Source: Acidobacteriota bacterium (GTDB lineage: Bacteria > Acidobacteriota > Aminicenantia > Aminicenantales > Saccharicenantaceae). From it: a stretch of DNA of 47,515 bases. Shown here in pieces: positions 1 to 47,515 of this stretch. Below the pieces are notes generated by a model, which had not been told where the DNA came from, made no database searches, and saw only the letters and a list, made by a program, of their open reading frames with translations. The stretch lies in the NCBI GenBank assembly GCA_029571905.1, contig JAKPXU010000125.1:1-47515 (forward strand). Reading direction: 5' to 3'. A program made the translations under genes and the position numbers. Every line of letters starts with the position of its first letter. The first letter of the stretch is position 1.

Positions 1-871
1 CAAAAATGGCCAGGTCATCAGCGCTGGAAAAGAGGCCAGCGTTGCCGGAGATACCTCCTTGCAGACGGGCCAGCGGGTCATGCACAATGCCGCGCAGCGG
101 CTCTCCGTTGATTACCTCGGTCGGAACACATCTGCTTTTTAGTTGAGGCGGCGGATTGAACATAGTATCTTTCATCTTTAGAGGTAAGAAAATGTTTTTC
201 TGACAAAAATCAGCCAGATTCTCGCCTGAAACCAGTTTAACAATCTGAGCCAGAGTAATATAGTTCAAGCAGCTATAAACAAACCTCTGGCCTGGTGGTA
301 ATTCCTTTCTGAGAGCAGCAATATGCCTGACCAGATCCTCAGTAGAACATGGCTGGCCATATTTTGAGGCTACTTCCTCAGGATCGGTATAAGGAGGCAG
401 GCCAGAGGTGTGGGTCAACAGGTGAAAAAGCCTGGCCTCCTCAGCCGGGAAACCTCCTTCTTTTATATAGGGGACAAACTCTGGAATATAGGTGCTGACC
501 CTATCCCAGAGTCTCAATTTTCCTTGCTCAACTAGAATCATTATAGCCGTAGCCGTGGCCACTGGCTTGGTAACAGAAGCCAGGTCGAATAACATATCAA
601 TTTTCATTGGTTCAGCCACCGGCACAAGCTGGCTCTGGCCATAAGCCTTCCTCCAGACAATTTTTCCCTGTCTGACAACCAGGATGACCGCTCCTGGAAA
701 ATCATGACGATTTAAGCTTTCAGCCATAAGTCGGTCCAGGGCAGCCAGCCGCTGAAAGTCCATCCCAACCTCTTCCGGTCTGGACAAAGGCCAGGAAGAC
801 TCGGCCAGAGCTGTTCCCGAAATCAACAAGATCATTAAAAAAACGAGAAAAACCTTGAGTCTGTTTTTCAT
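1..871 (-). CDS. Exported serine hydrolase, beta-lactamase (class C/EstB-like) family, C-terminus beyond left edge
   Basis: Translating the minus strand from an ATG at 871 gives an open frame of 290 codons that continues off the window, so only the N-terminal part is seen. Residues 1-25 form a signal peptide (basic start, long hydrophobic stretch, ending GTALA). The SxxK nucleophile motif SVTK is at residues 99-102. A Tyr motif (FVYSCLNY) follows, where the second catalytic residue normally sits. The GIVHDPLARLQGG and GNAGLFSS stretches are typical of the esterase/D-aminopeptidase-like branch of the beta-lactamase superfamily. The gene starts 13 bp after the CBM9-like gene on the same strand, behind an AGGGG-like ribosome site, so the two are probably co-transcribed. 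The usual Asn of YxN is Cys here, which is common outside true beta-lactamases. It is more likely an esterase or peptidase than a resistance enzyme; the substrate is unknown. Confidence 0.9.
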   Translation of the reverse strand, partial: MKNRLKVFLVFLMILLISGTALAESSWPLSRPEEVGMDFQRLAALDRLMAESLNRHDFPGAVILVVRQGKIVWRKAYGQSQLVPVAEPMKIDMLFDLASVTKPVATATAIMILVEQGKLRLWDRVSTYIPEFVPYIKEGGFPAEEARLFHLLTHTSGLPPYTDPEEVASKYGQPCSTEDLVRHIAALRKELPPGQRFVYSCLNYITLAQIVKLVSGENLADFCQKNIFLPLKMKDTMFNPPPQLKSRCVPTEVINGEPLRGIVHDPLARLQGGISGNAGLFSSADDLAIF

Positions 872-884
872 TTTAATCCCCTTA

Positions 885-2021
885 TTATTTTTGGTCAGGG
901 CCGGTTTTCCAGATTAAACCATCCTGACGGATGTGCCACTTGTGTCCATCTTTGCCAGTATAGATGGCCTCAAATAAATTTTCGGTAGCCATTATCACTG
1001 GTGGGTAGCTGTAGTTTTTAACCTTTAATTGCTTGTCCCTGGTTAAATTAAGATCTTCCAACCTTTCTGCCCATTTTCCTTGTTCTGAATATAATTTTCT
1101 CTGACGATAATATATTTTCCTTAAAGCCCATTTGACTTCAGCTTCCTGGTCCTCATCACAGTATTCTTTAGCCCGGCCAGCTTCAGTCGCCGTAAACTGA
1201 ACATAGCCCCACATTTCAGGATAATGAATGTTGATCAGACCCTGAGGCGCCCAGGTCCAGTTGTCTTCGGGCAGATCACGGCCAGTAGTCGGGTCTTTTT
1301 CTTTCTGATAAGAACTATCAACTGTTTTAACCCGGTATTCCACTCTGGAAAAATTTATTCGCCAGGACTCTCCAGGCTCCGGCCTTTTTTTAAGAGGACT
1401 GGCCTCTTTCAGGACTTCCCATGGCATGGCTATTTCCACCGACCAACCCTTATCTTTATCTCTCGGATCATTGAGGGTTCCATTGACAGCTACCGCTGTC
1501 TTTAACCCTTGAATATCCCAGCTGTGGATAGCTGGGCCTCCATCCCGGTAGGGTTTAACGAGCAGTAAATCCCAGACAGTATTTAGAGCATTTATCTCCA
1601 GCTCATAATAGAGGTGGCTATCCCCATCCGGATCAATGAAAACTTCAAAGTCATTGTCCTGATAAATTACTGAATCCCTTTTGGTCAGGGTAGCCCAGAC
1701 ATGAGGCTCTTCTAGTTCGGCTCCAATATAAAAATAATCGTTATCCCAGAGGAGCTTGACTCTGGTTTTGTACCTTGGTTTTGGCTTGCTCTTACCCTGG
1801 ATATCCATAAAATCTTCCGACCAGTAGACTTTTTTCCAGGCATCTTCTTCCAGTCGACCATCAATATTTAATGGCTGTGAGGTGCGAAAACACATATAAT
1901 AGCGAGACACGGGCGATATAGCAGGTTCTTCTACTCGATATAACAGATCAGGCTTAAGCGGACCGCTCAAAGGCAAAAAGCTACTAAAAATAATCAGAAT
2001 CATGGCTAATTTGTCTTTCAT
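885..2021 (-). CDS. Exported CBM9-like carbohydrate-binding domain protein
   Basis: 378 aa with an N-terminal signal peptide (about residues 1-22). The core at about residues 50-260 resembles the carbohydrate-binding family 9-like fold: it opens with IDGRLEEDAW (53-62) and continues with WDNDYFYIGAELEEPHVW, then DNDFEVFIDPDGD, then the ELEINALNTVWDLLL stretch, all hallmarks of CBM9-like proteins. No catalytic domain is visible. The C-terminal 110 residues are charged and end in a segment (KWHIRQDGLIWKTG) that looks like a short beta-structured tail. The start ATG at 2021 is preceded by GGAGGACAG, a strong ribosome site. It sits directly upstream of the beta-lactamase-family hydrolase, so a shared role at the cell envelope or on a glycan is possible. 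The ligand cannot be predicted from sequence alone. Confidence 0.85.
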   Translation of the reverse strand: MKDKLAMILIIFSSFLPLSGPLKPDLLYRVEEPAISPVSRYYMCFRTSQPLNIDGRLEEDAWKKVYWSEDFMDIQGKSKPKPRYKTRVKLLWDNDYFYIGAELEEPHVWATLTKRDSVIYQDNDFEVFIDPDGDSHLYYELEINALNTVWDLLLVKPYRDGGPAIHSWDIQGLKTAVAVNGTLNDPRDKDKGWSVEIAMPWEVLKEASPLKKRPEPGESWRINFSRVEYRVKTVDSSYQKEKDPTTGRDLPEDNWTWAPQGLINIHYPEMWGYVQFTATEAGRAKEYCDEDQEAEVKWALRKIYYRQRKLYSEQGKWAERLEDLNLTRDKQLKVKNYSYPPVIMATENLFEAIYTGKDGHKWHIRQDGLIWKTGPDQK

Positions 2022-2516
2022 CTACTGTCCTCCACTCAATTTTATTCATTAATAAATTCTATCGGTGGTGTTGGTTATTACCAGGCTGTTATTTTACTCA
2101 AAACTGAAAGACTTTTAAACCAGCCGTTCTTTCTTTTTCATTCTAATATTGGATTTATGGTTTAATTATTTGTTTGAATTTTTCCTCAAAAACTTATAAT
2201 AATATATCTTAAGGTCATGATCGAACCTGATATCAACAATAGGCTCCAGTCAGGAGTCAAACTTGACTCTCGATTCCTTGATAAGAGATGTTCTGATGAA
2301 AAGAAAGAACGAACGGTTTATAAACAGTCAACAGGTTACCTGATCAGGACAGGCTTTGAGTCTGAGCGGATGGAGTCAAGTTTCAGACTGAGAAATTTTG
2401 ATCATTCGGGTGATAGTTCTCCGCCTGATAGGTTTTAAGGCAGCTTATATTATATTTTTTAGGACTTAATTCAGATAAACATATATCTTAAATAATCAGC
2501 CAGAAAGGAGTTAAAA
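2022..2516. other. 495 bp gene-free divergent region with inverted repeats
   Basis: This region separates the minus-strand CBM9-like gene from the plus-strand aminotransferase operon and should hold both promoters. A possible plus-strand promoter (TTGAAT or TTTGAA, then TATAAT at 2195-2200) has non-ideal spacing of 15-16 bp. Downstream of it are a perfect palindrome (2254-2269) and a 7-bp stem (AGTCTGA/TCAGACT, around 2361-2389). A short frame at 2217-2438 has no ribosome site and no recognisable domain, so I do not call it a gene. The region may be a long 5' leader or may carry operators. Confidence 0.5.
2254..2269. repeat. Perfect 7-bp inverted repeat with 2-nt centre
   Basis: GAGTCAA-AC-TTGACTC is a 16-bp palindrome. 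Its size and symmetry suit a dimeric regulator, and it lies about 250 bp before the aminotransferase start and just after a possible promoter. A GAGTCAA half-site recurs near 2373-2379. No regulator gene lies next to it. Confidence 0.45.
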
Positions 2517-3608
2517 ATGGCTAATTTTGAAAATTCTAAATGGGCACCCGGGCAAATGCGTTATTTTCTCCATGACAGGAGTTTTGAGATGTTTGAAGCC
2601 CAGGCCAAGACTTATGCTGCCACCAGATCTGCTTATTATGCCAGTTTCCTCTGCTTTGAGGGAATTAGATATTTCTGCCGCCGTAATGAGAAAGGCAAAC
2701 TTGAACTTATCTTTGTTAACCTGGACCAGAATCTGGAGCGTTTTCGTCAGAGCATGGCATTTAACCTGAGCCGCCAGCAGCAATATCTTGTGCCTACCAG
2801 AGAAGAACTCGAGGACATCTTCATCAATAAATATTTTTCTCATCCTGCCCTCCAACCATACCTGGAAGAAATGGCAGAAAAAGGTGTTCAGGGCTATCTG
2901 CGGCCATTCACTCTGGACGAAGAACACTCAATGGGTGTGAGCTTCCCCAATTTTCCGGCGATCAGAGCTGTAACTTGTATGTATGATCGTTATCTCGGTG
3001 AACCATTTACCGGAATCGTTATTCCCAATCTGGTCAGAGCCCTTGGTGCTAATGGAACAGGCTGCTTGAAACTTGGAGTCAATTATTTAATAAGTATTAA
3101 AGCTCTGGATGAAGCTAAAAGTCTGGTACCAGAAGCAGCTGCTGTTCTCTTCCTTGATGACAAACCACATCTGCCAATTGAACAAAGAGAGATTACTGAA
3201 TGGGACTCTTCCTGTTGCCTGTTAGCTTTGAAGGACGGAACAGTAGTCAAGATACCGGAAAGCAATTTAATCCTGCCTTCTGTCACCATTAAAGGCATGG
3301 TAGCGATCCTGAAGAGCCAGAAAGTTAAAGTCGAAGAAAGGCCTTTTACTTTTGGTGAACTTTATGAGCGGGTCAAAAAAAATGAACTGGTAGCAATAGC
3401 CAGTGTAGGGACTGCCGGTATTCTTAATCGCGCAGAAAAACTGGTCCTGGTCGATAATAATTTAAATATTGTCGGCGAGCACCAGCCAATAAAGACTCAC
3501 CCCCTCTATGATCAGCTGAGAAATATTCGCGAATATTACTGGGATGTTTACCGGGGGAAAGCTGAACCGCTGCCTGAGTTGAAACTTTTTAGATACGAAA
3601 TCGGCTGA
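2517..3608 (+). CDS. Class IV PLP aminotransferase, branched-chain aminotransferase-like
   Basis: 363 aa, the length of long-type branched-chain aminotransferases. FEGIRYF (48-53) matches the conserved FEGI(R) segment. K185 in KLGVNY fits the PLP-binding lysine (KxGxNY). ASVGTAGILNRAEKLV matches the SGTAxxIxPV phosphate-binding region, and the C-terminal HPLYDQLRNIREYYWDVYRG matches the family tail. The usual ITE-x-G-x-xNLF segment reads ITEWDSSCCLLAL, and the LPGVTR loop reads LPSVTIKG, so the active site differs from textbook IlvE and the substrate may differ too. A strong ribosome site (GAAAGGAG) precedes the ATG. It is followed after 36 bp by a peptide transporter and then an aminopeptidase, suggesting a role in amino-acid catabolism from peptides. 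The family call is secure; the exact substrate is not. Confidence 0.85.
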   Translation: MANFENSKWAPGQMRYFLHDRSFEMFEAQAKTYAATRSAYYASFLCFEGIRYFCRRNEKGKLELIFVNLDQNLERFRQSMAFNLSRQQQYLVPTREELEDIFINKYFSHPALQPYLEEMAEKGVQGYLRPFTLDEEHSMGVSFPNFPAIRAVTCMYDRYLGEPFTGIVIPNLVRALGANGTGCLKLGVNYLISIKALDEAKSLVPEAAAVLFLDDKPHLPIEQREITEWDSSCCLLALKDGTVVKIPESNLILPSVTIKGMVAILKSQKVKVEERPFTFGELYERVKKNELVAIASVGTAGILNRAEKLVLVDNNLNIVGEHQPIKTHPLYDQLRNIREYYWDVYRGKAEPLPELKLFRYEIG

Positions 3609-3644
3609 GCGTTTATTTAATTCCAGACATAGGAGCTGGCCATC

Positions 3645-5027
3645 ATGCTTAAAAAACATCCGAGGGCTCTGGTCTATATTTTCTTTACTGAAATGTGGGA
3701 GAGAGTTGGATTCTATACGTTAATGGCTATTCTTGTTCTTTATATGGATAAGATACTCGGCTGGCCTGACTCGAAGAAGGGAGATTGGTATGGCCTTTTT
3801 CTGGCCCTTTGTTATTTTTTCCCCCTGGTTGGCGGTTATTTAGGAGATAGGCTTTTTGGCCGGATAAAAACTATTCGAACTGGTGCCGTTCTGATGGCTA
3901 TTGGCTATGTAGGACTGGCTTTATCTTCGGCTAATCAGGTCACGACCTTTCTACTTGGACTTCTGTTAATCGCTATTGGTACTGGCATTTTTAAAGTCAA
4001 CATGGCCGTCATGGTCGGCAATATTTACAAAAATCAACCAGAACTTAAGGATGCGGGCTTTAATATCTATTATATGGGGGTCAATCTTGGAGCGATGATT
4101 GCCCCCATCATTGCTACCGTGAACAGCGCCATTTTTCACAGCTATCACCTATCCTTCTGGGTGGCGGCTGTCGGCCTGATTCTGGCTCTGGTCATTTTTC
4201 AGGCGGGAAAAACGCTACTGACTCCAGTTGATGATTCTAATATCAGGCTGGCCGGAAAACTTAATACAGAAAAAGGGCAGCAAAATAACAAGGAGACAGC
4301 GGCTCAGAAAGTTGCTCAAAAAAAGGATATCTCTTCCCTGGATGCCAGTGCCCCGGGAAGGGACTTTAATTATATTCAAGGCGAAAAGCAAGAACAAGAT
4401 TTTTCCGATCGCATTTTGACTCTTTGCCTTCTTTTCACCATAGTCATCTTGTTCTGGGTAGCCTTCTATCAGAATGGCTTTGCCCTGACCCTGTTTGCCG
4501 CTCGATCAACTGTCATCAAAAACTGGTTGAGGCCGGAAACCTATCAGTTCTTTGAACCATTTTTTATTCTGGTTTTAACCCCGTTTCTACTGTCAATTTT
4601 TAATAACCTCCGCCAGAATGGTCGGGAGCCATCAACGCCTAAAAAGATTTTTTATGGTTTAAATTTTATGATTCTGGCCATGCTGATTATGGTTCTAGCC
4701 TGTCTTCAGGGAGGTAATAAAGATCAGAATATTATGTCGCCCCTGTGGCTGATTGGCACCTATTTTGTTGTCACCATAGCCGAAATCCTGATTTCACCCA
4801 TGGGACAATCTTATGTCTCCAAGGTAGCTCCAGAGAAAATCAGGGGTTTAATGATGGGCGGTTGGTTCGTAGCCACCGCTATTGGCAGTTACGGCAGCGG
4901 GCTGCTGGGTAAGCTATACAGCCGCTTCCCTCACCACCAATATTTTCTGCTGCTGGCGTGCTTGCTGGCAGTGGCAGCCATACTGGCTCTTTTCTCGATG
5001 AAAAAACTGGAAAAATACGGACAATAA
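3645..5027 (+). CDS. Proton-dependent oligopeptide transporter (POT/PTR family)
   Basis: 460 aa integral membrane protein. The POT signature ExxER is present at residues 16-20 (EMWER) followed by VGFYT, the site linked to proton coupling in this family. Further POT features are GGYLGDRLFGR in the first cytoplasmic loop and FNIYYMGVNLGAMIAP around helix 4. A hydrophilic, Lys/Gln-rich linker (about residues 190-255) separates the two six-helix halves; it is longer than in many POTs. The C-terminal half carries the family's AEILISPMGQSYVSKVAPE segment. The ATG follows TAGGAG. It lies 36 bp after the aminotransferase and 23 bp before the M24 peptidase, so all three are probably one transcript. 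It most likely imports di- and tripeptides across the inner membrane. Confidence 0.93.
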   Translation: MLKKHPRALVYIFFTEMWERVGFYTLMAILVLYMDKILGWPDSKKGDWYGLFLALCYFFPLVGGYLGDRLFGRIKTIRTGAVLMAIGYVGLALSSANQVTTFLLGLLLIAIGTGIFKVNMAVMVGNIYKNQPELKDAGFNIYYMGVNLGAMIAPIIATVNSAIFHSYHLSFWVAAVGLILALVIFQAGKTLLTPVDDSNIRLAGKLNTEKGQQNNKETAAQKVAQKKDISSLDASAPGRDFNYIQGEKQEQDFSDRILTLCLLFTIVILFWVAFYQNGFALTLFAARSTVIKNWLRPETYQFFEPFFILVLTPFLLSIFNNLRQNGREPSTPKKIFYGLNFMILAMLIMVLACLQGGNKDQNIMSPLWLIGTYFVVTIAEILISPMGQSYVSKVAPEKIRGLMMGGWFVATAIGSYGSGLLGKLYSRFPHHQYFLLLACLLAVAAILALFSMKKLEKYGQ

Positions 5028-5050
5028 TATAAAACACGGAGGATAATACA

Positions 5051-6247
5051 ATGCTCAAAAAAGAGGCTTTAATCAGGGAAAAAACAGAACAGGCAGTCAA
5101 CATACTCAAAGAAACAGGAATTGATTGCTGGATAACTTTTACCAGAGAGAGCGAAATTTGTGGTGACCCGACGCTGGTTTTCCTGGCTCCTGGCCATGTC
5201 ACCTGGCATTCAGCTTTTATCATCAGCTCTGATGGCAGGAAAAAGGCTATAGTCGGCCTCTACGATCAAAAGACCATTGAAGAAACTGGTGCCTACGACG
5301 CTGTTGACAGTTATGTGACAGGTATAAAAGAGCCCTTCGAACGTTATATGAAGAATTTACAGCCACGAACTATCGCCATCAATTATTCCAAAACCAGCGA
5401 AATTAGCGATGGCCTGACCTATGGTATGTATCTGGTTCTTTATGACCTTCTTCAAGCTATTGGTTATGAAGACCGGCTGATTTCCGCTGAAAAAATAACT
5501 TCAGCCTTAAGAGAAAGAAAATCGCCATCGGAACTTGAAGCTATTAAGGCAGCTATTTCCGAAACTGAAAAAATATTCCAGCTGGTCAAAGAATTTATCG
5601 CTCCGGGCAAAACCGAAAAACAAATCGCTGAGTTCATGCTGGGAGAGGTTAAAAGGCTGCAGCTCCAGACTGCCTGGGGGGAGAGCACCTGTCCAGCTGT
5701 TTTTACCGGGCCAGAAACTGCTCAGGCTCATTATTCTCCGACTGATCGAGAGGTAAAGCGTGGCCATCTTCTCAATATGGACTTCGGGATTAAAGTGGAT
5801 GGCTATTGCTCAGACCTGCAGAGAACTTTTTATATCATGGAAGAGAATGAAAGAGATATCCCGCCTGAAGTAAAGAGAGGCTTTGAAACTATCGTCCGGA
5901 CAGTAGAAGAAGCTAGAAAAGCTATGAAACCAGGAGTTCTGGGATTGGTTATTGACCAGCTGGCCAGGGAAATCGTAAAAGAGGCAGGCTATGAAGAATT
6001 TCCCCATGCCCTTGGCCATCAGGTCGGACGATTTGCTCACGACGGAACAGCTCTTCTGGGGCCGATCTGGGAAAAATATGCCGATAAACCTTTACATCCT
6101 CTCGAACCAGGCATGGTTTTTACTATCGAGCCGAGGTTAACAGTCCCCGGGAGAGGTGTGGTGACCATCGAAGACATGGTAGTGGTGACTGAAACTGGAG
6201 CAGAATTTCTCAGTCAGCCCCAAACCGAGCTGATGTTAATAAAATAG
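5051..6247 (+). CDS. M24 family metallopeptidase, Xaa-Pro aminopeptidase-like
   Basis: 398 aa with the usual two-part layout: an N-terminal creatinase-like domain (about 1-150) and a C-terminal pita-bread catalytic domain. The metal ligands are visible: D244 (MDFG), D255 (YCSDLQRT), H323 (ALGHQVG), E360 (FTIEPR) and E374 (VTIEDM). The enzyme should remove N-terminal residues preceding proline, or related dipeptides, in the cytoplasm. The ribosome site is ACGGAGG. No signal peptide is present, which fits an intracellular role downstream of the peptide importer encoded just before it. It ends 25 bp from the convergent AsnRS-like gene. Confidence 0.93.
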   Translation: MLKKEALIREKTEQAVNILKETGIDCWITFTRESEICGDPTLVFLAPGHVTWHSAFIISSDGRKKAIVGLYDQKTIEETGAYDAVDSYVTGIKEPFERYMKNLQPRTIAINYSKTSEISDGLTYGMYLVLYDLLQAIGYEDRLISAEKITSALRERKSPSELEAIKAAISETEKIFQLVKEFIAPGKTEKQIAEFMLGEVKRLQLQTAWGESTCPAVFTGPETAQAHYSPTDREVKRGHLLNMDFGIKVDGYCSDLQRTFYIMEENERDIPPEVKRGFETIVRTVEEARKAMKPGVLGLVIDQLAREIVKEAGYEEFPHALGHQVGRFAHDGTALLGPIWEKYADKPLHPLEPGMVFTIEPRLTVPGRGVVTIEDMVVVTETGAEFLSQPQTELMLIK

Positions 6248-6272
6248 AAGCCTTGATTTTCTGACTTAATAT

Positions 6273-7199
6273 TTAAAGGCCATAAACACCAGGCTTCTTA
6301 GCAAAGAGCCTGACCTCAGCGATATCTTTGAAGCCGCAGACAAACCTGGTCAGGCGTTCCAGTCCAAAGCCAAAACCAGCCGACGGATAAAGACCTCGCT
6401 CAGCTAACTTTAAATAAAGATCATAACTTTCGAGGTCTATTCCCTTTAACTGGATTCTACTTTTTATTTTTTCTATCTCATATTCCCTTTCTCCACCAGA
6501 CAGAGCTTCGCCAAAGCCGCCAGGATAAATCAGGTCCATGTCAACCAGTGTGCCGGGTCTCGTTTCAGCCTGACGGTCATAAAACTCCCTTTCTTCGAGT
6601 GGAAAATCGATCAACCAGACTGGTTCTGTTAGTGCTTCTGATAGTTTCAGTTCGAAATTCTCCCCAAAGCTCTTAACCGCCTGCTCGTAGGTAATCCTCT
6701 TAAATGGTGGTTCAAAAGAAGGCAGCTCTCTTTTGATTGTCTTCAAGTCGGTCAGGGCCTCCTTTTTGATCCGACTGATGACTGTAGAAAAAAGGCCTTC
6801 GCCCAGTTCGATTATCTCTTCTCGGTTAGCCTGTCTTACCTCCAGGTCAAGCTGAACAAATTCGATCAAATGGCGCCCGCTATTTTCCCGGTCGGCTGTT
6901 TCAATCCTGACATTGGGAGAAAAACAAAATAACTTAGGGGCGGCGTGCAGGGCCAGTTGCTTATGGAAAATCATACTTTTAGTTATTTGATATTTGAAAC
7001 CATAGCATACAACTTCTCCCCTTACCCGGTAGTCAGTCAGGGGATCAGTGACCGGCGAAATAATCACCGGTAAAATCTCCTGGAAGCCAGCCTCGAGCAG
7101 AAATTCTCTGATATAAGTTATTAACCTGGTCTGGATAGAAATAGCCAGTTGCAGGCGGGGTGATTTAAGCTGTTCTAGAAATTTATCAATGTCAATCAT
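6273..7199 (-). CDS. Stand-alone class II aspartyl/asparaginyl-tRNA synthetase-like core; possible AS-AR-type asparagine synthetase
   Basis: 308 aa, about 100-130 residues shorter than a full AsnRS or AspRS because the N-terminal OB-fold anticodon-binding domain is missing. Motif 2 is seen as FSPNVRIET (R98, E100), then RHLIEFVQLDLE (109-120). Motif 3 is GFGFGLERLTRF with R282, followed by the AsnRS-like ending DIAEVRLFAKKPG. All of this is class II aminoacylation machinery specific to the Asp/Asn subgroup. In archaea such as Pyrococcus a similar truncated paralogue (AS-AR) makes asparagine from aspartate by ammonia-dependent amidation; here that role is an inference. The other possibility is modification of a tRNA or a small molecule with aspartate. 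An AAGGAG ribosome site lies before the ATG at 7199. The gene appears monocistronic. Confidence 0.85.
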   Translation of the reverse strand: MIDIDKFLEQLKSPRLQLAISIQTRLITYIREFLLEAGFQEILPVIISPVTDPLTDYRVRGEVVCYGFKYQITKSMIFHKQLALHAAPKLFCFSPNVRIETADRENSGRHLIEFVQLDLEVRQANREEIIELGEGLFSTVISRIKKEALTDLKTIKRELPSFEPPFKRITYEQAVKSFGENFELKLSEALTEPVWLIDFPLEEREFYDRQAETRPGTLVDMDLIYPGGFGEALSGGEREYEIEKIKSRIQLKGIDLESYDLYLKLAERGLYPSAGFGFGLERLTRFVCGFKDIAEVRLFAKKPGVYGL

Positions 7200-7541
7200 T
7201 TTATTCTCCTTTTTTGCTTTAAAATAGACAATTTTAGATAAAAATACCCGAAAAGAATTTAAAAGCAGGCAGAAATAGACGTGTCCCCTTAAAAGGGGAC
7301 GTTATTGATGATGGAATTAAGATTTAAAAAGAAGGGAAAAAGCTGGACTCCAGCCTGGTTGGGATTACCCGAATAAGAATTCAGGAATTGATCAGCTTCA
7401 ATCATTGCCAGTTTGTCCATACTCGGCTTAGTATAGACCAGCAGTCAGCTGGCGTCAAGCTGGCGGCAGCCGCCTTTCTATCTGCTCGACGGCCGGCTAA
7501 AAAGAGAGCTCACCTGACCAATCCTGGCAGCCGGTCCACAG
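7200..7541. other. 342 bp gene-free region with REP-like hairpin
   Basis: It lies between the start of the AsnRS-like gene and the stop of the C69 peptidase. It holds the promoter side of the former (no convincing -35/-10 pair found), the 7283-7300 hairpin, a direct repeat AGCTGGCG-TCA-AGCTGGCG (7447-7465) and a GC-rich mini-hairpin GGCGGC-A-GCCGCC (7462-7474). I see no supportable gene. Confidence 0.5.
7283..7300. repeat. REP-like palindromic hairpin
   Basis: GTCCCCTT-AA-AAGGGGAC is a perfect inverted repeat with 8-bp arms, flanked by ACGT on the left and GTTA on the right. The GTGTCCCC/GGGGACGTT type of sequence resembles REP elements mobilised by RAYT (Y1) transposases in many bacteria. 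No transposase is in the window. It has no adjoining T-tract, so a terminator role is less likely. Confidence 0.4.
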
Positions 7542-9176
7542 CTAAATCCCGCGAGCATAGCGGGTCCAGAACAGTTCATATAGTTCACGATATTTCTGCA
7601 GAGCAGCCCGGGCAAAGTCACCCGTATATTTGGTCAGATACTGATTCACGTTAAAAGGCTCCTTTTGCGGATTTTTGCTGTTCATAATTTCCAGTGCTCT
7701 TTTCTCTATCTGAGGCAGGTCAGAAAAACCTTTCTCCTCAAATTCTTTGATGGTCTGCTCTATTATTTGCCTGTTCTCGCCCCACCTGAGGCCGGCCAGC
7801 CGATTAGTCCTTCTGAACATCCAGGCAGCCGAATCTTCACGGTAGCGATGCTGAGCACAAATCTCAAAGTCTGGAGGCAATTCAGTGGTTCCAGCAAATA
7901 TCGGAATTCTTGGACTCAAAGCTGGATTATCAAAAGCGAACCAGCAAACAGCTCCGACTGCCGGTGGCAGCCAGCCCTTGATCTGAATAACAGTGGCATA
8001 GGCGCAGCCCATAATGGCAATTGTCCGCTGCGGCTCAATTGTTCCTGGCTTCAAGGTATTAATCAAATTTATCCAATCACGAGAAAGCCAGTTGCTGGCC
8101 ACCGGACTTTTGATCAGCTCATCGGAATTTCTTTTTTTAACCAGCAAATTCCTGCTTTGATCAAATTCAGTTCCTTCATAAGTTTCACGGTAAAACTTGA
8201 GAATATCCCTGACCGAGACCTTTTTGTCAGGCTTAATAGAAAAAGGGAGTTCCTCAGCCTTATAGTCAAGCTTTAAAGAAGGAGCCAGCTCATTGAAGAC
8301 GAAATATTCTCTGATGGCAAAAGGCTTTCGACCACTATAAGCTTTCCAGAATTTGAAAGGTTTATCCTTTTCTGGTGTATACCAGCCCATCTCCTGGGCC
8401 AGCTCAAAAACGTTATCAGAAGCCAGGTAATGATCTGGATCATTCAGATTAATTTCGGAAATGCGAGGAATATTAGCTGAAATACCAACGTGATCGTCCG
8501 GGATGCGGACGGCCGCCCAAACAGCACCTTTTTCCAGCGGGCCCGCTCCAAAAATCTCAAACTGCCAGACCTCTTTTCCGTCGGCAATGGTCAGACACTC
8601 GCCATAATCTCCATATCCATATTGTTTGACGAGCTCACCGGCCAACTTTATTGCTTCCCGGGCTGTCTGGCACCTTTCCAGCATGACTCTTTCCAGTTCT
8701 TCGACCATAAACATGCCTTCCGGGTTATATAGCTCTGGCCGACCTTCAATCGTTGTTTCCCCGATGGCCAGCCCTTTTTCGTTCAAGGCGGGATAAGCTG
8801 TATTCAGGAAAGCATAGGTCTCAGCTACTTCTGGAATCTCACCCTTGAACCTGACCCGCCTCATATCATCCGGTGTTTCAGTATGCATTTTGCCATCATA
8901 CAATTTATTCGTTGAGTCAGGTTTATTCTGACGGTGTGGAACAATATTTACCCACTGGCGATAATTGCCATCGCAGGTATGGCAAGTAATGACCGAGCCA
9001 TCATCAGAAGCCAGGCGTCCAACCATAATGCTGGTACAGCCTGAGCCTTCCTCATTCTCGATCTGGGCTATCTTCTGATGAGCGCCGGCTCCTGTTAGCT
9101 GCCAGCTAACGAGCAGGCAGCAGAAAGTGACAATCATTAATGACAGCAGCCGCCGCTTGCTTGATTTAGACTTCAT
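7542..9176 (-). CDS. Exported C69 family dipeptidase (PepD/U34-like Ntn hydrolase)
   Basis: 544 aa. Residues 1-33 form a signal peptide. The expected N-terminal nucleophile is C47 in GSGCTSIMVGRLASDDGSV, which continues with HTCDGNY, the usual C69 opening. The enzyme must be cut in front of this Cys to become active; a short 10-15 residue propeptide remains after the signal peptide. Other family marks are the GLAIGETTIEGRPEL region and QYGYGDYGECLTIADGKEVW. Family members cleave dipeptides, so an extracytoplasmic role in peptide breakdown is likely. The start is supported by TGGAGGACAG before the ATG. A promoter candidate lies at 9219-9247. It stands alone, divergent from the WbqC-like gene. 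Confidence 0.9.
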   Translation of the reverse strand: MKSKSSKRRLLSLMIVTFCCLLVSWQLTGAGAHQKIAQIENEEGSGCTSIMVGRLASDDGSVITCHTCDGNYRQWVNIVPHRQNKPDSTNKLYDGKMHTETPDDMRRVRFKGEIPEVAETYAFLNTAYPALNEKGLAIGETTIEGRPELYNPEGMFMVEELERVMLERCQTAREAIKLAGELVKQYGYGDYGECLTIADGKEVWQFEIFGAGPLEKGAVWAAVRIPDDHVGISANIPRISEINLNDPDHYLASDNVFELAQEMGWYTPEKDKPFKFWKAYSGRKPFAIREYFVFNELAPSLKLDYKAEELPFSIKPDKKVSVRDILKFYRETYEGTEFDQSRNLLVKKRNSDELIKSPVASNWLSRDWINLINTLKPGTIEPQRTIAIMGCAYATVIQIKGWLPPAVGAVCWFAFDNPALSPRIPIFAGTTELPPDFEICAQHRYREDSAAWMFRRTNRLAGLRWGENRQIIEQTIKEFEEKGFSDLPQIEKRALEIMNSKNPQKEPFNVNQYLTKYTGDFARAALQKYRELYELFWTRYARGI

Positions 9177-9218
9177 TTTCTGTCCTCCATTAAAATAACT
9201 CTATCAGTTTGTTTTTCC

Positions 9219-9247
9219 ATTATTAAAAATGCTCTTAACTCTGTCAA
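9219..9247 (-). promoter_or_regulatory. Candidate sigma70-type promoter for the C69 dipeptidase
   Basis: On the minus strand TTGACA (-35), a 17-bp spacer and AATAAT (-10) lie about 42 bp before the start codon. The -35 is a perfect consensus. Confidence 0.6.
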
Positions 9248-9374
9248 TTAAAATTCTTATTTTCTTATTAAAGCAGGAGAATCAAATAAAATAATTTTAG
9301 ATAAGCGCCTGACTGACCGCTTTTTATTGCTGTCCAGCAGGATTAAAATATCAGAAGGAGATGAGGTAAAAGCA

Positions 9375-10079
9375 ATGAGGATCAGTTTTGGCCAGCCTGC
9401 TTTTATTCCCTATGGGGGCTTTTTTAGTCGGCAGCTTAATTCTGATCTCATGATTCTTCTGGATGATAGTCAGTTTGCACGTGGGTTTACTTTTGTTAAC
9501 CGTAACCGTCTAAAAGGGCCAGCTGGAGAAGTCTGGGTGACTATTCCCGTTAAAAAGAAGCATCTTGGTCTGCAAACTATAAGACAACTTCGCCTTCACC
9601 AACCAGAAATATTCTCAGCCAGGTTTCTGGGCTTGCTCAGGCATTATTACGGTCATTCAATCTATTATCCAGCTGTTTCTCTTGAGTTTAAGGCTATTCT
9701 TGACTCTGCCCAGGACAATTTTCTGCAGCTGGTACTTTCTTTCCTTAACAGTCTGAGAAGCTGGTTGAAGATCGATACTCCTCAACTTTTGCAATCGGAA
9801 ATCGGACTCAGCGGACAGGGTCCACAACTTCTGATTGACCTGGCCCGGGAGGTGAAAGCTTCTGAACTGGTTTTCCCATATCTGGCCGATCGCCATTTTG
9901 ATCCATTAAAATTCAAATCAGCCGGCCTAAAACTGCTATTTCTGAAATACAATCAGGTCCCCTATCCCCAATTCTGGGGAAATTTTCTGCCTAATTTGTC
10001 AGCTCTTGACCTTTATTTTGGCTGCGGGCCGGGAGCGCGTCAGGTCATCGAAAAAAGCTCTAGAATCATTGCGACCTGA
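9375..10079 (+). CDS. WbqC-like family protein
   Basis: 234 aa. The frame is open from an ATG at 9327, but the start at 9375 is preferred: it has GAGG 8 nt upstream and it makes the protein open with MRISFGQPAFIPYGGFF, matching the family's usual M-I-QPxYxPxxGYF start. The RNRLKGPAGEVWVTIPVKKK segment and the C-terminal NLSALDLYFGCGPGARQVI are also family features. WbqC-like proteins often occur in O-antigen and other glycan clusters, where some act in N-acyl-sugar or glycine/aminosugar transfer; the biochemistry is not settled. There are no glycan genes next to it. It ends 8 bp from the convergent radical SAM gene. Confidence 0.85.
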   Translation: MRISFGQPAFIPYGGFFSRQLNSDLMILLDDSQFARGFTFVNRNRLKGPAGEVWVTIPVKKKHLGLQTIRQLRLHQPEIFSARFLGLLRHYYGHSIYYPAVSLEFKAILDSAQDNFLQLVLSFLNSLRSWLKIDTPQLLQSEIGLSGQGPQLLIDLAREVKASELVFPYLADRHFDPLKFKSAGLKLLFLKYNQVPYPQFWGNFLPNLSALDLYFGCGPGARQVIEKSSRIIAT

Positions 10080-10087
10080 TCCTAAAG

Positions 10088-12658
10088 TTATCCAAGGCAT
10101 CTCGAATCAGTGCCCTGGCTGAAAACCAGATATTCACGAGTTAAAGCGTAAACTGATTTTTTAATTTCCAGCATTTCCTCAACCATATCCTGAATTCTGA
10201 GCGGTTTTTGTGGATTAAAGGCAAGGTAAAAAAACAAGCGATTGTCGTGCTGATTAAATTCTATTTTTATTTGACCCTGGTAGCGGGCAGCATAAGCAGA
10301 AAGATTATCTGAAGTCAGTTTTTCGGCCAGCTGGCTGGCTTCCCTGACCATCGGGTCATTGAGATCCAGAGAGTAAACCAGTCCCTTTATGTCCTGAAAT
10401 AGCGACGGAGTCTCGGGCTGACACTTCTTTAAGCCGTGGAAGAACAATCCGTCAGGCGTTAAGCTATTGATCCTATCCAAAAACTCTGGAGGAGAAAGTT
10501 CCTGATAAGCTTTAAATTCCAGGATGTCAGCCTTAGCGGCCAGGCCGAGAGGCAAAGCTGGCCCATGGCTGATAAGCATTTTAGGGTGAAACCCTTGCGA
10601 AAAAGCCATTTTAAAATCGGCCCTCCTGAAACTTCTCTCTATTTGATTCAACAGATCATTATGAGAAATGAAACGGAGAAGTCCTTCTTTGGCATAACTG
10701 GCTCGATAGCGAAGAATATTGCCCATTTTTTCCAATTCTGTATTTTCCTGACGCTTTGCAGGCAAGTCAGGTTGAGACTTCAGTCGGCGATCTTTATCAT
10801 CAATAGCTGGAGGAATAGCCTTAAGTTGGGGCCACTCGCAGGAATTACATTTAGAACAGCTTTTCTCTTCACAAAGAGGTGTGTATCTGGCCTCCTGCGA
10901 AGCCTGATATTCCTGCCAGAGGTGAGCTTTTTTAAGCCCGGTCTTAACTAGATCCCAGGGCAACCTAGCTTCAGGATCAATAGCTTGCAGATAATGATGA
11001 AAATCAAGCTGGCAGTGGTCAAAAGCCTCTGTCCAGAGATCAAATTTAAACTGATCACGCCAGCCATCAAATCTGGCTCCCAGGCGATGAGCCTCTTCCA
11101 GCACCTGTCCCAACCGGCGATCACCTCGGGAAAAAATCGCTTCCAGAATAGTGGTTTCGATCGGTGATTCCTTTATTTCAATTTTTTTCCAGCGCCGCAG
11201 TTGATTTTTCAAATAATACTGTTTCTGGAGCAGGCTATCGGTGCTTTCCAGCGGTAGCCATTGAAAAGGAGTATGTGGTTTCGGTATAAAAGAAGAAAGC
11301 GTCAGATTAATAGCCGGCGGAGTCTTATTGATCTTCCGCCCCGTTTCTACCAGGCAGGAGATGAGATCAACAATTGCTTCGAGATCTTCCCATCTTTCGG
11401 TTGGAAGCCCGATCATAAAATAGAGCTTAAGCAACCTCCAGCCATGGCTGAAGGCGTAGCCAGCCGCCGTCATTAGTTGCTCGTCAGTTATTCTCTTGTT
11501 TATAACGCGGCGGAGACGTTCACTGCCAGCTTCTGGCACGAGAGTAAAACCCGTCTTTTTGATTTTAACCAGAGATTCAACTATCTCGGATGACAGTGTC
11601 TCAGGCCGGAGGGAAGGCAGTGAAATTGAAATTTTTCTTGGTTCTAAGAAGGGCAGTAAATCTCTTATTGACTTTTCAAGGTAAGGATAATCGCCAACCG
11701 ACAGAGCAATAAAAGATAATTCTTCATACCCGGTTTGCTTCAAGCCCTGACAGGCCAGCTGTTCAACTTGCTGTTTAGAACGGTAGCGATATGGGAAGTA
11801 AAGGCTGGTTGCCTGGCAAAATCGACACTGCTGCGGGCAGCCTCTGGCTACCTCCACCTGCCAGCGATCGAAGATAGATTGAATATTGGGAACAGGTGTT
11901 CTTTCCACCGACCCTGCTTTTTCCAGTGGATGAATCAGTCTCTTTTCTACAGTTTCAGGCAGACCAGGAGCTGGCCGTGGTACCAACAGGAAGCTTTTAG
12001 CCTGTTTTTCTGCTTGATAAAAATGAGGTATATACACTCCCCGAATAGGCAGAAAAGCTTGCAGCAGTTCTTCCCGGTTTTTAACCTCGGATTTAATCTC
12101 AAGATATTTGTTGATTATTTCAAAAAAAACCTCTTCCCCATCGCCAAAGGCAAACAGATCTATAAAGTCAGCCAATGGCTCGGGATTAAGAGCAGCCGGC
12201 CCACCGGCCAGTACAAGGGGGTGTGATAATTGTCGCTCAGCTGATCGCCTGGGAATTCCACCCAGTTCCAGCATATTTATAAGATTTGTGTGGTTGAGTT
12301 CATAAAGAAGCGAGAACCCGACCAGATCAAAACTGGCCAGAGGAAGCTTGTTCTCCAGAGAATAAAGAGGCACCCGGTTTTTCCTCAGTTCAAGTTCAAA
12401 ATCGGGCCAGGGAGCGTAGACTCTTTCGGCCAGAATGTCAGGATTTTGATTAAGGAGAAAATAAAGAATTTTCTGACCGAGATAGGACATGCCCAACTCA
12501 TAGAGTTCAGGAAAAGCCAGAGCTACCCGAATCTTAACATCAGCTGGATCTTTTCTTGTTTGATTCGATTCGCCTCCCGTATAACGGCCTGGTTTTTGCA
12601 CCTGGCGCCAGAGCAATTCAAGTTTTTCTGCTGGCAGTGACCCTGGTTGTTGGTTCAT
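10088..12658 (-). CDS. Radical SAM protein of the TIGR03960 type fused to a DUF2344 (TIGR03936) domain
   Basis: 856 aa two-part protein. Residues about 20-210 form a B12-binding-like N-terminal domain. The radical SAM cluster motif CxxxCxxC is C274, C278, C281 (ARGCPQQCRFC). A second possible metal site with four cysteines (C596, C601, C604, C607) lies in the linker. From about residue 648 the DUF2344 domain follows, with RFISHNDLLNQIERSFRRAD and FSQGFHPKMLISHGPALPLG. In many bacteria the DUF2344 part is a separate gene, and the pair lies next to rng or ribosomal genes; here it closes the mre operon, 32 bp after rodA. The substrate is unknown. The start is chosen because LLWRQVQKPGRYTGGE matches the usual N-terminus; the ribosome site (AAAGG) is distant. 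Confidence 0.9.
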   Translation of the reverse strand: MNQQPGSLPAEKLELLWRQVQKPGRYTGGESNQTRKDPADVKIRVALAFPELYELGMSYLGQKILYFLLNQNPDILAERVYAPWPDFELELRKNRVPLYSLENKLPLASFDLVGFSLLYELNHTNLINMLELGGIPRRSAERQLSHPLVLAGGPAALNPEPLADFIDLFAFGDGEEVFFEIINKYLEIKSEVKNREELLQAFLPIRGVYIPHFYQAEKQAKSFLLVPRPAPGLPETVEKRLIHPLEKAGSVERTPVPNIQSIFDRWQVEVARGCPQQCRFCQATSLYFPYRYRSKQQVEQLACQGLKQTGYEELSFIALSVGDYPYLEKSIRDLLPFLEPRKISISLPSLRPETLSSEIVESLVKIKKTGFTLVPEAGSERLRRVINKRITDEQLMTAAGYAFSHGWRLLKLYFMIGLPTERWEDLEAIVDLISCLVETGRKINKTPPAINLTLSSFIPKPHTPFQWLPLESTDSLLQKQYYLKNQLRRWKKIEIKESPIETTILEAIFSRGDRRLGQVLEEAHRLGARFDGWRDQFKFDLWTEAFDHCQLDFHHYLQAIDPEARLPWDLVKTGLKKAHLWQEYQASQEARYTPLCEEKSCSKCNSCEWPQLKAIPPAIDDKDRRLKSQPDLPAKRQENTELEKMGNILRYRASYAKEGLLRFISHNDLLNQIERSFRRADFKMAFSQGFHPKMLISHGPALPLGLAAKADILEFKAYQELSPPEFLDRINSLTPDGLFFHGLKKCQPETPSLFQDIKGLVYSLDLNDPMVREASQLAEKLTSDNLSAYAARYQGQIKIEFNQHDNRLFFYLAFNPQKPLRIQDMVEEMLEIKKSVYALTREYLVFSQGTDSRCLG

Positions 12659-12690
12659 AGTAGATGTATTACCTTTCGATTTAATCCCGA

Positions 12691-13788
12691 TTAGAGACGG
12701 ACATAAGCAAATCTTCGCATTTTGACGTTAATCACCAGCCCCACAATTAAGAAATTGGTCAAAAGCGATGATCCTCCATAGCTTAAAAATGGAATCGGTA
12801 TACCGGTGATAGGGAAAAGCCCTATAATCATCATGACATTGATCATAAACTGGCAGCCGATCAGCATGGCTGAAAGGAAGGCGATGTAAACTCCGCCACG
12901 GTCAGGAGAGACCTGAACGGCTGAAAACAAACGGTAGAGAAAAATGAAGTAGATCAGAAAAACACCCAGAATGCCCAGGAAGCCCAGATCCTCGCCAATT
13001 ACGGCCAGGATAAAATCATTGTGGCGAGCAGGCAAAAAACGCAGTTGACTCTGAGTTCCTTTATGATATCCCTTGCCTGTTAAACCACCCGAGCCCAGGG
13101 CTATCCGTGACTGCTGAAGCTGATAGCCAGCTCCTCGTGGGTCCCGGTCAGGTACCAGCAAAGTTTCAATTCTCTTCTTCTGGTAATCTTTCAAACCATA
13201 GTTCCAACCGATAAAGCCAAACAGGCAAGATATAATCAAGATGACGACCAGATATTTTTTGGGCAACCCGGCCAGAATATAAGTTCCCAGCAAAATTGGA
13301 ACTAAAGTCAAGGCTGTTCCCAGATCGGGTTGAAGGGCAATTAATAGAAAAGGCAGCCCGACTATGGCTGAACTTAAAAAGAAGGCCTTAAATGACATCT
13401 TGTCTTCTTTGTAATCTGAAAACAATCTGGCCAGTAAAAGGATAACGGCCAGTTTGGTCAGCTCGGAAGGCTGAAATTGAAAAGGTCCAAAAACCAGCCA
13501 GCTACGGGTATTAGCCACCGTTTTGCCGAAGATAAGAAGTCCTGCCAGGATTATATTCATCAGAATATAGAAGGGAAGAGCAAATGATAATAGAACTTTA
13601 TAATCAATGATAAGTAAGATCAGTAAGGCCAGCGAGCTGACTACCAGCCAAACCGATTGCTTCCAGACATACTTACTGGCCTGATAATAAATAGCACTGT
13701 GAACAAAAATGATGCCAATGACTGCAATAAGAACCATTAATAAAATGGTTGTCCAGTCAATTTCCTTAAAGATTCGCCTGTCTAACAT
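12691..13788 (-). CDS. rodA: RodA, SEDS-family peptidoglycan glycosyltransferase
   Basis: 365 aa from the ATG at 13788, which gives MLDRRIFKEIDWTTIL. The frame extends upstream to 13863, but that would add 25 residues not seen in RodA and has no ribosome site. About ten membrane helices are seen. Family marks are FGPFQFQPSELTKLA, PILLGTYILAGL, then ALGSGGLTGKGYHKGTQSQ, RHNDFILAVIGEDLGFLG (carrying the catalytic Asp of the SEDS family) and the C-terminal PFLSYGGSSLLTNF. It polymerises lipid II glycan strands together with PBP2, encoded immediately upstream; the two genes overlap by 23 bp, so translation is probably coupled. Confidence 0.95.
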   Translation of the reverse strand: MLDRRIFKEIDWTTILLMVLIAVIGIIFVHSAIYYQASKYVWKQSVWLVVSSLALLILLIIDYKVLLSFALPFYILMNIILAGLLIFGKTVANTRSWLVFGPFQFQPSELTKLAVILLLARLFSDYKEDKMSFKAFFLSSAIVGLPFLLIALQPDLGTALTLVPILLGTYILAGLPKKYLVVILIISCLFGFIGWNYGLKDYQKKRIETLLVPDRDPRGAGYQLQQSRIALGSGGLTGKGYHKGTQSQLRFLPARHNDFILAVIGEDLGFLGILGVFLIYFIFLYRLFSAVQVSPDRGGVYIAFLSAMLIGCQFMINVMMIIGLFPITGIPIPFLSYGGSSLLTNFLIVGLVINVKMRRFAYVRL

Positions 13789-15565
13789 ACTTTTCCCGGT
13801 ATAACTTAAAAATTTCACCAGCGATAGGGGCAGCTGTCTGCCCTCCCATTCCACCGAATTCAACCAGGACGGTCACCACCACTTGAGGTTGATATCGAGG
13901 AGCAAAGCCAGAAAACCAACTATGAGTTTTAGTTGGTTCTTCTCCTCTTTGGATCATTTTCTCAGCCTTTTCCCGGCTTATCACCTGAGTTGAGCCAGTT
14001 TTCCCACATATATCAAAGCCGGGCTGATACGCCCCATGACCTGTCCCACCATCGTTAACTGAACGCCACATTCCTTCTATTATCTTTTCGAGATTCTCTG
14101 GCTTTAAGCCACTTTTCTCCTGTACCGGCCTTATCTTATCATCAAGTCTGGTCACCCGGGGCTTGACCTTTATTCCCCGGTTAGCCAGGCAAGCCGTTAG
14201 AGCTGCTACCTGGAGAGGGGTAACCAGGACAGGTCCCTGGCCAATCGACACCGATATAGTTTCTCCTGGATACCAGACTTCTCCCCGAGTTTTCTTTTTC
14301 CAATCGCTGGATGGGACTAATCCTTCTTTCTCTCCGGGTATATCTACGCCCGTCATCTGTCCCAGGCCCAGAGCACGGGCATAGCGAGCAATAGTATCAA
14401 CATTAAGTCGTCTGCCCAGCTGATAAAAATAAACATTGCAAGAATTTTTTATAGCTTCGGGCAAACTGAGCAGACCATGACCTGGCTTGAACCAGCAGGC
14501 AAACTCTTTTCCGTAAAGGTTAATCGATCCAGGGCAAAAAAAAGCAGTCCGCTCGGTGATTAATCCTGTTTCCAGCGCGGTTAAAGCCGTAACTACTTTA
14601 AAAATCGAACCGGGAGAATACTGGCCACGGATTACCCGGTTTTCCAGCGGCCGAGCGGCATCATTTATAATTGACAACCATTCTTCTGGCGAGAACCTGG
14701 TAATAAAACGATTGGGATCATAGGAAGGAGAACTGATCCAGGCCAGACATTCGCCGCTTTCGGCTTCAAGCACAATGATGGCTCCCTCTTTACCTTGAAG
14801 GAGCTCTTCTGCCTTTTGCTGTAAATCCAGGTCAATCGACAGCATCAGGTCCTGGCCTTTGATCGGCTCTGTTCTGTTTACTTCACCCAGAGACCGGCCC
14901 AGACTATCAACGGTTTCTATCAGCTGGCCATCCTGACCGGTCAGATAATCATCATACTGCTTTTCCACAGCCGCCTTGCCTATCATTTCACCACCACGCC
15001 ACTTTCTATGGGGGTTATTCTTTATTTCTTCCGGTGAGACCTCTTGCAAATAACCCAGAACATGAGCGGCCGCAGTCCCAAAGGGATAATAACGCCGTGG
15101 TTCTACTTGTAACTGAAGTTCAGGGAATTCCTCCTTTCTGGCTTCTATCATGGCTACTTCTTCCAGCTTTAGATTGTCTTTGATGATTACCGGTTCGTAA
15201 GTCTGAAACCAGCGATAACGGTCAATTCTGGCTTTTAGTTCTTCAGTTCTTAAATTTAAAAGCTGGCTAACTCTCTCAATAGCCTGGCTGTCATTCTTAA
15301 TTGATTCCCGGAGCAAAGACACTTTAAAGCTTGGCTGGTTGTCGGCCAGAATAATTTTCTGACGGTCATAAATCAGTCCACGTGGTGCAGGCAGTGGCAA
15401 AGCACGGAGATGATTGGCTTCAGCCATTTTCCAGTATTTCTGGTGATCAAGGATCTGAATTTTCCAGTAAAATACCAGAATAAGAAAAAGAACTAGACCA
15501 AAAACAATAAGAGTCAGCCTGGCTCTTTTTATGAGCAGGCTTAAATCTTCATAAATTTTGGCCAT
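13766..15565 (-). CDS. mrdA: Penicillin-binding protein 2, elongasome transpeptidase
   Basis: 599 aa. A single membrane anchor lies at about residues 16-36. The pedestal domain begins with ALPLPAPRGLIYDR (55-68) and includes GTAAAHVLGYLQEVS. The transpeptidase motifs are complete: SxxK at S320-K323 (SPGSIFK), SxN at S375-N377 (NSCN) and KTG at 522-524 (CGKTGST). It cross-links peptidoglycan during cell elongation with RodA. It starts 11 bp after mreD and overlaps rodA at the end. The gene order mreB-mreC-mreD-mrdA-rodA is the standard one. Confidence 0.96.
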   Translation of the reverse strand: MAKIYEDLSLLIKRARLTLIVFGLVLFLILVFYWKIQILDHQKYWKMAEANHLRALPLPAPRGLIYDRQKIILADNQPSFKVSLLRESIKNDSQAIERVSQLLNLRTEELKARIDRYRWFQTYEPVIIKDNLKLEEVAMIEARKEEFPELQLQVEPRRYYPFGTAAAHVLGYLQEVSPEEIKNNPHRKWRGGEMIGKAAVEKQYDDYLTGQDGQLIETVDSLGRSLGEVNRTEPIKGQDLMLSIDLDLQQKAEELLQGKEGAIIVLEAESGECLAWISSPSYDPNRFITRFSPEEWLSIINDAARPLENRVIRGQYSPGSIFKVVTALTALETGLITERTAFFCPGSINLYGKEFACWFKPGHGLLSLPEAIKNSCNVYFYQLGRRLNVDTIARYARALGLGQMTGVDIPGEKEGLVPSSDWKKKTRGEVWYPGETISVSIGQGPVLVTPLQVAALTACLANRGIKVKPRVTRLDDKIRPVQEKSGLKPENLEKIIEGMWRSVNDGGTGHGAYQPGFDICGKTGSTQVISREKAEKMIQRGEEPTKTHSWFSGFAPRYQPQVVVTVLVEFGGMGGQTAAPIAGEIFKLYREKYVRQANL

Positions 15566-15576
15566 CTTTCCCTGAT

Positions 15577-16062
15577 TCAGTCCACAACTTTTTTAACTGG
15601 CGGCAACAGCTCAGCCAGCAGACTGGTTATTATAGCATTCATTATCGGTTGAAGATAAAGGCCTGGACGGCTGGACAACAAGCCTCTCTTAAAAATTACA
15701 TTATATAAAAATATCCAGATCACCAGCTGCAGAAGGCTGAAAAAAAATAGAATCAGGCTTCTCTTAGGCAGAGAATTAAGATTGATTTTCTGGGCCAGCC
15801 AGCCTGCCAAAAAACCAGTTATAGTCAGACTCAAACCAGACAGGCCAAAAACGCTATGGGAAAATGCGTCCTCGAGGAGTCCAGCTACGGTTCCCATTGC
15901 CGCGCCTTCTATTTCTCCATAGGTTATAGCAGTCAAAAGGACAGCCACCCAAAAGCTATTAATCAAAACCAGTAAGTTAGGGCTAAATTTGCTCATCAGG
16001 CTATAAATAGCAAAAGCCAGAACAAGGATTAATAGCAGCATCAGTCCCTTTCTTATCCTCAC
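15577..16062 (-). CDS. mreD: Rod shape-determining protein MreD, GTG start
   Basis: 161 aa, hydrophobic, about five membrane helices. The start codon is GTG at 16062, preceded by GAGGT at a good distance; the gap to mreC is only 6 bp. Sequence conservation in this family is low, but size, membrane profile, FSPNLLVLINSFWVAVL, GLLEDAFSHSVFGLSGLS (a typical MreD central segment) and position between mreC and mrdA make the call firm. It is part of the membrane scaffold of the elongasome. Confidence 0.93.
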   Translation of the reverse strand: MRIRKGLMLLLILVLAFAIYSLMSKFSPNLLVLINSFWVAVLLTAITYGEIEGAAMGTVAGLLEDAFSHSVFGLSGLSLTITGFLAGWLAQKINLNSLPKRSLILFFFSLLQLVIWIFLYNVIFKRGLLSSRPGLYLQPIMNAIITSLLAELLPPVKKVVD

Positions 16063-16068
16063 CGGTCT

Positions 16069-16905
16069 TTACCTCAGAAAATCATGGCTATCTTTGAGAA
16101 CAGCAACCAGATCTATCTGTCGGAAGTCAAAGTAAGGATCAACGACAATTTTTTTAAAGAGGCCAGCCTCGGCTGAAGCCGAGATTATTCTGCCCACCTT
16201 AAGCCCTGACGGAAAAATCTGGTCATAGCCAGAAGTTAAAATTTCGTCGCCAACCTCCCCTCCCGGAGAAGAAGCAATAACATACTTTATCAGGCACTTT
16301 CCCTGGCCATCCCCGGTCAGGATGCCCGGCGTCTTATCTCTGGCTGATATCACTGCCACTCCACTTTCTTCAGAAGTTATCAGAATAACTTTGGCCTCAT
16401 GTCTGGAAATGGGTTCAGTCGTTTTTCCCACCAGGTGACCATAATAGTCGCAGACAGGCAAATTTCTGGTTATTCCATCGGCTGAGCCACGGTCGATAAT
16501 GACCGAACGAAAATAGTTGGCCGTATCCAGACCAATAACTCTGGCCGGCAAGATAGAAGCTTCCAGCCCTTTTAAGTTATTCTGGAGATCTTGTTTACCC
16601 AGGCTGATTCTCAATTTTTCCTGTAGAAGCTCTTTTTCCTGGTTAAGAAAGAATATCTGTTTTTTGAGCTCCTGATTTTCCTTTTGAGCATCCTTTAAAG
16701 ACAGGAGATTATGCCAGCCTTGAGCAGCATAGTCATAAGCCGAAACAGCAGCCCTTTGGAATGGAGCAAAAATGGCAAAGATAATTTTTTCCAGCCAGGT
16801 CTGCCGGCTGCCCAGCGGGATTTGAGCCGAGATCAGGATCAAATTGAAAAGAACTAGCAGAATTCCTATCAGATATTTATTTTTAGCCAGTCTAGAAAGT
16901 GACAT
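16069..16905 (-). CDS. mreC: Rod shape-determining protein MreC
   Basis: 278 aa. A membrane anchor is at about residues 12-30, followed by a helical coiled coil (about 70-105; QKENQELKKQIFFLNQEK) and the periplasmic beta-domain, with VIGLDTANYFRSVIIDRGSADGI and DEILTSGYDQIFPSGLKVG as clear MreC segments. It links MreB inside to PBP2 and RodA outside. It lies 19 bp after mreB and 6 bp before mreD. The ribosome site is weak (AAGAACGG), consistent with translation as part of the operon. Confidence 0.95.
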   Translation of the reverse strand: MSLSRLAKNKYLIGILLVLFNLILISAQIPLGSRQTWLEKIIFAIFAPFQRAAVSAYDYAAQGWHNLLSLKDAQKENQELKKQIFFLNQEKELLQEKLRISLGKQDLQNNLKGLEASILPARVIGLDTANYFRSVIIDRGSADGITRNLPVCDYYGHLVGKTTEPISRHEAKVILITSEESGVAVISARDKTPGILTGDGQGKCLIKYVIASSPGGEVGDEILTSGYDQIFPSGLKVGRIISASAEAGLFKKIVVDPYFDFRQIDLVAVLKDSHDFLR

Positions 16906-16924
16906 CCGTTCTTACTAATTATTA

Positions 16925-17956
16925 TCACTCCAGGGATATTTTCCGCAGGAGGTCGAGGTCACCCAGCAGTTGGCCTGCCCCCAACACTACTGAGGTCAAA
17001 GGATCTTCAGTCAGGAAGACAGGTAACTGAGTTTCTTCTCTCAATCTTTTATCCAGATTTTTAAGCAAGGCGCCTCCACCAGTCAGAATAATCCCTCGGT
17101 CAATAATATCAGCTGATAATTCAGGTGGTGTTCTTTCCAGGGCGATTCTAACCGCGTTGATGATGCTGGCCACAACTTCTTCAATTGCCTCTCTAATTTC
17201 CTGGTCATCAACGACAATAGTCCTGGGAATACCTTCCCTTAAGTCCCTGCCCTTAATCTCCATAGTCAATGATTCATCCAGAGGATAGGCTGAGCCCAGC
17301 TGACATTTAACCTGTTCAGCGGTTTTTTCTCCGATAAGCAGATTATATTTCTTCTTCAGATATTGAATGATAGCCTCGTCCATTTCATTGCTGGCGACTC
17401 TAATTGAATGATTAAAGACCACCCCGTTTAATGAAATAACCGCAATATCTGTTGTCCCGCCACCAATGTCAACGATCATATTTCCTGTTGGCTCAGAAAT
17501 CGGCAGGTTGGCTCCAACCGCCGCCGCCATCGGCTGTTCAACGATATAAACTTCAGAGGCTTTAGCTCTAAGAGCAACGTCTTTAACTGCTCTTCTTTCC
17601 ACCTGGGTAATTCCGGTTGGAATACCAATAACAATCCTTGGCCTGAGCAAAAAGCCATGGTTTTCCATAGCCCGCCTTATAAAATAGTCAAGCATCCTTT
17701 CTGCAATTTCGAAATCAGCTATAACCCCATCTCTCATCGGCTTAATAGCTACCACGTTATTTGGAGTCTTGCCCAGCATTTCCTTAGCCCGTCCACCGAC
17801 AGCTTCAATTTTACCGGTTCGAACATTTATGACCACTATAGAAGGTTCTTGAACAACTATACCTCTTCCCTTTAGATAAACCAGCGTATTAGCTGTCCCC
17901 AGGTCAACTGCCAAGTCGCAAAATAACTTATCTTTCACCCAGCTCCAGAGACTCAT
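16925..17956 (-). CDS. mreB: Rod shape-determining actin-like protein MreB
   Basis: 343 aa, full length. The actin-fold phosphate motifs are visible: DLAVDLGTANTLVY (15-28), IVDIGGGTTDIAVISLNG and IILTGGGALLKNLDKRL. The N-terminal WSWVKDKLF is a plausible amphipathic membrane-binding helix. MreB filaments position the cell-wall synthesis complex. GCGAGGATAACC precedes the ATG, and a good promoter lies 42 bp upstream, so this is the first gene of the operon running down to 10088. Confidence 0.97.
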   Translation of the reverse strand: MSLWSWVKDKLFCDLAVDLGTANTLVYLKGRGIVVQEPSIVVINVRTGKIEAVGGRAKEMLGKTPNNVVAIKPMRDGVIADFEIAERMLDYFIRRAMENHGFLLRPRIVIGIPTGITQVERRAVKDVALRAKASEVYIVEQPMAAAVGANLPISEPTGNMIVDIGGGTTDIAVISLNGVVFNHSIRVASNEMDEAIIQYLKKKYNLLIGEKTAEQVKCQLGSAYPLDESLTMEIKGRDLREGIPRTIVVDDQEIREAIEEVVASIINAVRIALERTPPELSADIIDRGIILTGGGALLKNLDKRLREETQLPVFLTEDPLTSVVLGAGQLLGDLDLLRKISLE

Positions 17957-17998
17957 GGTTATCCTCGCTTTTTATCCAAGAGATTAAGAATACTTAGA

Positions 17999-18027
17999 TA
18001 TTTAGCATAAAACGACCAGTGAGGCAA
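17999..18027 (-). promoter_or_regulatory. Candidate sigma70-type promoter of the mreB operon
   Basis: On the minus strand TTGCCT, a 17-bp spacer ending ATGC (giving an extended -10 TGn-like context) and TAAATA lie 42 bp before mreB. Confidence 0.55.
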
Positions 18028-18061
18028 ATTGTTCAGTGACTGAAGTGTGGTTAAAATTATC

Positions 18062-18091
18062 TTGACTTAGTCTGGAATTTTTTAATATACA
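18062..18091 (+). promoter_or_regulatory. Candidate promoter of the OPT transporter gene
   Basis: TTGACT and TATACA with an 18-bp spacer lie 44 bp before the start codon. The element shares the divergent region with the mreB promoter. Confidence 0.45.
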
Positions 18092-18135
18092 TAAATAAAA
18101 CCATAAAAGAAGTTTGGATTAGAAAGGAGAGGCCG

Positions 18136-20160
18136 ATGAGTGAGAAACCATTTGTCCCGGAAAAAACTGATCAGCGAGAATTTACTCTGCGGGCGGTCTT
18201 GCTTGGACTGGTAATGACTGTCATTCTCGGTGCAGCTAATGCTTATCTTGGTCTCAGGGCAGGCATGACCATTGCTGCTACTTATCCAGCCGCAGTTATT
18301 GGTATGGCTGTACTTAAAATGATGAAAGGCTCAATTCTGGAAGAAAACATGGCCAGAACGGTTGGCTCAATCGGCGAATCAGTTGCAGCCGGAGCTATCT
18401 TTACCATTCCGGCTTTTCTAATTACCGGAGTCTGGACCAAATTCAACACAGTTAGTGCCTATCTCCAGTCGACAGCTCTGATGTTTGTTGGCGGCTTGCT
18501 GGGAATTCTATTTGTTACCTTCCTTAGACGGATCATGGTGACTGACCCGGAATTGCCTTTTCCCGAATCAGTAGCCGCGGCTGAAATTCATAAAGCCGGT
18601 CAAAAGGGCAGCGCTGGAGCAAAATTTTTGTTCCAGGCCATGGGAGTTGGCGCTCTGATCTATTCTCTTGGCGTAGTTCAGTTATTTTCTGCTGCTAAGG
18701 AATTTATCATCAAGTTGGGTAAAATTGGTTCAAGTTTTGTTCGCCTGGGCGCTTCCAAAGAAGCAGGTACTATCAGCACGGGTGGAGTAGTTAGCGTCTC
18801 TGGCCCTGGGATTTCTCCGGCCTATGTTGGCGTTGGCTATATTATTGGTCCGCGCCTGGCCTCCCTTAACTTTGCCGGTGGCGTCCTGGCCTGGGGCCTG
18901 TTTGCGCCGCTTTTGATGTATTTTCTCGGACCGCAATTGATCGAAAAATTTTATGGTCCAGCTATGGCTATGGCTGATGTCCCCTGGCCAGATCTGATCA
19001 GCAATGTCTGGAAATTCATCATCAGACCCATTGCCGTTGGGGGCATGCTGGTTGGCGCCGGTTACACTCTTTTCAAGATGAGAAAAAACTTGATGACTGG
19101 CATTAAGAGATCCATAGGCGATGTCAAAAAGGCTGCCGGCCAGACCGAAGCTACCAGCCGTCTGGAAAAAGACCTCAACATTCGGCTGGTGCTGTTTTTG
19201 TTGCTGTTTACAGTTATCCTTATGGTTTTTGTTTATAAAATGTTTATAGGCAGTTATTTGCCGGCAATTCTAGCAGCCGTGGTGATGGCAGTTTTTGGCT
19301 TCTTTTTCGCCGCCGTCTCTGGAAACCTGGTCGGAACGATCGGCTCTTCCAATAATCCTATATCAGGATTAACTCTGTCGACCCTGATCATTGCCGGCTT
19401 GCTGATGGTTCTTATCGGTGCAAGAGGGACCAGTGGAATTATTGCCGTTTTAGGTGTAGCTTCAGTGGTCTGTGTTTCCTCAGCTGTGGCGGGTGAAATG
19501 CTGCAAGATCTAAAGGTCGGACATATTCTGGGAGGAACTCCCTGGAAGATGCAGGTCGGTGATATTCTCGGAGTTCTTGTAGCTTCCCTTGTTCTTTATT
19601 TCCCTTTAATGATTCTGCACGGAGCTTTTACTTTCGGTAGCAAAGACCTGCCTGCTCCCCAGGCTGGTTTGATGGCGGCTATAACTCAGGGTATCGTCGG
19701 CGGGGAAATGGCCTGGCCTCTGGTCATTGTCGGTATGATGATGGGCTTTGCCCTGATCCTGGTCAGAGTCAGTTCCCCCATGCTGGTGTCAGTAGGTATG
19801 TATCTACCCCTCGAAACAACCTTCGCTATATTTATCGGTGGCATGATCAAGGGGATTCTCGATCGTCAGACAGCCAGAAAGAAACTTAATCCAGCTCAAA
19901 AAGCCAGGGCAGAAAATGTTGGAGTTCTCCTGGCGGCCGGTTTGATTGCCGGTGAAGCTCTGACCGGGCTGGTTCGGGCCGGCTGGAAATTCTTCTATCT
20001 CCAGGGTATTGTGGGCAAGGATATACCAATTATTTTTGCTCATCCCAGCTATCTCCTGGGACTGGCGGTTCTGGTTTTGATCGGGCTTTATCTGGTGGCT
20101 GTTCCTCTCAGAAATGCTGGTGCTCCCGATGAGCCACCGCCACCCTCCGCCGTTGTCTGA
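18136..20160 (+). CDS. OPT family oligopeptide transporter
   Basis: 674 aa polytopic membrane protein. The N-terminal region FTLRAVLLGLVMTVILGAAN and YLGLRAGMTIAATYPAAVIGM are the OPT family opening. ITGVWTKFNTVSAY, ELPFPESVAAAEIHKAGQKG and the late GTIGSSNNPISGLTLSTLI segment are conserved in prokaryotic OPTs. It is predicted to import oligopeptides or related compounds in symport with protons; some OPTs move metal chelates instead. The ATG follows AAAGGAG. The gene stands between the divergent mre operon and def-fmt and has its own promoter. Confidence 0.94.
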   Translation: MSEKPFVPEKTDQREFTLRAVLLGLVMTVILGAANAYLGLRAGMTIAATYPAAVIGMAVLKMMKGSILEENMARTVGSIGESVAAGAIFTIPAFLITGVWTKFNTVSAYLQSTALMFVGGLLGILFVTFLRRIMVTDPELPFPESVAAAEIHKAGQKGSAGAKFLFQAMGVGALIYSLGVVQLFSAAKEFIIKLGKIGSSFVRLGASKEAGTISTGGVVSVSGPGISPAYVGVGYIIGPRLASLNFAGGVLAWGLFAPLLMYFLGPQLIEKFYGPAMAMADVPWPDLISNVWKFIIRPIAVGGMLVGAGYTLFKMRKNLMTGIKRSIGDVKKAAGQTEATSRLEKDLNIRLVLFLLLFTVILMVFVYKMFIGSYLPAILAAVVMAVFGFFFAAVSGNLVGTIGSSNNPISGLTLSTLIIAGLLMVLIGARGTSGIIAVLGVASVVCVSSAVAGEMLQDLKVGHILGGTPWKMQVGDILGVLVASLVLYFPLMILHGAFTFGSKDLPAPQAGLMAAITQGIVGGEMAWPLVIVGMMMGFALILVRVSSPMLVSVGMYLPLETTFAIFIGGMIKGILDRQTARKKLNPAQKARAENVGVLLAAGLIAGEALTGLVRAGWKFFYLQGIVGKDIPIIFAHPSYLLGLAVLVLIGLYLVAVPLRNAGAPDEPPPPSAVV

Positions 20161-20211
20161 GAAAAACTGGTCAAGCTAAAGAAAAAAGATGAAGAGACAG
20201 CAGCCAGGTAT

Positions 20212-20240
20212 TTGCTACGGTCAGGCTTCTGGTCTAAAAT
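20212..20240 (+). promoter_or_regulatory. Promoter for def-fmt, positioned for a leaderless mRNA
   Basis: TTGCTA, a 17-bp spacer and TAAAAT end 9 nt before the def ATG at 20250. Transcription normally begins 6-8 nt after the -10 box, so the 5' leader would be about 0-3 nt. No Shine-Dalgarno lies in the gap (AAATGCATT). Confidence 0.55.
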
Positions 20241-20249
20241 AAATGCATT

Positions 20250-20762
20250 ATGGCTGTTTTAAAAATATTAAAAGTTGGCCATCCCTTACTGGGTCAAAAA
20301 GCCAGGCCAGTTGAAAATATTAATCAGGAAATCGTAGACTTAGCCAGGGATATGGTAGAGACCATGTACCGGGCACCAGGAGTGGGATTGGCCGCTCCTC
20401 AGGTGAACCAGGGAATAAGGCTGATCACTGTCGACCTATCTGTTGGTGAAAATAAAGATGAGCTCTTTATTCTGGTTAATCCTGAAATTGTGGAAGAATC
20501 AGGAAAAATTACGGCTGAAGAAGGCTGTCTGTCCGTGCCAGGGATATATGAAAAGTTAGAACGTCCAGAAAGAGTGGTGGTAAAAGGGTATGACCTTAAT
20601 GGTCGAGAGATCGCCATTGAAGCCCGGGATCTTCTGGCCAGAGCTTTTGCTCACGAAATAGATCATCTTGAAGGCAAACTCTTTATTGACAGGCTATCTC
20701 CACTCAAAAAAAGCCTGATTAAAAATCGAATAAAAAAGGAGCAGGAGAAAGTCTCCACCTGA
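20250..20762 (+). CDS. def: Peptide deformylase
   Basis: 170 aa. All three active-site motifs are present: GVGLAAPQ (44-51), EGCLSVPG with the metal ligand C93, and HEIDH with H135, E136 and H139. It removes the formyl group from the initiator methionine of new proteins. The start MAVLKILKVGHPLL agrees with the family N-terminus, so the ATG at 20250 is firm although it has no ribosome site. The stop overlaps the fmt start by one base (TGATG), the usual def-fmt coupling. Confidence 0.97.
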   Translation: MAVLKILKVGHPLLGQKARPVENINQEIVDLARDMVETMYRAPGVGLAAPQVNQGIRLITVDLSVGENKDELFILVNPEIVEESGKITAEEGCLSVPGIYEKLERPERVVVKGYDLNGREIAIEARDLLARAFAHEIDHLEGKLFIDRLSPLKKSLIKNRIKKEQEKVST

Positions 20763-21694
20763 TGAGGGTAGCTTTTTTTGGCAGTCCGGCTGTCGCTTTG
20801 CCTGCTTTAAATAGCTTAATTCAGGCCGGACATGAAATAAAACTGGTTATTACCCAACCCGACCGCCCAGCCGGTAGGGGAAAAAAATTAACCCCGCCTC
20901 CGGTTAAAGTTTTCGCCCGCGACCATGGTCTGCCCTGCCTTCAACCAGAAAAAATCAGGCGAGACGAACAGGTGCTGGAGGCTTTAAAACAGGCTGATCC
21001 AGAGGTCAATGTGGTCGTAGCTTATGGTCAGATAATTCCGGCTTCGATTATCTTCTTACCTCCCTTTAAGACTCTTAATGTCCATTTTTCTCTCTTGCCC
21101 AAATACCGTGGTGCTGCTCCTGTCCAGTGGGCTATTTTAAATGGAGAAAGGGTAACCGGGGTGACTATTATAGAGCTCAACGAAAAGATGGATGAAGGCC
21201 CGATTCTGGCTCAGCGGGAAGTTGAAATTCTACCTGGAGAGACTGCTCAGGAGCTGGAGATCAGGCTGTCTTACCTGGGTGCCCAGCTTCTAATTAATAC
21301 TCTGGCTAAAATTAATGAAGTTGAACGAATCGAGCAGAACCCGGCGCTGGCTACCTATGCACCGAGGTTGACCAAAGAACATGGAAAGATTAACTGGCAG
21401 GAACCAGCCAGAGTGATAGACCTCAAAGTTAGAGCCTTGTTCCCCTGGCCAGGAGCCTTTTGCTTCTTAGAGGGGAAAAAATTAGATATACTGACCGGCC
21501 AACCTATCTCCGGCCTGTTTCCGGGCTCTTCTCCAGGAGAAATAGTCCAGATTGACAGAGCTGGCATTTATGTTGCCTGTGGTCAGAATACGGCCTATCT
21601 GATAGAAAAAATAAAACCAGAGAGCAAAAAAGAAATGCCGGCTTACGCCTTTAGCCTCAGCAGGAAGATCAAGATTGGGACCAGGTTAACCTGA
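20762..21694 (+). CDS. fmt: Methionyl-tRNA formyltransferase
   Basis: 310 aa, normal length. The folate and catalytic region is seen as NVHFSLLPKYRGAAPVQWAI (SLLPxYRGAAP motif) followed by GVTIIELNEKMDEGPIL. The N-terminal VAFFGSPAVALPAL begins the Rossmann-like fold, and the C-terminal OB-like tRNA-binding domain starts at about residue 205 (YAPRLTKEHGKINW precedes it). It formylates initiator Met-tRNA using 10-formyl-tetrahydrofolate. It is translationally coupled to def through the overlapping TGATG. Confidence 0.97.
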   Translation: MRVAFFGSPAVALPALNSLIQAGHEIKLVITQPDRPAGRGKKLTPPPVKVFARDHGLPCLQPEKIRRDEQVLEALKQADPEVNVVVAYGQIIPASIIFLPPFKTLNVHFSLLPKYRGAAPVQWAILNGERVTGVTIIELNEKMDEGPILAQREVEILPGETAQELEIRLSYLGAQLLINTLAKINEVERIEQNPALATYAPRLTKEHGKINWQEPARVIDLKVRALFPWPGAFCFLEGKKLDILTGQPISGLFPGSSPGEIVQIDRAGIYVACGQNTAYLIEKIKPESKKEMPAYAFSLSRKIKIGTRLT

Positions 21695-21747
21695 GCAATA
21701 TTTGTAATTGATATCTTAACTTGTTCCTTTTAGCCAGAGTCAAAAAA

Positions 21748-22641
21748 CTATTCCTCAATTATATAATCAATGGGGTTAATCGGCTTGCCGTTGAGATGAA
21801 CTTCATAATGAAGGTGTGGTCCTAAAGCTTTTCCTGTTTGGCCAACATATCCTACCACCTGCCCCCGGTTAACTTTTTGACCGGCTTTAACTGTATATTT
21901 ATGCAGGTGCCAGTATTCGGTGGACAGTCCATTGCCATGACTGATACAGACAAAATTTCCTTTGTACTTATCAAACCCAACCTGAGCAACAACTCCATTG
22001 GCGGTGGCCATAACTGGATTATTAAGATTAGTGGCAATATCCAGGCCAGAATGGAAAGCATTTCTGCCGGTGTAAGGATCGATTCTTGAGCCAAAGGACG
22101 AAGAGACCCAGCCGACAGTTGGCCAGATGGTTGGCGTTGTGGCCAGGGTAGTCGATTGATTTTCAAAAAATTGATACATATAACCAAGGTTCTTTTCGAC
22201 TGATTCTGCCCTCTGCTTTATAGACTGAATAGCGCCTGGGGAAACTTCTTTTTTGGCCCTGGTCGCCAGATCAAGGTCAACTTTTTCACCACCACCCAAA
22301 CCAGGTTCCCCTCCTATATTTTCTGGAGACTGAATACCAGCCAAAACGTTAATCTTACGGGCATAGTTTTCGAAATTAGATATAGTTTCTTTCATCTGGG
22401 CGATGGTATTCTCATAAGCAGTTAAAGTTTCTTTTTGAGCAGCTGTCTCTTTGAGCAGTTCATTATATTTAGCCTTGGTCATATTCATCGAAAAATAATC
22501 AATCAAGAAGAAAACAAAAATTACGGTCAGGGTTAGTCCTGCTCCCAGAACAAGCCGAACTGCTTTTTGAGAGATAGTTATCGTCTTGAAATTCGTCTTC
22601 CAGTTAGGAACTATCACTACCGAGATGAATTTCTTAGCCAT
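21748..22641 (-). CDS. M23 family (LytM-type) peptidoglycan endopeptidase with coiled coil
   Basis: 297 aa. An inner-membrane anchor lies at about residues 30-50, then a helical, coiled-coil-like segment (about 52-95), then the LytM domain from about residue 175. Zinc and catalytic residues are intact: H and D in FHSGLDIA, HLH in the STEYWHLHK segment, and GPHLHYEV. It is therefore likely an active cell-wall hydrolase facing the periplasm and tethered to the membrane, unlike EnvC/NlpD-type activators that lose these residues. The ATG has AGAGGAAAG before it. A TTGACA lies in the 80 bp upstream of it but with no clear -10 at ideal spacing. Confidence 0.93.
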   Translation of the reverse strand: MAKKFISVVIVPNWKTNFKTITISQKAVRLVLGAGLTLTVIFVFFLIDYFSMNMTKAKYNELLKETAAQKETLTAYENTIAQMKETISNFENYARKINVLAGIQSPENIGGEPGLGGGEKVDLDLATRAKKEVSPGAIQSIKQRAESVEKNLGYMYQFFENQSTTLATTPTIWPTVGWVSSSFGSRIDPYTGRNAFHSGLDIATNLNNPVMATANGVVAQVGFDKYKGNFVCISHGNGLSTEYWHLHKYTVKAGQKVNRGQVVGYVGQTGKALGPHLHYEVHLNGKPINPIDYIIEE

Positions 22642-22721
22642 TTTCTTTCCTCTTTAGATATCATATTTAGCCTCCCGTTGTCAACTTTCGTCAAGTTGGC
22701 GCCAATCTTTGCCAGGAATCA

Positions 22722-22979
22722 CTATTCAACGACTTTATAAATTACATCATTTTCTCTAACTGGAAAGTCGACTTTAAAAGCAACTTCTTCCCCTGCTCCG
22801 GCTTCTTCCACCGGCTGGTGTTCAATCTGCATTGATTCAATCTTTTGAAAAAAGTCAGAGCTGTGCCCCTTGATGTGAACCACATCTCCAACCTTCAGGC
22901 CGCCACTGGTTATTTTGCCCACGCCGACCTGAATTTTCGAAAAATAATGGCTAATTCGGCCTACTTCCACCTCCTCCAT
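22722..22979 (-). CDS. Small EF-Tu domain II-like protein
   Basis: 85 aa from the ATG at 22979, chosen because AGGAGGGACAAC directly precedes it; the frame extends 12 codons upstream without a ribosome site. The whole protein is one beta-barrel of the translation-factor domain II kind: EVGRISHYFSKIQVGVGKI, then LKVGDVVHIKGHSSDFFQKI and AGAGEEVAFKVDFPVRENDV. There is no GTPase domain. Similar free-standing proteins are annotated translation elongation factor-like, and the same fold ends U32 peptidase/tRNA hydroxylation proteins, but no such partner is in the window. The function is unknown. Confidence 0.8.
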   Translation of the reverse strand: MEEVEVGRISHYFSKIQVGVGKITSGGLKVGDVVHIKGHSSDFFQKIESMQIEHQPVEEAGAGEEVAFKVDFPVRENDVIYKVVE

Positions 22980-23039
22980 GTTGTCCCTCCTATGTTTTTG
23001 TCTTATAAATAGCAAAAAAGTTGAACTTTTGCAATTATT

Positions 23040-23807
23040 TTATCCACCGATTAAAACTGCTCCTCCATTTACATTAAGAGTTTCACCGGTTATATGCCTG
23101 GCCATATCCGAAACGAGAAATAAGATTGGACCGGCCACGTCTTCTGGATCAGGAATTCTTTTGAGGGGAATAGACTGTCTGATTCTCTCTTTGAATTCAG
23201 CGTCACCAAAAACTTCGGTGTTCATTTCGGTCTCTACCCAGCCGGGAGCGACACAATTGACCAGAATGTTGTCAGGAGCCAATTCCACCGCCAGAGACTT
23301 GGTCAGCGCCACCAGAGCACCCTTGCTGGCTGCATAATGGGAATGGAAAGCCTCACCCCTGATAGCAGCGGTCGAAGCGACATTAACAATCCAGCCTTGC
23401 TTGTTTTTCTTCATAATGGGGACAACGGCATTGGTAGCATAAAAAACCCCATCAAGATTGATAGCCATTGTTTCTCGCCAGGTTTCTTCGCTCATGCGGC
23501 CCATTTCTCCATATGTCCAGATACCGGCATTGTTGACCAGAATATCTATTGTTTCCCAGGCTTCCAGGCACCTGGATACCATTCGCTCCACATCTTTCTT
23601 GCTGGCCAGATCCGCCTCTACCAGAAGACACTTACCTCCCCTGGCCTTAATTTCCTGCCCGGTTTCAGCCGCTGCCTGAAAGTTGCTTTTATAATGAATG
23701 GCCACCTCGGCTCCGGCCTCGGCAAAAAAAAGGGCCGTTGCCCGACCGATGCCCCTCGAACTACCTGTAATTAATGCCTTTTTCCCGCTCAAATCAATCG
23801 CCTTCAT
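23040..23807 (-). CDS. SDR family oxidoreductase, FabG-like
   Basis: 255 aa. The NAD(P)-binding motif is TGSSRGIG near the N-terminus, followed by DILVNNAGIW, the catalytic Ser in NVASTAAIRG and YxxxK in HYAASKGAL. The C-terminal region VNCVAPGWVETEMN and NVNGGAVLIGG is typical of classical SDRs close to 3-oxoacyl-ACP reductase. The ATG at 23807 is preferred (AAGG 8 nt upstream); an in-frame GTG at 23816 is the alternative. It lies 48 bp after acnB and 60 bp before the small EF-Tu-like gene. Substrate unknown; a role in fatty-acid or sugar metabolism is equally possible. Confidence 0.9.
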   Translation of the reverse strand: MKAIDLSGKKALITGSSRGIGRATALFFAEAGAEVAIHYKSNFQAAAETGQEIKARGGKCLLVEADLASKKDVERMVSRCLEAWETIDILVNNAGIWTYGEMGRMSEETWRETMAINLDGVFYATNAVVPIMKKNKQGWIVNVASTAAIRGEAFHSHYAASKGALVALTKSLAVELAPDNILVNCVAPGWVETEMNTEVFGDAEFKERIRQSIPLKRIPDPEDVAGPILFLVSDMARHITGETLNVNGGAVLIGG

Positions 23808-23855
23808 AATCTCCACCTTAAATTGAATTTCTACAGATTGGTTCTCCTATCCATT

Positions 23856-26396
23856 TCAGAGCTCATTCAAGCTGAAATCGTTCATCTTGTGAAATTCTAG
23901 ATAGCGATAGATATCAGCAGCATAGGGTAAAATTTTCTTTTCCATCATGGCCAGATAATCAGACGCTGAAGGTAGCTCTCCCTTAATGGCAGTCAAGGCC
24001 GCTAACTCAGCTGAGCCCAGATAGACTCTGGCTCCATCTCCTAATCGGTTGTCAAAATTCCTGGTGGAGGTCGAAATGACTGTACTCCCTGGCCTGACTC
24101 TGGCCTGATTCCCCATGCAAAGGGAACAGCCTGGAATTTCCAGCCGTGCTCCTACCTGGGCAAAAATAGCCAGCAGACCCTCTTTCTTTAACTGCATCTG
24201 GTCCATTCTGGTTGGCGGAGTTATCCAGATCCTGGTAGCAGGATAGGCAGCCCCCTCAAACAACCTGGCCGCTGCCCGAAAGTGACCGATATTGGTCATG
24301 CAGGAACCAATAAAGACCTCATCAATCTTATCTCCAGCCACTTCTGACAGATATTTAACATCATCCGGGTCATTAGGACAGGCCAGAATTGGCTCCCTGA
24401 TTTCCGCCAGGTCAATTTCAAGGGTGGCAACATAATCGGCGTTTTGATCACGTTTTAGAAGAACCGGATTTTTTAACCAGTCTTCACAGGCTCTGATTCT
24501 TCTCTCCAGTGTGCCGGCATGCTCGTAACCAGCTTTAATCATCTCTTTCATCAAAGCTATATTGCTTTTTAAGTATTCGATGACTCTATCCTCGCTGAGG
24601 GAGATGACTGCTGCTGCTGCCGATCTCTCGGCGGAGGCATCAGTTAACTCATAAGCCTGCTCGACAGTTAGATCTTCCAGGCCTTCTATCTCCAGAATAC
24701 GGCCGTTAAAAATATTTTTCTTGCCTTTCTTGGCCACAGTTAATAGGCCATTTTTGATAGCAAAAAATGGAATGGCATTAACCACATCTCTCAGAGTAAT
24801 CCCTGGGGTTAGTTTTCCCGAACATCTGACCAGAACTGACTCGGGCACATCCAGAGGCATGAAACCCAGGGCGCCAGCAAAGGCCACCAGGCCAGAGCCA
24901 GCTGGAAAGCTCAGTCCGACCAGAAAACGCGTATGTGAATCGCCACCGGTACCGACGGTGTCAGGCAAAATCAGGCGATTCAACCAGGAATGGATAATGC
25001 CGTCTCCGGGCTTAAGAGCAACCCCTTTTCTTTCGATCATAAAAGCCGCTAAATTTTTATGCATCTTAACATCGGTTAGCTTGGGATAAGCAGCGGTGTG
25101 GCAAAAAGATTGCATGAAAAGGTCAGTTTGAAACTCGAGACAAGCCAGCTCTTTCAACTCATCAGCCGTCATGGGGCCAGTTGTATCCTGGGAGCCAACT
25201 GTTGTCATCTTTGGTTCACAAGCAGTTCCAGGCAAGACTCCTTTCTGGCCACAGGCTCGTCCGATAATTTTCTGAGCCAGAGTAAAGCCCTGGCCCGGTT
25301 TGATCTCAGGGTTTTTGACCCTGGTAAAGAACTCAGCCTCACTCAGGTCCAGCTCCTTTCTGGCCCTGCTCGTTAACTGACGTCCTATTATTAAATTAAG
25401 CCGGCCGCCAGCCCGAAATTCATCCTTAATAGTCACCGGTTTCCAATCGAATTTACTTAGAATCTGGCCATTTTCTTCTTTAATAACTCCTGAGGCGGTC
25501 TCAACAACTATGACCTGGCCAGTCTTTAACTGGCTGACATCAGCCTGAATAGGCAATCCTCCCGAGTCTTCAACTGTATTGAAAAAAATTGGCGCAATTA
25601 GCCCACCGATGACCACCCCACCTCGCCTTTTATTAGGAACGTAAGGTATATCCTTTCCAATATGCCACAGAAGAGAATTGCAGGCAGATTTTCGCGAGGA
25701 GCCAGTCCCGACCACATCACCTACAAAAGCTACTTGATAACCTTCTTCCCGAAATTTTCGGATAGTTCCAATTCCACCCGGGAAACGGGTTTCACCCATA
25801 GACATGGCATGAAGAGGGATATCAGGCCGACTCCAGGCATGCTTGGCTGGAGACAGGTCATCAGTGTTAATTTCTCCATCGACCTTAAAAACTTTAAGAA
25901 CGATTTTTTCTGGGAATTCAGGGTGTCGACGAAACCAGTCGGCTTCTGCCCAGGACAATAACACTTCTTTAGCATATTTATTGAATGAGCTCAGGTTAGC
26001 AATCTGGTTGTAAGCACCATAGACCAGAATAATTCCGCCTAAAGCTCTGGTTGCTTCAGGAGCCAGAGCTTCATTCTGGAGAAAAGAGACTAACGGCCCA
26101 ACATTATAGCCACCCAGCATGGTGCCCAGAATAAAGACCGCTCTTAATGGGTTGATAACGGGCGACCGCCTCTTCTGTAGAGCTATTTCTTCGAGCCAAC
26201 TGGCCTTCACTCTGGCGGCCGCATCAACACCCGGGGAAATTCTTTGCTCAAGAAGATAAACCAGTTCTTCCTCCTGGCCAGCAGGCGGATTTTCGAGCAA
26301 CCGACATAGCTCCTGGGTCTCTTCCGGAGTTAAAGGAAGAGGTGGTAAACCAATCTTTTTTCTTTCTTCGGCTTTTTGATAATAGCTTTCAAGCAT
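23856..26396 (-). CDS. acnB: Aconitate hydratase B
   Basis: 846 aa, slightly shorter than the usual 860 or so of AcnB. The N-terminal HEAT-like domain (about 1-155) and swivel domain precede the catalytic domains, the order that distinguishes AcnB from AcnA. Iron-sulfur ligand cysteines are visible in IGSCMTNIGHF and IPGCSLCMGNQ; TVGTGGDSHTRF and STSTRNFDNRLGDGARVYLGS are further family motifs. It isomerises citrate to isocitrate. A CAGGAGAT ribosome site precedes the ATG, and a promoter lies at 26453-26481. It is divergent from icd, which performs the next step. Confidence 0.97.
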   Translation of the reverse strand: MLESYYQKAEERKKIGLPPLPLTPEETQELCRLLENPPAGQEEELVYLLEQRISPGVDAAARVKASWLEEIALQKRRSPVINPLRAVFILGTMLGGYNVGPLVSFLQNEALAPEATRALGGIILVYGAYNQIANLSSFNKYAKEVLLSWAEADWFRRHPEFPEKIVLKVFKVDGEINTDDLSPAKHAWSRPDIPLHAMSMGETRFPGGIGTIRKFREEGYQVAFVGDVVGTGSSRKSACNSLLWHIGKDIPYVPNKRRGGVVIGGLIAPIFFNTVEDSGGLPIQADVSQLKTGQVIVVETASGVIKEENGQILSKFDWKPVTIKDEFRAGGRLNLIIGRQLTSRARKELDLSEAEFFTRVKNPEIKPGQGFTLAQKIIGRACGQKGVLPGTACEPKMTTVGSQDTTGPMTADELKELACLEFQTDLFMQSFCHTAAYPKLTDVKMHKNLAAFMIERKGVALKPGDGIIHSWLNRLILPDTVGTGGDSHTRFLVGLSFPAGSGLVAFAGALGFMPLDVPESVLVRCSGKLTPGITLRDVVNAIPFFAIKNGLLTVAKKGKKNIFNGRILEIEGLEDLTVEQAYELTDASAERSAAAAVISLSEDRVIEYLKSNIALMKEMIKAGYEHAGTLERRIRACEDWLKNPVLLKRDQNADYVATLEIDLAEIREPILACPNDPDDVKYLSEVAGDKIDEVFIGSCMTNIGHFRAAARLFEGAAYPATRIWITPPTRMDQMQLKKEGLLAIFAQVGARLEIPGCSLCMGNQARVRPGSTVISTSTRNFDNRLGDGARVYLGSAELAALTAIKGELPSASDYLAMMEKKILPYAADIYRYLEFHKMNDFSLNEL

Positions 26397-26452
26397 TTGA
26401 TTATCTCCTGATAAAATTTTATGGGGATTGCCTTCCAGAACTCACGGCTAGT

Positions 26453-26481
26453 ATCTTATGAATTATAAAAAAGTTTGTCAA
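26453..26481 (-). promoter_or_regulatory. Candidate sigma70-type promoter of acnB
   Basis: On the minus strand TTGACA, a 17-bp spacer and TAAGAT lie 56 bp before acnB. Confidence 0.6.
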
Positions 26482-26560
26482 AAAAATTAATGGCCGAGCT
26501 TTGATCCAAGCTACCAAACGTTTTTAAAATTAAAAAGGCAATGGAGGCGATAAAAAGTGT

Positions 26561-26589
26561 TTGCTTTTATCAAGTCGAAATAATAAAAT
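26561..26589 (+). promoter_or_regulatory. Candidate sigma70-type promoter of icd
   Basis: TTGCTT, a 17-bp spacer and TAAAAT lie 33 bp before the icd ATG. The predicted leader (about 27 nt) includes the AGGAGG ribosome site. It is back to back with the acnB promoter, about 80 bp between the two -35 boxes. Confidence 0.6.
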
Positions 26590-26622
26590 TTTTTTGAGTT
26601 GACAAATTAATCAGGAGGCAAA

Positions 26623-27825
26623 ATGATTAATCAAACTGCTATTCAAAAAGCTAAAGACCATTTTGGTCAGCTGCTGGAAAATCAAATGTTAAGGATGGAA
26701 AAAATCAAGTCGGCACCGGACTGGATCGATTACGGCCGGGTTTCACCAATTAAAATCGGCATCCTGCCAGGAGATGGTATCGGACCATATATTGCTACAG
26801 AAGCTGAGCGGGTGCTTCGCTTTATGCTGGAGGATGAGCTAAAAAAGGGTAAGCTTTATATAGCAACAATTGAAGGTTTAACCATTGAAAACCGCGCTGC
26901 TCATAATAAGGCTATTCCAGACGATGTGCTGGAGGAAATTAAAAAATTCCATGTTACTTTAAAAGGCCCCACGACGACGCCGAGAAAGGGAGATCCCTGG
27001 CCAAATATTGAGAGCTGCAATGTGGCACTGAGAAAAGAGCTTGATCTGTTTGCTAATGTCAGGCCGGTCAGAGTTCCCAAACAGGGAATTGACTGGATCT
27101 TTTTCAGGGAAAATACAGAAGACCTGTATGCCCTCGGTCCTTATGGAATTGATGTTGATGAAGATATTTCAATTGACTTCAAGCTGATTACCGGACCTGG
27201 CTCAGAGCGAATCTGCCGCCTGGCTTTTGAACATGCCAGAAAGAATAAGAAGAATAGAATTACCTGTGTGACCAAGGCTAACGTGGTTAAGACTACCGAT
27301 GGACGCTTTCTGGAAAACTTTTACCGTCTGGCCAAAGAATATCCTGAAATCCAGGCTGATGATTGGTACATTGATATTATGACTGCCAAGCTGGTGGATG
27401 AAAAGAGGCGCAGGGAATTCCAGGTCTTTGTTTTGCCTAATCTTTATGGAGATATCCTGACCGATGAAGCAGCTGAGTTTCAGGGTGGAGTGGGTACGGC
27501 TGGCAGCGCTAATATCGGCAAACAGTATGCTATGTTTGAAGCTATTCATGGCTCGGCTCCCAGAATGGTTAGAGAAGGCCGGGCTCAATATGCTGATCCG
27601 GCCAGTATGATCCGAGCAGCAGCTATGCTCATCGGTCATATTGGCTTTGAAGAAAAAGCCACCCAGCTGGAGATGGCACTTGATATCTGTGGGCAGTATG
27701 AAAAGAAGCTGGTCATTACCGGACGCCCAACAGGAGTTACCGGTAAAGAATTCACCGATTATTTGCTGGATTGGCTAAAAAATCCAAAATTAAGAGAAAC
27801 CTGGCAAAGCTACGTTAACAGCTAA
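26623..27825 (+). CDS. icd: Isocitrate dehydrogenase
   Basis: 400 aa. ILPGDGIGP starts the isopropylmalate/isocitrate dehydrogenase fold. The substrate segment is NIESCNVALRKELDLFANVRPVR, with S131 in the position regulated by phosphorylation in E. coli Icd. LPNLYGDILTDEAAEFQGGVG and FEAIHGSAPRM follow. The HGSAPRM context, rather than the HGTAPKY of E. coli, leans towards NAD as cofactor, but this is not certain. It oxidises isocitrate to 2-oxoglutarate. The ATG follows CAGGAGGC. It leads a run of TCA genes, with mdh 45 bp downstream. Confidence 0.95.
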   Translation: MINQTAIQKAKDHFGQLLENQMLRMEKIKSAPDWIDYGRVSPIKIGILPGDGIGPYIATEAERVLRFMLEDELKKGKLYIATIEGLTIENRAAHNKAIPDDVLEEIKKFHVTLKGPTTTPRKGDPWPNIESCNVALRKELDLFANVRPVRVPKQGIDWIFFRENTEDLYALGPYGIDVDEDISIDFKLITGPGSERICRLAFEHARKNKKNRITCVTKANVVKTTDGRFLENFYRLAKEYPEIQADDWYIDIMTAKLVDEKRRREFQVFVLPNLYGDILTDEAAEFQGGVGTAGSANIGKQYAMFEAIHGSAPRMVREGRAQYADPASMIRAAAMLIGHIGFEEKATQLEMALDICGQYEKKLVITGRPTGVTGKEFTDYLLDWLKNPKLRETWQSYVNS

Positions 27826-27870
27826 TAAATCCTCAGGCTAAAAAAATTTAATTATAAAAAGGAGTGGCTC

Positions 27871-28803
27871 ATGAGAAAAAAGATAGCCTTGATTGGCGGC
27901 GGGCAAATCGGCCAGATCCTGGCCATGCTGGCTGCTCAGAAGGAACTGGGTGATATTGTCATTCTGGATGTCCCCGAGTATGCCAATGTTGCTAAAGGAA
28001 AAGCCCTTGACTTGATGGAAATGGCTCCCCACGGCAATTATGATGCCAATATAATCGGCACATCGGATTACAAAGACATCGAAGGGGCCGACGTAGTTAT
28101 TGTCACCGCCGGCAAACCAAGAGAAGCCGGTATGACGCGAGAAGATCTTTTGAACGTCAATATCAAAATCATAACCGCAGTAGCTAACGGCGTTAAACAC
28201 TATGCCCCCAAGGCATTTTGCATTATTGTTACCAACCCGCTTGATGCCATGGTTTATGTTTTTCACAAAATAACCGGTTTCCCCAAGAATCAAGTAGTGG
28301 GTATGGCCGGGACACTGGATACTGCCAGATGGAGAGCTTTTATTTCAATGGAACTTGGCGTGTCGGTGGCTGATATTTCAGGTACTGTTCTAGGCGGCCA
28401 TGGACCTGATATGGTCCCCCTTCCTCGGTTGACCACAGTGGGAGGTGTTCCACTCACCGAGCTGGCCACCCAGGAACAAATTGACCGTCTGATTAACAGA
28501 ACGAGAGAAGCTGGAACCGAAATAGTAAAACTATTTGGCAAGGGTTCGGCTTTCTTCAGCCCGGCCTGGAGCGCCATCGTCATTGCTGAATCCTTTCTAA
28601 AAGATAAACGTCGGATTCTGCCCTGTGCAGCTTTGTGTGAAGGAGAATATGGTGTCAATGGTCTGTTTATTGGGGTCCCCTGCCTGATTAGTGATAAAGG
28701 AATGGAAAAGATTTATGAAATCAAACTGACTGAAGAAGAAAAAGCTCAATTTGCCAGAACTATTGCCTCGGTCAGTAAGACGGTAGCTGAGTGTAAAATC
28801 TGA
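27871..28803 (+). CDS. mdh: Malate dehydrogenase (LDH-like type)
   Basis: 310 aa. ALIGGGQIGQ is the NAD-binding loop, and the Asp in VILDVPE is the usual NAD-specificity residue. Substrate arginines fit R84 and R90 (GKPREAGMTRED) and R153 (LDTARWR). The catalytic His is H177 in GGHGPDMVP; the family normally has GGHGD, so the Asp after HG is Pro here (P179) with Asp shifted to 180. The rest is ordinary. The enzyme interconverts malate and oxaloacetate. A strong AAGGAGT ribosome site precedes the ATG, and the gene follows icd closely. Confidence 0.95.
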   Translation: MRKKIALIGGGQIGQILAMLAAQKELGDIVILDVPEYANVAKGKALDLMEMAPHGNYDANIIGTSDYKDIEGADVVIVTAGKPREAGMTREDLLNVNIKIITAVANGVKHYAPKAFCIIVTNPLDAMVYVFHKITGFPKNQVVGMAGTLDTARWRAFISMELGVSVADISGTVLGGHGPDMVPLPRLTTVGGVPLTELATQEQIDRLINRTREAGTEIVKLFGKGSAFFSPAWSAIVIAESFLKDKRRILPCAALCEGEYGVNGLFIGVPCLISDKGMEKIYEIKLTEEEKAQFARTIASVSKTVAECKI

Positions 28804-28938
28804 ATCAATTTGAAGCGGAACAGGCTCGAGAATATCTAATATCCAAAAAGTAGAAGGCGATAGATTGTAAAAAGGGAGAGCGAGGAGAAGATAGGTTTTG
28901 CTTTCTTTTTAAAATTGGATAATTAAAAGCAGCACATC

Positions 28939-30099
28939 ATGCTTATTTATGAATTCCAGGCCAAGGCTCTTCTGCAAGAACTGGGAGTGGTCATACCGGC
29001 TGGCCATCTGGCCGAGACGGTTGACGAAACCAGAGTGGCAGCTCAAAAGCTGGGAGGTCAGGTCATCCTTAAAGCCCAGATTCTTTCTGGGGGAAGGGGG
29101 AAGGCGGGCGGCATTGTAGCGGCTGATTCTGCAGAAAAAGCCGGATTGGCAGCCGCCCGGTTGCTGGGCAAAAAGCTTATTACTGCTCAAAGCGGGGGGC
29201 GTGGTCTGGTTGTCAAAAAAATTCTGGTGGAGGAATTTGTACCTCCAGGCAGAGAAATTTATCTAGGCCTGGTGGTTGACCGTAAAAATGAAAAATTAGC
29301 TGCCATAGTTAGCCAGCAAGGTGGAGTAGAAATAGAGGAGTTATCGAAGTCGTGCCCTCAGGCTATAAAGAAAGAATATTTTTATCCGGAACAGGGACTT
29401 TTGTTCTTTCAGGCCAGGAATCTGGCTTATTTTCTCGATCTTCCAGAAGCGTCCTTTAAGACATTTCTCGATTATCTAAAAAAACTCAGCGAATTCTTTT
29501 TACTCAGAGATATGAAGCTACTCGAAATTAATCCTCTGATCATAAAACCAGATAACCTGTTGGTGGCAGCCGATATCAAAATGGACTTCGATGACAGTGG
29601 GCTGGCCCGTCAGCCTGAGATTAGCGCCCTCGAGGATTGGTCGGAACTATCACCAGAAGAGAAAAAAGCCAGAAGCTTTAAATTAAACTATGTAAAAATG
29701 GAAGGCCAGATCGGCTGTCTGGTCAATGGGGCCGGTCTGGCCATGGCTACCATGGACATTATCAAGCTGTTTGGTGGTCAGCCGGCTAATTTCCTGGACA
29801 TCGGTGGTGGAGTAACTGAGGAAGCTGTCAGCCAGGCTTTTGAAATTCTGGCCAGCGACCGACAGGTTAAGGCCTGCCTGGTCAATATTTTTGGAGGTAT
29901 TGTCCGCTGTGACCTGGTGGCCAGAGGCCTGGTAGCCTCAGCCAGAAAGATTGACCTCAATAAACCTATAGTAGTCAGGCTCCAGGGCACTAACGAGGCA
30001 GAAGGAAGAAGGATTTTAGGTGAGGCCAATCTCCCTTTCTATTTTATTAATGATTTCGAGCAAGCAGCCCAGCTGGCCGTGAGTTTGAGCCAGGCTTAA
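28939..30099 (+). CDS. sucC: Succinate-CoA ligase beta subunit
   Basis: 386 aa, normal length. The ATP-grasp N-terminal part begins MLIYEFQAKALLQELGV and includes KAQILSGGRGKAGGI; the CoA-ligase C-terminal part has NGAGLAMATMDI, then GGQPANFLDIGGG and VNIFGGIVRCD, and RLQGTNEAEGRRIL. With SucD it makes ATP or GTP from succinyl-CoA. There is no clear ribosome site. A weak promoter-like pair (TTTTGC, 16 bp, GATAAT) ends 15 nt before the ATG, so a very short leader is possible. The 135 bp before it suggests it may be transcribed separately from mdh. Confidence 0.96.
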   Translation: MLIYEFQAKALLQELGVVIPAGHLAETVDETRVAAQKLGGQVILKAQILSGGRGKAGGIVAADSAEKAGLAAARLLGKKLITAQSGGRGLVVKKILVEEFVPPGREIYLGLVVDRKNEKLAAIVSQQGGVEIEELSKSCPQAIKKEYFYPEQGLLFFQARNLAYFLDLPEASFKTFLDYLKKLSEFFLLRDMKLLEINPLIIKPDNLLVAADIKMDFDDSGLARQPEISALEDWSELSPEEKKARSFKLNYVKMEGQIGCLVNGAGLAMATMDIIKLFGGQPANFLDIGGGVTEEAVSQAFEILASDRQVKACLVNIFGGIVRCDLVARGLVASARKIDLNKPIVVRLQGTNEAEGRRILGEANLPFYFINDFEQAAQLAVSLSQA

Positions 30100-30120
30100 A
30101 TCCTACCGAAAGAGGCAGAG

Positions 30121-31008
30121 ATGAGTATCCTTCTTGACCGGGATTCAAGAATTTTAATCCAGGGCATAACCGGCAGGCAAGCTTCTTTTCACACAGAGCG
30201 CATGATGGAATATGGCACCAGAGTCGTTGCCGGTGTAACTCCGGGGAAAGGTGGGCAGTTTCATCTGGGTCTGCCCGTATTTAATACGGTCGAGGAGGCT
30301 GTCAGGCAGAAAGCTCCTGACATCTCCATTATCTTTGTGCCGCCACTGGCGGCAGCAGATGCCGTGATGGAGGCGGCAGCTGGTGGCCTTAAACTGATTG
30401 TGTGCATAACAGAGGGAATTCCCAATCTGGATATGCTTAAGGCCAAAAGATTCTTGGCAGAGCTTGGTTCATCATTAATAGGCCCGAACACCCCTGGTTT
30501 AATCTCACCCGGCCAGGGGAAAGCGGGAATTATGCCAGCCAGTATCCACCGGCCAGGGCCTGTTGGTCTGATATCAAGATCAGGCACGTTGACCTATGAG
30601 GCCGTTTACCAGTTAAGCCGGCTTGGACTGGGACAATCAACTGCCATCGGGATAGGCGGAGACCCAATAGTTGGTCTAAAATTTGTCGAACTGCTGGAGA
30701 TGTTCAAGTCCGATTCTCAGACAGAAGCAGTCCTGATGATTGGGGAAATAGGTGGACAGGCAGAGGAAGCAGCAGCCGAATATCTAAAGCGGTCAGGTTA
30801 TCCCAAGCCGGTGGCAGCCTATGTGGCCGGTCTGACCGCTCCAAAGGGCAAAAGACTGGGACATGCTGGCGCCATTATCGAGGGTAATGAAGGTTCGGCT
30901 CAGGATAAGGTTAAATGCCTGGCAGCGGCTGGCGTGAGAATAATTGAAAACCCAGCCCGAATCGGTCAAACAGTTAAAGAACTAATGGCTGAAAGGCAAG
31001 GCAATTAA
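30121..31008 (+). CDS. sucD: Succinate-CoA ligase alpha subunit
   Basis: 295 aa. The CoA-binding Rossmann domain is at the N-terminus (ILIQGITGRQASFHTERMM), followed by GPNTPGLISPG, SRSGTLTYEAV and GIGGDPIVG. The phosphorylated histidine is H248 in RLGHAGAIIEG. It pairs with SucC, 21 bp upstream; AAAGAGG precedes the ATG. It is the last gene of the icd-mdh-sucCD stretch. Confidence 0.96.
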   Translation: MSILLDRDSRILIQGITGRQASFHTERMMEYGTRVVAGVTPGKGGQFHLGLPVFNTVEEAVRQKAPDISIIFVPPLAAADAVMEAAAGGLKLIVCITEGIPNLDMLKAKRFLAELGSSLIGPNTPGLISPGQGKAGIMPASIHRPGPVGLISRSGTLTYEAVYQLSRLGLGQSTAIGIGGDPIVGLKFVELLEMFKSDSQTEAVLMIGEIGGQAEEAAAEYLKRSGYPKPVAAYVAGLTAPKGKRLGHAGAIIEGNEGSAQDKVKCLAAAGVRIIENPARIGQTVKELMAERQGN

Positions 31009-31198
31009 AAGGTCTGGTTAAACTCTAAATCACTCCAGTGTAATATAATAATATGAATTTTTCATTTCGCTGAATTTAGATGTGGCCTGTCAAGGTTAAA
31101 TTTAGCAGGGTCGGCTTTTTAGATCAAGGTCAGGAAAACAGGCCGAAATAAATGGTAGGGGCAAGATCTTCTAAAAATAAAATTTCTGGAGCAATAAG

Positions 31199-34100
31199 AT
31201 GTCTGTAATATTAAATGAAAACAGAGGGCGAAGCCTGTTGATCTGGTCAATTCCAGTAATTATTCTGTTTTTGATTTTCACTTCGGCCTGTTCCAGACCG
31301 AGTGAGGTAACCTATTCTATAAAGAAGGAAAGTATCATCACTTACCCATTTTCCGATCCGGATCCGATTCCGGTCTTTGCTCGCTCCTCAATCTCGGGAG
31401 CAGGTGCTAAAATTTATCCCTACTTTGTTTTCAACGGCTTCAGCCACGAATCCAGACCACAGGAGTGGACTGTTGTCCGCCTCAAAAATAAATATCTGGA
31501 AGTCTCGATTTTGCCAGAAGTTGGCGGCAAAGTCTGGGGAGCAAAAGATTTAAAAACAGGACGGGAATTTATATATACCAATAAGGTCTTAAAATTCCGG
31601 GAAATAGCTCTGCGTGGTCCCTGGGTCTCAGGCGGAATTGAGTTTAATTTTGGAGTGATCGGACATTCGCCAGCCACAGCTACTCCAGTTGATTATCACC
31701 TGGAGAAGAAGCCCGATGGCAGTGTAGCCTGCACCGTCGGCAATTATGACTGGCCTTCCCGTAGCCGATGGGAAGTAACTATTATTGTTCACCCCGATCG
31801 GGCCTATTTTGAAACAAAAACCCGCTGGACCAATCCAGGTCCTTTCCATCAATCTTATTACGCCTGGATGAACGCTGCCATTCCGGTAGCTGAAGATCTG
31901 CATTATGTTGTTCCTGGACGCTATTATATCGGACATGATTACTCGGTTCCTCTGGATACCTGGCCGGTAGACCGCGAGAGCAGAGATCTTGCCTGGTACA
32001 AAAACAATGCCTTTGACGGTTCAAAGAGTTATTTTGTAGTTGGTCAGTATGATAATTTTTTTGGTGCTTATTACCTTAATTCGGACGCCGGTTATGGTCA
32101 CTGGTCTCTATATTCAGATATGCCCGGGAAAAAGATCTGGATCTGGGATTTGAGTCAAGCAGGTGAAATCTGGGTTAACCTTTTGACTGATAACGATGGT
32201 CAGTACAGCGAGCCCCAGACTGGCCGGCTATTTAATCAGTCTGATCACGGGACTTTTACCCCGGCCTCTTCTGACCGCTGGCCGGAAATCTGGTTTCCAT
32301 ATTATGGAATTGGCGAAATGACCGGGGTCAATCCACCGGTTGTTGTGAGCCTTCATCCGCGGGGTAATGGCTATGAGTTGGGTATTTTTGCTCTGGAAAA
32401 GATTAAGGACAATCTGCTGGTCAAAGAAGATAAAAAAGAAATATTGAGCGAGAAAATCCAGCTCAATCCCACGGAAAAGAAACTCTTTCAGCTCAATAAC
32501 ATTTCCGAGCCAGAAAAACTGGTGGTATTTCTGGGCAAAAAAATAATCCACCAGCATGATCAAAAAACCAAAGTCTTAAGCCGCCCTTTTAATTTCCATC
32601 GACCAACGGGTGATTCGGCTGAGTCCCTCTACCTGGCTGGGGAGTTGCTGCAAAATGAACGAGAACCGGCCGGGGCTCTGGAAAAATACCTTGAGGTTAT
32701 TAAAAAAGAGCCACGGCATGTTCGGGCTTTAAGCCGGCTGGCTGAGCTCTATCTGTGGCGTGGTGAGCCAGAAAAAGCCATGGAATACGGCCATAAGGCT
32801 CTGGAAGTTTCTATGTATGACCCTGAGGCTAACTTCATCTATGGTCTGACCCTAAGAAAATTAAATAAGCTCACTGGAGCCAAAGAAGCCTTAGGCTGGG
32901 CAGCCCGTCAAGCTACCCATGCCCTGCCTGCTTACCTCCAGCTGGCCGAGCTGGCTGTGGCTGAAAGAGATTACATCCTGGGAGATGAATATGCCCGGCG
33001 GGCAGCCAGCTTTGGGCAGGACAATCCCCTGCCTTTCGAACTTCTGGCTACGGTCAGCCGACTTCAAGGTAAGAAGGAAATAGCCAAAAAATTTATAGAT
33101 CAACTGGTAGAACTTGATCCACTCAGTCATCTGGCCCGCTATGAATCCTATCTTCTGGAACCTTCAGACCGGCTGCTCGAAAATTTTGTTTTATCGATTA
33201 AAAATGAATTCCCAGGCGAAACTTATCTTGAGCTGGCCCTCCATTATCTGAGCATTGGTCAAGAAGAGAATGCCCTCGAACTGCTTCAGCTCTCTCCGCC
33301 CAATCCTGAAATTTTAACCTGGCTGGCTTTTCTTACCCGAGAAGTAGCCAGAGAACAAAGCCAGGACTATCTGGAAAAGGCCGGTTCCGCTTCTCCTTAT
33401 CTGGTTTTCCCCTTCCGACAGGAATCAATCCCTGTTTTTGAATGGGCTGCCAGCGCGAAGCCTGACTGCTGGAAATTTAGATATTATCTGGGCTTGATTT
33501 TCTGGCATAAAAACCGGATAGAAGAAGCTAAAGGTTTATTCAAGACTCTGGATGAGGCTGATTATTATCCAGTGTTTATTGCTCGGGCTTACCTTAATCC
33601 TGACCAGAAGGGAAAAGGCTACGATGACTTTAAACGGGCCAACGCTCTTTCTCCGGAGGCCTGGCGCACCTGGCATCATCTTATAAACTTTGAACTAACC
33701 AATCGTCTGGAAAAAGAGGCTTTAAATCATTCTATGGCCGGACTCGAAAAATTCCCTGAAAATATTTATCTTCAATCTGATATGGTTAAAGCTCTGATGG
33801 TCAGCAATGAATTCCAGTCAGCCTCAAAACTTCTGGATCGAATGAATGTTCTGCCCTATGAGGGAGCCAGTGAAGTTCATGATCTCTTTGCCAGGACCCA
33901 CCTGCATCTGGCTCTTGATAACATGCTGGAAGGCAATTGGAAAACAGCTATAGAAGAAATAGCCCGCTCGAGAGAATACCCGGTCCAGCTGGGAACAGGG
34001 CGGCCTTTTGCTCCAGACGAGAGAATGCAGGATTATCTGGAAGCCATCTGCCTTGAGCATCTCGGTCAAAAAGAAGAGGCCCATCAAAAATACATTGATA

Positions 34101-34255
34101 TCATTGAATATAGTCAGAAATACCCCCAGGGACCTTATGCCTGTTTTTACACTTATGCCCTGGTCAAAATTGGTCAGAAGAGCCCAGCTGAACTTGTTAA
34201 AGAAAAACCCAGGCTGCCCGACGCCTTTAAGCCTCAACTTGAAAAACTATTGTAA
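31199..34255 (+). CDS. DUF5107 and tetratricopeptide repeat lipoprotein
   Basis: 1018 aa. A signal peptide ends in a lipobox-like TSAC, with C31 as the likely lipidated residue. Residues about 60-380 match DUF5107, a galactose-mutarotase-like sugar-binding beta-sandwich: YLEVSILPEVGGKVWGAKD, then GPWVSGGIEFNFGVIGHSPA and KTRWTNPGPFHQSYYAWMNA. From about residue 475 to the C-terminus the protein is a helical solenoid of TPR units, for example ALEKYLEVIKKEPRHVRALS and EKAMEYGHKALEVSMYDPEA. DUF5107-TPR fusions occur in Bacteroidota and Aminicenantes-like genomes, and a role in recognising or handling glycans at the envelope is inferred. GGAG stands 8-9 nt before the ATG. It is probably monocistronic. 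Confidence 0.88.
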   Translation: MSVILNENRGRSLLIWSIPVIILFLIFTSACSRPSEVTYSIKKESIITYPFSDPDPIPVFARSSISGAGAKIYPYFVFNGFSHESRPQEWTVVRLKNKYLEVSILPEVGGKVWGAKDLKTGREFIYTNKVLKFREIALRGPWVSGGIEFNFGVIGHSPATATPVDYHLEKKPDGSVACTVGNYDWPSRSRWEVTIIVHPDRAYFETKTRWTNPGPFHQSYYAWMNAAIPVAEDLHYVVPGRYYIGHDYSVPLDTWPVDRESRDLAWYKNNAFDGSKSYFVVGQYDNFFGAYYLNSDAGYGHWSLYSDMPGKKIWIWDLSQAGEIWVNLLTDNDGQYSEPQTGRLFNQSDHGTFTPASSDRWPEIWFPYYGIGEMTGVNPPVVVSLHPRGNGYELGIFALEKIKDNLLVKEDKKEILSEKIQLNPTEKKLFQLNNISEPEKLVVFLGKKIIHQHDQKTKVLSRPFNFHRPTGDSAESLYLAGELLQNEREPAGALEKYLEVIKKEPRHVRALSRLAELYLWRGEPEKAMEYGHKALEVSMYDPEANFIYGLTLRKLNKLTGAKEALGWAARQATHALPAYLQLAELAVAERDYILGDEYARRAASFGQDNPLPFELLATVSRLQGKKEIAKKFIDQLVELDPLSHLARYESYLLEPSDRLLENFVLSIKNEFPGETYLELALHYLSIGQEENALELLQLSPPNPEILTWLAFLTREVAREQSQDYLEKAGSASPYLVFPFRQESIPVFEWAASAKPDCWKFRYYLGLIFWHKNRIEEAKGLFKTLDEADYYPVFIARAYLNPDQKGKGYDDFKRANALSPEAWRTWHHLINFELTNRLEKEALNHSMAGLEKFPENIYLQSDMVKALMVSNEFQSASKLLDRMNVLPYEGASEVHDLFARTHLHLALDNMLEGNWKTAIEEIARSREYPVQLGTGRPFAPDERMQDYLEAICLEHLGQKEEAHQKYIDIIEYSQKYPQGPYACFYTYALVKIGQKSPAELVKEKPRLPDAFKPQLEKLL

Positions 34256-34264
34256 AGCCCAAGA

Positions 34265-35950
34265 TTATTTCCAGGGCTTATAATCCACAAGCTCCAGATG
34301 ATAAGGATTCTCCAGGCGGTAGAAAGCGAAATAGTCGCCACTGGCAGGGACCAACTTAAATTTAAAGTAGCGAATCAAACCATAATCTGACTGCGGTTCC
34401 AGCAAGCAGGGAATCAGGTTAGCCGCCGGCTGAAGGCACGAAACAAAAAAATCTCCCCTCTTTAGCAACAGGCTTTGCTCTTCCTTTTGTACTTCAATTT
34501 TCTCGGGTGCCAGATAATCAGCTCTGGCCGGTACCAGATCAGTAATCCGGTAAGCAGCTATTTTAACCGGGGTGGCCTTATCGATCATCTGAACCCTGAT
34601 TCCATGAGCTAGAAGGACATCTATCACCTCCTGTCTATCACCGGGAATGATATAACCAAGCGGCCGGCTCACTACCAGCCTCGATTCAACTCGTGGAAAC
34701 CAGTTTTTCTCCACCCTGGTGACAACTTTTAAATTGGAAGGGCCACGATAAGGAGTGATGTCCTCAGCTGTTAAAAAATCGCCAGCCTTTTTATCAACCT
34801 TAAGGATCCCCCTGATCGGGGATTCAGAGCGAACGAAGGACTTGACAACCAGTTGAGGTTGTTCTGGATCGCGGACATAATCCATTCTTAAATGAACAGG
34901 GTCGTCAGTCGCTCTGGCCTCAGCTCTCTTTTGAAGGCTGTCCCTTAGTTCCTTCACCAGGTTGACTATCTCACTGGCCCGGTCTGCTACAATTTCAGCC
35001 AGAGCTCTGATTCCCTGATATTGCCAGTTAGTCCTGGCTTCCAGCGTTTCCAGATCATGTCGCGAGGCGCCTTCCTGAATAAAAGCTAAGGTTTCATAAA
35101 TGCCAAGGCTGTTTCGGCCATCATTCAGGTCAGTTGTGCTGTAACGCCACATCAGTTCTCGTTCTTGCCCGGGAGTTAATCTAGCCCCGGATGAAGTGTC
35201 AAGGCCGATATAATCGCTCACCAGGTATTCATGAAAGGTTATATTCTTTGATTGGAGCTTCCGCTCGATCGCCGACAATATGACCCGGCGAGAATAATCC
35301 TGAAGCGATTGATTAATATTGAGGTTAGAAACACAACCAACAGACACCCGATAGTAATCGTCACCTTTTTCATGGATATCCATCGTCACTTCAGGCCGAT
35401 ATAGGTTAAAAACTCGGTGAATTGTCCGGGTGCTTTCTCCCTCAAGTTTTACGTGGTCACGATTAAGATCAAGGCCAATTTCATTTTGCCTCACATTGTA
35501 AAAGTTGCCGTAAGGATTGGCTTGCGGTATGACCAGTACGTTTACCTTTTTGAGAAGTGGCTTTAGATCACCGACAGCCAGATCTCTGATCAGACGCAAG
35601 GCTGCTTCCTTGGCTGATTGTTCGTTGCCATGCTGCGAAGCAATATAAAGAATAGTTGGCTTCTGGCGATTCAGGGCCTGAGGCTCAACTATCCCTTCCT
35701 CAGTCAGCAAACAAAGGTAAAGATCTTTAGAAGGATAATTGTCCACCTCTTTTGTTCGCCCCACCAGCCTGACTTTCAGCACCCCTGATTGACTCTGCAG
35801 CCTGGAAAGAAATCTGGCAATATCTTCGTTCTGGCTATAGCTGACATATCTTACTTCTTCTGCTGGTGTTTTAAGGTCAGCAGCTCCGAGCAAAGCAACC
35901 AGGTTACAAACAAAAATAAAACCAAAGATAACTTGTTTTTTAAAGCTCAT
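34265..35950 (-). CDS. Exported M14 family zinc carboxypeptidase
   Basis: 561 aa. The signal peptide is at residues 1-23. Zinc ligands fit H107 and E110 (SQHGNEQS) and H193 (MDIHEKGD). The substrate-binding Asn-Arg pair is N163-R164 (LDLNRDH), and E286 (LGIYETLAF) can serve as the catalytic base. The catalytic domain is about residues 35-330; the remaining 230 residues form beta-rich C-terminal domains of unknown role. It likely trims peptides outside the inner membrane. GGAGGG lies before the ATG at 35950. It is 105 bp downstream of the C45-like gene on the same strand and may share its transcript. Confidence 0.9.
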   Translation of the reverse strand: MSFKKQVIFGFIFVCNLVALLGAADLKTPAEEVRYVSYSQNEDIARFLSRLQSQSGVLKVRLVGRTKEVDNYPSKDLYLCLLTEEGIVEPQALNRQKPTILYIASQHGNEQSAKEAALRLIRDLAVGDLKPLLKKVNVLVIPQANPYGNFYNVRQNEIGLDLNRDHVKLEGESTRTIHRVFNLYRPEVTMDIHEKGDDYYRVSVGCVSNLNINQSLQDYSRRVILSAIERKLQSKNITFHEYLVSDYIGLDTSSGARLTPGQERELMWRYSTTDLNDGRNSLGIYETLAFIQEGASRHDLETLEARTNWQYQGIRALAEIVADRASEIVNLVKELRDSLQKRAEARATDDPVHLRMDYVRDPEQPQLVVKSFVRSESPIRGILKVDKKAGDFLTAEDITPYRGPSNLKVVTRVEKNWFPRVESRLVVSRPLGYIIPGDRQEVIDVLLAHGIRVQMIDKATPVKIAAYRITDLVPARADYLAPEKIEVQKEEQSLLLKRGDFFVSCLQPAANLIPCLLEPQSDYGLIRYFKFKLVPASGDYFAFYRLENPYHLELVDYKPWK

Positions 35951-36055
35951 GCCGGCTTCCCTCCGCTCATAATTTAAATCATTTAAATCTCAATTATATA
36001 AGTCATTTTTTCTACCCGGGACTGAAATCTTTCGGCTAGATATTCAGTCTCCAGC

Positions 36056-37303
36056 TCATTTTAAATCCGAAAATTCCAGCAGTAAAGATTGCCAGACAAA
36101 ATCAGCTATTTCTGACTGAAAGCGGGCAACTTTTTCAGCCGGTTCCATTTTCTTTTCCCAGAAAGCCAGTTGGGCCGCCGTCCTTTCCAGTACCTGGTTT
36201 TCGATCCGCAGAATTTTGGTCAGCAATCCTTCTCCTCCATAAGTTCTCAGGCGAGTCACATTAAGATACTGTGGCATCCGACCTCTTTTATCAGGATATA
36301 GAAATTCTACGACTTTCCTTGAGTGAGCATTCAGCTGACAGGTTTCCTGGCCCGGAGCAGAAGCCACCTCCGGTACCTGACCCGCATAAGGCCAGACAGG
36401 AATGGCCACTGAAGTTATTGGCTGGCCAAGTATAACCCACATGGTAGCCAGATCGGCTCTCTGCGGAGAGGGAGCACCGGAGAAAACAATAGCTGCCACC
36501 GAACTATTACGGTTTATAGTGTCATTGGTATTGATATACAACGGTCTGGCTGGATCTTGAGGCAAGCTGACCACCAGAGGATAAGAGTGAAGCTTTTCCT
36601 GATTGAGGTCTCTGGCCGCCTGCTGCAGAATAAAACGCACATCAAGCTGCCCGGTAGCCTGAGCCATCTCAGCCAGATGAGACATTCTCTCCGCTCTTAT
36701 GAATCCGCCACCCTGGTGATAATCAGGTGAAGTATAAGCAAAATTTGTTCTGACCAGATAGCCAAAAGGGGCCACTTTCCTGTCAGCTGTGTCAAAGCGG
36801 GTATAAAATTCACTGGATGTCTCAAAAAAGACAGCCCCACCGAGGGCATCAATTACCCCAAAATTAGCAGCCAGATCGTGCCGGCCTTTTTCCCGTTGCA
36901 ATAGCTTTTCGACCTCATCAACTGTGGCACATTCTCCCAAAGCCAGCTTCATAAAAAGTCCATTATCGGCCCCATCAAACTTTTTTTGGCTGAGAGCCAG
37001 ATCATCAGCTTGCGAATTGATTATGGCCAGGCCCTTTTCATTTAACCCACCCCAGATTTCCTGGCCGGAGGCATCAGCTGAATTGATCAGGCCAATGAAG
37101 TTATATTTTTTACCATGAAAATACATTAGTTTATTAAAGACATCAGGAGCATCGCGATTTTTCCAGAGCAATGGCCGTCCATTGGCTGTCGCCCGGCCAG
37201 AAGCTACGATCAGGGTGCAAGCAGAAGCCCTCTCCCCGACCGGTTGAATAAAGACCAGCGCCAGAGATAATAAAATAAAAAACAAAGCTTTTCTTCTTCT
37301 CAT
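36056..37303 (-). CDS. Exported Ntn hydrolase, C45/linear amide hydrolase-like
   Basis: 415 aa. The signal peptide ends with ASA in front of C29, so signal cleavage would directly expose the catalytic N-terminal Cys (ASA-CTLIVASGRATANG). The following PLLWKNRDA, GGLNEKGLAIINSQ and ANFGVIDALGGAVFFETSS fit the C45/choloylglycine-hydrolase-like Ntn fold, as does YLVRTNFAYTSP. Family members cleave or transfer acyl groups on linear amides, so the target may be an N-acylated amino acid, peptide or lipid; the substrate cannot be given. A CAGGAGT ribosome site precedes the ATG. It is followed by the M14 peptidase. Confidence 0.83.
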   Translation of the reverse strand: MRRRKALFFILLSLALVFIQPVGERASACTLIVASGRATANGRPLLWKNRDAPDVFNKLMYFHGKKYNFIGLINSADASGQEIWGGLNEKGLAIINSQADDLALSQKKFDGADNGLFMKLALGECATVDEVEKLLQREKGRHDLAANFGVIDALGGAVFFETSSEFYTRFDTADRKVAPFGYLVRTNFAYTSPDYHQGGGFIRAERMSHLAEMAQATGQLDVRFILQQAARDLNQEKLHSYPLVVSLPQDPARPLYINTNDTINRNSSVAAIVFSGAPSPQRADLATMWVILGQPITSVAIPVWPYAGQVPEVASAPGQETCQLNAHSRKVVEFLYPDKRGRMPQYLNVTRLRTYGGEGLLTKILRIENQVLERTAAQLAFWEKKMEPAEKVARFQSEIADFVWQSLLLEFSDLK

Positions 37304-37452
37304 AACAATTACTCCTGATTTTTTTAAATCATGATAACATTATTGGCAGGATCAGAGCCAGAAAAAGAAACAGACAGAAGCCCAAACTAATCTTCCCTGA
37401 CTGGAGGAGCTCTGATGAGCAGAATTTTTGAGTCAGTATATTTAAGTTATTT

Positions 37453-37488
37453 CCTTCCATCTTTTTAAAGTTAGCTACAGATGGAAGG
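37453..37488. repeat. Inverted repeat with 10-bp arms downstream of the EF-G paralogue
   Basis: CCTTCCATCT and AGATGGAAGG are perfect complements separated by 16 nt. The element lies about 80 bp after the stop of the EF-G paralogue. No T-tract follows on either strand, so an intrinsic terminator is doubtful; an mRNA 3' stem or a protein site is possible. Confidence 0.4.
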
Positions 37489-37564
37489 CAAAACAGCTAG
37501 TTTTAAACCACCTGTCCTCACTCAGCCTGTGGCCGCCCGATCATAGAGGCCAGCAGCAACTGCT

Positions 37565-39658
37565 TTATTCTTCCTCTGGTTTTATCCGCCCTTCTTTTAC
37601 TGCCTCGGCAATAATTTTCTGCTGGATCTGAGCTGGAACTTCTTCATAATGGGAGAATTCCATCAAAAAGGACCCGCGGCCACCGGTAATGGAAGTTAAA
37701 GTTGGCTCAAAATCCAGCATTTCCGACATGGGAACTTGAGCCCTTAAAATCCTCATATTTCCCTTTTGTTCCATACCCTGAACTTTCCCACGACGGCTGT
37801 TCAAAGCCCCCATGATATCACCCATATAGGCTTCTGGAGTATAGATCTCAACATTCATAATTGGCTCGAGGATAGTCGGTCTGGCTTCTTTCATGGCTTT
37901 TTTGAATGCCATGGAGGCCGCAATCTTAAAAGCAATATCGGAAGAGTCCACCTCATGGTAAGATCCATCATAGAGAATGACCTTAAAATCAACTACCGGA
38001 TAGCCAGCCAGGACTCCCTTCTTTCTGGCCTCCTGAATTCCCTTTTCAATCGAGGGAATATAGTTCTTGGGAATTGCTCCACCGAAAATCTTATCTTCAA
38101 ATTCAAAATCTTTACCTCGCGGCAAAGGTTCCATTTTAATCTTGACGTCGCCGTACTGACCGCGTCCCCCTGTCTGCTTTTTATACTTGCCTTGAACATC
38201 AGACCTGCCCTTAATCGTTTCTCGATAAGGAATTTTAGGCGGCTTCAGCTCAACATCCACATTGTAACGCTTTTTTAATTTTTCAGTCACGATTCTGACA
38301 TGTAATTCGCCATTACCTGAAATCAGCAATTGATTAGTTTCAGGATCTCTCTCTATTCTGATAGTTGGATCTTCTTCAGTTATCCGGTGGGTAGCCTGTG
38401 AAATTTTATCCTCATCAGCCCTGGTCTTGGGCTCAATGGCAAAAGAAATAGAAGGCTCTGGAAACTTAATTGGTTCAAATTCAATATTCGTACCCTTAGC
38501 ACATAAAGTATCGCCGGTTAAGGTAGCTTTGAGCTTGGCGGTGGCCACAATGTCGCCAGCTTTAGCCTGGCCAGCCGGAATCTGCTCTTTACCCTGCAGA
38601 AAAAATAGCCCACCTAATTTTTCTTCAGTCTCTTTATTCGGATTATAAACAGTCGCATCTGAGCTGACCTTGCCAGCAAAAATTCTCATTAGAGTAATAC
38701 GACCTGTATAAGGATCTGATAATGTCTTAAAGACCAGAGCAGCCAGTGGCCCTTCCAATGACAGATCTAATTCCCCTTCCTGACCGTTAATCCTGGCTTT
38801 TATTTTGCCTTTGTCCAGTGGCGATGGCAGATAATCAACCAGCCCGTCCATAACAAGTTGAGCCCCGATGTTGGCCAGAGCAGAAACAGCATAGATTGGA
38901 AATAGCTGGTGTTGAAAAACACTTTTTCTCAACCCCTGGACAAGCTCGTCGCGACTTAATTCTCCTTGTTCGAAATATTTTTCCATTAACTGCTCATCGC
39001 TTTCGGCCACCGTTTCCACCAGCTGGGTATAACGTTTCTGCACTTCAGCCTGAAGTTCAGCTGGAATTTCACTTTCTTTAAACTGACCGCTTTCATCTTT
39101 TTCGAAGATGTAAGCCTTCTGCTGTAATAGATCTACAACTCCGCTGAAATTCTTTTCTTCCCCAATTGGAATTTGTACCGGAATAGCCTGCCGGCCAAAA
39201 AATTGCTGAATCTGTTCTACTGCCCGATTAAAACTCGAATTTTCACGATCGAGTTTATTGATGGCTATAATCCTGGGGAGTTTCAGTTCTTCCAGCATTT
39301 CCCAGACTTTTTCAGTACCAACCTCGACACCAGCCACACCGCAGACTATCAGCAGGGCTGAGTCTACTGCTCTTAAACCGGCCCGCGTATCCCAGAGAAA
39401 ACTGGAATAGCCGGGTGTATCAATGATATTGATTTTGTGATCTTTCCATTCCACAAAACAGGGAGTAGAATTTATAGAAATCTTCCGCTCTATCTCTTCC
39501 GGGTCGTAATCAGTAATCGTGTTGCCTTTATCGACTTTGGTCAACCGGCTGGTCACCCCGGCCTCAAAAAGCATGGCCGCAGTCAAAGATGTCTTACCGG
39601 AAGATCCATGTCCGACGATGGCTACATTCCTTAGCTGTTCTGGACTATAATCCTTCAT
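37565..39658 (-). CDS. fusA2: EF-G-like translational GTPase paralogue (FusA2 type)
   Basis: 697 aa from the ATG at 39658, which has GGAGG 7 nt upstream. The frame is open to an ATG at 39718, but a promoter at 39721-39749 would start transcription after that codon, so the shorter form is preferred. The P-loop is GHGSSGKT (16-23), G3 is DTPGY (80-84) and G4 is NKLD (134-137). EF-G domains II-V follow, with QTGGRGQYGDVKI in domain IV and ALNSRRGKVQGMEQKG in domain V. The switch-II His of canonical EF-G/EF-Tu (DTPGH) is Tyr, as known for EF-G-like paralogues that do not replace true EF-G. The main EF-G is probably elsewhere. Its role on the ribosome is unresolved. Confidence 0.92.
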   Translation of the reverse strand: MKDYSPEQLRNVAIVGHGSSGKTSLTAAMLFEAGVTSRLTKVDKGNTITDYDPEEIERKISINSTPCFVEWKDHKINIIDTPGYSSFLWDTRAGLRAVDSALLIVCGVAGVEVGTEKVWEMLEELKLPRIIAINKLDRENSSFNRAVEQIQQFFGRQAIPVQIPIGEEKNFSGVVDLLQQKAYIFEKDESGQFKESEIPAELQAEVQKRYTQLVETVAESDEQLMEKYFEQGELSRDELVQGLRKSVFQHQLFPIYAVSALANIGAQLVMDGLVDYLPSPLDKGKIKARINGQEGELDLSLEGPLAALVFKTLSDPYTGRITLMRIFAGKVSSDATVYNPNKETEEKLGGLFFLQGKEQIPAGQAKAGDIVATAKLKATLTGDTLCAKGTNIEFEPIKFPEPSISFAIEPKTRADEDKISQATHRITEEDPTIRIERDPETNQLLISGNGELHVRIVTEKLKKRYNVDVELKPPKIPYRETIKGRSDVQGKYKKQTGGRGQYGDVKIKMEPLPRGKDFEFEDKIFGGAIPKNYIPSIEKGIQEARKKGVLAGYPVVDFKVILYDGSYHEVDSSDIAFKIAASMAFKKAMKEARPTILEPIMNVEIYTPEAYMGDIMGALNSRRGKVQGMEQKGNMRILRAQVPMSEMLDFEPTLTSITGGRGSFLMEFSHYEEVPAQIQQKIIAEAVKEGRIKPEEE

Positions 39659-39720
39659 CCTAGTTCCTCCAGTGATTGGCTTTTCCAGCTCAAGAAGCAA
39701 TTCTTGGCTTACAGGCATAT

Positions 39721-39749
39721 ATAATAGTAAAAATAATTTAGAGACTCAA
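39721..39749 (-). promoter_or_regulatory. Candidate sigma70-type promoter of the EF-G paralogue
   Basis: On the minus strand TTGAGT, a 17-bp spacer and TATTAT. The predicted transcription start near 39714 gives a 56-nt leader to the 39658 ATG and argues against the 39718 start. Confidence 0.55.
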
Positions 39750-39762
39750 GGACAACAGCCGA

Positions 39763-40686
39763 TTATTTTTCCTTCGCTTCTCTTTCTAATCTGGCCTCGA
39801 GAGCTGGAGGTAAAGGACTTTCGAATTCTACCTTCTCTCCACTCAATGGGTGTCTGAACGATAGCCGAAAGGCATGAAGAAACAATCTCCGCTCCTGTCG
39901 TCGTCTGTTCCCTTGAGTCTGACCATAGCGACTGTCACCGACCAGCGGATGACCGATAGCAGCCAGATGAACTCTCAATTGATGGGTTCTTCCGGTCAAA
40001 GGCTTCAGGGCTAAAAAGGTGGAATGCCGGAATTCCCGGAGGACCTCATATCTGGTTAAGGCCAACCGGGGCTTTTTGCTTTTAACCGACATTTTTTGCC
40101 GCAGAGCTGGATGACGGCCAACCGGCAGGTCAATTATCCCCTCTTTTTCTTTAAATCGTCCTCTGGCCAGACCTAAATAAATTTTTTCAACCGTCCGATC
40201 CTCAAATTGCTGTCTTAAGGAATTATAAGCAGCCTGAGTTCTGGCCACGACTATCAATCCGGAAGTGTCTTTATCGAGGCGATGAACAATACCTGGCCTT
40301 AGCGGGGAACCAACCTCTTTGATCTCAGGATAGTAAAAAATCAGGCCGTTAGCCAGGGTTCCGCCAGTCAAGCCAGCTCCAGGATGGACAACCAGACCGA
40401 ACGGTTTATTGATCACCAGAATTTGCTCATCCTCATAAATGACCTCAAGTTCTATCGGCTGTGCTTCAAGATCGCTAGTGGCCGCCTTTTCTTCGACTGA
40501 AATTTCCACCACTTCCTGCGGCTTTAATTTCTGCCCGGGCCGAGCGATCAGGCCATTGACCTTCACCTGGCCATCTTTAATAGCTTTCTGAATTCTGGAC
40601 CGGCTGAGCTGCGGTATTTTCTCCCTGAGAAAAAGATCTAATCTCTTTATTTCACCAGGGGCAACCTGAAACCTAGACCTGATCAT
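39763..40686 (-). CDS. RluD-family 23S rRNA pseudouridine synthase
   Basis: 307 aa. An N-terminal S4 RNA-binding domain (about 12-75; RLDLFLREKIPQLSRSRIQK) is followed by the catalytic RluA-type domain with the HRLDKDTSGLIVVART motif, whose Asp is the catalytic residue, and LKPLTGRTHQLRVHLA. It converts uridine to pseudouridine in large-subunit rRNA, most likely the helix 69 sites as RluD does; the exact target is inferred. It overlaps the lgt end by 14 bp, so it is part of the ileS-lspA-lgt operon, as in many bacteria where rluD follows lspA. Confidence 0.93.
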   Translation of the reverse strand: MIRSRFQVAPGEIKRLDLFLREKIPQLSRSRIQKAIKDGQVKVNGLIARPGQKLKPQEVVEISVEEKAATSDLEAQPIELEVIYEDEQILVINKPFGLVVHPGAGLTGGTLANGLIFYYPEIKEVGSPLRPGIVHRLDKDTSGLIVVARTQAAYNSLRQQFEDRTVEKIYLGLARGRFKEKEGIIDLPVGRHPALRQKMSVKSKKPRLALTRYEVLREFRHSTFLALKPLTGRTHQLRVHLAAIGHPLVGDSRYGQTQGNRRRQERRLFLHAFRLSFRHPLSGEKVEFESPLPPALEARLEREAKEK

Positions 40687-41476
40687 TCTTTCTCTGTTTT
40701 AAAATGAGATATAAAGCCAGCCCGACTGCCAGGCCAATCAGGCAATAAAGCTGGGATAAGGACAGGCTGGTCAGAGCACTTTCTCCGAGTATAAGGTAAG
40801 TGCTCACATCATGATCTCCACGGAAATACTCTGTAAAAAAGCGGATGACAGAATAATTCATAATATAAAAGCAAAAGACCTGACCGTTGAAAGTTTTTTT
40901 CTTATAAATTGCCAGCAAAACCAGAAAATTTAAAAAATTGAGAGCGGCCTCATAGAGCTGGACTGGATGCAAAGGCACATTAAGAGGAATACCAGTTAGT
41001 TCATGGGCATAAGTGTTTTTAAAAACTGTACCCCAGGGCAGCGAGCAGGTCCGGCCATAACAACAACCAGCTGAAAAACAGCCCAGCCGGCCAAAGCCAT
41101 GTCCCAGAGCAATGGCTGGAGCAATAAGGTCAGACACCGGCCAGAGGGGAATCTTCTTTTTCCTGAAATAAAGAATGGCAAAAATCACCCCAAACGTCAG
41201 GCCCCCCTGAAAGACGCCGCCCGAGCGGGCCAGGCTGATGAGTTCTGACGGGTTATGGATATAAAAAGAAAAATGGCCGAAAAGAAGAAACAGTTTGGCT
41301 CCGATTAATGAGACCAGAATTATCCAGAAGGCAGCATCAATCAGCTGGTTAGGATCAAAGCCGGCTTTTTTCCCCTGAACATAGACAAACCACAGCCCGG
41401 CCGCTACTCCTAAAGCCATAAAAAAGCCATAGGTATGGATGGTCAGTGGCCCGATTTTAAGCAGGATGGGATACAC
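40673..41476 (-). CDS. lgt: Prolipoprotein diacylglyceryl transferase
   Basis: 267 aa with about seven membrane helices. The Lgt signature region is GHGFGRLGCFSAGCCYGR, followed by HPVQLYEAALNF. The N-terminal IHTYGFFMALGVAAG is also typical. It attaches diacylglycerol to the lipobox cysteine of prolipoproteins, the step before LspA cleavage; both genes are adjacent and overlap by 20 bp. AAAGGA lies upstream of the ATG inside lspA. A likely client in this window is the DUF5107-TPR lipoprotein. Confidence 0.96.
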   Translation of the reverse strand: MYPILLKIGPLTIHTYGFFMALGVAAGLWFVYVQGKKAGFDPNQLIDAAFWIILVSLIGAKLFLLFGHFSFYIHNPSELISLARSGGVFQGGLTFGVIFAILYFRKKKIPLWPVSDLIAPAIALGHGFGRLGCFSAGCCYGRTCSLPWGTVFKNTYAHELTGIPLNVPLHPVQLYEAALNFLNFLVLLAIYKKKTFNGQVFCFYIMNYSVIRFFTEYFRGDHDVSTYLILGESALTSLSLSQLYCLIGLAVGLALYLILKQRKNDQV

Positions 41477-41951
41477 GTCCTTTACTCCTCAAAAGATCGA
41501 ACAATAACAGAATAACACCAACCGTGATGCAGCTATCAGCCAGATTAAAAAATGGCCAGTGAAAACTGCCAGCATAAAAGTCAAGAAAATCAATAACATA
41601 GCCACGGAAAAGACGGTCTAGAATGTTTCCAATTGCCCCACCGATAATTAAAGAAAGTGACAGGCGAGAAAGAACCAGCTCAGCCGGAGTCTTAAAGAAA
41701 TAATAAACTACCACTCCCAGAGCCAGGATAGCCCCGAGATTAAGCAGAATTCTGGCTGCAGGATACTGACTATTACTCAGAAAACCAAAAATTGCGCCAC
41801 GATTGTGGACCCGGGTTAAATTAAAAAAACCAGGAATAACCGGAACGACCTCATAAAGGGAAATAGATCTGGCTACCAGGTATTTGGTCAGTTGATCCAG
41901 TGCTATCCAGACTAAAATAAACAGATAATAAAAATGATTTTTTAACTTCAT
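41457..41951 (-). CDS. lspA: Lipoprotein signal peptidase II
   Basis: 164 aa, four membrane helices. The two catalytic aspartates are in GGAIGNILDRLFRGYVIDF and FNLADSCITVGVI, and FFNLTRVHNRGAIFGFLS is the conserved NxGAAF-like segment. It cuts prolipoprotein signal peptides after Lgt modification. Its start overlaps the ileS stop by 4 bp (ATGA), implying coupled translation, and its end overlaps lgt. Confidence 0.96.
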   Translation of the reverse strand: MKLKNHFYYLFILVWIALDQLTKYLVARSISLYEVVPVIPGFFNLTRVHNRGAIFGFLSNSQYPAARILLNLGAILALGVVVYYFFKTPAELVLSRLSLSLIIGGAIGNILDRLFRGYVIDFLDFYAGSFHWPFFNLADSCITVGVILLLFDLLRSKGRVSHPA

Positions 41952-44734
41952 TGATTACTATCCGCCTGGAGAACCTCAAGACAGCGAGCACAGACCCGGG
42001 GGTAATCAGAACTCTGGCCAACACTGGTGGAATAATTCCAGCAGCGTTCACATTTCTCGCCTTCGGCTTTTTCCACCCTGATCTTCAATTCAGAACCGGC
42101 AGACGGCTCAACTCTTACCGCCGAAACAATGAAAATCATGGGCAGGTCGGGACGAAATTCGGCCAGCAGATCAAAATCTTCAAGTGGCGATTCGATTATA
42201 AGCTGAGCCTCCAGCGAATTGCCAACCAGCTTGGTCTCCCTGGCCTTTTCCAGCTCTTTTTGAACTTCAGCCCTTATTTGAAGCAGCCTTTCTATTTTCT
42301 TTACTTTGTCTTCAGCCAGCCAGGCTTCTTTCTCTTCTGGGAAGGTGCAGAGATGGACAGATTCCTCTTTGCCCGGGTAATCTGGCATAACTTCCCAGGC
42401 CTCTTCACAGGTAAAAGGCAAGATAGGAGCCATCAGGCGGAGAGTATTGTTGAGAACCTGGAAAATAGCTGTTTGCCCGGACCTTCTTTCCTGCGATCTG
42501 GCGCCCGAACAATACATCCTGTCTTTGATAACATCAAGGTAAAAGGCACTCAGATCAACAGTGAAAAAATTATAAAGCGAATGGAAAACAATATGAAACT
42601 CATACTCATCATAAGCTTCAATTACCCGACTGGCCACCTGTCGTCCTCTTTCCAGAATCCATCGGTCAAGCCAGTGAAGCTCACCAGGAGGAACGAGATC
42701 GGTAGTAGGATTAAAATCAAATAAATTACCGAGAAGAAAGCGCCAGGTATTGCGAATTTTCCGATAGGCCTCAACCAATCGCTGCAGTATTTCCTGGCCA
42801 AAACGGGCATCTTCTTTATAATTGAGCATAGCTACCCACAGCCTCAAAATCTCAGCGCCATGTTGTTTGATAATTTGCTCCGGCTCAATAACATTTCCGA
42901 GAGATTTGGACATAGCTCTTCCCTGTTCGTCGAGAACAAAGCCATGCGTCAGGCAGGTCTTAAAGGGCGACCCGTGACGGGCTCCAACCCCGATGACCAG
43001 CGAACTGTTAAACCAACCGCGGTACTGGTCGTGACCTTCTACATAAAGATCAGCTGGCCAGGGCAGCTCAGGACTTTTGCCCAGCAAACTGTGACTGGCC
43101 CCGGACTCGAACCAAACGTCAAGAATGTTGTTTTCTTTTTTAAAGCGCTTCGACTGGCAAACAGGACATTTGATCCCAGGAGGTAGTAGATCTTCTGCTT
43201 CTTTCTTAAACCAGGCGTTCGAGCCTTCCTTTTCGAAAATATCGGCAACATAGCTGGTGGTTCGCTCATCAGCCAGGATATGACCGCAATTCTCACAATA
43301 AAAAGCTGGAATGGGTACCCCCCAGGATCTTTGCCTGGAAATGCACCAGTCTGGTCGACTGGACATCATATTGGCAATTCTCTCTTCACCCCAGTAAGGA
43401 ATCCATCTGACCCTTTTAATCTCATCGAGAACCTTCTTTCGAAGCTCATTCTTATCCATCGAAATGAACCATTGTTCGGTAGCTCTAAAAATGACTGGAC
43501 TTTTACATCGCCAGCAATGTGGATAAGAATGGCTGATTTCATCAGCTTTAAGCAGGCTACCCTCCCCTTTCATGTCTTCAACAATTCTGGGATTAGCCTC
43601 AAAGACATTCAACCCGCCATATCTTTCCACTTGAGGAAAAAATTTACCTTCTTCATCAACTGGTGTATAAATACCAAGTCCGTAAGCCAGCCCGGTCAAA
43701 TAATCGTCATATCCATGGCCTGGAGCAGTATGGACGCAGCCGGTGCCTTCCTCAAGAGTTACGTAATCAGCCAGGACCAGCCTGGATTCGCGCTCCAGGA
43801 AAGGATGCCTCGCCTTGAGGCCTTCTAACCTCCGTCCAGGGAAAACAGCCAGTTCCTGGTAGTTTTCGAGGCCAAGTTGCTGGGCCACAACCGGCAGTAA
43901 CCGGCGGGCAACGATATAGACCTCATCACCCTGGCCTACCTGGGCTGCGACATACTCATATTCAGGATGAAAAGCAATAGCCAGATTAGCCGGCAGAGTC
44001 CAGGGAGTCGTTGTCCAGATGATAATTGAGACTTTTTTCCCTTTGAGAGCCGGAAACTCCGCGGACAGATCGGAAATCAAAGGAAACTTAACATAAATAG
44101 AGGGCGACTTTTTCTCTTTATATTCAATCTCGGCTTCAGCCAGGGCAGTCTGGCAGTGTAAACACCAGTGAACCGGTCTTTTCCCTTTGTAAACATTGCC
44201 GGAAGCAAAAAAAGCCGATAATAATCTCAGAATGTCAGCTTCATATTCGGGATTCATGGTCAAATATGGCTTTGCCCATTCTCCAAAAACACCCAGGCGC
44301 TTGAATTCTTCCCTCTGGATGTCAATAAATTTCAGTGCATATTTCCGGCATTCCTCCCTTATTTCGATAATTGACATTTCTTTCTTTTTAGGCCCCAGCA
44401 GCTGGTCAACTCTAATTTCAATCGGCAAACCATGACAATCCCAGCCGGGAATGTAAGGCGACAAATAACCCCGCATTGTTTTAGATTTAACAATAAAATC
44501 TTTAAGAATTTTGTTAAGAGCTGTACCTAAATGTATATGTCCATTGGCATAAGGTGGTCCATCATGAAGAATAAAAACTGGCTGGCCCTTTCGATTAGCT
44601 ATAATTCTATCATATAGATTCAGACTGTCCCATTTTTTTTGAATCTCAGGCTCTTTTTGAACCAGTTGGGCTTTCATGGCAAATCGAGTCTGGGGCAGAT
44701 TAAGTGTTTTTTTCAGGTCATTTTTATCAGCCAT
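41948..44734 (-). CDS. ileS: Isoleucyl-tRNA synthetase
   Basis: 928 aa, full length. The HIGH motif is seen in PPYANGHIHLGTALNK, the KMSKS motif in RAMSKSLGN, and the editing domain lies between them (WTTTPWTLPANLAIAFHP and the GTGCVHTAPGHG stretch). The C-terminal zinc finger CERCWNY with CARCLEVL is present, as in bacterial-type IleRS. A CTGGAGAG ribosome site precedes the ATG. A TATAAT lies about 30 nt upstream but without a clear -35. No T-box leader could be recognised in the 114 bp upstream. Confidence 0.97.
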   Translation of the reverse strand: MADKNDLKKTLNLPQTRFAMKAQLVQKEPEIQKKWDSLNLYDRIIANRKGQPVFILHDGPPYANGHIHLGTALNKILKDFIVKSKTMRGYLSPYIPGWDCHGLPIEIRVDQLLGPKKKEMSIIEIREECRKYALKFIDIQREEFKRLGVFGEWAKPYLTMNPEYEADILRLLSAFFASGNVYKGKRPVHWCLHCQTALAEAEIEYKEKKSPSIYVKFPLISDLSAEFPALKGKKVSIIIWTTTPWTLPANLAIAFHPEYEYVAAQVGQGDEVYIVARRLLPVVAQQLGLENYQELAVFPGRRLEGLKARHPFLERESRLVLADYVTLEEGTGCVHTAPGHGYDDYLTGLAYGLGIYTPVDEEGKFFPQVERYGGLNVFEANPRIVEDMKGEGSLLKADEISHSYPHCWRCKSPVIFRATEQWFISMDKNELRKKVLDEIKRVRWIPYWGEERIANMMSSRPDWCISRQRSWGVPIPAFYCENCGHILADERTTSYVADIFEKEGSNAWFKKEAEDLLPPGIKCPVCQSKRFKKENNILDVWFESGASHSLLGKSPELPWPADLYVEGHDQYRGWFNSSLVIGVGARHGSPFKTCLTHGFVLDEQGRAMSKSLGNVIEPEQIIKQHGAEILRLWVAMLNYKEDARFGQEILQRLVEAYRKIRNTWRFLLGNLFDFNPTTDLVPPGELHWLDRWILERGRQVASRVIEAYDEYEFHIVFHSLYNFFTVDLSAFYLDVIKDRMYCSGARSQERRSGQTAIFQVLNNTLRLMAPILPFTCEEAWEVMPDYPGKEESVHLCTFPEEKEAWLAEDKVKKIERLLQIRAEVQKELEKARETKLVGNSLEAQLIIESPLEDFDLLAEFRPDLPMIFIVSAVRVEPSAGSELKIRVEKAEGEKCERCWNYSTSVGQSSDYPRVCARCLEVLQADSNQ

Positions 44735-44816
44735 TGGCTTCTCTCCAGCGGTTACTAAATTTTTTCTATTATAAAACAGGTCAAGTGAAACTGCTATATC
44801 CTGAAGGGACTTTTTG

Positions 44817-44848
44817 GAAGAAGTCGGGTGGTGGCCTGTTACTTCTTC
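44817..44848. repeat. Inverted repeat with 8-bp arms between nadB and ileS
   Basis: GAAGAAGT and ACTTCTTC are perfect complements with a 16-nt centre, beginning right after the nadB stop codon. It may form the 3' stem of the nadCB mRNA; no T-tract follows, so it is not a typical intrinsic terminator. Confidence 0.4.
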
Positions 44849-46444
44849 TCAGTTAAGGCGAAAATGGGCTCCCCGGCTCTCTGGATTGGCCAGGGCGGCG
44901 CGAGTTATCAGTAAAGCCACTTGCAGTCCATGACGGAGATCCACCAGCTCGGGATCCATGGGTGCCTCTTGATAAAATTTATCAACACGGTGCTGCAGAT
45001 ATTCCAGGTCAGCCCTGGCTCTTTCCAGACGTTTCGTAGTCCTTATAATGCCAGCATAATTCCACATGGTCGAACGAATAGTAGCCCAGTCTTGATATAT
45101 TAAGGCTGGATCAATAGCTTCTTCCCTTTCAGGATAGCGCCAGGAACGGATAAGACCAGGATTGCATCTCAGCTGGGGCTGAAAATTTTCGCTTATGTCT
45201 CTGGCCGCCCTGATACCCCAGACCAGTCCTTCCAGAAGAGAAGTTGAACCAAGACGGTTGGCTCCATGAAGCCCGGTGCATGATACCTCGCCCACTGCAT
45301 AAAGTCCGGCGAGTGAGGAACGTCCCCAGGTATCAACCAGAACTCCTCCGCAAGAAAAGTGAGCCGCTGGGACCACCGGGATTGGCTCCTTGGTAATATC
45401 CAGGCCATAATTTAAGCAGGTGCGGTAAATATAAGGAAATCTCTTCTTAATATCGACCTTAGTATGTCCGGCCAGATCAAGCAGAACAAACTTTGATTTG
45501 GTATTAATCATCTCTTGATAGATAGCTCTGGTAACTTCATCCCGCGGAGCCAGATCTTTAAGCGGGCTGTATCTGTCCATAAAGGCCCGACCATCTCTGG
45601 TCTTCAATCTGGCCCCCTCCCCTCTGACCGACTCCGAGATCAAGAAGTTGTCAGCCTCACGGTTATAGAGAGCTGTCGGGTGAAATTGAATATATTCCAT
45701 GTTGACAATTCTGGCCCCGGCCCTTTGAGCCATGGCATAGCCGGAACCGATGGCTGTTTTAGGGTTGGAAGTAAATTCAAAAATTGCTCCGCAGCCACCT
45801 GTAGCCAGAACAGTGTAATTGGCTATAAACTTTTTAACCAGATGGGATTTATTATCAAGAACATAAGCTCCCAGACAAAAGGGTTCCCGATAAGAGGCTA
45901 AAGGATCGGTCAGATGATGAGGACTGGTCAGTAAATCAACCGCAGTGTGGTCAAAATAAAGGTGAATATTGGGGAAATCTTTCAGGCGGTTATACAAGGC
46001 GGTAGCAATCGTTCGGCCTGTGGCATCTGCTACATGAAGAATTCGCCGTCGAGAATGCCCACCTTCCAGGGCATAATCCAGCTTATCAGGTGAAGATCGG
46101 GCAAATGGTATTTTAAGCTCCTGAATCAGGATTCTATCTATAGCCTTTTTCCCTTCGGTCACCAGCAGATCAACTGCTTCGGGATTGTTAATATAATCAC
46201 CCGCCTTGAGAATGTCATCTTTTAGCAGTTCTGGTTTATCATCCTGGCCAAAGGAAACTATCCCCCCCTGAGCCCAGTAGGTATTAGAACCTTCTATTCC
46301 AGGCGATTTGACGACCACATTTACTTCCAACCCCTGTCTGGCCGCTTCCAGAGCAGTAATCCCTCCAGCCAGTCCGCTGCCAACCACCAGAACGTCTGAA
46401 TAAATTTCTTCCTCAGTTACTTTACCCATCGTTATCTCTTTCAT
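44849..46444 (-). CDS. nadB: L-aspartate oxidase
   Basis: 531 aa. The FAD-binding motif VVGSGLAGGITALEAA lies near the N-terminus. GGHSRRRILHVADATGRT and AAHFSCGGVLVDTWGRSS carry the substrate-binding His and Arg residues of the NadB/fumarate reductase family; GEVSCTGLHGANRLGSTSLLE completes the FAD site. It oxidises aspartate to iminoaspartate, the first step of quinolinate synthesis. The ATG at 46444 overlaps the nadC stop by 4 bp; an ATG at 46429 after AAAGAGA is the alternative start. NadA, the partner enzyme, is not in the window. Confidence 0.96.
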   Translation of the reverse strand: MKEITMGKVTEEEIYSDVLVVGSGLAGGITALEAARQGLEVNVVVKSPGIEGSNTYWAQGGIVSFGQDDKPELLKDDILKAGDYINNPEAVDLLVTEGKKAIDRILIQELKIPFARSSPDKLDYALEGGHSRRRILHVADATGRTIATALYNRLKDFPNIHLYFDHTAVDLLTSPHHLTDPLASYREPFCLGAYVLDNKSHLVKKFIANYTVLATGGCGAIFEFTSNPKTAIGSGYAMAQRAGARIVNMEYIQFHPTALYNREADNFLISESVRGEGARLKTRDGRAFMDRYSPLKDLAPRDEVTRAIYQEMINTKSKFVLLDLAGHTKVDIKKRFPYIYRTCLNYGLDITKEPIPVVPAAHFSCGGVLVDTWGRSSLAGLYAVGEVSCTGLHGANRLGSTSLLEGLVWGIRAARDISENFQPQLRCNPGLIRSWRYPEREEAIDPALIYQDWATIRSTMWNYAGIIRTTKRLERARADLEYLQHRVDKFYQEAPMDPELVDLRHGLQVALLITRAALANPESRGAHFRLN

Positions 46445-47277
46445 GTAAATTCAAGGGAAATATCAGATGAACGAAAAGAATGAGTCAACGCCCCGACTGA
46501 AATAAAGTTGACTCCAGTCAGAGCAATTTCTCTGACTGTTTTTATATTAACTTTGCCCGAAACTTCCAGCGCAACCCGGCCAGAAACCATTTCCACAGCC
46601 TGTCTGATCGCCTCCAGCTTCATGTTATCAAGCATGATAATATCCGCTCCGCCCTTCAGGGCTTCCTCCACTTCTTGTAGATTAGTGGCTTCAATTTCTA
46701 TTTTTACGCCTGGGCGGACCTTTTCTTTAGCCTTTTCCAGGGCAGCCGTTATACCTCCAGCTATTCTAATATGGTTATCTTTAATAAGCATCATATCAGA
46801 CAAGCTCATTCGGTGATTTTTGCCTCCTCCAACTCTCACTGCATATTTCTCCAGTTCCCGCCAGCCGGGAGTTGTTTTTCTGGTATCAAGAATAGCGGCT
46901 CCTGTTCCCTTGACTTCCTCAACAAAGGCTCTGGTCATGGTGGCAATGCCTGATAATCGCTGGAGAAAATTTAGGGCTGTTCTTTCGGCTTTTAAAATGG
47001 AGTTAGCTCGACCTGAAATTTCAGCCAGAATGTCTCCAGGAGAAAACTGATAGCCATCATTTTTTGCTGCTGTCAACTTGACTTCTTCATCTACCGCCGA
47101 CAGAACCCTGACTGCAATTTGCAGACCAGCCAGCACTCCCTTTTCTTTGGCCAGAAAAATGGCTGAAGTCTCAAGACTGGCTGGCACAATAGCCTCAGTG
47201 GTGATATCGCCAGCTGGCAAATCTTCTTCAAGAGCAAGGACAATCAAATTATCAAGCTTTTTTTGGTTTATATCCAT
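46441..47277 (-). CDS. nadC: Nicotinate-nucleotide pyrophosphorylase (quinolinate phosphoribosyltransferase)
   Basis: 278 aa, normal length. The N-terminus LALEEDLPAGDITTEAI matches the family exactly, fixing the ATG at 47277. The active-site segment is DTRKTTPGWRELEKYAVRVG, followed by GGGKNHRMSLSDMMLIKDNH. It joins quinolinate and PRPP to nicotinate mononucleotide. There is no ribosome site; instead a promoter ends 9 nt before the ATG, implying a leaderless mRNA. It is the first gene of the nadC-nadB pair. Confidence 0.97.
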   Translation of the reverse strand: MDINQKKLDNLIVLALEEDLPAGDITTEAIVPASLETSAIFLAKEKGVLAGLQIAVRVLSAVDEEVKLTAAKNDGYQFSPGDILAEISGRANSILKAERTALNFLQRLSGIATMTRAFVEEVKGTGAAILDTRKTTPGWRELEKYAVRVGGGKNHRMSLSDMMLIKDNHIRIAGGITAALEKAKEKVRPGVKIEIEATNLQEVEEALKGGADIIMLDNMKLEAIRQAVEMVSGRVALEVSGKVNIKTVREIALTGVNFISVGALTHSFRSSDISLEFT

Positions 47278-47286
47278 AATAGGTTG

Positions 47287-47315
47287 ATTATAGAAATAGT
47301 TAGGTACTGAGTCAA
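47287..47315 (-). promoter_or_regulatory. Strong promoter for nadCB, positioned for a leaderless mRNA
   Basis: On the minus strand TTGACT, a 17-bp spacer and a perfect TATAAT. The -10 ends 9 nt before the nadC ATG and the gap (CAACCTATT) has no Shine-Dalgarno. The predicted transcription start falls 0-3 nt before the start codon. Confidence 0.65.
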
Positions 47316-47414
47316 TTAAACTCCAGGCTACTGCCCCGCCACCCGCTCCTCTTGATTATCGAGCAAATTTGTGCCAGAATTGCTTTTAATTTTTTGTTCT
47401 GGGTATAAATAACC

Positions 47415-47515
47415 ATGAAGAAGCGACTGGCGATGAATTCTATCTGTCCTGTTCCCTTTCAGCTAAATACCGCCCTTCTGAAAAGAGTTTTGATGACTGC
47501 CTTAAGCCGGGGTGG
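47415..47515 (+). CDS. Possible N-terminus of a TldD/PmbA-type protein, cut by the right edge
   Basis: An ATG at 47415 opens a frame of 33 codons that runs off the window. Its end, NTALLKRVLMTALSRGG, resembles the first helix of TldD/PmbA-family proteins (LL-x-x-L-x-x-ALS-x-GGDFAD). An ATG at 47433 is an equally possible start. The ribosome site is weak for both. With so few residues this is only a suggestion. Confidence 0.35.
   Translation, partial: MKKRLAMNSICPVPFQLNTALLKRVLMTALSRG

Follow-up and report, generated by a model that had tools for sequence, protein, structure and literature searches.

The window analysed here, a stretch of 47,515 nt (contig JAKPXU010000125.1), belongs to the draft genome of a member of the genus Candidatus Saccharicenans in the acidobacterial order Aminicenantales. 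The named relatives of its def belong to Candidatus Saccharicenans and Candidatus Aminicenantes. The assembly comprises 1.88 Mb in 231 contigs and is 82% complete; from it we used sampled stretches as well as pattern counts over the whole genome. The window carries def, encoding a peptide deformylase, followed on the same strand by fmt and, near the end of the window on the other strand, nadC (Table 1). The def open reading frame scores 168 bits against TIGR00079, for which the cut-off is 104. Its start codon appears correctly assigned, with an ATG that is the first possible in-frame start (an in-frame stop lies 15 nt upstream, with no in-frame start in between) and with orthologues that begin at the same residue. 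Upstream of def, an OPT transporter gene on the same strand ends at 20160, leaving 89 bp between the two genes, and the end of this gene is recognizable before def in several relatives. Before the fmt start, GGAG motifs occur at a distance of 15 or more nt.

Table 1. Genes and predicted expression signals at the def-fmt and nadC loci (window coordinates)
Feature	Position	Strand	Remarks
-35 element of the def promoter, TTGCTA	20212..20217	+	TTG in 19/19 genus genomes, 2.0 bits per base; 17 bp from -10
Spacer, 17 bp	20218..20234	+	
-10 element of the def promoter, TAAAAT	20235..20240	+	Invariant in 19/19 genus genomes, ATG 6 or 9 nt downstream
Gap between -10 and start codon, 9 nt	20241..20249	+	
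Start codon of def, ATG	20250..20252	+	
Predicted transcript start: A of ATG (20250) or purine 20247 (3-nt leader)	20247..20250	+	From distance to -10 and bases -1 and -3
def, peptide deformylase, 170 aa	20250..20762	+	PF01327; TIGR00079
fmt, methionyl-tRNA formyltransferase	20762..21694	+	TIGR00460, 294 bits; ATG overlaps def stop (TGATG)
nadC, quinolinate phosphoribosyltransferase, 278 aa	46441..47277	-	PF01729 and PF02749
nadC promoter and start, TTGACT-17-TATAAT-9-ATG	47275..47315	-	Same class as def; kept in 18/18 genus genomes with nadC

The original prediction had described the def upstream region as a promoter placed 9 nt before the start codon with no ribosome-binding site, and both parts of this description proved correct. 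The two hexamers match 9 of the 12 consensus bases of sigma-70-type promoters (TTGACA-like and TATAAT-like elements, 16-18 bp apart), and the arrangement is conserved. No AGGAGG-like sequence lies 5-10 nt before the start codon, and the longest match to the anti-Shine-Dalgarno (anti-SD) sequence at positions -19 to -3 is GGT. The anti-SD sequence (GGATCACCTCCTTTCA) is intact in two congeners with an available 16S rRNA gene and was taken from them, because the search of the window's own draft genome found no 16S rRNA gene. The def upstream region instead has the form known as TA-led, in which a TANNNT -10 box stands about 10-15 bp before an ATG or GTG start codon; the first T of TAAAAT is 15 bp upstream of the def start, and across the genus this distance is 12 or 15 bp. 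A search for an RNA structure or riboswitch at the def start gave no credible Rfam match, and the predicted folding around the start was not unusual (z-scores of -1.5 and 0.3).

An ATG that is out of frame with def lies at 20243-20245, between the -10 element and the start and 2 nt past the former, and G006 (L049) also has one. It would be harmless only if transcription begins downstream of it. Within the spacer, a TG at 20230-20231, 5 and 4 bases before the -10 element, is strongly conserved in the genus (T in all 19 genomes, G in nearly all) and does not occupy the usual extended -10 position.

The combination TTG-17-TAAAAT precedes def in every one of the 19 genus genomes, and all 19 upstream sequences differ from each other. 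Conservation is concentrated in the hexamers, with 2.0 bits per base in TTG and TAAAAT compared with 0.60 bits per column in the spacer and 0.32 bits per column in 17 columns further upstream. The gap between the -10 element and the ATG is 6 nt in 11 of the 19 genomes and 9 nt in the other eight. A pyrimidine directly precedes the def ATG in all 19, and in the eight genomes with the 9-nt gap the bases at -2 and -1 are always pyrimidines and the base at -3 is always a purine.

The promoter of nadC is of the same class. All 18 genus genomes that have nadC carry a TTGAC-type -35 element and a TATAAT located 7-9 nt before the start codon. A similar layout is found in most order-level relatives examined (window positions 47275-47315 compared with L321-L339), with no TTG-type match at nadC in L330, L334 and L337; across the order as a whole, the promoter-to-start layout is retained more broadly at nadC than at def. 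That def and nadC share a 17-bp spacer and a 9-nt gap in this window is exact, as originally proposed, but the identity of the two numbers is incidental given the 6-nt gap at def in 11 of the 19 species. We thus discard the exact agreement as evidence and consider the constraint to be a gap of about 6-9 nt.

A genome-wide scan for this geometry had been suggested as a test. We searched the 19 genus genomes for TTGNNN-(16-18)-TANAAT-gap-ATG in four-base gap bins and obtained 635 matches for gaps of 6-9 nt, compared with 330 for 2-5 nt, 416 for 10-13 nt and 477 for 26-29 nt; the reversed pattern gave 122 matches at 6-9 nt. In 17 of the 19 genomes the 6-9-nt bin held more matches than any of the other three (Wilcoxon p < 1e-4 against both 2-5 and 10-13 nt). 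The preferred distance is thus evident genus-wide, and also in two congeners, but not significant in the window's draft genome alone, where 26 matches in the 6-9-nt bin stand against 18, 18 and 16 in the others (one-sided p = 0.15).

A sample of 1108 called genes was taken from stretches of G017 and G003 that had not been chosen for pattern matches, except for G017 C14 and G003 C1, which were included because they contain def. TANAAT was present 6-9 nt before the start in 33 of the 1108 genes, compared with 11.7 in shuffled sequences (SD 3.6; Poisson tail 2e-7), and in 6 and 14 genes in the neighbouring bins. When ranked among 60 anagrams of the same composition, TANAAT came first at gaps of 6-9 nt, compared with 46th, 52nd, 30th and 22nd at gaps of 0-3, 2-5, 10-13 and 14-17 nt, respectively. 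A pyrimidine preceded the start codon in 22 of the 33 TA-led genes and in 387 of the other 1075 (36%; p = 0.0004), an excess that would be predicted for transcripts whose first base is the A of the ATG, with a pyrimidine before it. An SD sequence was found in none of the 33 TA-led genes compared with 51% of all genes in the sample, a difference that is partly built in since the hexamer occupies the position of the SD sequence.

In the sampled stretches of the window's own genome, 16 pattern matches open a reading frame of at least 50 amino acids, and all 16 recur in G017 with an orthologue, the same start residue and the same promoter class. Besides def and nadC, the set includes genes for undecaprenyl diphosphate synthase, a phosphoglycerate mutase, an EPSP-synthase-family enzyme with a MurA-like sequence, a CarD-family protein, asparaginyl-tRNA synthetase, a heptosyltransferase, an AmiC-like amidase, a CDP-alcohol phosphotransferase-like protein, a phosphoglycolate-phosphatase-like HAD protein and proteins without a clear family. 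Two small proteins have a leaderless-type promoter conserved in G017: a 137-aa protein with no Pfam match (L063:14593-15003, minus strand; 49% protein identity) and an 88-aa protein with a hydrophobic N terminus (L074:3022-3285, minus strand). The proposal that leaderless initiation is a regular strategy in this organism is supported in that the arrangement is recurrent, by the genus-wide enrichment and by the complete sharing with G017, but it has to be narrowed to a minority of genes, the 33 TA-led genes of the sample standing against about 12 expected by chance. Judged from these sequences, the leaderless mode is real and, under a strict test, applies to roughly 2-3% of genes, with SD initiation being general.

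Outside the genus, we compared the def upstream regions of 31 order-level relatives (L050-L060, L261-L280). The gap between TANAAT and def is 6 nt in four of them (G019, G037, G043, G052), 3 or 10 nt in two, 15-21 nt in 20 and 25-32 nt in three, and no TANAAT was found before def in the remaining two. For gaps of 15-21 nt the predicted leaders are about 8-14 nt long and often contain GGA, GGAG or AAGGA (for example in G034, G046, G027 and G021). The promoter thus appears to stay near def while the leader is present in some lineages and absent in others, as though initiation had switched between the leaderless and the short-leader form within Aminicenantales.

Hexamers, spacing, the lack of an SD sequence, conservation and the genus-wide enrichment of the geometry are all present in the sequences themselves; we infer a transcript start, a ribosomal route and a coupling of fmt that would fit them as follows. 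TTGCTA-17-TAAAAT would act as the housekeeping (sigma-70/SigA-type) promoter of def-fmt, from which RNA polymerase would begin transcription either with the A of the def start codon or at most about 3 nt earlier. A start at or just before the ATG leaves the mRNA without room for an SD sequence. With a gap of 9 nt, a start precisely at the ATG would be slightly far from the -10 element and a 3-nt leader is equally likely; both positions are plausible given the purine at -3 and the pyrimidines at -2 and -1 in the eight gap-9 genomes. The AUG of def, terminal or nearly so, would be bound directly by a 70S ribosome carrying initiator fMet-tRNA. Conservation supports the predicted transcript start well: initiation at def is very probably leaderless or preceded by a leader of at most about 3 nt. 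Translation of fmt would follow that of def by termination and reinitiation at TGATG. The suggestion that a leaderless promoter drives the synthesis of both enzymes is consequently retained at the level of transcription, but only def would be leaderless; the overlap of the fmt start with the def stop indicates that fmt is probably translated through coupling or reinitiation and is not itself leaderless. We consider this account of def and fmt as a whole highly likely.

A weakness of this explanation is that def may also be served by further promoters upstream or by transcription reading through from OPT. It is conceivable that def is mainly transcribed from a distal promoter or by such readthrough and is translated from a leader that lacks an SD sequence, whether or not ribosomes reach it from the gene before it. 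The OPT gene is close, on the same strand and recognizable at this position in several relatives; moreover, the SD motifs that we tested are missing from about half of the genes, and SD-less genes with leaders occur in general. We regard distal transcription as unlikely, because it leaves unexplained both the invariance of TTG-17-TAAAAT in all 19 genomes and the distance preference across many unrelated genes, and because a longer leader would contain the out-of-frame ATG at 20243. A related possibility is that the hexamers are a genuine promoter from which polymerase starts earlier, giving a predominant mRNA with a short leader of at least 4 nt. Bacterial transcription starts do vary within a few bases. 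Such a leader is nevertheless very unlikely at def, where 11 of the 19 genomes have a -10 element that ends only 6 nt from the start codon and thus leaves almost no room for it; in the gap-9 genomes, a start 7 nt past the -10 element would give a leader of 3 nt.

Finally, AT-rich DNA can resemble a promoter by chance. Considered alone, the def site is not significant, with 3 promoter-like sites per 1.9 kb compared with about 1.7 of such quality expected, and the enrichment in the window's genome alone is weak. The significance of the site derives instead from conservation and from pooling over the genus. A chance resemblance is extremely unlikely in view of the invariance in 19 of 19 genomes, the genus-wide enrichment and the presence of TANAAT near def in most order-level relatives.

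Leaderless initiation by 70S ribosomes might place at the head of def-fmt a signal sensitive to its own pathway. In the bacteria studied, 70S ribosomes bind the terminal AUG of leaderless mRNAs directly, and extra fMet-tRNA reportedly enhances leaderless translation strongly while changing SD-led translation little (PMC9031893). On this basis def-fmt might respond to the supply of formylated initiator tRNA, a link that we regard as quite unlikely. If it existed, deformylase output would rise when formylated initiator tRNA is plentiful, through leaderless def and coupled fmt, and lineages with a short leader on a nearby def promoter would be without the link to fMet-tRNA.

The present results add an uncultured order to the lineages with predicted leaderless gene expression, which here takes the form of a conserved group of housekeeping genes. 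Across Aminicenantales, def has a promoter-like -10 element kept close and a start located either 6-9 nt (leaderless) or 15-21 nt (short leader, often with an SD-like stretch) downstream, and this natural comparison is useful for addressing how genes switch between two modes of initiation. For annotation, gene callers should not reject starts that lack an SD sequence in this order. Leaderless initiation is a known mechanism; a literature search with coverage of few subscription journals found no paper joining leaderless mRNA with Aminicenantes, and the sequences described here newly document it, as the very probable mode of def initiation, in Candidatus Saccharicenans, uncultured Aminicenantales of the Acidobacteriota.

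The pattern at def is the TA-led pattern described by Zheng et al. 2011 (PMC3160421), with the first T located 12 or 15 bp upstream in the genus. The available part of that study reports TA-led genes as predicted in all three Acidobacteria genomes analysed, at 13.3% on average, relates changes of initiation signals to phylogenetic distance, and does not name Aminicenantales. Compared with this average, the share in Saccharicenans looks smaller by our stricter test, with 33 of 1108 genes at about 12 expected. Relative to what is available of that work, we add conservation gene by gene and the change between leaderless and short-leader initiation at a single gene. In mycobacteria and Deinococcus, as predicted here, the start codon lies at or near the 5' end of the RNA, an SD sequence is missing and SD-led genes coexist with leaderless ones; initiation by 70S ribosomes would apply (PMC4633059, PMC9031893). 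Leaderless mRNAs constitute nearly a quarter of mycobacterial transcripts and up to 60% of D. deserti genes, those of mycobacteria being backed by mapped 5' ends (PMC4633059, PMC9031893), whereas in Saccharicenans the share is small and a prediction.
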